A DNA stretch of 64,000 nucleotides from Lysobacter sp. S4-A87 (GTDB lineage Bacteria > Pseudomonadota > Gammaproteobacteria > Xanthomonadales > Xanthomonadaceae): the NCBI RefSeq assembly GCF_022637455.1, contig NZ_CP093341.1, positions 1,984,001 through 2,048,000 on the forward strand, in the 5' to 3' direction. Position 1 is the first letter of the stretch. Each line of letters opens with the position of its first letter. Below, one piece after another: positions 1 through 64,000 of this stretch. The position numbers and the translations under genes are program-made. Below the pieces are notes generated by a model. It was not told the origin of the DNA. It ran no database searches and saw only the letters and a program-made list of their open reading frames with translations.

Positions 1-1079
1 ATGGCGAACAGTCCCAGCGCGATCTTGTAGCCAAGTCCGCGATAGCGGATCGAGCGGACCTTGCCTCGATCGATCCACGGCATCAGGTACAGCACGCCGA
101 TCGCCAGGGCCATCACGATCACGCCGCTGAGCTTGTGCGGGATGACGCGCAACATCGCGTAGTACGGCGTGAAGTACCACACCGGCTTGATGTGCTCGGG
201 CGTGACCAGCGGGTTGGCCTCGGTGAAGTTGTCGTGCTCCAGGAACAGACCGCCCACGGTCGGAACGAAGAAGATCAGGAACGCGGCGATGAGAATGAAC
301 ACCACCGTGCTCAGCAGGTCCTCGACCGAGTAGTAGGGATGGAACGGGATGCCGTCCAGCGGGTTTCCGTCCGGACCATTGTTCTCGTGGATCTCGATGC
401 CGTCGGGATTGTTGGAACCGACCTCGTGCAGCGCCAGGATGTGCACGGTGACCAGCAACAGCAGGATGATCGGCAGCGCGATCACGTGCAGCGAGAAGAA
501 GCGGTTCAGCGTGGCATCGCCGGGCACGTAGTCGCCCATGACCCAGTGCTGCAGGCTTTCGCCCACCACCGGGATGGCGCCGAACAGCGAGATGATCACC
601 TTGGCACCCCAGAACGACATCTGGCCCCAGGGCAGCACGTAACCCATGAACGCCTCGGCCATCAGCACCAGGTAGATCGTCATGCCCAGGATCCACACCA
701 GCTCGCGCGGCCGCTTGTACGATCCGTACAGCAGCGCGCGGAACATGTGCAGGTATATCACCACGAAGAACAGCGATGCCCCCGTGGAGTGCATGTAGCG
801 GATCAGCCAGCCCCACTCCACGTCGCGCATGATGTACTCGACCGACGAGAACGCCTCGGTGGCCGACGGCTTGAAGTGCATCGCCAGGAAGATGCCCGTG
901 ACCAGCTGGTTGACCAGTGCCACGCTCGCCAGCGCGCCGAACAGGTACCAGATGTTGAAGTTCTTCGGCGCGTAGTAGCGGCTGGTGTGCGCAGCCACGA
1001 ACGAGGTCACGGGCAGCCGGTCCTCGACCCAGGCCAGGAGCCGGTTCTTCGGATGGATACGGACGATCTTCAGGGCCAT
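1..1079 (-). CDS. petB: Cytochrome b of the bc1 complex (3' end outside window)
   Basis: Integral membrane subunit of ubiquinol:cytochrome c reductase, which binds the two b hemes and forms the Qo and Qi quinone sites. About 359 codons are visible from the ATG at 1079; the C-terminus lies beyond the left edge. Two His pairs with the spacing of heme b ligands are visible (in YMHSTGASLFFVVIYLH and LHVIALPIILLLLVTVH), with multiple hydrophobic helices. The Qo-site PEWY motif reads PVWY, a variant known from some proteobacteria. The start is preceded by an AGGACAG ribosome-binding site. The gene normally follows the Rieske gene petA; here an Ohr-like gene ends 38 nt upstream instead and no petA is in the window. 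Confidence 0.95.
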   Translation of the reverse strand, partial: MALKIVRIHPKNRLLAWVEDRLPVTSFVAAHTSRYYAPKNFNIWYLFGALASVALVNQLVTGIFLAMHFKPSATEAFSSVEYIMRDVEWGWLIRYMHSTGASLFFVVIYLHMFRALLYGSYKRPRELVWILGMTIYLVLMAEAFMGYVLPWGQMSFWGAKVIISLFGAIPVVGESLQHWVMGDYVPGDATLNRFFSLHVIALPIILLLLVTVHILALHEVGSNNPDGIEIHENNGPDGNPLDGIPFHPYYSVEDLLSTVVFILIAAFLIFFVPTVGGLFLEHDNFTEANPLVTPEHIKPVWYFTPYYAMLRVIPHKLSGVIVMALAIGVLYLMPWIDRGKVRSIRYRGLGYKIALGLFA

Positions 1080-1117
1080 GGCGGTCTGTCCTGCCGGCTT
1101 TGTTCCGGCGTGGCGGT

Positions 1118-1645
1118 TCAGGCTGCGGCGCCGCCGGGCGGCGACTCGTTCTCGGGTGCAAGCGCCACGACGTGGTCGATGCCATCCCTGAACATCTTTG
1201 CGTAGGGGCAGATGCGCTCTGCGTTGCGGACCAGCTCGGCGGCACAGGCCCGCTCGATGCCCGGCAGGTACACCCGGATTTCCGCCGACAACAGGAACAG
1301 TCCGTCCATCGGGTCACGCGCGAAGGTGACGGCGGCATCGACGGTGGCGTCCTGCAGGTCCAGGCCAGACCGGATCGCCAGCAGCTTGAGCACGCCGTGG
1401 AAGCAGGCGCCATAACTGGCCGCCATCAGCTGCTCGGGGTTGCTGCCACCACCGGGGCCGCCAAGTTCCGCGGGCAGGCGCAGATGCGCCTCGAGGGAAC
1501 CGTCGTCGGACCTGGCGATGCCGGAGGCGCGACCGTGCGCCGCCTCGCCACCGGTTATGCGCACGCGACCGGTGTAGATGGCCTCGGCGTCTTCTCCGTA
1601 ATACTTGTCGAGCAGGCTTACCGGAGGTGGCTTCAACTGGCTCAT
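1118..1645 (-). CDS. Ohr/OsmC-family peroxiredoxin-like protein
   Basis: Predicted cytoplasmic thiol peroxidase that reduces organic hydroperoxides with a reactive Cys pair. The 175-residue product has Cys81 in SYGACFHG and Cys146 in ICPYAKMF, the positions of the two redox cysteines of the Ohr/OsmC fold. It is longer than typical Ohr (about 140 residues), with an N-terminal extension. The ATG at 1645 follows an AGGGA ribosome-binding site by about 8 nt; an in-frame ATG at 1669 is less well supported. A promoter of the family shared by five genes here lies at 1762-1832, which links it to the LysR regulator encoded just upstream. It ends 38 nt before petB and could be cotranscribed with it. 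Confidence 0.85.
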   Translation of the reverse strand: MSQLKPPPVSLLDKYYGEDAEAIYTGRVRITGGEAAHGRASGIARSDDGSLEAHLRLPAELGGPGGGSNPEQLMAASYGACFHGVLKLLAIRSGLDLQDATVDAAVTFARDPMDGLFLLSAEIRVYLPGIERACAAELVRNAERICPYAKMFRDGIDHVVALAPENESPPGGAAA

Positions 1646-1761
1646 GGTTTGTCCCTGTCGTTGTGTCATGCACGAAGCGTGTCCGTCCTTCGTGCCTCGT
1701 CCTTGCATACGGGACTGCGAACGCCGGCGCCCGTGTACCGGAAAGCGGTGATTCCGGGGCG

Positions 1762-1832
1762 ATGCTAGGTGTGGGGCCTGGACCGCAGTAGCCCTGCGGC
1801 CGGATGCACGGTGTTTCCCCACGCGCACCAAT
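1762..1832 (-). promoter_or_regulatory. LysR-type promoter, copy c (drives the Ohr-like gene)
   Basis: On the minus strand ATTGGTGCG begins at 1832, an AAACACCGTG block follows 17 nt later, CTACTG lies at offset 41 and CCTAG at offset 63 (1769-1765). The same elements at the same offsets occur at 3217, 6535, 6573 and 29976. A dyad centred about 60-70 bp before the inferred start is the usual position of a LysR recognition site. Here the right half of the dyad is AAA rather than CAA. Confidence 0.7.
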
Positions 1833-1849
1833 CGCCCAATCACCCCCGA

Positions 1850-2917
1850 TCAGCCCGCGATGGCACCGCCATTGCTGCGATGCGCATCGGCGGTGGCCTC
1901 CACTGGGGCCGCTTCGGCGTCGACGGCGTCGCCATGTGTGCGCGGCAGAGCGGTGGCAAAGTCCAGGTCCAGCGCGCGCACCTGCGTGGTGATGAAGTCG
2001 ATGAAGGCGCGGACGCGCTTTGGCAGCTGCCGCCGGCTCAGGTAGCACAGGTAGTGACCGCGGTCGTCGGGTGAGAACTGGGCCAGGCAGGTCACCAGCG
2101 TGCCCTTGCGCAGTTCGTCGCAAACCTCAAAGGCCGGGATCTGCGCCAGCCCCTGGCCCTCCATCAGCGCATGCAGCATCAGGTCGTCATCGTTGACCAC
2201 GATGTCGGCCTGCGGCGTCACGCTGTGCGGCCTGCCGTCGACCTTGAAGTCCCAGCTGCGCAACCGTCCGTTCGGAAGCCTGCGGTTGATGCATGCATGC
2301 GCGTCGAGCTCCTCGATCGATGCCGGCAGGCCCTGCCTGCGGGCGTAGTCCGGCGATGCGCACACGACCATCTGCATCGGGATGATCTGCTTGGCGATCA
2401 CCTGGCTGTCGTCGAGGCGGCCTTCGCGGAAGGCGACATCGACCCGGTCAACGGCGAGGTCGGGGGTGCGTTCGTCGAGCAGCAGCTCGATCGCGATGCC
2501 GGGGTAGCGCATGTGGAACTCGCTCATCAGCGGCGCGATGACCTTGCGGCCGAAGCCATGCGTGGCACTGATCCGCAACTGTCCGCGCGGCGGGCCGTCG
2601 CGCAGGTCGCGCATTTCCTCCAGCGCCTGCACGATGCGCTCGACGCCGGGCCGGCAGTTCTCGAAGAACAGCTCGCCTTCGGCGGTGAGCGTGGTCGAAC
2701 GCGTCGTCCGCGAGAACAGGCGCGCGCCGAGTTGTCCTTCCAGCTTCTGCACGCTGCGGCTGACCGCCGAGCGCCCGACTCCGAGGCGATCGGCGGCGCG
2801 GGCGAAGCTGCCCTCGGTGGCCACCGTGATGAAGGCCACGACGCCGGCATAGCTGGCCGAGAAACTCGATGCCAGCTGATCGTGTTGATCGGTCGGGGGC
2901 TTGGGCAGTGCGTTCAT
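1850..2917 (-). CDS. LysR-family transcriptional regulator (paralogue 1)
   Basis: DNA-binding transcriptional regulator of 355 residues. The winged helix-turn-helix covers about residues 25-85 (FARAADRLGVGRSAVSRSV is the recognition segment) and a periplasmic-binding-like effector domain covers about 110-320. The C-terminal 35 residues are an Ala-rich tail. The ATG at 2917 overlaps the stop of the sigma-4-only gene (ATGA), so translation is probably coupled. It is very similar to the LysR gene at 28887; both lie beside copies of the same promoter family, so it probably controls the flanking Ohr, decarboxylase, HD and hydrolase genes. The effector is not predictable; the neighbours suggest oxidative or electrophile stress. 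Confidence 0.93.
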   Translation of the reverse strand: MNALPKPPTDQHDQLASSFSASYAGVVAFITVATEGSFARAADRLGVGRSAVSRSVQKLEGQLGARLFSRTTRSTTLTAEGELFFENCRPGVERIVQALEEMRDLRDGPPRGQLRISATHGFGRKVIAPLMSEFHMRYPGIAIELLLDERTPDLAVDRVDVAFREGRLDDSQVIAKQIIPMQMVVCASPDYARRQGLPASIEELDAHACINRRLPNGRLRSWDFKVDGRPHSVTPQADIVVNDDDLMLHALMEGQGLAQIPAFEVCDELRKGTLVTCLAQFSPDDRGHYLCYLSRRQLPKRVRAFIDFITTQVRALDLDFATALPRTHGDAVDAEAAPVEATADAHRSNGGAIAG

Positions 2918-3177
2918 TGCGGCGGCGCCTTTTTCTTGTCACACATGGGTTGCAGGTACGTCAGCGTGTGTTCGCGGGCGTACTCGACGTGGGCCCGGCA
3001 GGTGTCCGCCGGTTCGCCGATCAGCCGGGCGATCTCGTCGTAGCTGGCCTCGAATACCTCGTGCAGCAGGAACGCCGCACGGACATCCGGTTCAAGTCCA
3101 TCGAGCGCGGAAATGAATACGGACCAGATGCGATCTGCCTTCGATGGCATGGCAGGGCTTCCTGTGGCTGTCGTCAT
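2914..3177 (-). CDS. Small sigma-region-4-only protein
   Basis: An 87-residue protein with no sigma region 2. Residues about 27-70 (LEPDVRAAFLLHEVFEASYD and the segment after it) align with region 4 of the ECF41 sigma factor encoded 1.7 kb away, where the matching segment is LSPEARAAFLLREVFDADYS. The remainder is a short basic tail. It cannot bind the -10 element alone, so it may bind RNA polymerase or -35 DNA and modulate the full sigma factor. It could equally be a remnant of a duplicated sigma gene. Its candidate promoter ends only 8 nt before the ATG, which implies a nearly leaderless mRNA. The stop overlaps the LysR start by 4 nt, forming a two-gene operon. Confidence 0.72.
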   Translation of the reverse strand: MTTATGSPAMPSKADRIWSVFISALDGLEPDVRAAFLLHEVFEASYDEIARLIGEPADTCRAHVEYAREHTLTYLQPMCDKKKAPPQ

Positions 3178-3185
3178 GCATCTAG

Positions 3186-3212
3186 GTCGTAGCGGCGGGC
3201 GCGTCTGTGACA
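3186..3212 (-). promoter_or_regulatory. ECF41-type promoter for the sigma-4-only gene
   Basis: Minus strand: TGTCACA (3212-3206), 16 nt, CGAC (3189-3186), then 8 nt to the ATG at 3177. The published ECF41 promoter motif is TGTCACA followed by CGTC-like bases. The same layout precedes the sigma gene at 4853. Confidence 0.65.
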
Positions 3213-3216
3213 GGCC

Positions 3217-3287
3217 ATTGGTGCGTCGCGCTCAACACTGCGCGTCCGGGCGGCGATCTACCGCGGCGACGGCGCGGTGCCTAGATT
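3217..3287 (+). promoter_or_regulatory. LysR-type promoter, copy a (drives the AhpD-like gene)
   Basis: ATTGGTGCG at 3217 forms a TTG-N12-CAA dyad; CAACACTGCG follows, CTACCG is at 3258-3263 and CCTAGATT starts at 3280. Spacing is identical to the four other copies. The dyad begins 5 nt from the divergent ECF41-type -35 element. Confidence 0.72.
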
Positions 3288-3350
3288 GGCGCCCAAGCAG
3301 GACGGCGACCGCCGGCCAGCCCTCCCCCATTCAAGAACGGAGAGTCCGCC

Positions 3351-3830
3351 ATGAGCCAACGCCTCGACTACCAGAAGCAGTCCCCCGAGCTGTTCAAGAA
3401 GTTCGTCGAATTCAGCATGCTGACCCAGAAGTCGTCGATCGAGCAGTCGATCCACGACCTGGTCAACATCCGCGCCTCGCAGATCAACGGGTGCGCGTTC
3501 TGCCTCGACATGCACATCAAGGAGGCCACCATCCACGGTGAGCGTCCGCTGCGACTGCACCACCTGGCCTCCTGGCGTGAGTCGCAGTTGTTCTCCCCGC
3601 GTGAGCGCGCGTCGCTGGCCTGGACCGAAGCGCTGACGCAGCTGTCGCCGCTGGGCGTGCCCGACGAGGTCTACGACCGCGTGCGCACGCAGCTGTCGGA
3701 GCAGGAAATCGTCGACCTCACCTACGACATCATGGCTATCAACGCCTGGAACCGCGTCAACGTGGGTTTCCGCACCACGCCGGGCACCGCCGACAAGGCC
3801 TTCGGCCTGGACAAGGCCGGGCTGTCCTGA
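3351..3830 (+). CDS. AhpD-like carboxymuconolactone decarboxylase family protein
   Basis: A 159-residue helical protein with the CxxCxxxH redox motif of AhpD-type peroxidases (Cys48, Cys51 and His55 in GCAFCLDMH). Members act as thiol-dependent hydroperoxidases; the true substrate is unknown. The ribosome-binding site is ACGGAGAG. Carboxymuconolactone decarboxylase genes are the classical genomic partners and targets of ECF41 sigma factors, and one lies downstream at 4853. The promoter at 3217-3287 also places it in the LysR-linked group. Two cupin genes follow on the same strand and are probably cotranscribed. Confidence 0.92.
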   Translation: MSQRLDYQKQSPELFKKFVEFSMLTQKSSIEQSIHDLVNIRASQINGCAFCLDMHIKEATIHGERPLRLHHLASWRESQLFSPRERASLAWTEALTQLSPLGVPDEVYDRVRTQLSEQEIVDLTYDIMAINAWNRVNVGFRTTPGTADKAFGLDKAGLS

Positions 3831-3886
3831 AACCACCTGTTGGCCACCAATGTGCCGGTCGCGACCGGCACGCACAGGAGACATCC

Positions 3887-4300
3887 ATGCGCATCCACCA
3901 TTCACTGGCACTGGCGGCACTGCTGCTGTCCGGCATCACGACGGCGCAGGCCCAGCACACCCACGGCGCCCCGGCCCCGATCGTCAAACCGATCCTGACC
4001 AAGGCGCTGCCCGAGTATCCGGGCAAGGAAGGCTTGATCCTCACCGTTGACTATCCGCCGGGCGGCTCCTCGCCGCTGCACCACCACGACGCCCACGCGT
4101 TCGTCTACGTCATCGAAGGTTCGGTGGTGATGGCGGTGCAGGGTGGCAAGGAGGTCACGCTGACGGCGGGTCAGAGCTGGAGCGAATCGCCGGGCGACAT
4201 CCACACCGTCAGCCGCAATGCCAGCCGCGACAAGCCGGCGAAGTTCGTCGTGTTCATGCTCAAGGATGCCGGCAAGCCCGCCGTGATTCCCGGCTCCTGA
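3887..4300 (+). CDS. Exported cupin-domain protein, copy 1
   Basis: A 137-residue protein with an N-terminal signal peptide (about residues 1-22, ending AQA) and one cupin barrel. The metal-binding motif SSPLHHHDAHAFVYVIEG near residue 65 provides His ligands, and the second cupin motif has PGDIHTVSRNAS near residue 103. Likely a periplasmic metal-binding protein that scavenges or converts a small reactive molecule; the activity cannot be named. It lies 56 nt after the AhpD-like gene, with an AGGAGA ribosome-binding site. The next gene is a clear tandem duplicate. Confidence 0.88.
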   Translation: MRIHHSLALAALLLSGITTAQAQHTHGAPAPIVKPILTKALPEYPGKEGLILTVDYPPGGSSPLHHHDAHAFVYVIEGSVVMAVQGGKEVTLTAGQSWSESPGDIHTVSRNASRDKPAKFVVFMLKDAGKPAVIPGS

Positions 4301-4331
4301 GCGGCCCAGCCACTGTCACAAGAGTCATCCG

Positions 4332-4745
4332 ATGCGCATTCACTCAGGTTTTCTCGTGGCGGCCCTGTTCTTCTCGGGCAGTGTCGGGGCCCATGGCCTG
4401 CACGGTAGCGACGCACCTCCCCCCGTCGTTACCCCGGTCATGACCCAGGCACTGCCCGAGTACCCGGGCAAGGAAGTGCTGATGATCACCGTCGAGTATC
4501 CACCCGGCGGTGCCGACCCGGTGCATCGCCACGATGCGCACGGATTCATCTACGTGCTGGAGGGCTCGATCGTGATGGGCGTGAAGGGCGGCAAGGAGGT
4601 CACGCTCCTGCCGGGGCAGAGCTTCCACGAGGGCCCTGCCGACCTGCACACGGTCGGGCGCAACGCCAGCAAGGACAAGCCCGCGAAGTTCCTGGTGTTC
4701 CTGCTCAAGGATGCCGGCAAGCCGGCGCTGACCCCCGTCCCCTGA
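4332..4745 (+). CDS. Exported cupin-domain protein, copy 2
   Basis: Tandem paralogue of the preceding gene: same length (137 residues), signal peptide (about 1-20, ending VGA), conserved core ALPEYPGKE and a C-terminus rich in KPAKF and LKDAGKPA. The metal motif is DPVHRHDAHGFIYVLEG, with Arg replacing the middle His of copy 1, so metal coordination may differ. The second motif reads GPADLHTVGRNAS. It begins 31 nt after copy 1 and shares the same upstream promoter. A nearby TGTCACA at 4308 is too close to the ATG to act as a -35 for this gene. Confidence 0.88.
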   Translation: MRIHSGFLVAALFFSGSVGAHGLHGSDAPPPVVTPVMTQALPEYPGKEVLMITVEYPPGGADPVHRHDAHGFIYVLEGSIVMGVKGGKEVTLLPGQSFHEGPADLHTVGRNASKDKPAKFLVFLLKDAGKPALTPVP

Positions 4746-4817
4746 CGGGGGGTTGTCCCTGGGATCGATGGAGGGCGCGGGCGCCTGGCGGCCTCCACGC
4801 CCGCCAAACGCCCCGGC

Positions 4818-4844
4818 CGTCACAATCGCGCCTTCTGTTTCGAC
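4818..4844 (+). promoter_or_regulatory. ECF41-type autoregulatory promoter of the sigma gene
   Basis: CGTCACA (4818-4824), 16 nt, CGAC (4841-4844), then 8 nt to the ATG at 4853. It matches the divergent element at 3186-3212 in spacing and distance to the start codon, and differs at one base of the -35. It suggests autoregulation and a leaderless or nearly leaderless transcript. Confidence 0.65.
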
Positions 4845-4852
4845 CTTGTCGT

Positions 4853-5740
4853 ATGGAAGGCGCTACCGACATCTTCACTCGTCTAAGGCCACGCCTGCTC
4901 GGCGTGGCCTATCGCATGCTTGGCTCCGTCGCCGAGGCGGAGGATGTCGTCCAGGATGTCTGGCTGGGCTGGCACGAGGCCGACGCCGCCGCGGTCGTCG
5001 ATCCCGAAGCCTGGCTGGTCACCACCACCACGCGACGTTCCATCGACCGCCTGCGCAAGGCGCGCAGCGACCGCGAGCATTACGTCGGTATCTGGTTGCC
5101 GGAGCCGGTCCTCACCGACGGCCCGACCACGCCCGAACAACTCCAGGAAGCATCGAGCGACCTGTCCATCGCCTTCCTCACCGTACTCGAGCGGCTATCG
5201 CCGGAAGCGCGTGCCGCGTTCCTGCTGCGCGAAGTCTTCGATGCGGACTACAGCGACATCGCCGCAACGCTCGACAAGAGCGAAGCCGCTTGCCGCCAGA
5301 TCGTGCACCGGGCCAAGAGCCAGCTGCGCGAGGAGCGGCCACGCTATGTCGTGTCGGCCGAAGCCCACCAGCGTCTCATGCAGCGTTTCGCCGAAGCCTG
5401 GAGCAATGCCGACTTCCAGGCGATGAAGTCGATGATGGCCGAATCGGCCACCCTGGTCGGAGACGGCGGTGGCATCGTCACCACCTTCCCCAAGCCCCTG
5501 GTCGGCGGAGATCGCATCGCACAGCTGTTGTTCGCCTGCACGCTGCGCGGCAAGGACCAGCTGGAGATCCGCCTCACCACGATCAACGGCCGCCTCGGCG
5601 TGCTGCGCTATATCGGCGGCAAGCTCGAATCGGCGCAGTCGTACGACACCGACGGCGAGCACATCACGCAGGTCTACGTGCAGCGCAATCCGGAGAAGCT
5701 CCGACGCATTGCCGCCAACCAGGCGGCATTGCTCAACTAG
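4853..5740 (+). CDS. ECF41-family RNA polymerase sigma factor with SnoaL-like C-terminal domain
   Basis: Extracytoplasmic-function sigma factor of 295 residues. Region 2 is at about 8-75 (AYRMLGSVAEAEDVVQD) and region 4 at about 112-165. A C-terminal NTF2/SnoaL-like domain (about 172-290) replaces the usual separate anti-sigma factor. The two motifs reported as signatures of ECF41 C-terminal domains are present in slightly altered form: DGGG at 204-207 and NPEKL at 279-283. In this family the extension controls activity. Gene context with a carboxymuconolactone decarboxylase fits the family. The stop is 9 nt from the convergent HD gene. Confidence 0.95.
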   Translation: MEGATDIFTRLRPRLLGVAYRMLGSVAEAEDVVQDVWLGWHEADAAAVVDPEAWLVTTTTRRSIDRLRKARSDREHYVGIWLPEPVLTDGPTTPEQLQEASSDLSIAFLTVLERLSPEARAAFLLREVFDADYSDIAATLDKSEAACRQIVHRAKSQLREERPRYVVSAEAHQRLMQRFAEAWSNADFQAMKSMMAESATLVGDGGGIVTTFPKPLVGGDRIAQLLFACTLRGKDQLEIRLTTINGRLGVLRYIGGKLESAQSYDTDGEHITQVYVQRNPEKLRRIAANQAALLN

Positions 5741-5749
5741 TGCAGGCAA

Positions 5750-6403
5750 CTACTCGAGGAAAGGTGCGCCCTGGAGGGCGTCCACCATCGACGGTGCCCG
5801 ATAACCCGGCACCAGCCGCTCGCCGAAGTCGCGCGCGAAATTGTCGTAGGTGGTCTCCGGGTGCCTCTCGCAGATGCCGCAGATGGCTTTGCTGAATCCC
5901 TTCTTGAACTGGAGGCGCGGGAACTCGGCAACGATACGCGCGAGCTGATCGGGCGGAATGCCGTCAATGCCCCAGCCGCCCCAGTCCAGACCCACGCCCA
6001 GCACGCACAGCGCGGCTTCGGCTTCCTTGTGCAGGCATATCGACGGCGTCGAGTTCAGCGCGATGCTGTCCCAGATGAGCTGGGTCCGACGCTCATCGAC
6101 GCCATGCTCGCGGGCGAAGGTGCGCGCCGCATTGGCGCCTTCCACCTCGAAACGCAGCGAACCGCTCACCGCATCGGTCAGACCGATGTCGTGCAGCACT
6201 GCCGACACGGCCAGGACCTCGGCGTCGTACGGCTCCGCCTTGTTCTGTGCGATCAATGTGGCGAACAGCCACGAGCGCATGACGTGGTTGAACAGGTATT
6301 CGTCGCTGTGCGCGCGGGCGAAGTCGATGGCCCTGGCGACCAGCGGTGTGTCCGGCACCGGCACACCGGCGAGAAGGCGCGAGGGGGTGTTGCTCGATGT
6401 CAT
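5750..6403 (-). CDS. HD-domain protein (cyanamide hydratase-like)
   Basis: A 217-residue metal-dependent HD-domain protein. The metal-binding residues are visible as a His in FNHVMRSW (about residue 41), the paired HD in SAVLHDIGLTD (about 74) and a later His in NSTPSICLHKE. Similar proteins are annotated as cyanamide hydratase-like phosphohydrolases, but the substrate is not determinable. The ATG at 6403 has a GGAG ribosome-binding site; upstream in-frame codons look non-coding. Its promoter (6465-6535) has the same architecture as those of the Ohr, AhpD and hydrolase genes, so it is probably in the same regulon. Confidence 0.85.
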   Translation of the reverse strand: MTSSNTPSRLLAGVPVPDTPLVARAIDFARAHSDEYLFNHVMRSWLFATLIAQNKAEPYDAEVLAVSAVLHDIGLTDAVSGSLRFEVEGANAARTFAREHGVDERRTQLIWDSIALNSTPSICLHKEAEAALCVLGVGLDWGGWGIDGIPPDQLARIVAEFPRLQFKKGFSKAICGICERHPETTYDNFARDFGERLVPGYRAPSMVDALQGAPFLE

Positions 6404-6464
6404 GGCAGCGCTCCGTTCGGGATGCAGGACGATCCGGTCCACGGTCGTGGGCGCGGATCGTTCG

Positions 6465-6535
6465 ATCCTAGGTCTCGCGCAACGCAGCCGGTAGCGTCTC
6501 CGGCAGGCCCACGGTGTTGCCTGGGCAGCATCAAT
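6465..6535 (-). promoter_or_regulatory. LysR-type promoter, copy d (drives the HD gene)
   Basis: Minus strand: ATTGATGCT begins at 6535 (TTG-N12-CAA dyad), CAACACCGTGGG follows, CTACCG is at offset 41 and CCTAGGAT at 6472-6465. It is arranged back to back with copy b, with 37 nt between the two boxes. Together they account for most of the 308-nt gap between the HD and hydrolase genes. Confidence 0.72.
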
Positions 6536-6572
6536 GCATGCCATCGATGGGTGGCGCGATCGGATGCCAGCC

Positions 6573-6643
6573 ATTGGTGCGCCGAGGTCAACAGCGTGGG
6601 CACCGGCGCAGGCCTACCGGCGCGACGGTTTGATTTCTATGGT
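6573..6643 (+). promoter_or_regulatory. LysR-type promoter, copy b (drives the haloperoxidase-like gene)
   Basis: ATTGGTGCG at 6573 (TTG-N12-CAA dyad), CAACAGCGTGGG, CTACCG at offset 41, and TCTATGG at 6636 in place of CCTAG. The -10-like element is the most diverged of the five copies. Confidence 0.68.
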
Positions 6644-6711
6644 TCACACACACGCAAAAACGCGCCATCGACCGGCGCCACTCCTTCTGCCCATTTCCGG
6701 AGAACACTCCG

Positions 6712-7737
6712 ATGCGCAAACCTTCGTCCGGCGATCGCGAGAGCCTCGCCAGCCCTGCTGTGGTCACCGCCGCCGACGCCGTCGACCCGACCCGTCGCCT
6801 TCTGCTCGCATCGAGCCTGGGCGCCGCGGTCATGGCCGCCATTCCCCTGTCCGCCACCCGCGCTGCACCCGCCCGCTCCAAAGTGTCCCCCACGTCCCCC
6901 ACGAGGAACCACGACATGCAATCGATCACCACCAAAGACGGCACCGAGATCTACTACAAGGACTGGGGTAGCGGTCAACCGATCGTCTTCCATCATGGCT
7001 GGCCGCTGTGCAGCGACGACTGGGACACGCAGATGCTGTACTTCCTCGACCAGGGCTATCGCGTCATCGCCCATGACCGGCGTGGCCACGGCCGCTCGAG
7101 CCAGACGGCGACCGGCAACGACATGGACACCTATGCAGCGGACTTCGCGGCCGTGGCGGCACACCTGGACCTGCGCGATGCGATCCACGTCGGCCATTCG
7201 ACCGGTGGCGGCGAGGCCGCGCACTATGTCGCCCGCCACGGCGCGGGCCGTGTCGCCAAGCTGGCGCTGATCGGCGCGGTGCCGCCGCAGATGCTGAAGA
7301 CCGCGGCCAATCCGGGCGGCTTGCCGCGCGACGTGTTCGACGGCATCCGCAAGGGACTTGCCGCCAACCGTGCCGGTTTCTATTGGGATTTCCCGGTGCC
7401 GTTCTACGGCTACAACCGTCCGGGAACGCCGCTCTCGGAGGCGGTCCGGGCGAACTGGTGGCGACAGGCCATGATGGGCGGTGCCAAGGCGCAGTACGAC
7501 TGCATCGCGGCGTTCTCGGAAACCGACTTCACCGAGGACCTCAAGCGCATCGAAGTACCGACCCTGGTGATGCACGGTGACGACGACCAGATCGTGCCGA
7601 TCGCCGACTCGGCACTGCTGTCGGCCAAGCTCCTGCGCAACGCCACCCTCAAGGTCTACAAGGGTTACCCGCACGGCATGTGCACGACCCATGCCGACGT
7701 GATCAATCCCGATCTGCTCGCGTTCTTCCGCAGCTGA
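6712..7737 (+). CDS. Alpha/beta hydrolase, haloperoxidase-like, with Tat-type leader
   Basis: A 341-residue alpha/beta hydrolase of the cofactor-free haloperoxidase/esterase group. It shows HHGWPL (oxyanion region), the nucleophile elbow GHSTGGGE (about residue 165), the acid in [10 protein letters not shown] and a His in YPHGM. Residues 1-52 are an added leader with a Tat-like RR ([15 protein letters not shown]), so the enzyme is probably exported folded. An internal Met at residue 69 (MQSITTKDG) marks where cytoplasmic relatives begin, preceded by a good GAGGAA site, so a second start is possible. Promoter copy b lies upstream. Confidence 0.9.
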
Positions 7738-7758
7738 TCCGGTGCAGTCATGCAGAAT

Positions 7759-7790
7759 CCGGGGCGCGTGGCAGTTGCCGCGCGCCCCGG
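7759..7790. terminator. GC-rich hairpin between convergent genes
   Basis: Inverted repeat CCGGGGCGCG...CGCGCCCCGG with a 12-nt loop, between the ends of the hydrolase (7737) and the GH109 gene (7804). No clear T-run, so bidirectional termination is likely but not certain. Confidence 0.55.
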
Positions 7791-7803
7791 TCCTTGCGGG
7801 CCG

Positions 7804-9159
7804 TCAGTAGTTCGCGTCGAAGGCGAAGATCGGCTTGCGCGACGCCCATAGCCCCTTGGTGAAGTCCGGGAAGTCCAGGGTCTTGAAGCCTTCCGCGATC
7901 GACTGTTCCGACAGCGGCGTGATGGCGCTCCAGGTCACCGCGTCGAAGATGTCGATCGGCATCGGCGCCCGCGCCTTGACCGCTTCGACGAAGGCGTGAA
8001 TCACGAAGTAGTCCATGCCGCCGTGTCCGGCACTGGCGGCATCGTCGGCGTACTTGCGCCACAGCGGGTGATCGAACTCGTCCTGGTAGGCCTGGAACGG
8101 CTCCCACTTGTGCGCAGGGCTGCGGCCTTCGATATGGATCGACTGGTTGAGGTCCATCCACAGGCCGTGCGTTCCCTGCACGCGGAAGCCCAGTGAGTAG
8201 GGCCTTGGCAGCGAGGTGTCGTGCTGCAGGATGATCGTCTCGCCGTTCTCGCAGGCCAGCGTCGTGGTGACGACGTCGCCGAGCTTGAACTTGACCTTCG
8301 TGCTCGGGTGCGTGTTGCCACCGCTCCTGGCCACGGTGTAGTCGTGCAACCCGCGCGCCTTGCTGGCGAAGCTGTTGATGTGGGTGAAGCGGTTGCCACG
8401 GTTGATGCCGGTGTACATCGCGCACGGGCCGATGCCGTGGCTGGGGTACAGCTCGCCGTTGCGCTGCACGGAGTGCTCGGTGCGCCAGCGCGCCTCCGAC
8501 CAGCCCTTGGGTCCGAACTCCACGCCACTGCCGTAGGGCTGCGACGGGTCGCCGGAGTTGAACTTCACTGCACGCAGGTCGTGCTGGTAACCGCCCTGCA
8601 GGTGCACCAGTTCGCCAAACAGTCCGGCGCGCACCATCTGCAGCGCGGCCATCACGTCGCGGCGGTAGCAGACGTTCTCCAGCAGCATGTAGGGCGTGCC
8701 GGTGCGCAACTGCGTCGACAGCACGTCCCAGTGGTCCTGCAGGCTGATGCCGGCCACCACTTCGCAGCCCACCGCGACCTTGGCCTCCATGGCGTCGATC
8801 GCCATCGGCGCGTGCCACTCCCACGGCGTGGCGATGATCACCGCGTCCAGGCCACGCTGCTGCAACAAGCGTCGGTAGGCGTGCGCATCGCCGTCCTGTC
8901 CGTACGTTTTCGGCGCGGTCTTTCCGGCCTTGGCCGCCATCTCCATGGCCTTGCCCAGCATGATCGGTTCGATGTCGCACAGTGCCACGACCTCGACATC
9001 GTCACGGCGCAACAGCTCCGTCAACAACACCTGACCACGCATGCCGGTGCCGATCAGACCCAGGCGGATGCGGCGCCCCGCGGCCCAGGCCGGCGTGGAC
9101 GGCAGCAGGCTGGCCGCAACCAGTGCGGCGCCTGCAAGGATGAAATCTCTACGCTTCAT
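7804..9159 (-). CDS. GH109 family alpha-N-acetylgalactosaminidase (Gfo/Idh/MocA fold)
   Basis: Exported NAD-dependent glycoside hydrolase, 451 residues, expected to remove terminal alpha-linked GalNAc by a redox-assisted mechanism. A Tat signal (MKRRDFILAGAALVA) is followed by a Rossmann motif G37-x-G39-x-x-G42. The family-typical segment NVCYRRDVMAALQMVRAG is at about 162-179. Tyr191 (GYQHDLR) and His241 (YPSHGIGP) match the catalytic Tyr/His proposed for GH109. It ends the operon GH31-receptor-GH109, 51 nt after the receptor gene. The divergent GalNAc catabolic genes support the substrate. A general sugar oxidoreductase of the same fold is the alternative. Confidence 0.88.
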   Translation of the reverse strand: MKRRDFILAGAALVAASLLPSTPAWAAGRRIRLGLIGTGMRGQVLLTELLRRDDVEVVALCDIEPIMLGKAMEMAAKAGKTAPKTYGQDGDAHAYRRLLQQRGLDAVIIATPWEWHAPMAIDAMEAKVAVGCEVVAGISLQDHWDVLSTQLRTGTPYMLLENVCYRRDVMAALQMVRAGLFGELVHLQGGYQHDLRAVKFNSGDPSQPYGSGVEFGPKGWSEARWRTEHSVQRNGELYPSHGIGPCAMYTGINRGNRFTHINSFASKARGLHDYTVARSGGNTHPSTKVKFKLGDVVTTTLACENGETIILQHDTSLPRPYSLGFRVQGTHGLWMDLNQSIHIEGRSPAHKWEPFQAYQDEFDHPLWRKYADDAASAGHGGMDYFVIHAFVEAVKARAPMPIDIFDAVTWSAITPLSEQSIAEGFKTLDFPDFTKGLWASRKPIFAFDANY

Positions 9160-9210
9160 TGCTGATTCTCTTCAGTCGAGGCGCCGGCAGGTGCCGGCGC
9201 GATGGAACCG

Positions 9211-12200
9211 TCAGAACTTGTAACCGGCGGTGAGGCTGTAGATCCGTCCGAAATTGTTTGCGTAGGCGGAGGAGAAGGCCATGAAGTCGTTCGGATCATA
9301 GAACGGAAGGCGGTTGAACACGTTCTTCACCGTGACGCCCACCGTCAGCTTCTCCGTCGGCCTCCAGCTCACGCCCAGGTTGGTCGTCCACCACGACGGC
9401 GCGCCGTCGCACTGGCTTGGGGACACGTCCAAATAGCCTCCGGTGCAGGTTTCCGTATTGTTGTCCTGCGCATCGATCTGCTCCAAGGCCCACCTGGTCT
9501 TGCCGACGTAGTTGACATACAAGCTGGTGGTCCAGTTCCTGAGGCTCCAGTCCGTGTTGAACGTGGCGCGCAGTCGCGGGTTGCCGTAGTAGCCAACGAG
9601 GTTGCCGTAGTACCAGCCGCTACCGTCGTCGGAGTTGTACATGTTGCGATTGGCAATGGTCGCGGCCACGCCGATGTTCAGGCCGCCCCATTCGCCCAGG
9701 TCGAAACGGCTGCGGGCATCGACATCGAAGCCATCCACCAGGGTACGGCCCCTGTTCTTGTACTGGCCGATGACGCTGGAGACGTTGCCCACGGTATAGG
9801 TCGGCAGCGTGCCGGGGCATGCCACGCCGCTGGCCGGGTCGGCGCACATCGCGGCCAGCGCGGCCTCGTTGGCGCGGTCGGAATCGGTGATCGGGAAGCG
9901 GCCCAGCGACATGATGTCTTCCGGCCTGCTGAAGTCCGGCGCGACAATCTCGTCGCGGCGGCTGATGTACCAATAGTCGGCCGACACCGACAACCAGTGG
10001 GTCGGTTCGTACACAAAGCCCAGCGTGGCGATATCGGCCGTCTCCGGCTTCAGGTCCGGGTTGGGCTGGGTCATGCGTGCCACGGTGCGGCCGCAATCGG
10101 AGTTGAGCAGCGTATTGCCCAGGTCCACGTCGCCCGCGCGGCTCGACTGCAACAGCAGGCCGGCGATCGCGTTGGTTTCATTGCAGCGGGTCTCGTCGCG
10201 AAAGCCGCCGAGTTGGGCGAACACGCCGCCGGTGCCGGACTCGGCCAGGCTGGGAGCGCGGAATCCCTGCGAATAGGTGCCGCGCAACAGCAGCTCCGGC
10301 AGCGCCTGGTACTTGAGGCCGATCTTCGGGGCAATGTTCGCATCAAAGTTCGGATACTTGTCCAGGCGCAGCGCCGTTTCCAGCTCCAGCTTCTCGGTGA
10401 TCGGGGCGACGGCCTCGGCAAACAGTGCGTAGGTGTTGCGCGCGCCATCGAACCACGAACCGCCCTGCTGGGTGATCAGGCCGTTGGCCGCATCCTCGTT
10501 GCCCGGGGTGTAGAAGGTCTCGCGGCTGACGTTGAAGCCGAACGCCGCGCGCACTTCGCCGGCCGGCAAGGTGTAGACCGTCCCATCGACCTTTCCGTCC
10601 AGGGTGTGCAGCCGGGTCCAGGACTGGATGTCGAACGTCGGGTAGGCCTCGCGCAGCAGCGCCGCGTTGGCTTCGCTGATCACGCCGAACTGGTAAGCCG
10701 GGTTGTCGGAGATGATTACGCGACCCGTGCCCGGGTCCGTGGTGAACGGGCCGAATGCCTTCTCGAAGCCGTCCAGGTTCACGTTGACGGTCTGGTAGGT
10801 GGTCGAATGCGAGCCGGCGGTGGCGAACGCGGTTTCCCAGTTCCAGTCGCCGATGTTGCCGCGCAGTCCGGCCAGCGCACGATAGCTCTTGTCGGTGTTG
10901 CGCTGCCCGAAGTAGTTGTCGCCCGCGTCCTGCAGAAGGTACTGCAGGCCAACCACGCCGCCCATCAACGCTCTCAGCTCGGGGCTGGCATGGTTGTAGA
11001 CGTTGTTCGGACCCATGTACGGGTAGAAGAACTGGTTGACGTTGTTGCCGGTGTTGCGCGAGAACCAACTGGTCGGGTTGCCGGTGGTGGTGCCGAACGC
11101 ACGCGGCGTGCCGCCGTTGGCGCGCAGGTCGATGTCGGTGTAGGTCGCCTCTGCGAAGCCCTCGGTGGTCTCACCCATCAGGAAGTGGCCGTTGACGTAG
11201 GCGGTGATGCGCTCCGACTCGGCGCCGCCGTCGATCTCGTTGTTCAGCCAGGTCTGCCAGACGCAGCGCGTTCCGGCGGCTTCGGTGATCACGTTGTTGC
11301 AGGTCGGCGCTGCTTCCTGCACGCGGGCGCCGGTGACCGGATCGAACGCGAAGTAGCTGCCAGGGTTGAACACGCCCGGCGCGCTGCCGGTGTCGAGGCG
11401 AAGATTGTTGATGTAGTTCGGGTTGTTGACGTAGAACTGGTTCGGCTTCTTGTCGTACAAGTCGCTCAGCGGAATCGCGTCGCGCCGGTACATGTTGACT
11501 GTGCCATAGACGTTGTAGCGGTCCTCGTCGAGGTCGCCGAAGCCGCCGGTGATGCTGGCCTGGTGCTCGCCGTAGCTGTCGATGCGCGATGACATGTCGG
11601 TGGTCGCGGTGACCTCGAGCCCCTTGTACTCTCGCCTGGTGATCACGTTGATCACGCCGGCCACCGCGTCGGTACCGTACACGGCCGAGGCGCCGTCGGT
11701 CAGCACCTCCATGCGTTCGATCGCCGCGGCCGGGATGGAGTCGATGTTGACGAACTGGGTCTGGAAGCCCGCCGGTGCGCCGTAGTACGAGAGGCGACGG
11801 CCGTTCAACAACACCAGCGTGCCCTGAGCGCCGATGCCGCGCAGGTTGGCCTGCGAGGCGCCGTCGGAGCCGGTGAACAGCGACGTGGAATCCATCTGCC
11901 CGGGTCGGTTCGCAGGGAGGTTGTTGAGCACCTGGAGCAAGGTCCGGGCGCCCATGTTCTCGATGTCCTGCTTGCTGATGATCTGCAGCGGCGACGCGGT
12001 TTCGCCGTCGATGCGCCCGATGCTCGAACCGGTGACTTCGACGCGGTCGATCTCGGTCGGCTTGTCGTCCCCGGCCGGCGCCGGCGCAGTTGCTGCGTCG
12101 GCGGCCGGTTGCGCGGGCGGCGCAGTCTGCGCGGCGACCGGCCCTGCGGCCAGTGCGGCGGCCAGGGCGATGGACAAGGTGGTGGCGGGGATGCAGCGAC

Positions 12201-12216
12201 GGCGTGCAGGCAACAT
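9211..12216 (-). CDS. TonB-dependent outer-membrane receptor
   Basis: A 1001-residue outer-membrane gated transporter. A signal peptide (about 1-29, ending VAA) precedes an Ala/Pro-rich stretch with a TonB-box-like region (TEIDRVEVTGS, about 54-64). The plug domain is at about 65-190 (NLRGIGAQGTLVLLNGRRLS, DGASAVYGTDAVAGVINVIT) and the 22-strand barrel ends in the aromatic YKF. It lies between the GH31 and GH109 genes and very likely imports GalNAc-containing glycans or the released sugar. It resembles the oligosaccharide receptors common in Xanthomonas-type bacteria. The specificity is inferred from context only. The gap to the GH31 gene is 152 nt. Confidence 0.93.
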   Translation of the reverse strand: MLPARRRCIPATTLSIALAAALAAGPVAAQTAPPAQPAADAATAPAPAGDDKPTEIDRVEVTGSSIGRIDGETASPLQIISKQDIENMGARTLLQVLNNLPANRPGQMDSTSLFTGSDGASQANLRGIGAQGTLVLLNGRRLSYYGAPAGFQTQFVNIDSIPAAAIERMEVLTDGASAVYGTDAVAGVINVITRREYKGLEVTATTDMSSRIDSYGEHQASITGGFGDLDEDRYNVYGTVNMYRRDAIPLSDLYDKKPNQFYVNNPNYINNLRLDTGSAPGVFNPGSYFAFDPVTGARVQEAAPTCNNVITEAAGTRCVWQTWLNNEIDGGAESERITAYVNGHFLMGETTEGFAEATYTDIDLRANGGTPRAFGTTTGNPTSWFSRNTGNNVNQFFYPYMGPNNVYNHASPELRALMGGVVGLQYLLQDAGDNYFGQRNTDKSYRALAGLRGNIGDWNWETAFATAGSHSTTYQTVNVNLDGFEKAFGPFTTDPGTGRVIISDNPAYQFGVISEANAALLREAYPTFDIQSWTRLHTLDGKVDGTVYTLPAGEVRAAFGFNVSRETFYTPGNEDAANGLITQQGGSWFDGARNTYALFAEAVAPITEKLELETALRLDKYPNFDANIAPKIGLKYQALPELLLRGTYSQGFRAPSLAESGTGGVFAQLGGFRDETRCNETNAIAGLLLQSSRAGDVDLGNTLLNSDCGRTVARMTQPNPDLKPETADIATLGFVYEPTHWLSVSADYWYISRRDEIVAPDFSRPEDIMSLGRFPITDSDRANEAALAAMCADPASGVACPGTLPTYTVGNVSSVIGQYKNRGRTLVDGFDVDARSRFDLGEWGGLNIGVAATIANRNMYNSDDGSGWYYGNLVGYYGNPRLRATFNTDWSLRNWTTSLYVNYVGKTRWALEQIDAQDNNTETCTGGYLDVSPSQCDGAPSWWTTNLGVSWRPTEKLTVGVTVKNVFNRLPFYDPNDFMAFSSAYANNFGRIYSLTAGYKF

Positions 12217-12368
12217 CTGTGGCTCCTTGTTCGATCAGCAGCGCACGGCGCTGCGGGACGGATGGCGTGTTCGGTTGGCGTGCGTAAGGCGAACCCCGGG
12301 CAACAGCCGCCCCGGGCCGCGGCCGTTTGGCCGCAGTCGAGATGCGTCGGGACGAGGGTGGTGCTAGT

Positions 12369-15300
12369 TCAGGGCGAGGCGATCGTGGCGGCGTCGCCCT
12401 CCTGTCCGATCAGTGCGGCGTTGGCCCAGTTGCCGCAGACCTGCGCCGGCTTCGCGCCCTGCGCGCCGACGGTGCGCAGGCTCAGGCGGTGCAGCCCGCG
12501 GATGTCGAGCTCGGGCTTGACCACGCCCGGCGCGCGGACCATGCCACTGTCGTAGAGCAGGCGGTCGTCGCCCCACACCTGGAATTGCATGCCGCCGGCA
12601 TCGCGGCAACGGTCGTCGATGCCGATGTCGGCGCGCAGCAGGCGCCAGTCGCCCTGCAACTGCAGGTCGACGCGGCTGTCCGGACCGACGCCGAGGCCGC
12701 GGCGGAAGTGCAGGCCATTCATGCGCATCTCCGACTCGCCACCGTGGGCGTGGTCGAGCGCGACGCTTGCCGCCACGTTCGACGGCATCGTCAGCTCCGA
12801 CAGATAGCGTTGCTGCGGCGTCCGCTCGGCCGTCTGGTGCTCCAGCACGCGGAAGGTCGACAGCGTGATCGGGCCGACGTCGCGCGGTTGCAGCGCGTCG
12901 AATGCTCGCGCGCTTCCGCCCTGCGCGGCCGACACCATCGGATCGTTGCCGCTGGCACCGTCGCCGTCCGGATTCTGCGTGCTCAGCACGCGGAAGCGCA
13001 GCAGGCGTCCGGCGTGTGCCGGGAACTCGATGCGCTGCACGCCCTGCTGCAATTCCAGGCGACCGCGCTTGACCGGCTCGCCCCACTCGCCATTGCTGTC
13101 GGCCAGGTAGACCTCGTAATCGCGGACCTGGCCGTGCTTCCAGTGCTGGTCGTTGCGCGGCGCCAGCTCGATGCCGTCGATCAGGCGACGTTCGCTGAAG
13201 CCAAGCACCCATTCGTGCGCACCGGTGCGCACGGCCTGGTTGCGCACGGTCCGGAACCAGGTCGCCGGGTCGTCGTCGAAGGCGTTCTCGAGGGCATGGC
13301 CCGGTTCCTCGGCCGGACGGCCGACCACGAGCAGGCTGTCGGACGGCAATGCACGCCCCAGCTCGGGTGCGGCCGGGAACTCGTCGTCCGGCAGTTCGGC
13401 GGCCACTGCAATCCCCAGGCGGACATCCAGCGCGCGGCGGATGTCCACTGGCGCGGTGCGCACATGCACGCTGCCGCGCCGCTCGGCGGCATCGAAGTAC
13501 CAGCCTTCCGCGGCCGCCTCGAACGCGGCCCGGTCGGGCAGCGCCGGCAGCGCGCGGCCGTCGAGTTCGACCGCCTGCGGACGCTGGCGACTCAGCACGC
13601 GCAAGGCATACCGGCGCTGCGGCAACTGGCCGGCGTACTGCCCGCGAACGGCATCGATGTGCACGCGGACATCGCCACTGCCCTGTGCGGGTGCCTGCAT
13701 GGCGATGGCCTGCTCGGAGAACTCGCCCTTCTCGTGGCGACGGGTGGAACCGTCGTCTTCATACAGCGTGTACTTCGAGTCGCCCTGCGGGTACAGGTCG
13801 AGCGTGAGCTCGTCGAGCGGCTTCTCGCCGTCGAACAGCATCGAGGGATACATCGGCACGATGGCGCCCGCGCGGACGAACAGCGGCAGCGTCGCCAGTT
13901 CCACCTTGCGGTCGATCTGGCGTCCCTGCGGGCCGGCCTGCAGCTGGCGACCGTCCCAGTAATCGATCCAGCGACCCTGCGGCAGATGGATGTCGCGCCG
14001 CCAGCCGCGGCTGGCGGCCTGGCTGCGGTACACCGGCGCCACCAGCAACTCGCGACCGAGCAGGAACTGGTACTTGTGCGCCTCGGTCCAGGCCTGCGGA
14101 TCGCCGGGGAAATCCCACAGCGACGGCCGCACGATCGGTGCACCACTGGCTGCAGCGTCACGCGCCAGTCCGTACATGTACGGCGTCAGGCGCATCTTGA
14201 GCTTGAGGTAATCGCGGTTGATGCTGCGGTAGGGTTCGTCGAACCACCACGGATGCTTGCGCGCGGCCGACGACCAGCCCGACATGCCCATCAGCACCGG
14301 CGTGAAGCTTTTCCACTGCAGGTCGCGGGTGAAGGTCTCGGCGCTGCCGCCGAAGATCGCGTCGACGTCACCGCTGGCGTAGGCCATGCCCGACAGCCCC
14401 GAACCGATCAGCGTCGGGATGTGCCAGCGGATGTAGTCCCAGCTGCTGCTCTGGTCGCCGGTCCAGGCCACCGCGTAGCGCTGGATGCCGGCCCAGCCCA
14501 TGACCGTCCACAGGAACGGGCGCGAGTCGGAATTGTCGAGGATGCCGTTGAACGCCTGCTGGTTGGCGTCCATCGCGAACTGGTAGCCCTTGCCGGTCCA
14601 CGCCACGTCGAGCTTCTGCACGCGGCTGCCGGCCTTGCCGACTTCCCAGGCGATCTTGTCGACGCCGTTCTCGGTCCACAGACCGGTCTTGAAGCCGTAT
14701 TTCGCCAGCCCCTGCGAAACCTTCGGCAGGTCCTTGTAGCCGCACCCGTAGCCGTCGTTGGGCAGGATCCAGCCGCCGGGCATGTCGTTCTCGCGGTACT
14801 TGCGCGCGACGCTGTCGACCACGTCCGGCGTGGTGCCGGTGGCGCCGTCGCTCCAGCCTTCGGGCACGGTGCCAGGCTTCTTGCCGTTGTCGCCGTCGTT
14901 GTAGCAATCGGCGTCGCCGTACGAGAGCGCCCAGCGCGGCAGCAGGCCGGCGCGTCCGGTCAGCGCGGTGTAGCGGTCGAGCAGCGTGTGCAGGCTGGCG
15001 CCGACGAAGTAGTACGCGTCGAAGCGGTCTTCGCGGTGCATCAGCGTGGCCTGGTCGGACTGGCGCAGGTCGTAGCTGCCGTCGCTCCAGGTGTTGCGCA
15101 ACATGCCCCAGCCGCGCGAGCTCAGCAGCATCGGCGCAGGACTCGGGCGATCGCCCTCCTCCCAGCCACCGGAATAGGAAATCTCGAGCTCGCGGCCCTT
15201 GAACTCGAAGCGGCCGTTCTGCTGGCCGCCACCATAGAAATGTTCGTCGGCCTGGCTCGACAGGGTCTGCACGCTCTGTCCGGTGGCCAGGTCCAGCGGC

Positions 15301-15734
15301 TGCAGTTCCTGCCACAGCGCGACCGGACTGCCGTCCTCGATGCGCTCGAGCGAGAGCCGCAGCGGCTGGCGCTGGATGTGCAGCACCATGGCATCGGTGC
15401 GGATGCGCACTTGCCCCGCGTCTTCTTCGAAGGTGAAGGCCACCGGCGACACCGTCTGCGGCAGTACGATCGGCGCAGCCTTGTCACCGGCGGGAAGCAG
15501 CTTGCCTTTGCGACCAGCCTGCACGCGCACGACATCGGCGCGGAGCAGATCGATGCGCACGCGCGCACCGCTGTCGGTGGTCAGGTCCCAGCCGGCCTGG
15601 CCGCCCTTGCCGACAACCGGGGCGATCTGGCGCAGGTTTCCCACGGACTCGGCCAGGGCCGTGGCGGGCAGGGCCAGCCACGCAGACGCCATCGCGATGG
15701 CCAGGCACACATTCTGTCGTCCGCGGATCTTCAA
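12369..15734 (-). CDS. Exported GH31 glycoside hydrolase with F5/8C and NPCBM domains
   Basis: An 1121-residue secreted retaining alpha-glycosidase. The signal peptide is at about 1-28, the N-terminal beta-sandwich about 30-250, the GH31 barrel about 260-640, an F5/8 type C-like domain about 800-918 and an NPCBM-like domain about 975-1100. The usual GH31 nucleophile motif WxDMNE is absent; instead KLDVAWTGKGY carries Asp376, and TGDQSS carries Asp427 as likely acid/base. This matches the subfamily of GH31 alpha-N-acetylgalactosaminidases (GH31_18), so I infer an alpha-GalNAc substrate. The start is a TTG at 15734 behind a GGGGG ribosome-binding site. The candidate promoter is at 15783-15812. 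Confidence 0.87.
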   Translation of the reverse strand: MKIRGRQNVCLAIAMASAWLALPATALAESVGNLRQIAPVVGKGGQAGWDLTTDSGARVRIDLLRADVVRVQAGRKGKLLPAGDKAAPIVLPQTVSPVAFTFEEDAGQVRIRTDAMVLHIQRQPLRLSLERIEDGSPVALWQELQPLDLATGQSVQTLSSQADEHFYGGGQQNGRFEFKGRELEISYSGGWEEGDRPSPAPMLLSSRGWGMLRNTWSDGSYDLRQSDQATLMHREDRFDAYYFVGASLHTLLDRYTALTGRAGLLPRWALSYGDADCYNDGDNGKKPGTVPEGWSDGATGTTPDVVDSVARKYRENDMPGGWILPNDGYGCGYKDLPKVSQGLAKYGFKTGLWTENGVDKIAWEVGKAGSRVQKLDVAWTGKGYQFAMDANQQAFNGILDNSDSRPFLWTVMGWAGIQRYAVAWTGDQSSSWDYIRWHIPTLIGSGLSGMAYASGDVDAIFGGSAETFTRDLQWKSFTPVLMGMSGWSSAARKHPWWFDEPYRSINRDYLKLKMRLTPYMYGLARDAAASGAPIVRPSLWDFPGDPQAWTEAHKYQFLLGRELLVAPVYRSQAASRGWRRDIHLPQGRWIDYWDGRQLQAGPQGRQIDRKVELATLPLFVRAGAIVPMYPSMLFDGEKPLDELTLDLYPQGDSKYTLYEDDGSTRRHEKGEFSEQAIAMQAPAQGSGDVRVHIDAVRGQYAGQLPQRRYALRVLSRQRPQAVELDGRALPALPDRAAFEAAAEGWYFDAAERRGSVHVRTAPVDIRRALDVRLGIAVAAELPDDEFPAAPELGRALPSDSLLVVGRPAEEPGHALENAFDDDPATWFRTVRNQAVRTGAHEWVLGFSERRLIDGIELAPRNDQHWKHGQVRDYEVYLADSNGEWGEPVKRGRLELQQGVQRIEFPAHAGRLLRFRVLSTQNPDGDGASGNDPMVSAAQGGSARAFDALQPRDVGPITLSTFRVLEHQTAERTPQQRYLSELTMPSNVAASVALDHAHGGESEMRMNGLHFRRGLGVGPDSRVDLQLQGDWRLLRADIGIDDRCRDAGGMQFQVWGDDRLLYDSGMVRAPGVVKPELDIRGLHRLSLRTVGAQGAKPAQVCGNWANAALIGQEGDAATIASP

Positions 15735-15782
15735 CTTGCCCCCAAGCCCGCAATTGGCGGGAATCCGAAACCATGGCGGCCG

Positions 15783-15812
15783 ACTCTAGGGCAGCAGATT
15801 GAAACGTGTCAA
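15783..15812 (-). promoter_or_regulatory. Sigma-70-type promoter of the GH31 operon
   Basis: Minus strand: TTGACA (15812-15807), 18-nt spacer, TAGAGT (15788-15783). It lies about 50 nt before the TTG start, in an unusually AT-rich 342-nt divergent region (15735-16076). Confidence 0.6.
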
Positions 15813-15872
15813 CGAATTGCAAAGAAAATAGAAGGTATTTTTCTTCATATCGAAACTTTGTGCAAAGCAACA

Positions 15873-16038
15873 CTTTCCTATCGTCAAGACAAGCCTTCGA
15901 AAAGCCCTTATCGGCAGGCCGTTTGGCAGACCGGTTCGCGTGGGAACATCGCAAGGGTGACGAACCAGGGCCGCCCGGCAGCGAAACCTCCGCCCCCATA
16001 ACCTTTTGTTTACCTTTCGATATTTGACATTTCGAAAG
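15873..16038. promoter_or_regulatory. Candidate AgaR operator region
   Basis: Three CTTTC elements lie between the GH31 and agaS genes: 15873-15877 (plus), 16014-16018 (plus) and 16034-16038 (minus). The last two form an inverted repeat, CTTTCGA, 11 nt, TCGAAAG (16014-16038). A TTGACA (16024-16029) sits inside this repeat, as expected if AgaR binding blocks the agaS promoter; no clear -10 follows. Published proteobacterial AgaR motifs contain multiple CTTTC copies. Confidence 0.6.
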
Positions 16039-16076
16039 AAAACGCAGATCGTGCGCTCGCCCAACAGGAATCCCGA

Positions 16077-17234
16077 ATGGACGCCACCCTCCATCCCGAC
16101 TTGTCCACCTGGCAGCGCCTCGGCGGCGGCCACACCGCGCAGGAAATCGCACAGCAACCGGCGCTGTGGGACGAACTGGCGGACACGCTGGGGAAGGCCA
16201 GCGGCGAGCTCGATGGATTCCTTGGCGACTGCCTGCGCAACCCCTCGCAGCGGATCATCCTCACCGGCGCGGGCAGCTCGGGCTTCATCGCCGAGATGGC
16301 GGCCGACCAGATCAACGCGCAGTGGCCGGCCGACGTGCGGGCGATCCACACCACCAGCCTGCTGACCCATCCCGAGCTCTACCTCGATGGCGACCGTCCG
16401 ACATTGCTGGTGTCGTTCGGGCGCAGCGGTTCCAGCCCGGAGAGCGTCGCCGCAGTCGAGCTGGTGCGCGAGCGCGTGGCGAACGCGCGCTTCCTCGACA
16501 TCACCTGCAATCCCGACGGCGAACTGGCGCAGCGCGGTCGCGGCCGCAGCGACACGTTCACCCTGCTGATGCCTGCCGCCAGTTGCGACAAAGCCTTCGC
16601 GATGACCAGCAGCCTGAGCTGCATGCTGCTGGCGGCGCTGGCGACGTTCGATGCGGCGACGTGGGCACAACGACTGGATCGCCTGCGCACCCTCGCCTCG
16701 CTGGGTCGACTGGCGCTGACGCAGTGGGATGCTGACGCTACGCAGCTTGCAAGCGCGGCATACACGCGCGTGATCTACCTGGGCAGCGGCCCGCTCGAGG
16801 CGCTGGCACGCGAGTGCGCGCTCAAGGTGCTGGAGCTGACCGCCGGCCGCGTGCTGGCACTGGCCAATACGCCGCTGGGGTTCCGCCACGGCCCCAAGTC
16901 CACCGTCGACGGCGACACGCTGGTGGTGGTGCTGCGCAGCGCCCAGCCGCTGGCGCGCCGCTACGAGCAGGACCTGCTCGACGAACTTCGCCGCGATGGC
17001 ATCGCCGGACGCGTGCTGTCGGTCGGACCGCATGCCGGTGACGACGACGCATCCGACTTCACCCTCGCCGTCCCCGCGCTTCCTGACGCCTGGCTGGCAC
17101 CGTTGTGGCTGACGCTGCCGCAGCGCTACGCATTGTTGCGCTCGTCCGCGCTTGGACTGACGCCCGACAATCCGTTCCCCGACGGCACGGTCAATCGCGT
17201 CGTGCAGGGCGTGACCATCCACCGTCACGGCTGA
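16077..17234 (+). CDS. agaS: AgaS-family galactosamine-6-phosphate deaminase/isomerase
   Basis: A 385-residue cytoplasmic SIS-domain enzyme converting galactosamine-6-phosphate to tagatose-6-phosphate plus ammonia. The first SIS domain (about 35-200) has TGAGSSGFIAE and SFGRSGSSPESV. The second (about 220-370) has GSGPLEALARECALKVLELT and NTPLGFRHGPKS, typical of AgaS rather than GlmS. The ribosome-binding site AGGAA is 6 nt before the ATG. It is the first gene of the operon agaS-kinase-agaZ-agaR-deacetylase-MFS and is divergent from the extracellular GalNAc genes. AgaS has been shown elsewhere to be the main deaminase of this pathway. Confidence 0.93.
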   Translation: MDATLHPDLSTWQRLGGGHTAQEIAQQPALWDELADTLGKASGELDGFLGDCLRNPSQRIILTGAGSSGFIAEMAADQINAQWPADVRAIHTTSLLTHPELYLDGDRPTLLVSFGRSGSSPESVAAVELVRERVANARFLDITCNPDGELAQRGRGRSDTFTLLMPAASCDKAFAMTSSLSCMLLAALATFDAATWAQRLDRLRTLASLGRLALTQWDADATQLASAAYTRVIYLGSGPLEALARECALKVLELTAGRVLALANTPLGFRHGPKSTVDGDTLVVVLRSAQPLARRYEQDLLDELRRDGIAGRVLSVGPHAGDDDASDFTLAVPALPDAWLAPLWLTLPQRYALLRSSALGLTPDNPFPDGTVNRVVQGVTIHRHG

Positions 17235-17246
17235 GCGCATCAGACC

Positions 17247-18188
17247 ATGCAGACCTGTTACGGCATCGACATCGGCGGCACCAAGATCGAACTGGTCGCC
17301 TGCGGCCACGATCTCGAGGTCGGTTATCGGCGTCGCATCAACACGCCGACGCAGGACTACGACGCATTCCTGCAGGCGATCGCCGGGCTGGTGCGCGCGG
17401 CCGACGCGGACCTGGGCGAAACCGCCACCGCGGTCGGCATCGGGGTACCGGGCGTGGTCGACCGCGGCAGCGGCCGCCAGCTCAGCGCCAACGTGCCCGC
17501 ACTCACCGGCCAGAACGTCGGCGCGGACCTGCAACGCCTGCTGCGCCGTCCGCTGCACCTGGGCAACGATCTTCAATGCTTCGCCCTCTCCGAAGCGCAT
17601 GGCGGTGCGGCGGAAGGCTACGCCAGCATGTTCGGCGTGATCCTCGGTACCGGCGCCGGCGGCGGTTACTGCGTCGATGGCCGCCTGGTCGCCGGCTACA
17701 ACGGCATCGCCGGCGAATGGGGGCACTGGACCATCCCGGCCACGCTGCTGGCGCGGCATGCGTTGCCGATCCTCGAGTGCGCCTGCGGACTGCGCGGCTG
17801 CCTGGAGCGCTACGTCTCCGGCAGCGGCCTGGCGCTGATCCATCGCCATATCGGCGGTGATCAGGTCGAGGCCGGCCAGATCGAGGCCAGCCAGGTCGTG
17901 GCGCGTGCGCAGGCCGGCGACACGACGGCAAAGCAGGCCTTGGCCATCCATCGCGACCTGCTCGGCCACGGCTTGGCGGGCGTGATCCTGGCGGTGGATC
18001 CCCACGTCATTGTCCTGGGCGGCGGACTGTCGAAGTTCGACCAGCTCTATCGCGAGCTGCCCGCCGCGATCGCCACCCACTTGTTCAAGGGCGTGCGGGT
18101 GCCGCCGATCCTGCCGCCGACGTTCGGCGATGCCGGCGGCGCGCGCGGCGCGGCCCTGCTCGCACGCCAGCGCAGCGGCGCCATCTGA
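17247..18188 (+). CDS. agaK: ROK-family sugar kinase, predicted GalNAc kinase
   Basis: A 313-residue cytoplasmic kinase expected to phosphorylate imported GalNAc at C6. The ATP-binding motif DIGGTKIEL is at residue 8, the catalytic Asp is in LGNDLQCFALSE (about 108), and the ROK zinc motif is CACGLRGCLERYVSG (about 174-188). The glycine-rich GTGAGGGY is also typical. N-acetylglucosamine kinase is the closest alternative; the position between agaS and agaZ argues for GalNAc. It starts 12 nt after agaS. A kinase is needed because uptake here appears to be by an MFS permease, not a phosphotransferase system. Confidence 0.9.
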   Translation: MQTCYGIDIGGTKIELVACGHDLEVGYRRRINTPTQDYDAFLQAIAGLVRAADADLGETATAVGIGVPGVVDRGSGRQLSANVPALTGQNVGADLQRLLRRPLHLGNDLQCFALSEAHGGAAEGYASMFGVILGTGAGGGYCVDGRLVAGYNGIAGEWGHWTIPATLLARHALPILECACGLRGCLERYVSGSGLALIHRHIGGDQVEAGQIEASQVVARAQAGDTTAKQALAIHRDLLGHGLAGVILAVDPHVIVLGGGLSKFDQLYRELPAAIATHLFKGVRVPPILPPTFGDAGGARGAALLARQRSGAI

Positions 18189-18209
18189 AACACACCGGAG
18201 CCCTCCCCC

Positions 18210-19559
18210 ATGCCCGCAGCCGACTCCCCGATCGCCACCCTGCTCGCCGCCCATCGCCGCGGTGAACACGTCGGCATCTACAGCGTGTGTTGCAGTCACG
18301 AGCAAGTGCTGCTCGCGGCGATGCAGGTGGCACTGCGCTACGACACGCTGCTGCTGATCGAGGCGACCTCCAATCAGGTCGACCAGTTCGGCGGCTACAC
18401 CGGCATGACCCCGCCGCAGTTCCGCGACTACGCGCTGCGCCTGGCGCATGCGCAGGGCTTTCCGGTCGAGCGGCTGGTGCTCGGCGGCGACCACCTCGGT
18501 CCGAACGCGTGGCAGAAACGCCCCGCGGACGAAGCGATGGCCAATGCCCGCGACCTGATCGCCGCGTACGTCGCTGCCGGCTTCCACAAGATCCACCTCG
18601 ATTGCAGCATGTCCTGCGCCGGCGATCCCTCGCCGCTGCCGGACGAGACGGTTGCCGCGCGCTCGGCGGACCTGGCGCGGATCGCCGAACGCACCGCGCG
18701 CGATGCCGGCCTGCCAGCGCCCGTGTATGTGATCGGCACCGAAGTGCCGGTGCCCGGCGGCGAAGCCTCGCTGGCCACCGGAATACAGGTGACCCGGCCC
18801 GAGGCCGCCGCGCGGACCCTGGAGATCCACCGCCAGGCCTTCGCCGCCCCCGACCTGGCACCGGCCTGGGAACGCGTGATCGCGATGGTGGTGCAGCCCG
18901 GCGTCGACTTCGACCACAGCGACGTGCACCACTACGACCGGTCCGCCGCAGCCGCGCTGTCGGACTTCATCGAAGGCCAGCCGCGCATCGTGTTCGAGGC
19001 GCACTCCACCGATTACCAGACCGAGCCGTCGCTGCACGCCCTCGTGCGCGACCACTTCGCCATCCTCAAGGTCGGACCGGCAGCGACATTCGCGTTGCGC
19101 GAGGCGCTGTTCGCGCTGGCGGCGATCGAGGACGAACTGCTGCCGAAGGGCGAGCACCTCTCGCACCTGCCCGAAGTCCTGGACCGCTGCATGCTCGAGC
19201 ATCCGTCCCACTGGCAGAACCATTACAGCGGCGACGAGCAGCAACTGCGCCTGCTGCGCCGTTACGCCCTCAGCGACCGCTGCCGCTACTACTGGGGCGA
19301 GCCGCGGGTGCGCGACGCGGTAGAGCACCTGGTCGACAACCTGCGGCGCCACCCGCCGACACCGACGCTGCTGAGCCAGTTCATGCCCGAGCAGTACCGC
19401 GAAGTGGTGGCCGGCCGCCTGGCGCCGGAGCCGGACGCGCTGATCCAGCACAAGGTCTTCGGCCGCCTGGCCGAGTACGCCCGCGCCTGTGCCCGCAACC
19501 AGGCCGGGGCCCGGACGGCATTCGAAACTTCCGCCGCCGTTGCCCTTTCGGAACGATAA
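18210..19559 (+). CDS. agaZ: Tagatose-bisphosphate aldolase subunit, GatZ/KbaZ/AgaZ type
   Basis: A 449-residue TIM-barrel-like protein of the GatZ/KbaZ family, known as the non-catalytic partner of class II tagatose-1,6-bisphosphate aldolase. Recognisable segments are EATSNQVDQFGGYTGMTP (about 51-68), LGGDHLGPNAWQ, KIHLDCSMSC and HSTDYQTEP. It is slightly longer than E. coli KbaZ. No catalytic aldolase (KbaY/GatY) or tagatose-6-phosphate kinase gene is in the window, so these steps must be encoded elsewhere or this protein has another role. It starts 21 nt after the kinase gene. Confidence 0.9.
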   Translation: MPAADSPIATLLAAHRRGEHVGIYSVCCSHEQVLLAAMQVALRYDTLLLIEATSNQVDQFGGYTGMTPPQFRDYALRLAHAQGFPVERLVLGGDHLGPNAWQKRPADEAMANARDLIAAYVAAGFHKIHLDCSMSCAGDPSPLPDETVAARSADLARIAERTARDAGLPAPVYVIGTEVPVPGGEASLATGIQVTRPEAAARTLEIHRQAFAAPDLAPAWERVIAMVVQPGVDFDHSDVHHYDRSAAAALSDFIEGQPRIVFEAHSTDYQTEPSLHALVRDHFAILKVGPAATFALREALFALAAIEDELLPKGEHLSHLPEVLDRCMLEHPSHWQNHYSGDEQQLRLLRRYALSDRCRYYWGEPRVRDAVEHLVDNLRRHPPTPTLLSQFMPEQYREVVAGRLAPEPDALIQHKVFGRLAEYARACARNQAGARTAFETSAAVALSER

Positions 19560-19594
19560 GCTTCCCGCTTCCGAACCGAACGAACAGGCCCGCC

Positions 19595-20371
19595 ATGCGA
19601 AACACCCGCCAACGCCGGCAACAGATCCTGCAGCTGCTGGTCCTGCACGGCAACGTGCAGGTCGCCGACCTGGTGGAGCGTTTCGGGGTGTCATCGGTGA
19701 CGATCCGCGCCGACCTGAGCCACATCGAGTCGCAGGGACTGGCCACCCGCAACCACGGTGGCGCCGCGCTGGTGCGTACGCCGCCGCCGGAGCAGAACAT
19801 CCACGAGAAGGATGCGCTGAACCTGCCACTCAAGGATGCGATCGGTGCGCAGGCCGCGCGGCTGGTGAAGCCGGGCGACAACATCATCATCGACTCCGGC
19901 TCGACCACGATGACGCTGGCGCGCCACCTGCACCTGCACCGCGACATCACGGTGATGACCAACGGCCTCAACATCGCCTGGGAGCTGGCCAACGCACCGG
20001 GCGTGGAGCTGCTGCTGACCGGCGGCCTGCTGCGCAAGCAATCGCTGTCGCTGCAGGGCAGCCAGGCCGAGGCCAGTCTCAATGCCTACAGCTTCGACAC
20101 GCTGTTCCTGGGCGTGGACGGACTCGACCTGCAGTTCGGCCTGACCACGCACCACGAGGCCGAAGCCAGCCTCAACCACCGCATGGTCGAGCACGCGCGC
20201 AAGGTCGTCGTGCTGACCGATGCCTCCAAGTTCGGTCGGGTCAGCCTGCATCGCATCGGCCGCCTCGACCAGATCCACACCGTCATCACCGACGCCGGCA
20301 TCAGCAGCGAGTACCGCGAGGGACTGCAGCGGCTTGGCATCGAGGTGATCATCGCCGAGCCACCGCCTTGA
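19595..20371 (+). CDS. agaR: DeoR-family repressor of the GalNAc genes
   Basis: A 258-residue DeoR-type regulator. The N-terminal HTH is at about 5-60 (RRQQILQLLVLHGNVQVADL, FGVSSVTIRADLSHIE) and the sugar-phosphate-sensing domain at about 75-235 (DSGSTTMTLARHL, LLTGGLLRKQSLSL, LTDASKFGR). It sits inside the aga operon and probably represses both arms through the CTTTC repeats at 15873-16038; a further CTTTC lies at the end of agaZ just upstream. The ligand is probably a pathway sugar phosphate. The ATG at 19595 is chosen because the HTH begins immediately after it. Its TGA overlaps the TTG start of the deacetylase gene. Confidence 0.92.
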   Translation: MRNTRQRRQQILQLLVLHGNVQVADLVERFGVSSVTIRADLSHIESQGLATRNHGGAALVRTPPPEQNIHEKDALNLPLKDAIGAQAARLVKPGDNIIIDSGSTTMTLARHLHLHRDITVMTNGLNIAWELANAPGVELLLTGGLLRKQSLSLQGSQAEASLNAYSFDTLFLGVDGLDLQFGLTTHHEAEASLNHRMVEHARKVVVLTDASKFGRVSLHRIGRLDQIHTVITDAGISSEYREGLQRLGIEVIIAEPPP

Positions 20372-21480
20372 CCCAAGCACGCACACTGCACGGCCGCATC
20401 CTCACCGCAACGGGCTGGATGCGAGGGGAAATCGAGTTCGACCAGCGCGTGCGCAGCCTCCGTGCCACGCCCGACGGCCATCCAGACGGCGACCTGCCGC
20501 TGATCCTTCCCGGCTTCATCGACCTGCATGTGCATGGCGCCGCCGGCGTCGACATCATGCAGGGCGGCGATGCGATCAGGACTGTCGCCCGCACCCACGC
20601 ACGACACGGCACCACCGCCCTGCTCGGCACCACCATGACCGCGCACGAGGACGACATCGTCCAGGCGCTGCGCGGCCTGGCCGGCGCGATCGGCACACGC
20701 GATCCGGGCACGGCGCGCGTGCTCGGCGTGCACCTGGAAGGTCCGTTCATCAGCATCGAGCGGCTCGGCGCGCAGCCGCCGCTGGTGGTCGAGGCGACGA
20801 TCGAACAGGTCGAACGGCTGCATGCGATCGCGCCGATCCGGGTCCTGACCCTGGCGCCGGAAATAGGCAACCACCGCGCGCTGATCCCGCGCCTGAACTC
20901 GCTCGGCATCCGCGTGCAGCTCGGCCACAGCGCCGGCACCTACGACGATGGCGTGGCCGCGCTGGAAGCCGGTGCCGCCGGGTTCACCCATCTGTTCAAC
21001 GGCATGACCGGCGTCGACCACTACCATCCCGGCATCGCCACCGCGGCACTCGCACACGCGCAGTACGCCGAACTCATTCCCGACCTGGAGCACGTGCATC
21101 CAGGCGCCATCCGCACCGCGCTGCGCGCGATCCCGCGGCTGTACTGCGTGACCGACGCCACCGCCGCCACCGGCATGCCCGACGGCGAGTACGCACTGGG
21201 GTCACAACGCGTCTTCAAATGCCTGGGCTGCGTGCGACTGGCCGCTGGCTCACTGGCCGGCAGCGCGCTGACCATGGACCAGGCCCTGCGCAACCTGGTG
21301 TCGCTCGGCCTCGAACTGGCCGACGCCTCCAACCGCCTGTCGCGCTATCCGGCCGACTACCTCGGCCTGCACGACCGCGGCCGCCTGCAGGTCGATTCGT
21401 GGGCCGACGTGGTCGTGCTCGATGCGCAACTGCGGGTACGCCAGGTCTTCGTCGAAGGCGACGAGGTCGAACCCGCCTGA
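20368..21480 (+). CDS. agaA: N-acetylgalactosamine-6-phosphate deacetylase (NagA/AgaA family)
   Basis: A 370-residue metal-dependent amidohydrolase that removes acetate from GalNAc-6-phosphate (or GlcNAc-6-phosphate). Visible motifs are DLHVHGAAGVD (metal site), HLEGPFIS, LGHSAGTYDDG, FTHLFNGM and the catalytic Asp in TDATAATGMPDGEY. The start is a TTG at 20368 overlapping the agaR stop (TTGA); the first ATG, at 20419, would remove the conserved N-terminal LHGRIL strand. Position in the aga operon favours the GalNAc-6-phosphate substrate. Confidence 0.9.
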   Translation: MTQARTLHGRILTATGWMRGEIEFDQRVRSLRATPDGHPDGDLPLILPGFIDLHVHGAAGVDIMQGGDAIRTVARTHARHGTTALLGTTMTAHEDDIVQALRGLAGAIGTRDPGTARVLGVHLEGPFISIERLGAQPPLVVEATIEQVERLHAIAPIRVLTLAPEIGNHRALIPRLNSLGIRVQLGHSAGTYDDGVAALEAGAAGFTHLFNGMTGVDHYHPGIATAALAHAQYAELIPDLEHVHPGAIRTALRAIPRLYCVTDATAATGMPDGEYALGSQRVFKCLGCVRLAAGSLAGSALTMDQALRNLVSLGLELADASNRLSRYPADYLGLHDRGRLQVDSWADVVVLDAQLRVRQVFVEGDEVEPA

Positions 21481-21545
21481 CTTGCAAGCGTTTTGCCGGC
21501 GCGCCCATCGCGCCACGGCAACCCCCACTTCCCAGGACCGGCCCG

Positions 21546-23351
21546 ATGAACGACGTCTCCGTTGCGATGCCCGTGCAAGCCCGCGCAGCCAGCCCGCAGT
21601 GGCAGGTCCGCTACCTGCTTTTCATCGCCGGAATGGGCGGGCTGCTCTACGGCATCGATATCGGCATCATCGCCGGCGCGCTGCCGTACCTGGAATCCAC
21701 GGCCAGCATCAGCTGGCACCTGACCAGCCAGCAGCTCAGCTTCGTCGTCGCGGCGGTGCTGCTGGGCAGCGTGCTGTCGTCGCTGTTCGCCGGCGCCATC
21801 GCCGACATGATCGGGCGACGCGGGGCGATGCTGCTCGCTGGCGTGCTGTTCACCCTCAGCATTCCGGTGATGGCGCTTGCTTCGGGTTACGTGCCGCTCT
21901 TACTTGGCCGGCTGCTGCAAGGCATCAGCGGCGGGCTGATCGGCGTTGTCGTGCCGCTGTACCTGGCCGAAGTCCTCAGCCCGGACCGCCGTGGCCGCGG
22001 CGCGGCGATGTTCCAGTTGCTGCTGACCATCGGCCTGGTGCTCGCCGCGCTGATCGGCCTGTACCAGGCCCACGCGGTCGACAGCGCCGCTGCCACCGAG
22101 CAGGCGCTGGCAAGCGAGGAGCAGCGTCGCATCCTCTTCGAAGTGAAGGACCACGCCTGGCGCACGATCTTCTGGAGCTGCCTGCTGCCGGGCCTGGTGT
22201 TCAGCGCCGGCGTGATGCTGCTGAGCGAGTCGCCGCGCTGGCTGGTCCGTCGCGGTCGCACCGCGCAGGCGCGGCTGGCATTGCAGCGCACCGTTGCAAC
22301 CGACGAGGTGGAAGCGACCCTGCGCGCGATGCAGGCACCGTCCACATCGGCCGCCGAAGCGGGTGACAAGCGCGACAGTCTCCTGAGCCGCCGCTACGTG
22401 TGGCCGTTCCTGCTCGCCTGCCTGATCCTCGCCTGCACCCAGGCCACCGGCATCAACTCGGTGCTGGCCTACGCCGTGACCATCCTCCATCAGGCCGGCT
22501 TGCCCGGTGCGGTCGCCAACGGCGCCGACGTGGCGATCAAGCTGCTCAACGCGGTGATGACCGTGGTGGCGCTGCTGTTGGTGGATCGCAAGGGTCGCAA
22601 GTTCCTGTTGATGCTCGGCAGCGGCGGCATCGCGCTGGCGCTGCTGTCGGCGGCGCTGCTGTTCCTGCAGGCCGAACGCGGCAATGTCGACGTGCGCCCG
22701 GTGCTGCAGCAACAGGTCACCGCCGACGCGCTGACGCTGAAGCTCGACGCGGAGAACTGGCAACGACTGGCTGGCAGCGATGCGACGCAGCCGCAGCAGC
22801 TGACCGTGTCCTACGCCTATGGCGATTTCACCAACGTGCGCTCGTTGCGAAGCGATGCGGTCGATGTCGACGGACTGGTCATCCGCCGCGACGCGAGCGT
22901 GCAGGCCGACGGTGTCATCGGCGCGTTCTTCCGCCGCCTCCACCTCAACCCGTTCCCCGACCCCGTCGCCGCCGATCAGGCACCGCTGCTGATCGAGCGC
23001 GCCAGCATCGGCCCGGTGCCGCCGCCGGCGCACGGCTGGGCGGTGGCCGTGTGCATCCTGGTGTTCGTCGCCTTCTTCGCCGTCGGCCCGGGCGTATGCG
23101 TCTGGCTCGCATTGTCGGAACTGATGCCAACGCGCATCCGCTCCAACGGCATGAGCATCGCCCTGCTGATCAACCAACTGGTGTCGACCACCATCGCCGC
23201 GGTGTTCCTGCCGGTGGTCGGCCACTACGGCTACGCGAGCATGTTCTTTGCGTGGGCGGGGTGCGCGGTTGTGTACTTCCTGGTCGCCGCGTTCCTGTTG
23301 CCGGAGACCAGGGGGAAGTCGCTGGAGCAGATCGAGGCAAGCTTCCGCTGA
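21546..23351 (+). CDS. Sugar-porter MFS transporter with a large internal insertion
   Basis: A 601-residue inner-membrane transporter of the sugar porter family. Signature motifs include GRRG (DMIGRRGAML), PLYLAEVLSPDRRGRG, PRWLVRRGR, QATGINSVLAYA, DRKGRK and the C-terminal PETRGKSLEQIEASF. It is about 130 residues longer than usual: a hydrophilic segment at about 380-510 follows a helix ending in LLFLQAERG and precedes the next helix, so it probably forms an extracytoplasmic domain. As last gene of the aga operon it is the likely GalNAc permease. The start ATG at 21546 is 65 nt after the deacetylase gene. Confidence 0.92.
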   Translation: MNDVSVAMPVQARAASPQWQVRYLLFIAGMGGLLYGIDIGIIAGALPYLESTASISWHLTSQQLSFVVAAVLLGSVLSSLFAGAIADMIGRRGAMLLAGVLFTLSIPVMALASGYVPLLLGRLLQGISGGLIGVVVPLYLAEVLSPDRRGRGAAMFQLLLTIGLVLAALIGLYQAHAVDSAAATEQALASEEQRRILFEVKDHAWRTIFWSCLLPGLVFSAGVMLLSESPRWLVRRGRTAQARLALQRTVATDEVEATLRAMQAPSTSAAEAGDKRDSLLSRRYVWPFLLACLILACTQATGINSVLAYAVTILHQAGLPGAVANGADVAIKLLNAVMTVVALLLVDRKGRKFLLMLGSGGIALALLSAALLFLQAERGNVDVRPVLQQQVTADALTLKLDAENWQRLAGSDATQPQQLTVSYAYGDFTNVRSLRSDAVDVDGLVIRRDASVQADGVIGAFFRRLHLNPFPDPVAADQAPLLIERASIGPVPPPAHGWAVAVCILVFVAFFAVGPGVCVWLALSELMPTRIRSNGMSIALLINQLVSTTIAAVFLPVVGHYGYASMFFAWAGCAVVYFLVAAFLLPETRGKSLEQIEASFR

Positions 23352-23352
23352 C

Positions 23353-23388
23353 GCGCGTCCCGGGTGCGCTTCGCTTACCCGGGCTACC
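23353..23388. repeat. Extragenic palindrome (REP-like), copy 1
   Basis: CCCGGGT (23359-23365), 11 nt, ACCCGGG (23377-23383), followed by CTACC, directly after the MFS stop codon. It belongs to a family with members at 30.9-31.0, 40.5-40.6 and 50.6-50.7 kb. It may act in termination or mRNA end protection. Confidence 0.8.
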
Positions 23389-23405
23389 GGTGCGAGGTCG
23401 CGCGA

Positions 23406-24467
23406 CTAGAGGTGATCGGCGTCGATCACTGCTTGCGCGAAAGCTTGCGGATGTTCCTGCGGTGGGTTGTGGCCGATCCCCCCGGAAAGGAGCCGATGCT
23501 CGTACTTTCCGGTGAAACGTTTGGCGTAACTCTCCGGCAATGGGTGCGGCGCGCCGTTGGCATCGCCCTCCAGCGTTATTGTCGGGACCGTGATCGATGG
23601 AAACCGGGCGAGCTTCGCCTCCGGCTCGTCGTATTTCGCCTCGCCTTCCGCCAGGCCAAGCCGCCACCGGTAGTTGTGGATGACGATATCCACGTGGTCC
23701 GGATTCTCCAGCGCGGCGGCGCTGCGGTCGAAGGTCGCGTCGTCGAATGCCCACTTTGGCGACGCCAGCTTCCAGATCAGTTTGGCAAAATCGTGCCGGA
23801 ACCGGGTGTAGCCTGCGCGCCCACGCTCCGTGGCGAAGTAGTACTGGTACCACCACTGCAACTCGGCATCGGGCGCCAGGGGTGTTTGCGCGGCTTGTTG
23901 GCTACCGATGAGGTAACCGCTTGCGACCACCAGCGCCTTCACCCGTTCCGGCCACAACGCAGCGACGATGTCCGCCGACCGGCCGCCCCAGTCGTAGCCC
24001 GCAATGACGGCCTTGGGGATCCCGAGCGCATCCATCAACTGGATCACGTCGTCCGCCAATGCCGCAGGCTGGCCATTGCGAAGCGCATCGGCGGACAGGA
24101 AACGGGTACTGCCGAAACCACGCAGGTACGGGACGATGACGCGGTAGCCCGCCGACGCAAGCAGCGGCGCCACGTCGACATAGCTGTAAATGTCATAGGG
24201 CCAGCCGTGCAGGAGGATCACGGGCGGGCCTGCCTCCGGTCCGTCCTGTGCAAAGGCGATCTCCAGCGTGCCGGCACGCACATGCTTCAGCGGAGCGAAT
24301 GACCTGTGCGCCATGTCCTTTACTCCCACTCCGGCTTTGGCATCCACCATTGGCTGCGCATTGGCCGTGCCGACCACGCCGAGGGGTACCGCTGCGACGC
24401 CCAGGGCCGCCGCCTCCAGCAGGAGTCGGCGGTGACGGTCAACGATCCCGGCACTGGTGTGTTCCAT
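23406..24467 (-). CDS. Epoxide hydrolase-like alpha/beta hydrolase with Tat-type leader
   Basis: A 353-residue alpha/beta hydrolase. The leader (about 1-36) has DRHRRLLLEAAALG and ends ANA, suggesting Tat export. The oxyanion segment is ILLHGWPYD; the nucleophile motif GYDWGG has Asp as in epoxide hydrolases and haloalkane dehalogenases; the C-terminal catalytic His is in GGIGHNPPQEHP. The ATG at 24467 has a GGAGG ribosome-binding site, better than the in-frame upstream start. Like the hydrolase at 6712 it is an exported detoxification-type enzyme. It is downstream of, but separated by 156 nt from, the response-regulator gene. Confidence 0.88.
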   Translation of the reverse strand: MEHTSAGIVDRHRRLLLEAAALGVAAVPLGVVGTANAQPMVDAKAGVGVKDMAHRSFAPLKHVRAGTLEIAFAQDGPEAGPPVILLHGWPYDIYSYVDVAPLLASAGYRVIVPYLRGFGSTRFLSADALRNGQPAALADDVIQLMDALGIPKAVIAGYDWGGRSADIVAALWPERVKALVVASGYLIGSQQAAQTPLAPDAELQWWYQYYFATERGRAGYTRFRHDFAKLIWKLASPKWAFDDATFDRSAAALENPDHVDIVIHNYRWRLGLAEGEAKYDEPEAKLARFPSITVPTITLEGDANGAPHPLPESYAKRFTGKYEHRLLSGGIGHNPPQEHPQAFAQAVIDADHL

Positions 24468-24623
24468 GATGCCTCCGATCGATTCGACTGCGGTCGATTC
24501 GAGCACGGGATGTGCTTACAGGGAAGATAGCCCGCGAGCACCGCGCTGGTTCCTCGAGAGCAATGATCCAGGCACCCAAGGCGCGCCGTGCCGCCGCCGG
24601 GATTGCTCCGGCAGCAGGAGGGC

Positions 24624-25250
24624 TCAGAGCTCGATGATGCCCCGTCGCGCTGCGACCGTGACGGCGTGAGTGCGGTCCGCCACGCCCAACTTGGCGAAGA
24701 CGCTTTTCAGGTGTCCCTTTACCGTCTCTTCGGACAACCCGAGTTCAGACGCAACCTGCTTGTTCGCCTTCCCGATTGACACGAGGCGAAGAATCGCCAC
24801 CTCGCGGCTGGACAACGGTTCATCGACAACGTGGACGGCGATCTCATCGGCGACGTCGCGATGGACGTGACGCTGGCCGCGATGGACGTCTCGAATGGCA
24901 TCGATCAACTCGGTCCGCAGGCCACTCTTCAGCAGGTATCCGACTGCACCTGCCTTCAGTGCGCGAACCGCCTGCACATCGCCCGCATAAGTAGTGAGGA
25001 CGATGATCTTGGCCCCCGGGTCTGCTGAGCGGATTTCGGTGATCGCATCGACTCCGTTCATGCCAGGCATCTGGAGATCCATGAGCGTCACATCCGGGCG
25101 CAGCGACCGGAACCGGTCGACGGCTTCGCGCCCGTCCCGCGCCTCGCCGATCATCGTCATGTCGGACTGGTTTTCCAGGATGGCGGCAACGCCATCCCGC
25201 AGCACCGGATGATCATCGACGACGAGAACGCGGATCTTTGGATCATTCAT
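24624..25250 (-). CDS. NarL/LuxR-family response regulator
   Basis: A 208-residue response regulator. The receiver domain is at 1-120, with acidic pocket VVDDHP, phosphoacceptor Asp58 (TLMDLQMPG), Thr in LTTYAG and Lys in LKSGLR. The LuxR-type HTH is at about 146-203 (LSSREVAILRLVSIGKANKQ, LSEETVKGHLKSVFAKLGV). The ATG at 25250 overlaps the end of the sensor gene by 8 nt, so the two are translationally linked and form a cognate pair. Targets are unknown; the downstream epoxide hydrolase-like gene is one candidate. Confidence 0.93.
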   Translation of the reverse strand: MNDPKIRVLVVDDHPVLRDGVAAILENQSDMTMIGEARDGREAVDRFRSLRPDVTLMDLQMPGMNGVDAITEIRSADPGAKIIVLTTYAGDVQAVRALKAGAVGYLLKSGLRTELIDAIRDVHRGQRHVHRDVADEIAVHVVDEPLSSREVAILRLVSIGKANKQVASELGLSEETVKGHLKSVFAKLGVADRTHAVTVAARRGIIEL

Positions 25251-28200
25251 CGCTGGGATTCCTGTCAAGGAGACGTTGCCACCATGGCCATCCGCGGGGC
25301 TTGCGCTTGGCGAATGCGAGCTTCGCCGGCACTGCGAGTGTAACTTCCGAGCCGCCGTCCGGACCGCTGCTGATGGTGATCGAGCCACCCATCTTCTCGG
25401 CGCGCTCGCGCATTCCAATCATGCCGAAATGGCCAGCCTTCTGGCCACGCGCAAGAACCGCTGCGGGAATGCCAACTCCGTTGTCCCGCATCCGAATGGC
25501 CAGGTGCCTTGCCTCGAATCCGATCGCGATCTCGGCCCACGACGCGTGCGCGTGATAGGCAATGTTGAGCATGGCCTCACGCACGATCCTGGCGATCTCC
25601 GCGGCGATGAGCGGATGCAGTGGCCGCGGCCTGCCTTCGACGACGACGCGAACCGGAAGCGGCTGATCGAACGGGATCCCGGCCACGACCTTTTCGACCG
25701 TAGCGCAAAGATCGTCCGTGACTTCGTCCGCGCGCAGGTCGCGGACGCGGTTGCGCGCATCCACCACGACGTGCTCTGCCGCCGCCAGCGCCGCCTCGAG
25801 ATGACCCGTGGACTTGTCCTCGCTGGACAACCGGTCCGCGACAGCCTGGAAGCGCAGGATCAGGCCCTGGACACCCTGCAGCAATGTGTCGTGGAGTTCA
25901 CGCGCAATGCGTTCGCGCTCCGCGATGCGCTCCTCCAGCCGACTGCGGATGCGAGCGGCCACCTGCGCTACGCGGAATCGATACAACGCCCACAGTGAGG
26001 CGAGCGCCAGGGCGGAACACAAGAGAAGGAACCAGACGGATTGAACGAAGCTGGGGGGAATCTCGAAGTCCACCACTCCCCCGGTCCGGTTCCAGACGCC
26101 GTCATTGTTGGCGGCAAGCACGCGAAACCGGTACTTGCCCGGAGGGAGGTTGGTGTAGAACGCCTGCCGCCTGGTCCCGGGATCGACCCAACTCCGATCG
26201 AAGCCTTCGAGCATGTAGCGGGCGCGAACCCGACCAGGGTCGGCGAAACTCAGTACCGCGAAGTCGATCTCGACATTGGCCGTCGATGTCGGAAGCCTCA
26301 CCGCCGTTGGATCACGGAAGGTGCGGCCATCCCCGTTGATCGCCCTGATCGAAACGCTGGGTGGGACCAGATTGCGAACCAGTCGTGCCGGATCCATCCA
26401 TAGCGTTCCGGTTTCGGTGGCTACCCATATTCGGCCATCTCCGCCGCGCACCATGGATCGTTGCGAGTGCGAATGGGGTCTGCTGACCAGCCCGTCCCCA
26501 GGACCGAGCGCCAGTGTCGACACTGGAAGCGCCTTGTTGGAGAAGGCGCGCTCAAGCTCCTGTGGCCGGAACCGGGCCAACGACTTTGGATAAGCAAGCC
26601 AGGTATCGCCGTCAGGCGTCTGCACGATCCCGTTGATGCGACTGCCGAGGGACACCTCGGGTGCCCACGCGGTCTCGGTTCGCCCCGGTCGATGCCGGGC
26701 AAGCCCAAAGCTGCCCGCCGAATAGACCCAGTCTCCAGCGTCCTGGAGCGTGAGTACCTTGAGGCCGCTTCCACCAAAATCCAGGTGAGTGATTGCCTGC
26801 GCGGAGCCCCGAACCCAGATCAGACGGTCGCCCGACTGCACGACCACGCCGCCCTGCGGTGTTCGAACCATGGTCGTGGGAAAGAAGTCGACCACGTGGC
26901 CCGGCTGCAGGACGGTTTCCCAATGCCCGTTCCCGTACCGGTGCAGGCCGCTGCCTGCGGCGGATATCCAGTAATCGCCACTGGCGTCGAAAGCGCAGTC
27001 ATAGATGATGTTGTGGTTTGCATCCTTGTCGGGACGTTCGATCGTCTGTCGAATGCTGCCGTTCGCCCAGACCAGGATCTGGTTCTCGAATCCCATCCAG
27101 ATCGCGCCGTCCGGCGCTTCGCACAGACTCTCCGGCTCCACCACGTCACGCAGTATCGCCTCCGGCATTCCACCCGGCCTGACGCGATGGATGGTTCGCG
27201 CCTGCCCGATATAGACACTGCCGTCGGACGCACCCAGGAGCTTGTCGCCGAACTCGGCAGGCGAATCCAGCGCAGCTTCGGCGATCAGCGTGGCGGGCCG
27301 GAACCTGTCCAGCCCTACTTCGGTGCCGACCCAGATATTCCCTTCGCGGTCTTCCAGCACCTGGTTGGTAACGTCTGAGGACAGTCCATCGCGGCTGGTG
27401 AACGACTCCGTTCCGGTGCCGCCGTCAGTGGCAGGAACGCCGCGCGTACGAATACGTTTGACGCCGTCGTAACGCGTTGCAATCCACAGATTGCCTTCAC
27501 GATCGAATGTTGGACCGAGCTGGATCTGCTCATCACCCGTGCGATAGGGATTGCGAAATGGGGCTGGCGAGCCGCGGCCACCGGGCCCGGTAATGGGGAA
27601 ACTTCCGTGGCTGTCGGAGATCCACACGCGACCCTCCGGATCCTGCGACAGCGCGCCCTTGGGCATGCTCCCGACAAGTTCGAACCTCGCCGCGCCTGGC
27701 GCCAGGCGCGCGACCGCACTGGTACATGCCACCCAGATCGCGCCATCGGCCGCGACGATCATGTTCGTTATGTTGCTCTGTGGCAGTCCGTCGGCGGAAT
27801 TGAACGTGCGCCAGCGTCCGTCATGGAAACGCAGCAATTCCGCGTCATAGCTGGCCGTCCGCGCCCAGATCGACCCATCGGGCCCTTCCGCCATCTCGTA
27901 GATCCGGCTGGGCGCGGTGATTCCGTCAAGGACATGCAGAGCGCCGTTGCGGTAGATGGCGAAGCGGCGCGAGGTTTCGAAGTTTGTCCACACGTCGCCG
28001 CTTCGTGTCACCAGCAGCGCGCTGGGCAGGCCGTGCTTGCCTGCGCTGTTTTCGTCTTCGATCTGCTCGAATCGTATGCCGTCGAATCGAAACAGCCCGT
28101 CACCGGTCGCCAGCCAGAGATAGCCATCCCGCCCTTGCGCCATCGCAACCACGGGCACGGGCGCTTCACTTCCGATCCAGCGCTGGTGAACGTAGTGCGC

Positions 28201-28278
28201 GAAGCGACGGGACTCCCCTGCGGACGCCGCAAGAGGCAACGCCATGACGGCGAACAGAAGGACCCTGGTTAGCCACAT
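25243..28278 (-). CDS. Propeller-type sensor histidine kinase (HisKA_3)
   Basis: A 1011-residue inner-membrane kinase. A signal-like N-terminus (MWLTRVLLFAVMALPLAASA) is followed by a long periplasmic sensor of repeated propeller blades (W-L-A-T-x-x-G-L-x-R-F style repeats, about 30-640) and a Y_Y_Y domain (about 650-742). One membrane helix is at about 745-770, the HisKA_3 motif RELHDTLLQG carries His796, and the HATPase has DNGVGIP and GMIGMRERAEKMGG. The start ATG at 28278 follows GGGGAA; the in-frame upstream extension is Arg-rich and unlike a signal peptide. Similar hybrids sense glycans or stress; the signal is unknown. Confidence 0.93.
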   Translation of the reverse strand: MWLTRVLLFAVMALPLAASAGESRRFAHYVHQRWIGSEAPVPVVAMAQGRDGYLWLATGDGLFRFDGIRFEQIEDENSAGKHGLPSALLVTRSGDVWTNFETSRRFAIYRNGALHVLDGITAPSRIYEMAEGPDGSIWARTASYDAELLRFHDGRWRTFNSADGLPQSNITNMIVAADGAIWVACTSAVARLAPGAARFELVGSMPKGALSQDPEGRVWISDSHGSFPITGPGGRGSPAPFRNPYRTGDEQIQLGPTFDREGNLWIATRYDGVKRIRTRGVPATDGGTGTESFTSRDGLSSDVTNQVLEDREGNIWVGTEVGLDRFRPATLIAEAALDSPAEFGDKLLGASDGSVYIGQARTIHRVRPGGMPEAILRDVVEPESLCEAPDGAIWMGFENQILVWANGSIRQTIERPDKDANHNIIYDCAFDASGDYWISAAGSGLHRYGNGHWETVLQPGHVVDFFPTTMVRTPQGGVVVQSGDRLIWVRGSAQAITHLDFGGSGLKVLTLQDAGDWVYSAGSFGLARHRPGRTETAWAPEVSLGSRINGIVQTPDGDTWLAYPKSLARFRPQELERAFSNKALPVSTLALGPGDGLVSRPHSHSQRSMVRGGDGRIWVATETGTLWMDPARLVRNLVPPSVSIRAINGDGRTFRDPTAVRLPTSTANVEIDFAVLSFADPGRVRARYMLEGFDRSWVDPGTRRQAFYTNLPPGKYRFRVLAANNDGVWNRTGGVVDFEIPPSFVQSVWFLLLCSALALASLWALYRFRVAQVAARIRSRLEERIAERERIARELHDTLLQGVQGLILRFQAVADRLSSEDKSTGHLEAALAAAEHVVVDARNRVRDLRADEVTDDLCATVEKVVAGIPFDQPLPVRVVVEGRPRPLHPLIAAEIARIVREAMLNIAYHAHASWAEIAIGFEARHLAIRMRDNGVGIPAAVLARGQKAGHFGMIGMRERAEKMGGSITISSGPDGGSEVTLAVPAKLAFAKRKPRGWPWWQRLLDRNPSDE

Positions 28279-28424
28279 GCTGCCATTCCCCGCTTTAGGC
28301 TTCGTCCAACCGTCCGGCCTGTAGTTATGCCGGCTGAAGCGCCGCCATCTTACCCTCGAATGGGGGGGCTCCATGCGCCTCGATCGGGTCTGACGTGACG
28401 GTGGCGGGGCTTTATCGTCTGCGC

Positions 28425-28814
28425 ATGACCAACTATGTATGCCGGTACCCCGACGGCGCCGCCGGCCTAGGACTGCTGTTCGTTCGCACTTGCCATGTAC
28501 CCGCCGCTTTTGCCATTGCAGCATCGGCCGTTGCTGTCGATCCCCATGTCAGGTATCCGCTTGCGGGACTGATCGCGCTGCTTCTTGTGCTCGGATTGGC
28601 GACACGATTGGCCGCTCTGTCGCTGGGGGTGGCCGCTGCCGTCGCCATGGCGGCCTCCAGTTCAATCGAACCGTGGTTGCTCGTGGGCCATGTCGGCGGC
28701 TGCGCGGGGCTCATGTTGCTTGGCGCAGGGGCGTACTCGGTTGACGCAAGGCTTCACGGTCGACGTGTCATCCACCTGCACGCCACTACCCCCGACAGGG
28801 GTGCCGACGACTGA
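28425..28814 (+). CDS. Small DoxX-like membrane protein
   Basis: A 129-residue hydrophobic protein with about four transmembrane segments and the C-terminal GAGAYSVDARLHGRR, typical of DoxX-family proteins. Function is not established for most of these. The ATG at 28425 is preferred; a GTG at 28395 would add ten residues. It is divergent from the sensor kinase gene (147-nt gap) and ends 72 nt before the second LysR gene on the same strand, so the two may be cotranscribed. Confidence 0.72.
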   Translation: MTNYVCRYPDGAAGLGLLFVRTCHVPAAFAIAASAVAVDPHVRYPLAGLIALLLVLGLATRLAALSLGVAAAVAMAASSSIEPWLLVGHVGGCAGLMLLGAGAYSVDARLHGRRVIHLHATTPDRGADD

Positions 28815-28886
28815 CCTGCCTTGGGATGCCGCTCGTGCGCAGTCGCTGCCAACCTCAGTCGGCCATACTCACGACACGAGGTCACC

Positions 28887-29927
28887 ATGTCGATCGTCCC
28901 GTCACCACAAGCTTCGTTGGACCACCGCGATGCGCTCATCTCGAGCCTGGCCGCCAGCTATACCGGCCTGGTCGCCTTCATCGCCGTGGCCAATGAGGGC
29001 AATTTTGCCCGAGCCGCCGACCGGTTGGGCATAGGCCGATCGGCTGTCAGCCGAAGCGTCCAGAGACTGGAGGTGCAAGTGGGAGCGCGCCTGTTCTCGC
29101 GCACCACTCGCAACACGACCATCACCCGCGAAGGCGAACAGTTCTACGAGAACTGTCGGCCAGGGCTCGAAAGGCTGCTGCAGGCGCTGGAAGACATGCG
29201 GGACCTGCGTGAGGGTCCGCCACAGGGCCACCTGAAGATCAGCGCGCCCATCGGTTTCGGCCGTAACGTCGTCGCCCCACTGCTCGCCGATTTCCGCAGG
29301 CAGTTCCCGGAAGTGACGCTGGAACTGCTGGTGGACGATCGCATCGTGGATCTGAGCGCCGAGCGGATTGACGTCGCTTTCCGCGATGGCCGCCTGGAGG
29401 ACAGTCAGGTGGTCGCAAAGAAGCTGATCCCCATGCGGATGCTGGTTTGTGCGTCGCCAGACTACGCCCGCCGGCACGGCCTGCCGGCTTCGGTCGATGA
29501 ACTGTCCTCGCACGCCTGCATCAACCAGCGGCTGGCCAATGGCCGGCTGCAGTCGTGGGACTTCAAGGTCGACGGCCATCCCCGCACCGTTACACCGAAC
29601 TCAACCGTCGTCGTCAACGACCCATCGCTGGCGACCCAGGCGGTGCTCGACGGACAAGGCCTTGCCCAGCTGCCCGCCTATCAGGTTTGCAGCGCGCTGC
29701 GTGACGGCATGCTGGTGGCGTGCCTTGAATCGGTGGCACCGGACGATCGCGGGCACTACCTGTGCTATCTGAGCCGCTACCAGCTGCCCAAGCGAGTCCG
29801 GGTGTTCATCGACTTCATGACCGCCCGGATACGTGCACTGGACCTCGAAGGTCCACTCGCCGGACTGGGTTCGGATCAATCCCTGCGATCCGCGGACCCG
29901 ATCGCAGGGATTGGCGTTGCCGCCTGA
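28887..29927 (+). CDS. LysR-family transcriptional regulator (paralogue 2)
   Basis: A 346-residue LysR regulator closely resembling the one at 1850-2917: the HTH segment FARAADRLGIGRSAVSRSVQ is nearly identical and the effector domain aligns throughout (CASPDYARR, GLPAS, PDDRGHYLCYLSR, PKRVR). The ATG at 28887 follows an AGG ribosome-binding site; the in-frame upstream stretch resembles non-coding sequence. A copy of the five-member promoter family lies 49 nt after its stop, the only copy outside the 1.7-6.7 kb cluster. The two regulators may recognise the same or overlapping sites. Confidence 0.92.
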   Translation: MSIVPSPQASLDHRDALISSLAASYTGLVAFIAVANEGNFARAADRLGIGRSAVSRSVQRLEVQVGARLFSRTTRNTTITREGEQFYENCRPGLERLLQALEDMRDLREGPPQGHLKISAPIGFGRNVVAPLLADFRRQFPEVTLELLVDDRIVDLSAERIDVAFRDGRLEDSQVVAKKLIPMRMLVCASPDYARRHGLPASVDELSSHACINQRLANGRLQSWDFKVDGHPRTVTPNSTVVVNDPSLATQAVLDGQGLAQLPAYQVCSALRDGMLVACLESVAPDDRGHYLCYLSRYQLPKRVRVFIDFMTARIRALDLEGPLAGLGSDQSLRSADPIAGIGVAA

Positions 29928-29975
29928 GCCATGTTGTGCTCGTGCAACTGATTGCACGCAGCACGCATGGACGGC

Positions 29976-30046
29976 ATTGATGCTGCGGATCCAACAGCGT
30001 GGTTCCACCCGGTTGCCTACCGCCACCCCACTGCCCTGCCTAGAGT
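29976..30046 (+). promoter_or_regulatory. LysR-type promoter, copy e
   Basis: ATTGATGCT at 29976 (TTG-N12-CAA dyad), CAACAGCGTGG, CTACCG at offset 41 and CCTAGAGT at 30039. Spacing is identical to the copies at 1.7-6.7 kb. It would start transcription near 30050, ahead of the unknown gene at 30123. Confidence 0.7.
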
Positions 30047-30122
30047 GTCTGACATCGACCATCGGTGGCACGACGCAACAGGAGTGCGACGCGATGAATT
30101 CCGACATCAGCGAGGGGTGGCA

Positions 30123-30455
30123 ATGCAACGTTCGCGCAAGAGCATCGACAGGAGATTGTCGTCACTGGACACATGCATGGTGACAATGCGCGCGCGATCC
30201 AGTCGCCGCGACGACATCCTGTCTTCGTTCCATTCCGTGTCGACTGCAATAATCGAAGAGGCTGGCGAGCACGAACGCTATGTATCTGCCAGGTTGCGTT
30301 CGATCCTGTTTGCAAACGGCTTCCATGGCGAACCATCCATCCATTCGGAAGGTCGTTCGCGCGAACTGAACCACTTTCTCGGACTGATCAACCGGATGGT
30401 CCACGCGTGCGTGCGGACGAGAGCATATCGGGGCACCCCATGCAGAGCGGAGTAA
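30123..30455 (+). CDS. Small protein of unknown function
   Basis: A 110-residue, Arg/Ser/His-rich protein that I do not recognise. There is no signal peptide or membrane helix. The ATG has a strong GAGGGG site and lies about 75 nt after the start expected from promoter copy e. An alternative 29-codon frame starts at ATG 30094 (AGGAG site) and overlaps it in another frame, so it may act as a leader peptide or reflect decay of an older gene. Composition is less GC-biased at third positions than the neighbours, consistent with recently acquired or degrading sequence. It overlaps the next gene by 16 nt. Confidence 0.45.
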   Translation: MQRSRKSIDRRLSSLDTCMVTMRARSSRRDDILSSFHSVSTAIIEEAGEHERYVSARLRSILFANGFHGEPSIHSEGRSRELNHFLGLINRMVHACVRTRAYRGTPCRAE

Positions 30456-30856
30456 GGATCGATCCAGCCACTTCAGTACAGCTGGGTGCCAACACCTGGA
30501 TTGCCATCGTCGAATCCCTTCCACGATCCATGCGGACACGTATCAGGAAGAAGAGCGGTGCTTACCAGCGATTCGTGGAAGCGGCGATCTGGGTGGCATG
30601 GGCGGATGCGCATTGGGCAGAGCTGCCGCCGGAATGCGGCGCCTGGCGATCGGTGCACGCGCGCTTCCTGCGCTGGAATCGTCGCGGCTTGTGGAATGTC
30701 GTCGCCATGCACATCGGAAACGAGGCATCCGCGCACCTGTTGCGACGCGCCGCAGGTGCAAGGCAGCGATCACGCCCGACGCTGCCGTTGGCGGCGCGCC
30801 CGATTGAGCCACCGCAGATACTTCATCCCGTTCGCAGCGTCGCGATAGTGGATTGA
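30440..30856 (+). pseudogene. IS5-type transposase N-terminal domain, isolated
   Basis: A 138-residue frame whose central part (about 40-90; AIWVAWADAHWAELPPECGA and the RFLRWNRRGLW segment) matches the N-terminal DUF4096-type DNA-binding domain of IS5-family transposases. The catalytic DDE domain is missing: the frame ends in a Pro/Arg-rich tail and is followed by extragenic palindromes and glmS. No terminal inverted repeats were found by eye. It is either a truncated insertion-sequence remnant or a domesticated DNA-binding protein; coupling to the previous gene leaves the second option open. Confidence 0.55.
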
Positions 30857-30876
30857 GGCGAGCTTCCGCAAACTCG

Positions 30877-31033
30877 CGTAGCCTGGATAAGCGCAGCGCA
30901 TCCGGGGGCCGTCAAGTCACGCGCGTCCCGGGTGCGCTTCGCTTACCCGGGCTACCTGTGCGAGCCGCGAGGCCACAGGATGATAGGACGCGCTGACCCG
31001 CGTAGCCCGGATAAGCGCAGCGCATCCGGGGCG
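30877..31033. repeat. Cluster of three REP-like palindromes
   Basis: Copies at 30877-30908 (GTAGCCTGGATAAGCGCAGC orientation), 30922-30956 (CCCGGGT, 11 nt, ACCCGGG, opposite orientation) and 31001-31033 (first orientation). They fill most of the 191-nt gap between the transposase remnant and glmS; I see nothing else in that gap. Confidence 0.8.
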
Positions 31034-31047
31034 TTAGGTCACGCGGT

Positions 31048-32880
<1,833 letters not shown>

Positions 32881-32941
32881 TCGGCAGCACTCCTTGATGT
32901 CGCGCTAGTTTAGCCGGGGCCACGGTATGGCTGCTGTACGG

Positions 32942-32978
32942 CGGACACCCGGGTGTCCGGGCGGACACAGCGGACACC
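32942..32978. promoter_or_regulatory. Palindromic activator site before the export operon
   Basis: A perfect 18-bp palindrome (CGGACACC CGGGTGTCCG, 32942-32959) plus two more CGGACAC half-sites at 32962 and 32971. Four half-sites in 37 bp, centred about 60-70 bp before the sigma-54-like -24 element, is the expected location for an NtrC-type activator such as the product of 37798-39135. Confidence 0.68.
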
Positions 32979-33018
32979 CTCGGCCCTTCCAAGCCACTGA
33001 TTTCAATGGACTGATCGC

Positions 33019-33034
33019 TGGCACGGTTCCTGCG
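33019..33034 (+). promoter_or_regulatory. Sigma-54 (-24/-12) promoter of the export operon
   Basis: TGGCACG at 33019 followed by GTTC and CTGCG. The GG and GC dinucleotides are separated by the required distance. Consensus is TGGCACG-N4-TTGCW. The first ATG of the operon is about 40 nt downstream. Confidence 0.68.
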
Positions 33035-33074
33035 TTGTTTAAGCGCATTCTCATTCCTGCGCATCCGACACTGC

Positions 33075-34364
33075 ATGATCCGCGACACCTCTGGACAAGA
33101 CCGCGTACTCGCGGCCACACCGGCCAACCCGCGCCGCAAGCAGCTGCTGATCGGCGGCGGCATCGCCGCGGTGCTGCTGCTGGCATTGACCGTCCCCACG
33201 CTCGGGCGCTGGCTCGGCTCCGGACAGTCGGTCAGCGGCGAGCGCCTGCGCGTGGCCGAAGTCCGCCGCGGCACCCTGGTCCGCGATGTCGCGGTGCAGG
33301 GCCGCATGGTCGCCGCCGTCAGCCCGACCCTGTACGCCCCGGCCGCCGGCACCGTGACGCTGCGGGTGCAAGCCGGCGACGTCATCAAGCAGGGCCAGAC
33401 CCTGGCCGAAATCGACAGCCCCGAGCTGCGCAGCCGCCTGGTGCAGGAACAGTCGACCCTGGCCAGCCTGGAGGCGGAGGCGCGCCGGGCCGCGCTGGAC
33501 GCCCAGCTCGCCCGCTCGACCGCACGCAAGCTGCTCGACCAGGCCGAGATCGACCGCACCGCGGCGATGCGCGACCTCGAGCGCGGCCAGCGAGGCTTCG
33601 AAGGCGGCGCGGTGTCGCAGGTCGAAGTGGCGCGCGCGCAGGACGCGGTGAAGAAGGCCGACATCGGCCTGCTGCACGCCAAGCGCGACTACAGCCTGCA
33701 GGACCAGGGCGTCGGGCTGGACACCCGCAACAAGCACCTGCTCGCGCAGCGCCAGCAGGCGATCGTCGCCGAGCTGCAGCGCCAGGTCGACCAGCTCAAC
33801 ATCCGCTCGCCGGTCGAGGGCGTGGTCGGCACCGTCGCGATCACCGACCGCACCGTGGTGCCGGCCAACCAGGCGCTGCTGGTCGTGGTCGACCTGCGCG
33901 AGCTGGAAGTCGAGCTGCCTGTGCCGGAAAGCTTCGCCGATGACCTGCGCCTGGGCATGGCCGCCGAGATCAGCTACGGCGGCCACAAGTACGCCGGCAA
34001 GTTGCGCTCGGTGTCGCCGGAAGTGGTCAACGGCCAGGTGATGGCGCGCGTGCGCTTCGCCGACGACATCGCCGCCGAAGGCCGTCCGTCGGGCCTGCGC
34101 CAGAACCAGCGCGTCAGCACGCGCGTGCTGATCGAGGAGAAGCCGAACGTGCTGATGGTGCAGCGCGGCCCGTTCCTCGACACCGGCGGCGGCCGCATCG
34201 CCTACGTCATGGACGGCGACACCGCGATCAAGCGCCCGATCACCGTCGGCGCCAGCAGCCTGTCCGACGTGGAGATCCTCACCGGCCTGCAGCCCGGCGA
34301 GCGCGTGGTCATCTCCGACATCACCCCTTTCAACGGCGCCGACCAGGTGCTGGTCAACAACTGA
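33075..34364 (+). CDS. Periplasmic adaptor (HlyD/MacA-type) of an ABC export system
   Basis: A 429-residue membrane-fusion protein. One N-terminal membrane anchor (about 22-43, LLIGGGIAAVLLLALTVP) is followed by a lipoyl-like half-motif (about 75-110), a coiled-coil hairpin (about 115-220, Ala/Glu/Arg/Gln-rich) and beta-barrel and membrane-proximal domains to the C-terminus. It would connect the ABC permeases downstream with an outer-membrane channel not encoded here. It is the first gene of a six-gene block (adaptor, ATPase, two permeases, regulator, kinase), behind the sigma-54-like promoter. Confidence 0.92.
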   Translation: MIRDTSGQDRVLAATPANPRRKQLLIGGGIAAVLLLALTVPTLGRWLGSGQSVSGERLRVAEVRRGTLVRDVAVQGRMVAAVSPTLYAPAAGTVTLRVQAGDVIKQGQTLAEIDSPELRSRLVQEQSTLASLEAEARRAALDAQLARSTARKLLDQAEIDRTAAMRDLERGQRGFEGGAVSQVEVARAQDAVKKADIGLLHAKRDYSLQDQGVGLDTRNKHLLAQRQQAIVAELQRQVDQLNIRSPVEGVVGTVAITDRTVVPANQALLVVVDLRELEVELPVPESFADDLRLGMAAEISYGGHKYAGKLRSVSPEVVNGQVMARVRFADDIAAEGRPSGLRQNQRVSTRVLIEEKPNVLMVQRGPFLDTGGGRIAYVMDGDTAIKRPITVGASSLSDVEILTGLQPGERVVISDITPFNGADQVLVNN

Positions 34365-34404
34365 TCAACGCAAGAATCGCCATTCAAGACCCAGGAGTAC
34401 GAAC

Positions 34405-35136
<732 letters not shown>

Positions 35137-35146
35137 GGACATCGCC

Positions 35147-36469
35147 ATGATCGGCTACTACCTCCGTCTGGCACTCATCTCGCTCCGGCGAAACCGCATC
35201 CTCACCGCGCTGATGGTCGCCGCCATCGCGCTCGGCATCGGCATGTCGATGACCTCGATGACCGTGCTGCACATGATGTCGGCCAATCCGCTGTCGCATA
35301 AGGACGAGCAGATCCGTCGCGTCCAGGTCGACAACTGGGATGCCAACAATCCCTGGGACGACGACAACCCGGCCGAGCCGCCGGACCTGATGAGCTATCA
35401 GGACGTGCGCAACCTGGTCGCCGCGCACAAGGCCGAGCACGAGGCCGGCTTCTTCCCCAACGTGCTGTCGCTGGAACCGCCGCAGCGCGAGATCAAGCCG
35501 TACATGGTCGAGGCGCTGTTCACCACGCACGGCTTCTTCCCGATCTTCGAACCGCCGTTCAAGTACGGCGGCGGCTGGAGCCAGGCCGAGGATGACAATG
35601 CCGCGCGCGTGGCCGTCATCGACCAGGAAACCAACGAGAAGATCTTCGGCGGCGAGAACAGTGTCGGCCGCAAGGTCCGCCTCAGCGGCGAGGACTACAC
35701 CGTGGTCGGCGTGCTCGAGAAATGGCACCCGACGCCGCTGGTCTATCACATCGCCGCCGGCGCCTTCAACGACCCGCAGGCGGTGTTCGTACCGATGAGC
35801 ATCGGCATCGAGAAGGAGCTCGTCAGCGGCTCCAACAACAGCTGCTACGAGGACAGCTCCGACCCGGGCTACCAGGGACTGCTGGGCTCGGAGTGCATCT
35901 GGATGGACCTGTGGGTGCAGGTCAAGGACGACGCCGACGCGCAGCGCTACCTGAGCTTCCTCAACAATTACGTCGCCGAGCAGAAGAAGAACGGCCGCTT
36001 CCCGCGTCCGGTCAACAACAAGCTGCGCAGCGTGTCTGAATGGCTGGTGGCGCAGCGCGTGGTCAGCCGAGACGCACGCACGCAGGTGTGGCTGGCGTTC
36101 GCCTTCTTCGCTGTGTGCCTGATCAACACGGTCGGCCTGCTGCTGGCCAAGTTCATGGGCAAGGCGCCGGAGATCGGCCTGCGCCGCGCGGTTGGCGCCA
36201 GCAAGCCGGCGGTGTTCGCGCAGTACCTGACCGAATCGGGCCTGGTGGGCCTGGCCGGCGGCGTGATCGGCCTGGTCTTCACCGGCCTGGGCCTGCTCGC
36301 GCTGCGCAAGCTCTACGCCGGCACCTCGATCGAGAAGCTGGCGCAGCTGGACTGGACCATGGTCGGTCTGTCGCTGTTGATCGCGCTGGTCGCCAGCCTG
36401 ATCGCAGGCCTGTACCCGACATGGCGAGCCTGCCAGGTGCAGCCCGCCACGCAATTGAAGACGCAGTAA
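35147..36469 (+). CDS. ABC transporter permease (FtsX/MacB type), first
   Basis: A 440-residue permease. The N-terminal transmembrane helix is at about 20-42 (ILTALMVAAIALGIGMSMTS), a MacB-type periplasmic domain of about 260 residues follows, and three C-terminal helices lie at about 312-425 (FAFFAVCLINTVGLLLAKF, GLVGLAGGVIGLVFTGLGLL, LSLLIALVASLIAGLYPTW). The segment APEIGLRRAVGASKPAVF is the classic coupling loop. The ATG at 35147 follows the ATPase stop by 10 nt. Together with the next gene it makes a heterodimeric permease. Confidence 0.93.
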   Translation: MIGYYLRLALISLRRNRILTALMVAAIALGIGMSMTSMTVLHMMSANPLSHKDEQIRRVQVDNWDANNPWDDDNPAEPPDLMSYQDVRNLVAAHKAEHEAGFFPNVLSLEPPQREIKPYMVEALFTTHGFFPIFEPPFKYGGGWSQAEDDNAARVAVIDQETNEKIFGGENSVGRKVRLSGEDYTVVGVLEKWHPTPLVYHIAAGAFNDPQAVFVPMSIGIEKELVSGSNNSCYEDSSDPGYQGLLGSECIWMDLWVQVKDDADAQRYLSFLNNYVAEQKKNGRFPRPVNNKLRSVSEWLVAQRVVSRDARTQVWLAFAFFAVCLINTVGLLLAKFMGKAPEIGLRRAVGASKPAVFAQYLTESGLVGLAGGVIGLVFTGLGLLALRKLYAGTSIEKLAQLDWTMVGLSLLIALVASLIAGLYPTWRACQVQPATQLKTQ

Positions 36470-36481
36470 CGGAGCACACAC

Positions 36482-37720
36482 ATGGAATTCCGTCCAGTAC
36501 TCAACGCGCTGATGCGCAACAAGACCGGCCTGCTGCTGATCGTGCTGCAGGTCGCCATCACCCTGGCGATCGTGTGCAACAGCGTCTTCATCATCCTGCA
36601 GCGCATCGAGAAGGTGAACCGTCCCAGCGGCATGCAGGAAGCCGGGCTGTTCACCGTCAACAGCCTCGGCTTCGCACCGGACTTCGACCTGCAGGGCAGC
36701 CTGCGCGAGGACCTCGATGCACTTCGCTCGATCCCGGGCGTGATCGACGCGACCACGATCAACTCGGTGCCGCTGTCGCAGGGCGGCTGGAGCGAGGGCA
36801 TCTCCGACCAGCCCGACAGCGTGCCGCAGGAAAAGCGCATCCGTGAGGGTTCGGCTGTCTACATGGTCGACGAACACGGCCTCAACACACTCGGGGTAAA
36901 GCTCGTCGCCGGTCGCGACTTCAACGCCGGCGACATCAGTGCCCGCACCAAGGACGACAAGGGCACGCTGCACTCGGTGATCATCACCCAGGCGCTGGCC
37001 GACAAGATCTTCCCGGGCGGCTCGGCCGTCGGCAAGACGATCTACAGCAGCCTGCCCGGCAAGAACGGGCCGGTGACGGTGGTCGGCGTGGTCGAGCGCC
37101 TGCAGGCGCCGTGGGTGGGCTGGGACAAGGTCGAGCAGACCACCCTGGTGCCGCAGTACAGCCTCGGCGAGTTCGACGCCAACAGCGCCCGCTACCTGAT
37201 CCGTGCCGAGCCCGACCGTCGCGACGAGGTCATGAAGGAAGCCGAACGCAAGCTCGGCGAGATCAACACCGGCCGCATCGTCCGCGGCCTGCGCTCGATC
37301 GAGGAAGTGCGCGGCGACAGCTACCGCCAGGACCGCGCGATGACGATGGTGCTGACCACGGTGATCTTCGCCCTGCTCGCCGTGACCGGCCTGGGCATCG
37401 TCGGCATGGTCAGCTTCTGGGTCACCCGGCGCATCAAGCAGATCGGCACGCGCCGCGCTTTGGGCGCCCGCCGCTTCGACATCCGCCGCTATTTCATGAT
37501 CGAGAACCTGATCGTGGTCGGCATCGGTGTTGCGGTCGGCCTGGTGCTGACCTACGGCTTCAACATGTGGCTGATGAAGCACTACGAGCTGCCGCGCCTG
37601 GCCTGGTACTACGCGCCGATGGGCGCGCTGACCGTGCTGCTGCTGGGCCAGCTGGCCGTGTTCGGCCCGGCCACGCGCGCCACCCGGGTCTCGCCGGCCG
37701 TGGCCACGCGCACCGTCTAG
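36482..37720 (+). CDS. ABC transporter permease (FtsX/MacB type), second
   Basis: A 412-residue permease with the same topology as its neighbour: a first helix at about 16-38 (LLLIVLQVAITLAIVCNSVF), a periplasmic domain with about 240 residues, and three C-terminal helices. The coupling loop is IKQIGTRRALGARRFDIRRY. It diverges strongly in the periplasmic domain from the first permease, so the pair is probably an asymmetric dimer. The 12-nt spacing and shared strand indicate one operon. Confidence 0.93.
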   Translation: MEFRPVLNALMRNKTGLLLIVLQVAITLAIVCNSVFIILQRIEKVNRPSGMQEAGLFTVNSLGFAPDFDLQGSLREDLDALRSIPGVIDATTINSVPLSQGGWSEGISDQPDSVPQEKRIREGSAVYMVDEHGLNTLGVKLVAGRDFNAGDISARTKDDKGTLHSVIITQALADKIFPGGSAVGKTIYSSLPGKNGPVTVVGVVERLQAPWVGWDKVEQTTLVPQYSLGEFDANSARYLIRAEPDRRDEVMKEAERKLGEINTGRIVRGLRSIEEVRGDSYRQDRAMTMVLTTVIFALLAVTGLGIVGMVSFWVTRRIKQIGTRRALGARRFDIRRYFMIENLIVVGIGVAVGLVLTYGFNMWLMKHYELPRLAWYYAPMGALTVLLLGQLAVFGPATRATRVSPAVATRTV

Positions 37721-37797
37721 GCCATGTTGCCGCTGTGCCGGACGGCGACCACCGTCCGGCACATTGCGGCCACGCGGCCCGCTGCTAGGCTAGGCCG

Positions 37798-39135
<1,338 letters not shown>

Positions 39136-39139
39136 CGTC

Positions 39140-40459
39140 ATGCGCCCGGCGTCGCACCGCTTTTCGTTGACCGGCAAGCTTGCCTTGCTGCTGTTCGCCT
39201 TCGCGCTGGTCGCGGTGGGCGCGACCTGGCTGTTCGACTACCTGCTCGACAACCTGGCGCTCGCCGTTTGCCTGTCGGCGCTGCTGTGCTCGGTGCTGGC
39301 GCCGTGGCTGTCGGCCCGCTACCTGGCACGGCAGCTGAGCCTGTTCCGCGCACTCTCCGGTTCGGTCGCCAGTTTCCGCGATGGCGACTTCAGCTTCAGC
39401 CTGGCACGCAACTCGAGCGACGAGCTCGACGACCTGGTCGCGGCGCACAACGAGCTGGGGAATGTCCTGCGCCAGGAACGGCAATCGCTGTTCCAGCGCG
39501 AGCTGCTGCTCGACACGGTGGTGCAGAACACGCCCACGGCGCTGGTGCTGACCGAACCGGGCGGTGCGATTGTCTACGGCAACCTGGCCGCGCGGCAGCT
39601 GTTCAATGACGGCCGCAAGATCGAGGGCGTGCGTTTCGCCCAGCTGGTCGAACGCACGCCGGCGCCGCTGCGCGAAGCCCTGGGGGAAGGTCGCGATCGC
39701 CTCTTCACCTTCGAGTACGCCGGCCAGGAAGAGACCTACCACCTTGCCCGCCGCGAGTTCCATCTCAATGGCCGCGTGCACACGCTGTTCCTGTTCAAGC
39801 GCCTGACGGCCGAGCTCAATCGCCAGGAAGTGGCGACCTGGAAGAAGGTCATTCGCGTGATCAGCCACGAGCTCAACAACTCGCTGGCGCCGATCACGTC
39901 ACTGGCGCATTCCGGCGCCGAGCTGCTGCGACGCGAGGATCACAGCAAGCTGGGTCGCATCTTCGACACCATCGAAGAGCGCGCGCGCCACCTGCACGGT
40001 TTCCTGCGCGCGTATTCCAGCGTGGCCAAGCTGCCGGTGCCGGAGCTGGAGACGATCCAGTGGACGCCGTTCCTGATGCGCCTGCAGCAGCACTATGCGT
40101 TCGAGCTGGACGGCAAGCCGCCGGAAGCCACGGTGCGGTTCGACGCGGCGCAGATCGAGCAGGCGTTGATCAACGTGCTCAAGAACGCGCACGAATCCGG
40201 CTCGGCGCCCGAACAGGTGACGCTGGCCGTGCGCCAGATCGGCCGCATGGTGCGCATGGAAGTGGGCGACCGCGGCCCGGGCATGTCGGAAACGGTGCTG
40301 GCGAATGCGCTGGTGCCGTTCTACTCGACCAAGCGCACCGGCAGTGGCCTGGGGCTGGCGCTCGCGCGCGAGATCGCCGAAGCGCATGGCGGACGGATCG
40401 CGCTGGCCAATCGCGATGGCGGCGGGCTGACGGTGAGCCTGACGCTTCCGGTGGAGTGA
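39140..40459 (+). CDS. Sensor histidine kinase paired with the NtrC-type regulator
   Basis: A 439-residue NtrY-like membrane kinase. Two helices at about 10-30 and 38-60 are separated by a very short loop, so there is no sizeable periplasmic sensor. A HAMP-like segment (about 65-110) and a PAS-like domain (about 120-220) precede the phosphoacceptor motif VISHELNNSLAPI (about 240). The catalytic domain has NVLKNAHE, DRGPGMS, PFYSTK and GSGLGLALAREI. The signal is therefore probably sensed in the membrane or cytoplasm, perhaps envelope damage or the transporter itself. Confidence 0.93.
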   Translation: MRPASHRFSLTGKLALLLFAFALVAVGATWLFDYLLDNLALAVCLSALLCSVLAPWLSARYLARQLSLFRALSGSVASFRDGDFSFSLARNSSDELDDLVAAHNELGNVLRQERQSLFQRELLLDTVVQNTPTALVLTEPGGAIVYGNLAARQLFNDGRKIEGVRFAQLVERTPAPLREALGEGRDRLFTFEYAGQEETYHLARREFHLNGRVHTLFLFKRLTAELNRQEVATWKKVIRVISHELNNSLAPITSLAHSGAELLRREDHSKLGRIFDTIEERARHLHGFLRAYSSVAKLPVPELETIQWTPFLMRLQQHYAFELDGKPPEATVRFDAAQIEQALINVLKNAHESGSAPEQVTLAVRQIGRMVRMEVGDRGPGMSETVLANALVPFYSTKRTGSGLGLALAREIAEAHGGRIALANRDGGGLTVSLTLPVE

Positions 40460-40468
40460 ACGGACGCC

Positions 40469-40515
40469 CTCATCCGCCCTCCGGGCACCTTCTCCCGCAC
40501 GCGGGAGAAGGGACG
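40469..40515. repeat. Extragenic hairpin repeat, second family, copy 1
   Basis: CCCTCATCC... followed by CTTCTCCCGC AC GCGGGAGAAG, just after the kinase stop. A similar element lies between atpC and atpD (43124-43166). Confidence 0.7.
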
Positions 40516-40527
40516 CTTCTTGTGAAC

Positions 40528-40620
40528 GTAGCCCGGGTAAGGCCAACGGCCGCACCCGGGGAGGCGCACGGCGCCCGGACGCGACCGTACCCCGGGTGCG
40601 CTTCGCTTACCCGGGCTACC
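40528..40620. repeat. Pair of REP-like palindromes in opposite orientation
   Basis: Copy 40528-40562 (GTAGCCCGGGTAAGG...CCGCACCCGGG) and copy 40588-40620 (CCCCGGGTGCGCTTCGCTTA then CCCGGGCTACC), facing each other between the convergent kinase and glmU genes. Confidence 0.8.
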
Positions 40621-40627
40621 TGCTCGA

Positions 40628-41998
40628 TTAATGCTTGGGCTGCTTCTTCGGCCGCTGCCAGCCTTCTACCGTCATCTGCCGCGCACGCGCCACGGTCAGC
40701 TGACCGTCCGGCGCGTTCTTCGTGATGACCGACCCGGCGGCAATCGTCGCGTCCTTGCCGATCGTCACCGGCGCCACCAGCGAGGAGTTCGAGCCGATGA
40801 AGGCGCCGTCCTCGATGATCGTCGTCGACTTGTTCACGCCGTCGTAGTTGCAGGTGATCGTGCCGGCACCGACGTTGACGCCGCTGCCGATTACGGCATC
40901 GCCGATGTAGCTGAGGTGGTTGGCCTTGCTGGTCACACCGATGCGCGCGTTCTTGGTCTCGACGAAGTTGCCGATGTGCACACCGTCGGCAAGCACGGTG
41001 CCCGGACGCAGGCGCGAGTACGGCCCGATCTGCGCCGCGCCCTCCACGACCACGCCGTCGAGGTCGCAATGCGCGCGCACTTCGGTGCCCGGCCCCAGGC
41101 GCACGTCCTTGAGGCGGCAGAACGGGCCGATGCGCACGCCGTCGCCCAGCTCGACGCGGCCTTCGAGCACCACGTCGACATCGATCTCGACGTCACGTCC
41201 AACCACCACCTCGCCACGCTGGTCGAACCGGGCCGGGTCGATCAGGCGCGCGCCCTGCACGCACAGTGCACGCGCTGCGCGACGCTGGAACGCGCGCTCG
41301 AGCTGGGCCAGCTGCCACGGGTCGTTGGCGCCCTCGACTTCGAGCGGGTCCTGCACATGCACCATCTCGGCGGCATTGAACTCGGCCGCCGCCGACGCGA
41401 ACACGTCGGTGAGGTAGTACTCGCCCTGGGCGTTGTCGTTGCGCAGGTGCTGCAGCCAACCACGCAGCGCCTCGCCGTCGGCGACGAGGATGCCGGTGTT
41501 GACGGTGCGGATCGCGCGCAGCTCGTCGTCGGCGTCCTTGTGCTCGACGATGCGACCGACGCGTCCCTGCGGGTCGCGCACGATGCGGCCGTAGCCGGTG
41601 GGATCATCGAGGTCGGCCACCAGCACCGCGATCCGGCCCGGTGCGGCCAGCAGGTGCTGCAGGGTGTCGTGGGCGATCAGCGGCACATCGCCGTACAGCA
41701 CGAGCACGCGCGCGTCCTGCGGCACGGCGGGCATCGCCTGCTGCAGCGCATGGCCGGTGCCGAGGCGTTGTTCCTGTTCGGTCCAGTGCAGATCGGTCTG
41801 GTCGGCGAAGGCGGCACGTACCTGCTCGCCGCCGTGGCCGTACACGACATGGATGCCGTCGGCGCCCAGGCGCCGGGCGGTGTCGATGACATGGGCGAGC
41901 ATCGGCCGTCCGGCGATCTTCTGCAGCACCTTGGCCGTGGCGGACTTCATCCGCTTGCCCTCGCCCGCGGCGAGGATGACTACGTGCAACTGGCTCAT
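40628..41998 (-). CDS. glmU: Bifunctional UDP-GlcNAc pyrophosphorylase / GlcN-1-P acetyltransferase
   Basis: A 456-residue cytoplasmic enzyme, the same length as E. coli GlmU, completing UDP-GlcNAc synthesis. The N-terminal uridyltransferase has [18 protein letters not shown] (about 9-26), [17 protein letters not shown] and GEYYLTDV. The C-terminal left-handed beta-helix acetyltransferase has [33 protein letters not shown] and [11 protein letters not shown]. The ATG at 41998 is chosen over an upstream extension because [14 protein letters not shown] is the normal N-terminus. It lies between the ATP synthase operon and glmS, an order seen in related genomes. Confidence 0.98.
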
Positions 41999-42144
41999 GC
42001 GGGATCCTGTTCGATGCTGCGCCGGCGCTGGCGCCCGGCCCAATCTTAGCAATCCCCCGTTGGTCCGGACGCGCAGGGGAAGTCGCAGGTTGCCGGACGC
42101 AGGAACATCTGCGCCCGGGGCGCCATCGTGTCTAGAATTGCGCC

Positions 42145-42549
42145 ATGCGAAAACTCCTCCAGGACTCCACGCTCGTCCGCCAGGGCGGCAGCTACTTCGT
42201 CATCGGCGTGGGGCAGTTGCTGGTCGACTGGGCGATGTTCGTGGCGTTCAGTGCGCTGGGCATGGCCGTGGAGCCGGCAAACGTCTGCGGCCGCATCGCC
42301 GGGGCACTGCTCGGGTTCTGGCTCAATGGCCGCTTCACCTTCGCCGGCGCCGCAACGGCGGTCGGTCGCCGCCAGTTCGCGCGCTTCCTGATGATGTGGC
42401 TGGTGACCACTGCGCTGAGCACGTGGGGCGTGGCCCATGTCGAACACGCCGTCGGCCTGAAGTGGGCGTGGCTGGCGAAGCCGGTCATCGACCTGGGCTT
42501 GTCGGCAGTGCAGTTCGTGCTGTCGCGGCATTGGGTCTACAAGCGCTGA
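42145..42549 (+). CDS. GtrA-like membrane protein
   Basis: A 134-residue protein with four predicted helices and the GtrA pattern: [18 protein letters not shown], the conserved NFxxxxxxTF region as [11 protein letters not shown], and a C-terminal [11 protein letters not shown]. The family is thought to flip lipid-linked sugars; the partner glycosyltransferase is not nearby. A TAGAAT -10-like hexamer at 42131 ends 8 nt before the ATG, so the mRNA may be leaderless. It is divergent from glmU and convergent with atpC. Confidence 0.87.
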
Positions 42550-42585
42550 CCGCGCAGCCGACGTTCGAGCCGCATGCCTTCTCCA

Positions 42586-42616
42586 ACGAAAAACGCCGGC
42601 ACATGGCCGGCGTTCT
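42586..42616 (-). terminator. Rho-independent terminator of the ATP synthase operon
   Basis: Stem AACGCCGGC / GCCGGCGTT (42592-42614) followed on the minus strand by a run of five T. It is 43 nt beyond the atpC stop. Confidence 0.8.
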
Positions 42617-42658
42617 CGGGTCGTGCATCGATCCGCTGCGCGGACCTGCGTTCGACAC

Positions 42659-43084
42659 TCAGTGCTTCATGTTCTTGCGCAGGCGCTCGAGCGCGCTGAG
42701 CTGGGCGATGCTCATGGCCAGCTGGCTCTGGGCTTCTTCCATGCTCATCTTCGGATCCTTCTTCGACAGGATCCGCTCGGCTTCTTCCTTGGCGGCGCGG
42801 ACAGCGGCTTCGTCGATGTCCTGGGCGCGCACGGCGGTGTCGGCCAGCACGGTCACCACGGTCGGCTGCACCTCGAGGATGCCGCCGGAGATGGCGAAGT
42901 CCAGGTGCTCGCCGCCCGGCAGGGTCACCACGACCTTGCCCGGCTTGAGGCGGGTGATCAGCGGCGCATGCTTGGGTGCGATGCCCAGCTCGCCCATCTC
43001 ACCGGTGGCAACCACCAGCTCGGCTTCGCCGTGGAAGATTTCCTGCTCGGCACTGACGATGTCGCAACGAATGGTGGATGCCAT
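42659..43084 (-). CDS. atpC: ATP synthase epsilon subunit
   Basis: A 141-residue F1 central-stalk subunit that couples and can inhibit ATP hydrolysis. The N-terminal beta-sandwich (about 1-88) contains [27 protein letters not shown] and GGILEVQP; a C-terminal helical hairpin follows. It is the last gene of the operon, 88 nt after atpD with a hairpin repeat in the gap, and is followed by a terminator. Confidence 0.97.
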
Positions 43085-43123
43085 GGGAATCTCTTAATGC
43101 GTCTGGGTGAGGATGAGGGCGCT

Positions 43124-43166
43124 GCATGCCCTCACCCTGACCCTCTCCCGCAAGCGGGAGAGGGAA
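43124..43166. repeat. Extragenic hairpin repeat, second family, copy 2
   Basis: CCCTCACCCTGACCCTCTCC then CGCAAGCGGGAGAGGG. CTCTCCCGC / GCGGGAGAG forms a strong hairpin in the atpD-atpC gap and could reduce epsilon expression or protect the upstream mRNA. Confidence 0.72.
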
Positions 43167-43172
43167 TAAAGA

Positions 43173-44591
<1,419 letters not shown>

Positions 44592-44656
44592 TTAAAGCTG
44601 GTGTGCGGTCGCGACGATCGCGCCCACGGGATTGGGTGTTGCCTGCGCCGGCGCGG

Positions 44657-45520
44657 TCAGACCGCGGCGGCGCCGCTGACGATTTCCGAGATTTCCTGGG
44701 TGATCGCAGCCTGGCGGGCCTTGTTGTAGACCAGGTTGAGCGTGCCGATCAGCTTGGTGGCGTTGTCGGAGGCGGCCTTCATCGCGACCATGCGCGCGGC
44801 ATGCTCGGAAGCGACGTTCTCCAGCACCGCCTGGTACACCAGCGACTCGACGTAGCGGGTCAGCACGTGCTCGAGCACGCTGGCCGCGTCGGGCTCGTAG
44901 ATGTAGTCCCAGTCGTGGTGCGCGACCTTCGTGTCCGACTCGGGCAGCGGCAGCAGCTGGTCGAACGCCGCGCGCTGGGTCATCGTGTTGACGAAGTCGT
45001 TGTAGCAGATGAAGACGCGGTCGACGGCGCCGCTGCTGTAGCCGTCCAGCATGACCTTGATCACGCCGACCAGCTGCTCGAGCTTGGGCTGGTCGCCCAG
45101 GTGGGTGACCGAGCCGACCATGTTGACGTTGATGCGACGGAAAAACACCGAGGCCTTCTGGCCGATGGTGACCACGTCGATCTCGACGCCCTGCTCCTGC
45201 CACTTGCGGAACTCGCCCAGCAGCTTGCGGAACAGGTTGTTGTTGAGGCCGCCGGCCAGGCCACGGTCCGAGGACACGATGATGTAGCCGACGCGCTTCA
45301 CTTCCTGGCGCTCGACCAGGTAGGGATGCTGGTAGTCGGAGTTGGCCTGGGCCAGGTGACCGATCACCTGCTTCATCACGCGCGCATACGGACGCGAGAC
45401 CTTCATCCGGTCCTGCGCCTTGCGGATCTTGGATGCCGAGACCATTTCGAGCGCGCGCGTCACCTTGCGGGTGTTCTGCACGCTCTTGATCTTGGTTTTG
45501 ATTTCGCGGCCGCCTGCCAT
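44657..45520 (-). CDS. atpG: ATP synthase gamma subunit
   Basis: A 287-residue central-stalk rotor subunit. The N-terminal helix ([20 protein letters not shown]) and the C-terminal helix ([20 protein letters not shown]) form the coiled coil that rotates inside alpha3beta3; the Rossmann-like middle has [16 protein letters not shown]. The start ATG is at 45520. The 84-nt gap to atpA contains a GC-rich hairpin (ACGGGCTGGGCCCGT, about 45575-45590). Confidence 0.98.
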
Positions 45521-45604
45521 GTATCGCTCGCTTTCGGTTCGTCATCGGGCGGGCCGGAGCCCGCCGTTGGCGCAGGGACGGGCTGGGCCCGTCCTTGCAA
45601 CGCT

Positions 45605-47170
<1,566 letters not shown>

Positions 47171-47220
47171 GGGTGTGAGTCCCTTGATCCGGCGCTAACC
47201 GGAATTTGCAGATGAATTCG

Positions 47221-47748
47221 TTATTGCGCGAGCGTGGACTGCAGGCGCGCGAGCTTGCCCTTGAGCGAGCCGTCGATGACCACTTCGCCGGCGTCGATCA
47301 CGGCGCCGCCGATCAGCGATGCATCGACCGCGGTCTCGATCTCGACGTCGCGGCCGAAGCGCTTGACCAGCGCGGCCTTGATGGCGTCGAGCTCGGCGGC
47401 CGGCAGTTCGCTGGCAGCAGTGACCTTGGCCTTGACCACGCGCTCGGCATCGGCACGCAGTTCCTCGAACAGGCCGGTGATCTCCGCCAGCAGGGCGAGG
47501 CGGCGGTTGTCGGCGAGCAGGCCGAGGAAGCGGGTGAAGGCTTCTTCGGCACCGTCCATCGCCAACAGGCCGACGGCGTCGACCGGGTTGAGCAGCGGGT
47601 GGCCGAGCAGCGCCTGCGCCTGCGGATCGGCTGCCACGCGGGCGGCAAACGCGAGCGCCTGCGACCATGCGGCGGTGCGACCGCTTTCGCGCGACAGCGC
47701 GAAGGCGGCACGGGCGTACGGACGGGCGAGGGTCAGTGCCTGGGTCAT
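47221..47748 (-). CDS. atpH: ATP synthase delta subunit
   Basis: A 175-residue peripheral-stalk subunit joining F1 to subunit b. The N-terminal helical bundle begins LTLARPYARAAFALS, typical of OSCP/delta, and the C-terminal KFG-type region is IDAGEVVIDGSLKGKLARLQ. It starts 8 nt after atpF, so translation is probably coupled. Confidence 0.97.
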   Translation of the reverse strand: MTQALTLARPYARAAFALSRESGRTAAWSQALAFAARVAADPQAQALLGHPLLNPVDAVGLLAMDGAEEAFTRFLGLLADNRRLALLAEITGLFEELRADAERVVKAKVTAASELPAAELDAIKAALVKRFGRDVEIETAVDASLIGGAVIDAGEVVIDGSLKGKLARLQSTLAQ

Positions 47749-47756
47749 CGCTCAGC

Positions 47757-48227
47757 TCAGATTTCTGCGGCCAGCTCGTCGAGCAGCGCCTTGTGGGCGT
47801 TGGCATCGATTTCGCGCTTGAGCAGCTTCTCGGCACCGGTCACGGCCAGCGTGGAGACCTGCTTGCGCAGCTCCTCACGGGCGCGATTGGCGCTGGCTGC
47901 GATCTCGGCGTCGGCCACTGCCTTCTGGCGGGTGGCTTCTGCGATCGCGTCGTTCTTGGCCTGGTCGATGATCTGATTGGCGCGCTGGTGCGCCTGCTCG
48001 ATGATCTCATTGGCCTTGGTACGGGCGGTGCGCAGCTCGGCGTCGACGCTCTGCTGTGCCTGCGCGAGGTTCTTCTGGCTCTGCTCTGCAGCGGCCAGAC
48101 CCTCGGCAATCTTGTGTTGACGTTCTTCGATCGCCTTGTTGAGGGGCGGCCAAATGAACTTCATCGTGAACCAGATGAGGATCGCGAACGTGATCATCTG
48201 GCCGAAGAAGGTCATGTTGAGATTCAT
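47757..48227 (-). CDS. atpF: ATP synthase b subunit
   Basis: A 156-residue peripheral-stalk subunit. One N-terminal membrane helix (about 5-26; [20 protein letters not shown]) precedes a long Ala/Glu/Gln-rich coiled coil. Length equals E. coli subunit b (156). It lies 108 nt after atpE. Confidence 0.97.
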
Positions 48228-48335
48228 GACAGCTCCGATAGGACGCTGCGGGCGGTGATGCCCGGGAGAGCCGTCCGCATTGCGGACGGCTCCGGTGGAT
48301 CAAGATGGATCAAACTGCTTGGCAAGCTGCCGCGA

Positions 48336-48623
<288 letters not shown>

Positions 48624-48695
48624 CTACTGAAACGTTTTGGTTGGACTAACGGATAGATAAAGCGCGGAAGGGTGAAGCGAAAACGAAAAGCGGAC

Positions 48696-49535
<840 letters not shown>

Positions 49536-49934
49536 CTATCGTCTAAAAAGGTTGGCCAGGACGAATGCAAGCGTTCCCGCAAGCACTCCCACCAGCATTG
49601 GCAACGGCGGCAGCTTGAACCCGGCGAGGCCGAGCGTTAAAACTGCAAACACCACCACCCACTTCAACATCACCCCGGCCAGTAGCCGCCCTACCGCCGT
49701 CCCGGCCGGCTGGATACCACCTCCGAGGGCCATCAGGGCCGCTACGACACTGCCCGCGACGATCGCGCCACCGCCGACCGCCGCCGCCAGCGCCGAGGGC
49801 GCCCCGAGGGGGAGGAAGGCCAGCGCGACCAGCGCTGCCGCGCCGGCCTGCCAGGCAGTCGCGCGCGACGCCAGCCGGCGACCTGCGGACAATGGATCGT
49901 GCACGCGGGACTCGTCGGTCTGGGGCAGGCGCAA
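49536..49934 (-). CDS. atpI: ATP synthase assembly/ion protein I
   Basis: A 132-residue protein with four hydrophobic segments (for example LVALAFLPLGAPSALAAAVG and PMLVGVLAGTLAFVLANLF). AtpI proteins assist c-ring assembly or magnesium supply and are poorly conserved. Identification rests largely on position as first gene of the atp operon. It ends immediately before atpB. Confidence 0.82.
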   Translation of the reverse strand: MRLPQTDESRVHDPLSAGRRLASRATAWQAGAAALVALAFLPLGAPSALAAAVGGGAIVAGSVVAALMALGGGIQPAGTAVGRLLAGVMLKWVVVFAVLTLGLAGFKLPPLPMLVGVLAGTLAFVLANLFRR

Positions 49935-50138
49935 AGCGCCCGGTAGAGCCGCAAAAGTATAGAGGTCGCCGGCGTTTCCGGCAACCGCCGCCAGTCCCGT
50001 TTGCGAGGGTGCAGGGCCCGGACAGGGCGCTGCGGAGGGCGTCTGGCGGCTTCACGGCGGCCAGCGTGCCGCCGACCGCCCGCACGCTCAATTACCTGGA
50101 AGGTAAGGCCGCCGGGGCCTGCAGGAGATGATAGCGCT

Positions 50139-50144
50139 ACCCTA
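50139..50144 (-). promoter_or_regulatory. Possible -10 element for the ATP synthase operon
   Basis: TAGGGT on the minus strand, about 205 nt before the atpI ATG. TAGGGT-like hexamers also precede other genes here (55745, 56606). No good -35 is visible; the 49935-50223 gap otherwise shows only the Fur-box-like site below. Confidence 0.3.
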
Positions 50145-50196
50145 TCGAAGCGACTGCAACTTTGAATTTGACTCCGCGCCGCCAGCATGCAGAATC

Positions 50197-50209
50197 GATA
50201 ATCATTCTC
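50197..50209. promoter_or_regulatory. Fur-box-like operator
   Basis: GATAATCATTCTC matches 12 of 13 bases of the right half of the classical Fur consensus (GATAATCATTATC). It lies 14 nt before the ATG of the small membrane protein at 50224, where a bound repressor would block transcription. Confidence 0.62.
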
Positions 50210-50223
50210 ATTTGGAGCGCGTC

Positions 50224-50439
50224 ATGACCAAGACCCTCAGCTTCGCCGCGGTCCACTTCACCGTCGCGTTCATGGTTGGCTATCTGATGACCGGAAGCGT
50301 CTGGGTCGGCGGCGCGCTCGCCCTGGTCGAGCCGGCCTGCAACACCGTCGCTTTCCATTTCCACGAGAAGATCTGGAAACGCATCGAACAGCGCCGGAGC
50401 GGTGATCGGCAAGACGGCCCCACGGCGATGACGGCCTGA
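50224..50439 (+). CDS. Small DUF2061 membrane protein, probably iron-regulated
   Basis: A 71-residue protein with the DUF2061 pattern: FAAVHFTVAFMVGYLMTGS forms the first helix, GGALALVEPACNTVAFHFHE the second, then KIWKRIEQR and a hydrophilic tail. The function of DUF2061 proteins is unknown. The ATG at 50224 follows GGAGCG. The Fur-box-like site at 50197 suggests expression under iron limitation. Confidence 0.82.
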   Translation: MTKTLSFAAVHFTVAFMVGYLMTGSVWVGGALALVEPACNTVAFHFHEKIWKRIEQRRSGDRQDGPTAMTA

Positions 50440-50525
50440 GCCGCAGTCAGGCAACCAGGCGGCTCAAACGGCACATTGGCGACGGAACCTTTCCTGATTC
50501 CACCGGTCCCACCTAGAGATCGCCC

Positions 50526-50605
50526 GCCCAGTCTCTACTCCTCGTCAAAGCAAGCTACGGCGGGCCCTCCGAAGCCCCGGTCTCCCTACCGGGGCTTCGC
50601 CTTTT
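50526..50605 (+). ncRNA. Candidate small RNA
   Basis: A possible promoter (TTCCTG at 50491, 17-nt spacer, TAGAGA at 50514) would start an approximately 80-nt transcript ending in the terminator at 50571-50605. There is no open frame inside. The region carries CCTCC/CTCCTC runs that could pair with ribosome-binding sites. Homology to a known RNA family was not assessed. Confidence 0.35.
50571..50605 (+). terminator. Rho-independent terminator
   Basis: Stem GAAGCCCCGG / CCGGGGCTTC (50571-50598) followed by GCCTTTTC. It lies 132 nt after the DUF2061 stop and may end that transcript or the candidate small RNA. Confidence 0.75.
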
Positions 50606-50618
50606 CCAAGGCGCACGC

Positions 50619-50692
50619 GTAGCCCGGGCAAGCGAGGCGCACCCGGGAATCGTTGCGTCGAACCCCGGGTGCGCTTCGCTTACCCGGGCTAC
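50619..50692. repeat. Pair of REP-like palindromes in opposite orientation
   Basis: 50619-50648 (GTAGCCCGGGCAAGCGAGGC orientation) and 50662-50692 (CCCCGGGTGCGCTTCGCTTA orientation), between the terminator and the end of lpdA. Confidence 0.8.
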
Positions 50693-50695
50693 GGC

Positions 50696-52489
50696 TTATT
50701 TCTTCTTGGGGATGTACAGGTCGGTGATCGTGCCTTCGTACACTTCCGCCGCCATGCCGACCGATTCGCTCAAGGTCGGATGCGGGTGGATCGTGTGGCC
50801 GATGTCGGACGCTTCGGCGCCCATCTCGATCGCCAGTGCCACTTCGGTGATCAGGTCGCCGGCATGCACGCCGACGATTCCGCCACCGATGACGCGATGG
50901 GTCTTCTCGTCGAAGATCAGCTTGGTGAAGCCTTCGCTGCGGCCGATGCCCACCGCGCGCGCCGAAGCCGCCCACGGGAACTTGCCGACGCCAATGCTCA
51001 GGCCCTTTGCCTTCGCCTCGGTCTCGGTCACGCCAACCCAGGCGATTTCCGGATCGGTGTAGGCCACCGACGGAATCACCCGCGCCACCCACTCGCGCTT
51101 CTCGCCGGCGGCCACTTCGGCTGCCAGCTTGCCTTCGTGCGTGGCCTTGTGCGCCAGCATCGGCTGGCCGACGAGGTCGCCGATGGCGAAGATGTGCGGG
51201 ACGTTGGTGCGCATCTGCCGGTCGACCGGTATGAAACCGCGGTCAGTGACCTGCACGCCGGCCTTGTCGGCGTCGATCTTGCCGCCATTGGGCGAACGAC
51301 CCACCGCCACGAGCACGCGGTCGAAGGTCATCGGCGCCGGTGCGGCGTCGCCTTCGAACGACACGGTGATGCCCTGCTTGGACGCTTCGACGGTGGTTGC
51401 CTTGGCCTTGAGGTGGATGGCCACGCCCTGCTTCTTCAGGCGATCGGCCAGCGGCCTGACCAGGTCCTTGTCGGTGCCCGGCATCAGCTGGTCCATGAAC
51501 TCGACCACGGTCACTTCGCTGCCGAGCGCCTTGTACACCGTGGCCATTTCCAGGCCGATGATGCCGCCGCCAACCACCAGCAACTTCTTCGGCACGTCGA
51601 CCAGGTCCAGCGCGTCGGTGGAGTCCATCACGCGCGGATCGTCCCACGGGAAGTTCGGCAGCTTCACCGCCTGCGAACCGGCGGCGATGATGCACTGCTC
51701 GAAGCGCAACAGCTGGGTCTTGCCGTCGTCGCTCGTGATTTCCAGTTCGTTGGGCGAGACGAACCTGCCCACGCCCTGCACCGTGCGCACCTTGCGCTGC
51801 TTGGCCATGCCGGCCAGGCCCTTGGTGAACTGCGAGACGACCTTGTTCTGCTTGAAGTCGCGCAGCTTGTCGATGTCGATCTTCGGCTTGCCGAAGTCGA
51901 TGCCGATATCGGACGAATGCGCGGCTTCCTCGATCAGCGCGGCAGCATGCAGCAGCGCCTTCGACGGGATGCAGCCGACATTGAGGCAAACGCCGCCGAG
52001 CGAGGCGTAGCGCTCGATCAGCACCGTGTCGAGGCCGAGATCTGCGGCGCGGAACGCGGCGGTGTAGCCACCCGGGCCGGAGCCGAGCACGACCATGCGG
52101 CATTCGATGTCGGCCTTGCGGCCGCTGGCGGATGCTGCCTTGGGTGCGGGCGCACGGCCCGCAGGCGCGGGCGCAGCTCCGGCGGCCGCAGCGGGCGCCG
52201 GGGCTGCCGCCGGTGCAGGCGCTGCGGCGGGTGCCTTTTCTCCGGTCGCGCCGGCGCTTTCGAGGATCGCGATCACCGCACCCTCTGCCACCTTGTCGCC
52301 GACCTTGACCTTGAGTTCCTTGAGCACGCCGTCGGCCGACGACGGCACTTCCATCGTCGCCTTGTCCGATTCCAGCGTGACCAGGCCCTGGTCCTTCTTG
52401 ACGGTATCGCCTACGGCAACCAGCAATTCGATCACCGGCACGCCGTCGTAATCGCCGATGTCCGGCACCTTGACTTCAATGGTCGCCAT
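50696..52489 (-). CDS. lpdA: Dihydrolipoyl dehydrogenase (E3) with N-terminal lipoyl domain
   Basis: A 597-residue flavoprotein that reoxidises dihydrolipoamide of the pyruvate dehydrogenase complex. An N-terminal lipoyl domain (about 1-78; lipoylated Lys in ESDKATMEVP) is joined by an Ala/Pro linker (about 80-115) to the FAD/NAD-dependent core. The core has LGSGPGGYTAAFRAADLG, the redox disulfide GGVCLNVGCIPSK (about 168-180), VVGGGIIGLEMATVY and the C-terminal HPHPTLSES. The fused lipoyl domain makes it about 120 residues longer than E. coli Lpd, as in some other betaproteobacteria and gammaproteobacteria. It ends 3 nt from a REP-like element. Confidence 0.97.
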   Translation of the reverse strand: MATIEVKVPDIGDYDGVPVIELLVAVGDTVKKDQGLVTLESDKATMEVPSSADGVLKELKVKVGDKVAEGAVIAILESAGATGEKAPAAAPAPAAAPAPAAAAGAAPAPAGRAPAPKAASASGRKADIECRMVVLGSGPGGYTAAFRAADLGLDTVLIERYASLGGVCLNVGCIPSKALLHAAALIEEAAHSSDIGIDFGKPKIDIDKLRDFKQNKVVSQFTKGLAGMAKQRKVRTVQGVGRFVSPNELEITSDDGKTQLLRFEQCIIAAGSQAVKLPNFPWDDPRVMDSTDALDLVDVPKKLLVVGGGIIGLEMATVYKALGSEVTVVEFMDQLMPGTDKDLVRPLADRLKKQGVAIHLKAKATTVEASKQGITVSFEGDAAPAPMTFDRVLVAVGRSPNGGKIDADKAGVQVTDRGFIPVDRQMRTNVPHIFAIGDLVGQPMLAHKATHEGKLAAEVAAGEKREWVARVIPSVAYTDPEIAWVGVTETEAKAKGLSIGVGKFPWAASARAVGIGRSEGFTKLIFDEKTHRVIGGGIVGVHAGDLITEVALAIEMGAEASDIGHTIHPHPTLSESVGMAAEVYEGTITDLYIPKKK

Positions 52490-52504
52490 GCATGTCTCCT
52501 GCGC

Positions 52505-53149
52505 TCAACCGGTGGCGCCGGCGAGCGATTGTTCCAGTTCGTCAAGCTTCTCTTCGAGCTTGCGCCAGCGCTTGATGCGCTTTTCGTCGCTGTCGTCGGT
52601 GGCCTCGATCAGCAGGCCGACCTGTTCCATGAGCTGGCTGGCCGGCCCGCAGCCGGGCTGCAGGCCGCTGACGCGCAGATCGTTGACGACGAACAGCAGC
52701 ACTTCGTTGTCATGGAACTGCGCGGTGCGGTCCGCCGGCACCTGCGTGCTCAACGCACGCTGCCAGTCGGCGACCACGCGTCGCGCCAGCGCGGCCGGCA
52801 TCGGCACCTGCTGCACGTCGGGCTGCTGGCCCACGCGCAGTTCGCGCTTGCCGTCACTCCAGACCTGCACGCGTTCGTCGGCCTGGCTGTAGCGCAGGGT
52901 CCAGTCGCCATCGCCTTCGGCCGCGAACAGCTGCACGGCGCTTTCGACGCTGCGCGCCGGCAGCCGGGTCATGCTCAGCGCCGGCTTGGCGCCGGCCGCG
53001 AACAGGCCTTCGACCGCGGAACCGTAGTTCTCGGTCGCCGGCGGCCAGCCGCGGCCGAGGTCGAGGTTGCACACGTCGTCGGCGTGCGCGCTTGCCGCTG
53101 CCTGCACGGCCAGCAGGCTCGCCATCAGGTACAGCGCGCGCAGGCTCAC
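52505..53149 (-). CDS. Exported protein of unknown function between aceF and lpdA
   Basis: A 214-residue protein with a signal peptide (about 1-24; SLRALYLMASLLAVQAAASA, then HA) and no recognised domain. The mature part contains two Cys and an acidic/basic helical C-terminus (DSDEKRIKRWRKLEEKLDEL). The GTG at 53149 overlaps the aceF stop (GTGA), and the stop is 15 nt before lpdA, so it is embedded in the pyruvate dehydrogenase operon although it appears to be exported. Its role is not clear. Confidence 0.75.
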   Translation of the reverse strand: MSLRALYLMASLLAVQAAASAHADDVCNLDLGRGWPPATENYGSAVEGLFAAGAKPALSMTRLPARSVESAVQLFAAEGDGDWTLRYSQADERVQVWSDGKRELRVGQQPDVQQVPMPAALARRVVADWQRALSTQVPADRTAQFHDNEVLLFVVNDLRVSGLQPGCGPASQLMEQVGLLIEATDDSDEKRIKRWRKLEEKLDELEQSLAGATG

Positions 53150-54585
53150 AGGAGCACGCGCCGCATGTCGGCCAGCAGCTGCGCCAGGTGGGCGGCGAAG
53201 CGTGCGGCCAGGGCACCGTCGATGACGCGGTGGTCGTAGCTCAGCGACAGCGGCAGGATCAGGCGCGGCGCGAACTGCTTGCCATCCCAGACCGGCCGGA
53301 TCGCCGACTTCGACACGCCGAGGATGGCCACTTCCGGCGCGTTGACGATCGGCGTGAACTTCGTGCCGCCGATGCCGCCCAGCGAGCTGATCGAGAAGCA
53401 GCCGCCGCTCATGTCGGCCGGGCCGAGCTTGCCGTCGCGGGCCTTCTTGGCCAGCTCGGAGGTTTCCTGGGCGATCTGGATCACGCCCTTCTTGTCGACA
53501 TCGCGCACGACCGGAACGACCAGGCCGTTGGGCGTGTCGGCGGCGAAGCCGATGTGGAAGTACTTCTTCATCACCAGGTTCTCGCCGGTCGCGTCGAGCG
53601 AGGCGTTGAAGGCCGGGTACTTCTGCATGGCCGCGACCGAGGCCTTCATCAGGAAGGCGAGCATGGTCAGCTTGATGCCGCTCTTCTCGTTTTCCTTGTT
53701 GAGCGCGACACGCAGCTCTTCCAGGTCGGTGATGTCGGCGTCGTCGTGCTGGGTGACGTGCGGGATCATCGCCCAGTTGCGCGCCAGGTTCGCGCCCGAC
53801 AGCTTCTGGATGCGCGACAGCGGCTTGGTTTCGGTCTCGCCGAACTTGCTGAAGTCGATCTTCGGCCACGGCAGCAGGTTGAGTCCGCCACCCAGTGCGA
53901 CCGGTGCGCCGGCAGCTGCCGGTGCCGCGCCGCCCTGCATCACGCCCTTGACGAACTTCGCCACGTCGTCCTTGCTGATGCGACCGCCGCGCTCGCTGCC
54001 GGCGACGTGCGCCAGGTCGACGCCCAGCTCGCGTGCGTACAGGCGCACCGCCGGGCTGGCATAGGGGACCTTGTCGGGCATCAGCTCATCCGCGCCAAAG
54101 GTCACCGGCGGGGACACCGGGTTTGACAGCGCCGGCGGCATGGCCTCCGGATCGGTGCCCGGGCGCTGCGCATCGATCGACGCCTGGGCGATGCGGTCGG
54201 CCTGCGCCGCCACGACCACCGGTTCGACCCTGGTGCCGGTCTCGGCGGCCTTGACCTGCTGCGACGGCGCGGCCGGTTCGGCGCGCGGCGGCGGCGAAGG
54301 CTTGGCCGGTTCCGCAGCCGGAGCCGGTGCAGCCGCGCCTGCCTCGGCCGGCTCGATCAGCGCCACGACACTGCCCTCGGACAGTTCGTCGCCGATCTTG
54401 ACCTTGATCTCGCGCACGACACCGGCAAAGGGCGCTGGCACCTCCAGCGTCGCCTTGTCGGACTCCAGCGTGACCAGTCCCTGGTCCACTTTCACTGTGT
54501 CGCCGACGGCAACCAGCAGTTCGATCACGGGCACGCCATCGTAGTCCCCGATGTCGGGAACGCGCGCTTCTTTGAGGTCAGCCAT
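53146..54585 (-). CDS. aceF: Pyruvate dehydrogenase E2, dihydrolipoyl acetyltransferase
   Basis: A 479-residue E2 core subunit that transfers acetyl from lipoamide to CoA. It has one lipoyl domain (about 1-80; ESDKATLEVP), an Ala/Pro linker, a peripheral subunit-binding domain (about 178-215; SPAVRLYARELGVDLAHVAG) and the catalytic domain, with the active-site motif SYDHRVIDGA near residue 450. E. coli E2 has three lipoyl domains; here a second one sits on E3. The E1 gene aceE is not in the window. The ATG is at 54585. Confidence 0.97.
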   Translation of the reverse strand: MADLKEARVPDIGDYDGVPVIELLVAVGDTVKVDQGLVTLESDKATLEVPAPFAGVVREIKVKIGDELSEGSVVALIEPAEAGAAAPAPAAEPAKPSPPPRAEPAAPSQQVKAAETGTRVEPVVVAAQADRIAQASIDAQRPGTDPEAMPPALSNPVSPPVTFGADELMPDKVPYASPAVRLYARELGVDLAHVAGSERGGRISKDDVAKFVKGVMQGGAAPAAAGAPVALGGGLNLLPWPKIDFSKFGETETKPLSRIQKLSGANLARNWAMIPHVTQHDDADITDLEELRVALNKENEKSGIKLTMLAFLMKASVAAMQKYPAFNASLDATGENLVMKKYFHIGFAADTPNGLVVPVVRDVDKKGVIQIAQETSELAKKARDGKLGPADMSGGCFSISSLGGIGGTKFTPIVNAPEVAILGVSKSAIRPVWDGKQFAPRLILPLSLSYDHRVIDGALAARFAAHLAQLLADMRRVLL

Positions 54586-54689
54586 GTGTGGGGGTCCGGC
54601 AGTACGCGAAAACCCTATTGTGCGGCCTGCCGGCGACCGCGCCAACCGCAGGCGACATACGTCACGGTATCGCCCGCAAGGCCGACAGG

Positions 54690-55511
54690 TCAGCGTGCCT
54701 GGGCCTGCGCCGCCTCCGCCGCGGCGTCCCTGGCGGGGTTGGCACCATCCTTGTCGGTTGGCCTGTCCTGGCGTGCTTCCAGCATGTTGAGCGGCTGGCC
54801 GTTGGCCAGGCGGAACTCCAGCGAGTCGTCGATCCGGTCCAGCTCGACCATGCGCCGGCACAGGCCGTCGGCACGCTGTTCCAATGCCTTGGCCCGGGGT
54901 TCGACCCGCGCTTCGATCTGGGCGTCGAGGTTCTCCAGGCGCCTGAGGCGGCTGGCGTCGCCGCTGAAGGCGGCGCCGATCGCCCCGCTGACGATGTCGC
55001 CGATCATGCTCGGGATCACCTCGGCCACGGCGTCGCCGATGCCCTGGCCGAGGTCGCGACCATTGAAGCGCGTGGGCGTGACCGACCGCGCCAGGCGCGT
55101 GTCGATCCTGGCCCGTGCCTGCGCGATCCTGGCCTGCGCCGCCTTGGGATCGCTGCTGAAACCGGCGGCGACTTCGCCCAGCACGGTGAAGGCGATGTCG
55201 GCCGCTTCGCGCCCGATGGCCTGCGCTTCCGGCATCGCCGCCCGCGCGCCCTTCTCGAAATCGGCGATGCGCTGCGTGTCGGCGCTGCTCAGAGTCACCC
55301 AGCGGTCATCCACGAACAGCTTGCCCTGGCGCATCACGATCGCCTTTGGCACGCCGTCGTCGCGGGTGAGGATGACGCTGCGGTCGTCGATGGTCAGGTC
55401 GTAGTCACTGTCCATGTTGCATGACAGGTCCACGTCGGTTTCGGCGGCGTGTGCACACGCGACCGGCAATGACAGGGCTATGAGCACGCTGTGCAAGGAC
55501 ACACTGCGCAT
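54690..55511 (-). CDS. Periplasmic YggN-like protein (DUF2884)
   Basis: A 273-residue exported protein. Signal peptide about 1-24 (SLHSVLIALSLPVACAHA). YggN-like features include an N-terminal Cys-Asp strand (DLSCNMDSDYDLTIDDRSVI), GKLFVDDRWVTLS, and a helical Arg/Ala/Glu-rich C-terminus with a second Cys (ADGLCRRM). The function of YggN is unknown. The ATG at 55511 has GGGGG in front; the upstream in-frame extension lacks signal character. The C-terminal 35 residues are low-complexity Ala/Asp/Gln. Confidence 0.78.
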   Translation of the reverse strand: MRSVSLHSVLIALSLPVACAHAAETDVDLSCNMDSDYDLTIDDRSVILTRDDGVPKAIVMRQGKLFVDDRWVTLSSADTQRIADFEKGARAAMPEAQAIGREAADIAFTVLGEVAAGFSSDPKAAQARIAQARARIDTRLARSVTPTRFNGRDLGQGIGDAVAEVIPSMIGDIVSGAIGAAFSGDASRLRRLENLDAQIEARVEPRAKALEQRADGLCRRMVELDRIDDSLEFRLANGQPLNMLEARQDRPTDKDGANPARDAAAEAAQAQAR

Positions 55512-55825
55512 GACGACCCCCGTGGCTGCTGGAGCCCCCATCTTGCAGCTTCCGCAGCCCGATGTCCCCTGTCGCGCGTTGCCACCTGTTGCGGATTCGT
55601 TCGATGCCCACGCGCCACATCGGTCCGCCGTCACCGCGAGTTCATGCGCGTCATGTTTACGCGCGCACGTCAGTGAACACGGGCTTCGCGCGAAAGTTCC
55701 GCGCTGCGCGAACGCAGGGGCAAGAACGGTTCATGCATCGGTGATTAGGGTGGGCGCGCCTTCCCCCAAGGCAGCCTCCCCCAAGGCGTCAATCAAGTCG
55801 TATCCAATAACGAGGAGTTCCCTCC
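55512..55825. other. Divergent intergenic region between yggN-like and ompW-like genes
   Basis: 314 nt without a gene. It holds a TAGGGT hexamer at 55745 (possible -10 for ompW), and two copies of CCCCCAAGGC near 55765 and 55780. No clear operator is visible. Confidence 0.4.
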
Positions 55826-56476
55826 ATGATGCATTTTCGTCATTTGACCCTGGCCGTCGTGGCCACCCTGGCCATCGCCCCGTCCGCCTTTGCGCAGGAC
55901 GCCACCACCGAAACAGGCGGCAAGCGCTTCGCCGTGGTCGGCGGCTACGCGCTGTCGGAGCCGACCAAGAATCCGGAGATCGCCGGCGCCCGAGCCCACG
56001 TCGACGGCGATGCCGCCGCGACGCTGAGCGCGAGCTACTACGTCACCGACAACATCGCCATCGAAGCGTGGGGCGCGGCCGACAAGTTCGGCCATCGCGT
56101 CAGCACGCCCAATGGCAAGATCGCCAGCATCGACAGCCAGCCGTACGCGCTGAGCGGCCAGTACCACTTCGGCAGTTCGGCCAACCTCGTGCGTCCGTTC
56201 GTCGGCCTGGGTTACTTCGAGGCCAACGTCGACGGCGAGAAGGCCGAGCCGACCGGCGCACTGGCCGGCCAGCACATCGGCGTTGAAACCGCCAAGGGCG
56301 CGATGGCCACCGCCGGTGTCGACGTGAACATCACCCCGACCTGGTTCGCGCGCGCCGACGTGCGCTACATGCACGACACCACCGGCCAGCCGGACGTGAA
56401 GGTCGACGGCGCCAAGGTGGGCAAGGCCGAGCTGAATCCGGTCGTCCTGGGTGTCGGCATCGGCGCCCGCTTCTGA
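55826..56476 (+). CDS. OmpW-family outer-membrane protein
   Basis: A 216-residue outer-membrane beta-barrel protein. Signal peptide about 1-23 (ending AFA). Alternating amphipathic strands of an eight-stranded barrel are visible, with OmpW features: LSASYYVTDNIAIEAWGA, QYHFGSSANLVRPFVGLGYF, a loop, and the C-terminal PVVLGVGIGARF ending in Phe. OmpW proteins pass small hydrophobic compounds. GAGGAG precedes the ATG pair; the first ATG is used. Confidence 0.9.
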   Translation: MMHFRHLTLAVVATLAIAPSAFAQDATTETGGKRFAVVGGYALSEPTKNPEIAGARAHVDGDAAATLSASYYVTDNIAIEAWGAADKFGHRVSTPNGKIASIDSQPYALSGQYHFGSSANLVRPFVGLGYFEANVDGEKAEPTGALAGQHIGVETAKGAMATAGVDVNITPTWFARADVRYMHDTTGQPDVKVDGAKVGKAELNPVVLGVGIGARF

Positions 56477-56498
56477 CGTCTGCAGCAACTGCACCGGC

Positions 56499-56530
56499 AA
56501 CGGGCCCCGCGCGGGCCCGTTGTTTTCTTC
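56499..56530 (+). terminator. Rho-independent terminator after the OmpW-like gene
   Basis: Stem AACGGGCCC / GGGCCCGTT (56499-56521) followed by GTTTTCTT, 22 nt after the stop codon. Confidence 0.8.
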
Positions 56531-56642
56531 ACGCGTCGATGACAACGCGGGGCGGCCGCCGCTCCGGGGCCTCGCGGCGTTCACGCTGCGATCACCGCCC
56601 GCAGTTAGGGTCGCGGGTGTTTCCTAAAGGCAGGAGTTACGC

Positions 56643-56837
56643 ATGACGACCAAGCTCGATAAACCGCTGCGTCGCGAGATCCAGATCGAGGATCGCCCGT
56701 ACACGCTGACCATCGATGCCGATGGCCTGAAGCTGGTGGAGAAGGGGCGCCGCAACGGCCAGGAAGTGCGCTGGGCCGACCTTGTCGGCGGCAATACCGC
56801 ACTGTCGGCCGCACTGAGCGCCAGTACCGAGAACTGA
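56643..56837 (+). CDS. Short conserved-looking cytoplasmic protein
   Basis: A 64-residue protein, not recognised. It is hydrophilic with a beta-strand-rich N-terminus (REIQIEDRPYTLTIDADGLK), a Lys/Arg-rich middle and WADLVGG before the Ala/Ser-rich end. The ATG has an AGGAG site and a TAGGGT hexamer at 56607 as possible -10, which supports expression. It stands alone between ompW and the convergent DMT transporter gene. Confidence 0.62.
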   Translation: MTTKLDKPLRREIQIEDRPYTLTIDADGLKLVEKGRRNGQEVRWADLVGGNTALSAALSASTEN

Positions 56838-56908
56838 CCACAGTACGTCGCGGCACCGATCGAATCGACGGCGCGGCTCGCCTGGCCGCGCCATCGACCG
56901 TCAGGCCG

Positions 56909-57802
56909 TCAGGGATGCTCGGCTTCCGCGTGCACCCGTTCGCGCTTCAGCAGGTACAGGCCACTGGCGACGATGATCCCGGCGCCGAGCCAGGTGATCG
57001 CATCGGGCAGGACGCCCCACAGGGTCAGGTCCAGCAACACGCCCCAGATCAGGGCGGTGTATTCCAGCGGCGCGATCAGCGACGCCTCGCCCATCCGGAA
57101 CGCTTCGGTGATCGCGTACTGGCCAAGCGCGCCGGCCACGCCCACCCCGGCGATCAGCCACAGGTCCCCGCTGCGGATGGGCACCCACTGCGGCCAGGCC
57201 AGCACGCCGGCGCCGACCGCGATCATCGCCATCAGCCACACCATCATCGACTGGGTGCTGTCGGTGCGCGCCAGGATGCGTACCGTGATCGCGCTGACCG
57301 AGTACATCAGCGCCGCCACCAGCACCGCCAGCGCGGCCAGGCTCACCAGGCCTTCGCCGGTGGGCCGCAGCAGCACCAGCACGCCGATCAGACCGACGCC
57401 AATGGCGGTCCAGCGCCGCGGCCCGACTTTCTCGCCCAGGAACGGCACCGACATCGCGGTGATCAGCAGCGGCGCGACGAAGAAGATCGAGTACGTGGTC
57501 GACAGCGGCATCCGGCTCACCGCGTAGACGAACGCGGCCATCATCGCCACGCCCAGCACGCCGCGCAGCAGGTGCAGCGACCAGCGCACCTTCAGCAGCG
57601 GCGCCACGCCGACCGTGGCCAGCGCCCACACCAGCACCAGCGGCAGCGAGGCCGCGCCGCGCAGCGAGGCCACCTGGAACGCCGGGTAGTGCGCCGAGAG
57701 CTGCTTGAGACCTGCGTCCATCATCGCGAACAGCGCGACGGCGACCAGCATCGTCAGCATGGCGCGGATCTGGCGCGGGTTGTGGCCGGTGGGCACGGTC
57801 AA
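56909..57802 (-). CDS. EamA/DMT-family transporter
   Basis: A 297-residue inner-membrane protein with ten predicted helices in two EamA repeats (for example [20 protein letters not shown] in the first and [20 protein letters not shown] in the second). Likely a metabolite exporter; the substrate is unknown. The start is a TTG at 57802 overlapping the upstream stop (TTGA); an ATG further in ([11 protein letters not shown]) is possible. It is translationally coupled to the alcohol dehydrogenase gene. Confidence 0.9.
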
Positions 57803-58878
57803 CTGCCCTGCGACGCCCAGCGGCCGATGTCGATCACGAAGCGGTAGCGCACGTCAGCCTTGAGCATCCGCTCGTAGGCCTCGTTGACCTGCTCGATGCC
57901 GATCAGCTCGATGTCGGAGGCGACGCCATGCTCGGCGCAGAAATCCAGCATCTCCTGCGTTTCGGCGATGCCGCCGATCATCGAACCGGCCAGGCGCCGG
58001 CGCCGCCGGATCAGGGTTCCGGCCGACACCGCCTGCGGTGCCTCCGGGATGCCGAGCAGGACCATGGTGCCGTCGAGCTTGAGCAGCTCCAGGTAAGCGT
58101 TGTAGTCGTGTTCGGCGGAGACGGTATCGAGGATGTAGTCGAACTGCTGTGCCAGCGTCTTGAAGGCGGTGCCGTCGCGGGTGGCGGCGAAATGCTTCGC
58201 ACCGAGCGCCAGCGCATCGCCGCGCTTGGACTCCGACGTGCTCAGCACCGTGACCTCCGCGCCCAGCGCCACCGCCAGCTTGACGCCCATGTGCCCCAGT
58301 CCGCCCAGGCCGACCACGGCGACCTTGTCGCCTGCCTTGACGCCGAAGTGCTTGAGCGGCGACCAGGTGGTGATGCCGGCGCACAGCAGCGGCGCGGCAC
58401 GGTCGAGCGGGATCGACGGCGGTATGCGCAGCACATAGGCCTCGTCGACGGTGATGCGGGTGGAGTAGCCGCCGTAGGTCGGCCGCGACTTGTCGAAGCG
58501 GCGGTCGCCGGGATTGCGCTCGAAGCTGTTGTAGGTGCCGCTCATGCCCTGCTCGCAGAACTGCTCCTCGCCGGACCGGCAATTGGCGCAGCTGCGGCAG
58601 GAGTCGACGAACACGCCCACGCCGACGTTGTCGCCGACCTTGAACTTCGCCACCTGCGTGCCGACGCTGGCGACCCGGCCGACGATCTCGTGGCCGGGCA
58701 CCATCGGGAAGCTCGAACTGCCCCACTCGTCCCGGGCCTGGTGGATGTCGGAATGGCAGACGCCGCAGTAGAGGATGTCGATCAGTACCTCGGTCGGCCC
58801 GGGCTCGCGGCGCTCGATGGTGAAGGGGGCGAGCGGCGAACGGGCATCCTGCACGGCGTAGGCGGGCGTCTTGAGCAT
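57799..58878 (-). CDS. Zinc-dependent NAD(P)-alcohol dehydrogenase (AdhC/YahK-like)
   Basis: A 359-residue medium-chain dehydrogenase. Catalytic zinc ligands appear in CGVCHSDIH and PGHEIVGRV, the structural zinc in [15 protein letters not shown] (about 98-112), and the Rossmann motif in [13 protein letters not shown] (about 184). It resembles broad-range aldehyde reductases such as YahK and cinnamyl alcohol dehydrogenase. The ATG at 58878 has GGAAG in front and is preferred over the in-frame ATG at 58893. A DMT exporter gene follows, overlapping by 4 nt. Confidence 0.93.
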
Positions 58879-59040
58879 GGCGCTTCCAGGCATCTTTCAG
58901 GCACGAGTGGGCCGCCAGTCTAGCCTCCACCGGCATTGCGCCGCGCGTGCGCAGGCGCAACGCAGCGTGCCGTGGCTGCGCGGCGACGCAGCCTGCGCTA
59001 ACCTTTGCGCCCCCGAATTGGTGTTCTGCTGGAGCCGGCC

Positions 59041-59523
59041 ATGCCTTCTTTTGACGTCATTTCCGAAGTCGACACCCACGAGTTGACCAATGCCGTCGAC
59101 CAGGCCAACCGCGAGCTCGGCACGCGCTTCGACTTCAAGGGCGTCGATGCCAGGTTCGAGCTCGACGACCAGGTGATCAGCCAATCGGCGCCGAGCGAAT
59201 TCCAGCTCAAGCAGATGAACGACATCCTGCGTGCGCGCCTGATCGCCCGCGGCATCGATGCGCGCTGCCTGGAGTTCGGCGACGTCGAGACCAACCTGGC
59301 CGGCGCGCGCCAGAAGATCACCGTCAAGCAGGGCATCGAGCGCGAGCTGGCCAAGAAGATCCAGGCCGCCCTCAAGGACGCCAAGATCAAGGTCGACAGC
59401 CAGATCAACGGCGACAAGCTGCGCGTCAACGGCAAGAAGCGCGACGACCTGCAGGCGGCGATCGCCCTGCTCAAGTCCGCCGAGTACGAGCGGCCGCTGC
59501 AGTTCGACAACTTTCGCGATTGA
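59041..59523 (+). CDS. yajQ: YajQ-family nucleotide-binding protein
   Basis: A 160-residue protein of two ferredoxin-like domains, beginning MPSFDVISEVDTHELTNAVD with FDFKGVDARFEL, and ending YERPLQFDNFRD. In Xanthomonas a YajQ protein binds cyclic di-GMP and affects virulence gene transcription; a role here is inferred only. The ATG at 59041 follows a GGAG site; an in-frame start 12 codons earlier lies before the conserved N-terminus. It is followed 7 nt later by the DUF1415 gene. Confidence 0.95.
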   Translation: MPSFDVISEVDTHELTNAVDQANRELGTRFDFKGVDARFELDDQVISQSAPSEFQLKQMNDILRARLIARGIDARCLEFGDVETNLAGARQKITVKQGIERELAKKIQAALKDAKIKVDSQINGDKLRVNGKKRDDLQAAIALLKSAEYERPLQFDNFRD

Positions 59524-59530
59524 GGTGGCG

Positions 59531-60070
59531 ATGAGCGGCGAAGACCCCATCGTCGCGACCCGGCGCTGGCTCGAACGAGCGGTGATCGGGTTGAACCTGT
59601 GCCCGTTCGCCAAGGCGGTGTACGTCAAGCAGCAGGTGCGGTTCGTGGTGAGCGAGGCATCCACGCCGGAGGCGCTGCGCGAGGAGCTCGCATCGGAGCT
59701 GGCGCTGCTTGCCGCCACCGAGCCGGAGCAGACCGACACGACCCTGTTGATCCATCCGCGGGTACTGGGCGACTTCCTCGATTACAACGACTTCCTCGAC
59801 CAGGCCGACTCGGTGATCGCGTTCCTGGGACTGGAAGGCCACATCCAGATCGCCAGCTTCCATCCGCAGTACCAGTTCGCTGGCACCGGTGCCGACGATG
59901 TCGGCAACTGCAGCAACCGTTCGCCCTACCCGATGCTGCACCTGCTGCGCGAGGCCAGTGTCGAGCGCGCGGTGGCGGCGTTTCCGGATCCGGAGGTGAT
60001 CGTGGAGCGCAACATCGCCACGCTGGAGAAGCTGGGCATCGAGGGCTGGCGCAAGTTGATGGAGCCGTAG
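59531..60070 (+). CDS. DUF1415 family protein
   Basis: A 179-residue protein matching the DUF1415 pattern: TRRWLERAVIGLNLCPFAKA near the N-terminus, DYNDFLDQAD in the middle, and FHPQYQFAG followed by NRSPYPMLHLLRE. Cys23 lies in the LCPF motif. The function is unknown. The ATG at 59531 is 7 nt after the yajQ stop, suggesting cotranscription. The GC-rich gap to the next gene contains a short hairpin. Confidence 0.87.
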   Translation: MSGEDPIVATRRWLERAVIGLNLCPFAKAVYVKQQVRFVVSEASTPEALREELASELALLAATEPEQTDTTLLIHPRVLGDFLDYNDFLDQADSVIAFLGLEGHIQIASFHPQYQFAGTGADDVGNCSNRSPYPMLHLLREASVERAVAAFPDPEVIVERNIATLEKLGIEGWRKLMEP

Positions 60071-60115
60071 GGCGCAGGCCTGGGTCCCGGCGTTCGCCGG
60101 GACGACGGTGTCGGA

Positions 60116-60793
60116 TCAGCGCAGCGCCGGCTCGATCAGCGTGCGTGCCTGCACCAGCGAATCGACGATCCGATGCCCCAGCGCGCGCGCCGTTTCGTCC
60201 GGCACCACCAGGTCCGGCACCTGGATCGGCGTCATGCCCGCGGCGAGTGCCGCGCGCACGCCCGGCACCGAGTCTTCCAGCACCACGCAATGCGCGGGCG
60301 CGACGCCCAGGCGTTCCGCCGCCAGCAGGTAGATGTCCGGCGCCGGCTTGGAATGAACGACGTCGCTGCCGGTGACGACCGTGACGAAGTGCGGCAACAG
60401 GCCGCACAGCTCCAGCTTCTGAATCGCCCGCTCGCGCCGGGTCGAAGTCACCACCGCGCGCGGGACGCCGCGCTGCGCCAGCAGTGACAGCAGCTCGATC
60501 AGGCCCGGCTTGAGCGGCAAGCCGGCTTCGACGTGCGCGTCGTAGCGCGTGCGACACCCCTGCAGCAGCGCCTGCAACCGGTCCTCCGGCAGGATCGCGC
60601 GCAGCAGTTCATGGCAGGCGCGATCGGACTGACCAACGAACGACAGCCACAGTGAGTCTTCGACTTGCAGCCCCAGCTCGTCCGCGGTTTCGCGCCAGCA
60701 TTGCAGCAGCGCGCGCTCGCTTTCGATCATCAGCCCGTCCATGTCGAACAGGACCGCGACCGGGGTGAACTGCACCGGTTCCAGCAGGCTCAT
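60116..60793 (-). CDS. HAD-family phosphatase/phosphomutase-like hydrolase
   Basis: A 225-residue HAD hydrolase. Motif I FDMDGLMIES (about 16) has the nucleophile and acid Asp, motif II is VVTSTRR, motif III Lys is in VHSKPAPDIY, and motif IV is VLEDSVPGV. The helical cap and length resemble beta-phosphoglucomutase and 2-deoxyglucose-6-phosphatase. The substrate is unknown. The ATG at 60793 overlaps the rsuA stop (ATGA), last gene of the operon rsmC-rsuA-HAD. Confidence 0.92.
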   Translation of the reverse strand: MSLLEPVQFTPVAVLFDMDGLMIESERALLQCWRETADELGLQVEDSLWLSFVGQSDRACHELLRAILPEDRLQALLQGCRTRYDAHVEAGLPLKPGLIELLSLLAQRGVPRAVVTSTRRERAIQKLELCGLLPHFVTVVTGSDVVHSKPAPDIYLLAAERLGVAPAHCVVLEDSVPGVRAALAAGMTPIQVPDLVVPDETARALGHRIVDSLVQARTLIEPALR

Positions 60794-61497
60794 GCCGCCG
60801 CCCCGAACAGGCGCGCGATGTCGCCGGCATCGAGCAGGCGCCATTGCCCGGCCGGCAGGCCATCCAGCCCAAGCCCACCGATGCGGCTTCGATGCAGCGC
60901 GTCGACGTGGTTGCCGGTCGCGGCGAACATGCGCCGCACCTGGTGGTAGCGGCCTTCGGTCAGGGTCAGTGCGGCGTGGCGCGGGTCGGTGACCTGCAGC
61001 TGCGCCGGTGCCAGTGGCGTGTCTTCGGATTCGAGCACCAGCGTGCCGCTGGCGAACAAGGCACCCTCGTCACCGCGCAGGTCCTGCGCGAGCGTCGTCT
61101 CGTAGACCTTCGCCAGCCTGGCCTTGGGCGAGACGATCCGGTGCAGCAGCGCGCCGTCATCGGTCATCAGCAGCATGCCGGAGGTGTCGCGATCGAGCCT
61201 GCCGACACTGGACAGGATCGGCGAGCGCAGGCGGTAGCGCGGCGGCAGCAGGTCGTAGATGACGCGGCCTGGGTCCTTGGTGGAACAGGTGTAGCCGATC
61301 GGCTTGTGCAGCATCAGGGTCAGCCCGGCGGGCGGGTCGAGCGGCTCACCGTCGATGCGGATGGCGTCGTGGCCGACCTTGTCGTCGGCATAGAGCACCT
61401 CGCCGGCAGGATCGGTGATGCGGCCTTCGCGGAACATCGCCGCGACGTCCTTGCGGCTGCCGTAGCCGAGGTTGGCGATCAGCTTTACCAGCTTCAT
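60790..61497 (-). CDS. rsuA: 16S rRNA pseudouridine synthase, RsuA type
   Basis: A 235-residue enzyme that makes pseudouridine at 16S position 516. The S4-like N-terminal domain starts MKLVKLIANLGYGSRKDVAA; the catalytic Asp is in VGRLDRDTSGMLLMTDDG (about 103-120); the later motif GRYHQVRRMFAATGNHV is typical. The ATG at 61497 overlaps the end of rsmC (ATGA). RluE or RluF are less likely, given the length and linkage to rsmC. Confidence 0.93.
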   Translation of the reverse strand: MKLVKLIANLGYGSRKDVAAMFREGRITDPAGEVLYADDKVGHDAIRIDGEPLDPPAGLTLMLHKPIGYTCSTKDPGRVIYDLLPPRYRLRSPILSSVGRLDRDTSGMLLMTDDGALLHRIVSPKARLAKVYETTLAQDLRGDEGALFASGTLVLESEDTPLAPAQLQVTDPRHAALTLTEGRYHQVRRMFAATGNHVDALHRSRIGGLGLDGLPAGQWRLLDAGDIARLFGAAA

Positions 61498-62618
61498 TTC
61501 CAGTTCCTTTCCCTGGCCCTGCCCTTGCTCCTTTCCCTGCGCACAGCGCCGGCCGGCGGCGCGGGCGCCGCGTGCGGCGTGGCCATGGCGGCGATCACCT
61601 TGAAGCCGTCGCGCTGGGCCACGGTACGCACGTCGCCGAAATGCACCGCCAGCATCTCCTCGTAGGGCAGATGGCGATTGGCGACGAGCCACAACTGCCC
61701 GCCAGGCCGCAACGCCTTCGCGGCGGCAGAAATGAAGGCCCGGCCGATGTCGGGGCGATCGGCGCGACCCTGCGCGTGGAACGGCGGATTGCTGACGATC
61801 ACGTCGTACTGCTTGTCCAGGCCGCGCGTTACGTCGTGCCAATGGAAGCCGAGCTCGACCCGCGATGCCGATGGCGCCAGGTTGCTGCGCGCCAGCTCGA
61901 GCGCGCGTCCTTCGGCTTCGAACAGGTCGAGCGCGGTGATGCCCGGGCAGCGCGCCAGCAGCTCGCTGGCGATGTAGCCGTAACCGGCGCCGAGGTCGGC
62001 GGCACGGCCGGCCAATGTCGCCGGAAGCTGTTCCACCAGCAGCCGCGAGGCGGGGTCGATGCGGTCCCAGGCGAACAGGCCGGGCCGGCTGAGGAAGCGG
62101 CCCTCGGCGATCGCGCGCGGCGCGTCGGCCTGCAGCCATTGCCTGGCCAGCTCCGGATCGGCCGGACCCTCCATGGGCGCGGTCCAGAACACCCGGCACT
62201 TGTGCTTGGACAGGTTCCCGACGGGACCGGCGATGCGCGCCAGATCCGCTTCGCCCGATTTGGCACCTTCGTTGTTGCCCAGGCAGGCCACGACGCGACC
62301 GCCCGGTGCGCAACGCGCCAGTGCGCGTGCGAACAATGCCCGCGCCTCGTCACGCTGGCGCGGCGGCAGGACCAGCACCAGCGGGTAAAGCGTCTCGTCG
62401 CTGGCATCGACCCGGGTGAGGCCAGAGTGTTCGAGCGCGTCGGCCTCGGGCTTGAAGCTCTGTTCACAGACCAGGCCGGGAAGCGCGCGCTGGTGCAGCG
62501 GCCAGCCGTCGCGTGCGCGCAGGAACAGCGCGCCACCTGACGCCGGCCAGGCCAGTACGCCGTCCACGAACGGCAGAAGCAGGGCCTGCAGGGCCGCGTC
62601 GTCGCCTTCAGCACGCAT
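61494..62618 (-). CDS. rsmC: 16S rRNA methyltransferase, RsmC-like
   Basis: A 374-residue SAM-dependent methyltransferase for a guanine in 16S rRNA. An N-terminal degenerate methyltransferase-like half (1-180) precedes the catalytic half, which has AADLGAGYGYIASELLARCP (motif I, about 205) and the SNPPFH motif (about 280). The C-terminal tail is rich in Arg/Lys. The ATG at 62618 is chosen; an in-frame GTG at 62627 has little support. A matching RsmC/RlmG family member elsewhere cannot be excluded. Confidence 0.9.
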   Translation of the reverse strand: MRAEGDDAALQALLLPFVDGVLAWPASGGALFLRARDGWPLHQRALPGLVCEQSFKPEADALEHSGLTRVDASDETLYPLVLVLPPRQRDEARALFARALARCAPGGRVVACLGNNEGAKSGEADLARIAGPVGNLSKHKCRVFWTAPMEGPADPELARQWLQADAPRAIAEGRFLSRPGLFAWDRIDPASRLLVEQLPATLAGRAADLGAGYGYIASELLARCPGITALDLFEAEGRALELARSNLAPSASRVELGFHWHDVTRGLDKQYDVIVSNPPFHAQGRADRPDIGRAFISAAAKALRPGGQLWLVANRHLPYEEMLAVHFGDVRTVAQRDGFKVIAAMATPHAAPAPPAGAVRRERSKGRARERNWK

Positions 62619-62764
62619 GCCGGGCACTCTTGGGGGATTGTGCTGGTGTCATTTCACAATTCTACGCGGCCGCGCGCCGCACTACCGCCAACGTGCAGCA
62701 GCTTCATGCCGATTCAACGCTTTGCGCGGCACCATGGAGCCAGATTCAGGCAAGGAGAATGGCG

Positions 62765-63025
62765 ATGCGCGCGCTTTTCGTAGGTGGACTGGTCGATAAC
62801 AGCGAGCTCGACCTGGACGGCGCCGAACCGCCCCTGCATTACCCGGAGAACACCGGCGCGGGGCAATCACGTTATCGGCTGCACCAGATCGGCATGCGCG
62901 AAGGCGAGATCGCCTACGCGGTATACGGGGCCCCGGACCTGCCCACCGACGAGGTCGATCGCGTTGCCAGCGAGCGCGGCTACCCGCGACGGTTCAGCGC
63001 CAAGCCGCAGCAGGTGTTCCAGTAG
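62765..63025 (+). CDS. Short uncharacterised protein with repeat-borne stop
   Basis: An 86-residue cytoplasmic protein, not recognised. It starts MRALFVGGLVDNSELDLDGA and contains PLHYPENTG, RYRLHQIGMREGEIAYAVYG and a Tyr/Pro-rich end. The ATG at 62765 has AGGAG at the best spacing; an ATG at 62759 is too close. Its stop codon lies at the junction of the first and second of three 15-bp direct repeats (63010-63054). Confidence 0.65.
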   Translation: MRALFVGGLVDNSELDLDGAEPPLHYPENTGAGQSRYRLHQIGMREGEIAYAVYGAPDLPTDEVDRVASERGYPRRFSAKPQQVFQ

Positions 63026-63054
63026 CAGGTGCTCCAGTAGCAGGTGCACCAGTA
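63010..63054 (+). repeat. Three tandem 15-bp repeats at a gene end
   Basis: GCAGGTGTTCCAGTA, GCAGGTGCTCCAGTA, GCAGGTGCACCAGTA. The stop codon of the gene at 62765 (TAG, 63023-63025) spans the first junction; later copies carry in-frame TAG as well. Confidence 0.85.
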
Positions 63055-63103
63055 GCCGGGCTTCGAACCTGGCTGCTCCCGCCTCAGCGGGAGCAGCCGC
63101 GCT

Positions 63104-64000
63104 TCAATCCTGCAACTCCCGCAGCGTCACCGACGGTGGCGCGTCGAGCACGCGCCGCGTGGCGAACATGCCCGCCAGCAAGGCCGCCAGCACGCCGATG
63201 GCGGCGCCGGCCGCGGCCAGGCGCCAGTCGGTCTTCCACGGCAGGTCGAACACGCGCGTGGCGATCACGCCGGCGAGCACCGATGCGGCGATGGCGGCGG
63301 TCAGGCCCGACAGCAGCCCGATCGCGGCGAACTCCGACGCCTGTGCCAGGCGCAGCTGGCGACGGCTGCCGCCGATGGCGCGCATCACGCCACCCTCCAG
63401 CAAGCGTTCGTCCTGGCTGGCACTGACCGCGGCCATCAGCACCAGCAGGCCCGCCGCCAGCGAGAACACGAACACCACCTCGACCACGGTCGACACCTGG
63501 TCGGCAGTGCTGCGCACCTGCTTGAGCACGGCATCGATGTCGATCACCGACAGGTTCGGGAAACGCTCGACCAGGTCCGCGGTGAAACGCGTGCGTGCCG
63601 GTGGCACGCTCACGGCAGTGATGTGGCTGGCCGGGAAACCATCGAGCGACCCCGGTGAGGCAACCACGAAGAAGTTGGGGCGGAAGCTTTCCCAGTCGAC
63701 GCTGCGCAGGCTGGTGATCTTCGCCTCGAACGGTTGTCCGGCGATGTCGAACGCGATGCGGTCGCCGATCTTCCAGCCCAGTCGCTCGGCGAAGTCTTCC
63801 TCGACCGACACTTCCGGATTGGCGGGCCTGCGCTTGCCCCAGAAGGTGCCGGACGTGATCCGGTTGTCCTCGCGCAGCTGATCGCTGACCGACAGGTTGA
63901 ACTCGCGTTCGGCCAGTCGCTGCGCGCGCTCGCCCTGCGCCTCGTAATCGGCGCCGGTGACCGCCTTGCCGTTGTGCGAGACCAGGCGGCCGCGGATCAT
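63104..64000 (-). CDS. ABC transporter permease, FtsX/YbbP type (5' end outside window)
   Basis: The C-terminal 298 residues of a large permease. A soluble segment (about 1-170 of the visible part; EEDFAERLGWKIGDRIAFDI, MacB-like) precedes three C-terminal helices (VVFVFSLAAGLLVLMAAVSA, FAAIGLLSGLTAAIAASVLAG, LAAAGAAIGVLAALLAGMFAT). The conserved loop is LLEGGVMRAIGGSRRQLRLAQ. It resembles YbbP, whose partner YbbA ATPase would lie upstream beyond the right edge. The gene is complete at the 3' end (stop at 63104) and open at the right edge. Confidence 0.9.
   Translation of the reverse strand: MIRGRLVSHNGKAVTGADYEAQGERAQRLAEREFNLSVSDQLREDNRITSGTFWGKRRPANPEVSVEEDFAERLGWKIGDRIAFDIAGQPFEAKITSLRSVDWESFRPNFFVVASPGSLDGFPASHITAVSVPPARTRFTADLVERFPNLSVIDIDAVLKQVRSTADQVSTVVEVVFVFSLAAGLLVLMAAVSASQDERLLEGGVMRAIGGSRRQLRLAQASEFAAIGLLSGLTAAIAASVLAGVIATRVFDLPWKTDWRLAAAGAAIGVLAALLAGMFATRRVLDAPPSVTLRELQD

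Follow-up and report, generated by a model that had tools for sequence, protein, structure and literature searches.

Organization of the locus

The window (the whole stretch of DNA that was analyzed, 64 kb of a 3.89-Mb genome) carries enzyme genes arranged around those for a LysR-type regulator, a small sigma region-4 protein (sigma4) and an ECF41 sigma factor:

1121..1645, minus strand: Ohr/OsmC-family peroxiredoxin (TIGR03561 109.5 bits, cut-off 88.85)
1755..1832, minus strand: site A, candidate LysR-type operator-promoter, ATTGGTGC from 1832; CTACTG at 1791-1786, -10 TAGCAT at 1767-1762, predicted start near 1755
1850..2917, minus strand: LysR-1, LysR-type transcriptional regulator (Pfam HTH_1 and LysR_substrate)
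2914..3177, minus strand: stand-alone sigma region-4 protein, 87 aa (PF08281 40.5 bits, cut-off 25.7); alternative start at 3150
3186..3212, minus strand: candidate ECF41-type promoter of the sigma4-lysR operon, TGTCACA-N16-CGAC, with the in-frame ATG of the sigma4 gene 8 bases past the -10
3217..3294, plus strand: site B, candidate LysR-type operator-promoter, -10 TAGATT at 3282-3287
3351..3830, plus strand: CMD, carboxymuconolactone decarboxylase/AhpD-like protein (PF02627; TIGR00778 above cut-off)
3887..4300, plus strand: cupinA, Cupin_2 protein
4332..4745, plus strand: cupinB, Cupin_2 protein
4818..4844, plus strand: candidate ECF41-type promoter of the ECF41 gene, CGTCACA-N16-CGAC, ATG 8 bases past the -10
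4853..5740, plus strand: SigJ/SigX4-type ECF41 sigma factor that carries a C-terminal extension (TIGR02957, NF007214)
5750..6403, minus strand: HD-domain protein, weakly cyanamide hydratase-like (both matches below the model cut-offs)
6458..6535, minus strand: site C, candidate LysR-type operator-promoter of the HD-domain gene, -10 TAGGAT at 6470-6465
6573..6650, plus strand: site D, candidate LysR-type operator-promoter of the alpha/beta-hydrolase gene, -10 TATGGT at 6638-6643
6712..7737, plus strand: alpha/beta-fold hydrolase (PF00561)
28887..29927, plus strand: LysR-2, paralogue of LysR-1, upstream of site E
29976..30053, plus strand: site E, fifth copy, 49 bases beyond the end of lysR-2

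LysR-1 has both an N-terminal HTH (PF00126) and a substrate-binding domain (PF03466) above cut-off; YafC was rejected as its identity, since it scores 204.5 bits against an NCBIfam equivalog cut-off of 470. The start of lysR-1 is overlapped by the sigma4 gene, and site A begins 18 bases beyond the end of lysR-1, with the Ohr gene directly downstream in the window and an SDR-like gene downstream of its counterpart in 21 of the 23 family loci. Site B is divergent to the sigma4-lysR operon and is the candidate promoter of the CMD gene and both cupin genes, and perhaps of ECF41; sites C and D stand back to back. LysR-2, identical to LysR-1 at 213 of 321 aligned residues (66%), may share its operator. 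Downstream of site E lies a reading frame that matches a DUF4096 transposase, so the target gene of this copy may have been lost. Between positions 1000 and 7900 we found no consensus sigma-70 promoter (TTGACA/TATAAT; 0.6 in shuffles) and two terminator-like sites (3.2 in shuffles), and an Rfam RNA element was rejected because no family scored above its gathering score in positions 1-9000.

Candidate operator-promoters with base-exact spacing

The original prediction described four promoters of one design, starting at 1832 (minus), 3217 (plus), 6535 (minus) and 6573 (plus), with a spacing that is hard to put down to chance. All four lie at these places, with a fifth copy at 29976 (plus). The three-block pattern ATTGRTGC / CTACYG / YCTAK at fixed spacing has five matches in the window, each with 0 mismatches, and the offsets of 41 (CTACYG) and 63 (CCTAG or TCTAT) are exact; 100 dinucleotide shuffles of the window, with up to 3 mismatches allowed, gave a mean of 0.05 matches and a maximum of 1. 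When the gap was allowed to vary from 30 to 35 over the whole genome, the same five sites alone were recovered, all with a gap of 33, and the reversed-pattern control returned none. A tighter pattern with up to 3 mismatches again returned these five from the whole genome. A weight matrix built from 61 sites, the window's five among them, scored those five at 49.8-77.8, and the lowest-scoring one still reached 42.6 when held out; the top score among 30 random sequences of 128 kb was -1.0. Seven isolated matches, one with 2 mismatches (L096) and six with 3 (L097-L102), were omitted from the matrix and from the dyad test.

The operator is best read, from its symmetry, as a LysR box, TGRTGC-N7-GCAACA, of the T-N11-A form. 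Its center is the sole symmetry over threshold in 62 site sequences and falls at offset 11. T5 and A17, which form the interrupted T-N11-A dyad, are invariant in these 62 sites, an invariance that is partly selected, since both columns belong to the search pattern. The dyad predicted earlier is slightly misplaced: its placement as TTG-N12-CAA (center at 9.5) was rejected, and site A has AAA where every site was said to have CAA as the second half. The box center lies near -66 if transcription starts, as predicted, 7 bases past the -10; the usual LysR site is a T-N11-A near -65 (PMC5603801). Among the -10 columns that the search pattern does not cover, T65, A66 and T70 each occur in 66 of 69 unique sites; at these three conserved positions the -10 resembles that of sigma-70. 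Only the spaced blocks are conserved, and the sequence between them varies.

Co-occurrence of the sites with lysR

We scanned 247 family genomes: sites are present in all 23 that carry a close LysR-1 homologue, compared with 5 of the 224 that do not, each of the latter with one single 3-mismatch match (Fisher p = 7e-28, ignoring kinship between genomes). The sites commonly flank lysR on both sides and face outward to enzyme genes. Among 24 distinct loci with a sigma4 gene (including two near-identical pairs), the downstream site is present in 24, the divergent upstream site in 23, and both in 23. Across the window and its relatives, 71 of 73 matches point toward a gene from ten shared families. 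The pattern extends to Rhodanobacteraceae and Burkholderiales, where TAnnnT stands at the exact offset in 25 of 27 unique sites (background 0.2%); these come from 15 loci outside the matrix training and were selected on offsets up to 46 only. In Burkholderiales, where the gene order is rearranged, sites still precede the CMD and SDR genes. These results support the earlier proposal that one regulator, most plausibly the cluster's own LysR, controls several enzymes. A draw of 369 genomes from the class contained no LysR-1 homologue at E<=1e-80 outside its own genome; in an equal-size draw the site pattern occurred in that genome and, as a single 3-mismatch match each, in 5 of 368 others, and the reversed control matched once (G255).

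Candidate ECF41-type promoters and the sigma region-4 gene

The ECF41 protein scores 353.1 bits against TIGR02957 (cut-off 323.25) and 305.3 against NF007214 (cut-off 271), both over nearly its full length. Relative to the published ECF41 promoter motif, TGTCACA-n16-CGTC (PMC3426412), the copy before sigma4-lysR is one base off and that before the ECF41 gene two; at the sigma4-lysR position, the exact consensus occurs in 15 of 34 distinct loci, the remainder being near matches. A stricter pattern matched twice in the window's own genome, both times where predicted, and its reversed control matched four times; it is therefore the place of this motif, not its number, that is informative. Of 32 lysR genes whose locus also contains an ECF41 gene, 31 are preceded by the motif and the remaining one has it with one mismatch; without an ECF41 gene nearby, the motif precedes 2 of 14 (Fisher p = 3e-8). 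Duplicate records (L105, L106, L107, L110 and L121) and the lysR-2 genes far from ECF41 (window and L081) were dropped before this count. In 52 loci (693,794 bases, including five duplicate records and excluding L125, one of 22 loci, with 23% identity), 59 of 65 motifs lie upstream of lysR or ECF41. The motif stands 280-334 bases upstream of lysR with a sigma4 gene between them and 54-102 bases without. It directly precedes the ECF41 gene itself in just 16 of 32 distinct cases, so self-control of ECF41 is not general. The motif is kept without a nearby ECF41 gene in L067/L121, which are one locus, and in L108; in the source genome of L067 the best ECF41 match is 39% identical. Upstream of the CMD gene in the window, on its strand, the ECF41 motif is absent and the LysR-type site stands there instead; unlike the COE (CMD/oxidoreductase/epimerase) genes of the described ECF41 regulon, this gene does not qualify as a direct ECF41 target.

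The closest profile to the sigma4 protein is SigJ/ECF41 (NCBIfam SigJ, 46.5 bits across its region 4), and in each of the 12 pairs compared dN is lower than dS. The Burkholderiales loci analyzed have no sigma4 gene upstream of lysR. Because CTACYG is nevertheless kept there, it is less likely that every host uses the sigma4 protein to recognize CTACYG as a -35.

Discussion

The most probable reading, to which we assign a probability of about 0.82, is that sites A-E are LysR-activated sigma-70 promoters and that LysR itself is under ECF41. In this circuit the cluster's ECF41 factor would stand at the head, and LysR-1, as putative activator of sites A-D, appears to occupy the middle tier. The motifs, their spacing, conservation and co-occurrence, and the gene families were observed; from them we infer that LysR binds and activates, where transcription starts, that it reads through into ECF41, and what the inducer is. 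LysR-1, and perhaps also LysR-2, would bind TGRTGC-N7-GCAACA about 66 bases before the predicted start, contact a second conserved region (CCGTGCGTCCG ... CTACYG) reaching the position of the -35 hexamer, and aid ordinary RNA polymerase where a good -10 (TAnnnT) follows a poor -35. The targets would be the CMD-cupin genes, Ohr (in relatives usually an SDR-Ohr pair), the HD gene and the hydrolase. ECF41 would switch on the sigma4 protein and LysR-1 from the divergent promoter TGTCACA-N16-CGAC, and the ECF41 gene would respond to a promoter of the same kind; with ECF41-type promoters at these two places, ECF41 would act on the enzymes via LysR, not directly. Where the ECF41 gene follows CMD and cupins, as in the window, readthrough from site B could provide LysR feedback on ECF41. 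The inducer is probably an oxidant or electrophile. The cluster seems, judging from sequence, to form a two-step stress circuit, from ECF41 to lysR to detoxification enzymes.

A reading with perhaps one chance in a handful is that LysR-2 is the main regulator of some sites (e.g. C, D and E), the paralogues splitting or competing for one operator. Its gene adjoins site E and the two proteins are 66% identical, and one genome, G090 (locus L072), lacks the sigma4, LysR-1 and ECF41 genes altogether and yet keeps its sites, with a lysR-2-type gene ~8 kb from the CMD site; those sites are either served by another LysR or relics. However, 16 of 23 genomes having such a LysR hold a single copy at E<=1e-75, and the lysR-2-type loci L090 and L092 are without a site.

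Some LysR proteins act as repressors, and since layout alone is compatible with either sign of control, the conserved box could be an operator at which LysR-1 shuts transcription off. We consider this improbable: with its box predicted to lie near -66 and a good -10 behind a poor -35, the arrangement suits an activated LysR promoter (PMC5603801), and in Burkholderia cenocepacia the LysR and enzyme genes rise together (PMC2559838).

Less credible still is an element read by an alternative sigma factor (ECF41 or a user of region 4), with CTACYG as -35, CCTAG as -10 and ATTGRTGC-CAACA belonging to an unrelated factor. The strong conservation of CTACYG at the -35 position and the sigma-like gene adjoining lysR would fit. 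Yet CTACYG is intact in Burkholderiales loci without sigma4 upstream of lysR and in L119, without a nearby ECF41 gene; the sites of L122 and L118, equally without one, carry CTTCCG or CTACTC in its place; the ECF41 motif differs from the element in sequence (PMC3426412); and the -10 is sigma-70-like. A dispersed repeat or recent duplication without regulatory meaning, suggested by five similar copies in one window, we count as refuted by the family-genome scan, the variable sequence between conserved blocks, the shared gene families, conservation across orders and reversed-pattern controls near zero.

LysR activation under ECF41 can be compared with known systems. In classical LysR-activated promoters, an RBS with T-N11-A lies near -65 and an ABS near -35 (PMC5603801); the present sites resemble them in the T-N11-A box with its predicted position, the weak -35 and, at site B, the divergent gene pair. 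They differ in having one operator form at five promoters with base-exact operator-to--10 spacing, a promoter just downstream of lysR, and a lysR operon with a candidate ECF-type promoter.

ECF41 factors are widespread and have so far been described as acting directly on one neighboring detoxification gene or operon; Wecke et al. (2012, PMC3426412) report that they control COE genes directly and that no other targets could be detected, and passages of PMC8999054 and PMC6180224 agree with direct COE control. The window shares with these systems a factor above the SigX4 and SigJ cut-offs, an adjoining CMD gene, candidate promoters one or two bases off TGTCACA-n16-CGTC and, in relatives, adjoining oxidoreductase genes. 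It differs in that the motif precedes sigma4-lysR and ECF41, whereas CMD has a LysR-type promoter. Five ECF41 paralogue loci were examined in relatives: L131, L132 and L135, from the same genus, keep direct CMD wiring, L133 has no motif, and L134 has one motif with no gene assigned. The cluster suggests a rewired ECF41 branch in Lysobacterales (Xanthomonadales) and Burkholderiales, in which a LysR intermediate spreads the response to several promoters. The operator-promoter pattern is exact enough for regulon prediction in new genomes. Among the matches listed in a literature search, with subscription papers and preprints mostly outside its coverage, no paper connected ECF41 to LysR control of these genes. 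PMC7730460, which contains both words, concerns OxyR, the hypochlorite passages of PMC7464077 and PMC7950407 have no bearing on LysR-1, and SnoaL, NPDK and DGGG do not occur in PMC3426412.

The analysis also reveals that the detached sigma region-4 protein is conserved, and its role is open to testing. Split sigma factors, e.g. Bacillus SigO/RsoA, encode a sigma domain as a separate small protein; unlike SigO/RsoA, the protein here is an isolated ECF41-type region 4 co-encoded with a LysR regulator. As a speculation, again with perhaps one chance in a handful, it could be a working third part of the circuit, derived from ECF41 and read together with LysR from a probably leaderless ECF41-dependent mRNA, that either aids LysR, in Lysobacterales, in recruiting RNA polymerase at CTACYG or competes for the polymerase and so damps ECF41. 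If so, the locus would combine LysR and ECF control in one hybrid switch, in which the detached sigma domain serves as a co-regulator.

The circuit offers an explanation for a co-induced B. cenocepacia cluster whose meaning its authors leave open in the available passages (PMC2559838, PMC2194791). There, BCAM2749-2754 (CMD, exported protein, LysR, epimerase, ohr and ketoreductase) were co-induced in sputum by factors of 7 to 31, and a response to H2O2 and tert-butyl hydroperoxide was seen for ohr (PMC2559838); BCAM2748 is listed as an ECF factor (PMC2194791). By gene order and printed names alone, BCAM2748-2754 match 5 of 12 Burkholderiales loci: ECF, CMD, exported protein (cupin here), LysR, epimerase (SDR here) and Ohr. 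In one study of H2O2-treated sessile cells, BCAM2753 was not induced (PMC2830190). COE genes are not the sole ECF41 targets everywhere, since a 2020 paper cited in PMC8999054 ties an ECF41 factor to motility.

Sites and their spacing

The four identically spaced sites that were read as LysR-type promoters were confirmed in the window sequence, and a fifth site was found. The features concerned are:

1832 (-), site A, predicted operator-promoter
3217 (+), site B, predicted operator-promoter
6535 (-), site C, predicted operator-promoter
6573 (+), site D, predicted operator-promoter
29976 (+), site E, the further site
1850-2917 (-), lysR-1, the proposed activator
2914-3177 (-), sigma4, a sigma region-4 frame
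4853-5740 (+), ECF41 gene
28887-29927 (+), lysR-2, a paralogue beside site E

The pattern ATTGRTGC-N33-CTACYG-N16-YCTAK has 5 matches in the window, each with 0 mismatches. The claim that this spacing exceeds chance also held: 100 dinucleotide shuffles, with ≤3 mismatches allowed, gave a mean of 0.05 and a maximum of 1 match, versus 5 in the window. Across all 3,888,505 bases of the single-contig genome, ATTGRTGC...CTACYG with a gap free between 30 and 35 matched only those five sites, with gap 33 in all, and the reversed pattern gave 0 matches; a more specified 47-base pattern with ≤3 mismatches again returned only sites A-E. The predicted leader from site A to Ohr is 110 bases. Downstream of site E lies a frame, 30173-30856 (+), that matches a DUF4096 transposase at 39.9 bits; the site may have lost its original target.

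Architecture of the element

We fetched 38 wider stretches, giving with the window 73 matches (69 unique), in which columns past offset 46 from the ATTG lie outside the search pattern. T65, A66 and T70 each occur in 66/69 unique sites and C64 in 64/69; by sequence, the conserved columns near offset 65-70 are a sigma-70-like -10. In an independent set of 15 loci from Rhodanobacteraceae (L108, L109, L111; families checked) and Burkholderiales, with sites picked on offsets ≤46 only, 25 of the 27 unique sites carry TAnnnT exactly at offset 65-70 (background 0.2%). Only one symmetry exceeded threshold, centred on offset 11: TGRTGC-N7-GCAACA with T5-N11-A17. If the start is assumed 7 bases past the -10, the dyad centre falls at about -66, in the region where LysR regulators usually bind (PMC5603801). 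CTACYG occupies the -35 position and bears no likeness to TTGACA.

Occurrence and downstream genes

The 47-base pattern (CTACYG form, ≤3 mismatches) is present in 28/247 genomes of the same family, and a LysR-1 homologue (E≤1e-75) in 23/247. Comparison with relatives, a check proposed with the original prediction, supported it: all 23 genomes with the homologue are among the 28 carrying the pattern (Fisher p = 7e-28, which describes a contrast rather than a strict probability, since kinship is uncorrected). The other five (G216, G071, G077, G201, G153) have one 3-mismatch match apiece; we regard these as chance level, because the reversed-pattern control matched in 1/247 family genomes (G110), and a class-wide draw of 369 genomes gave one 3-mismatch match in 5/368 genomes other than our own.

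Among 24 distinct sigma4-bearing loci (two pairs near-identical), an outward-facing site lies upstream of lysR in 23 (exception L085) and a site lies just downstream in all 24, 2-155 bases past the end of the LysR match. By gene position, the upstream site is predicted mostly to drive CMD, an AhpD-like carboxymuconolactone decarboxylase. After the downstream site an SDR-like gene comes next in 21/23 family loci; Ohr follows directly in the window and L065. The best-scoring downstream frames of the 73 matches are SDR-like 22 (one behind an isolated weak match), CMD 19, hydrolase 8, second SDR 4, HlyD-like 4, MBL-like 4, HD 3, cupin 3, Ohr 2, RidA-like 2 and two singles, the SDR, HlyD, MBL and RidA labels being read by eye rather than from a profile library. 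Five of 12 named Burkholderiales loci (L112, L113, L116, L117, L120) show the order ECF41, site, CMD, cupin, ECF41 motif, lysR, site, SDR, Ohr; L114, L115 and L124 share some of this order, sites are arranged differently in L118, L119 and L122, and L123 has 0 sites.

The proposed ECF41 tier

The sigma factor at 4853-5740 scores above the SigX4 and SigJ profile cut-offs, which marks it as an ECF41 factor; we read these profiles as ECF41 because SigJ is called a member in the literature. The reported ECF41 promoter is TGTCACA-n16-CGTC, with adjacent COE (CMD/oxidoreductase/epimerase) genes as targets (PMC3426412). The genome has two copies of YGTCACA-N16-CGWC, one (3212, -) preceding the sigma4-lysR operon and the other (4818, +) preceding ECF41, and both deviate from the exact consensus; the reversed control gave 4 genome matches, so it is their positions that count. 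A looser motif was searched across 693,794 bases in 52 loci, of which five are duplicate records; 59 of its 65 matches lie upstream of either lysR or ECF41. Once five duplicate records and two lysR-2 genes lying far from ECF41 are set aside, 46 lysR genes remain: the motif stands at 31/32 whose locus includes an ECF41 gene versus 2/14 whose locus does not (Fisher p 3e-8); the one not counted, L077, has it with one mismatch. The motif-to-lysR distance is 280-334 bases with sigma4 between and 54-102 without. The motif stands just upstream of the ECF41 gene itself in 16/32 distinct loci. In a contrast set of five ECF41 paralogue loci (L131-L135), in three from the same genus (L131, L132, L135) a CMD-like gene comes immediately after the motif, as in classic ECF41 wiring; L133 has 0 motifs and L134 has 1.

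Overlapping the start of lysR is a frame that encodes an isolated sigma region 4 (PF08281; nearest profile SigJ). It precedes lysR in 24 distinct Lysobacterales loci and is absent from that position in L108, L109 and 12/12 Burkholderiales loci. Over 68 codons, pN is 0.025-0.186 versus pS 0.107-0.570, with dN < dS in 12/12 pairs. An in-frame sigma4 ATG lies exactly 8 bases past the ECF41 -10 in 21/24 loci (9 in L081; in L065 and L104 the first is 36 bases away), and an in-frame start codon follows the ECF41-gene motif by 8-9 bases in 14 of the 16 distinct loci having one. With start codons so placed, the sigma4 and ECF41 mRNAs are probably leaderless. The window start codons at 3177 (sigma4) and 4853 (ECF41) also lie 8-9 bases past the ECF41 -10.

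A proposed serial circuit

The best reading is that ECF41 acts on sigma4-lysR, and LysR on the enzyme promoters. A signal would free ECF41, which would make the sigma4-lysR mRNA and, in this genome, its own; LysR with housekeeping polymerase would then activate CMD, cupins, SDR/Ohr, HD and hydrolase. The CMD-cupin-ECF41 gene order here would allow feedback. LysR promoters and ECF41 regulons are already known; their serial connection, with an operator shared by five promoters, was not found in the literature searched, which mostly excluded subscription papers and preprints.

Some loci depart from this scheme. In L067/L121 and L108 the ECF41 motif is present and the locus contains no ECF41 gene; the best ECF41 match anywhere in the genome of L067 (G078) is 39% identical. 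Locus L072 (genome G090) lacks sigma4, lysR-1 and the ECF41 gene and retains three strong sites and one weaker; a lysR-2-type gene lies ~8 kb from its CMD site. This pattern favours an operator common to both LysR types, and could instead reflect decay. The lysR-2-type genes of L072, L081, L082, L090 and L092 have no adjoining site. At L072 12662-12874 the two divergent sites are separated by 212 bases; sigma4, lysR-1 and the ECF41 motif are missing, which makes this a deletion of natural origin.

By gene order and printed names, BCAM2748-2754 of Burkholderia cenocepacia, where BCAM2748 is the ECF factor EcfK (PMC2194791), is a putative counterpart of the cluster. In sputum, BCAM2749-2754 rose 31-, 14-, 7-, 12-, 8- and 10-fold, and BCAM2753, the ohr gene, is responsive to H2O2 and tert-butyl hydroperoxide (PMC2559838). 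This induction supports the proposed circuit; the lack of a BCAM2753 rise in sessile cells under H2O2 (PMC2830190) counts against it.

Variant sites

Variant sites in genomes with further LysR paralogues
Variant site pair, back to back: L094 9746 (-) and 9780 (+), about G000:C1:2969745; CTTCCG/CTTCAG forms, scores 40.0/38.4
Weaker sites: L082 7235, L089 8990, L091 6165, L093 9070, L098 4319; CTACAG or CTACAA replacing CTACYG, -10 CTCCTA

The L094 pair is perhaps a sister operator type. Its distance to a third LysR paralogue (64% identity) is ~3.6 kb, and it is flanked by HlyD-like and TetR-like genes (named by eye). At the CTACAG/CTACAA sites, operator and regulator may have diverged jointly; the genomes of these weaker sites also carry additional LysR paralogues.
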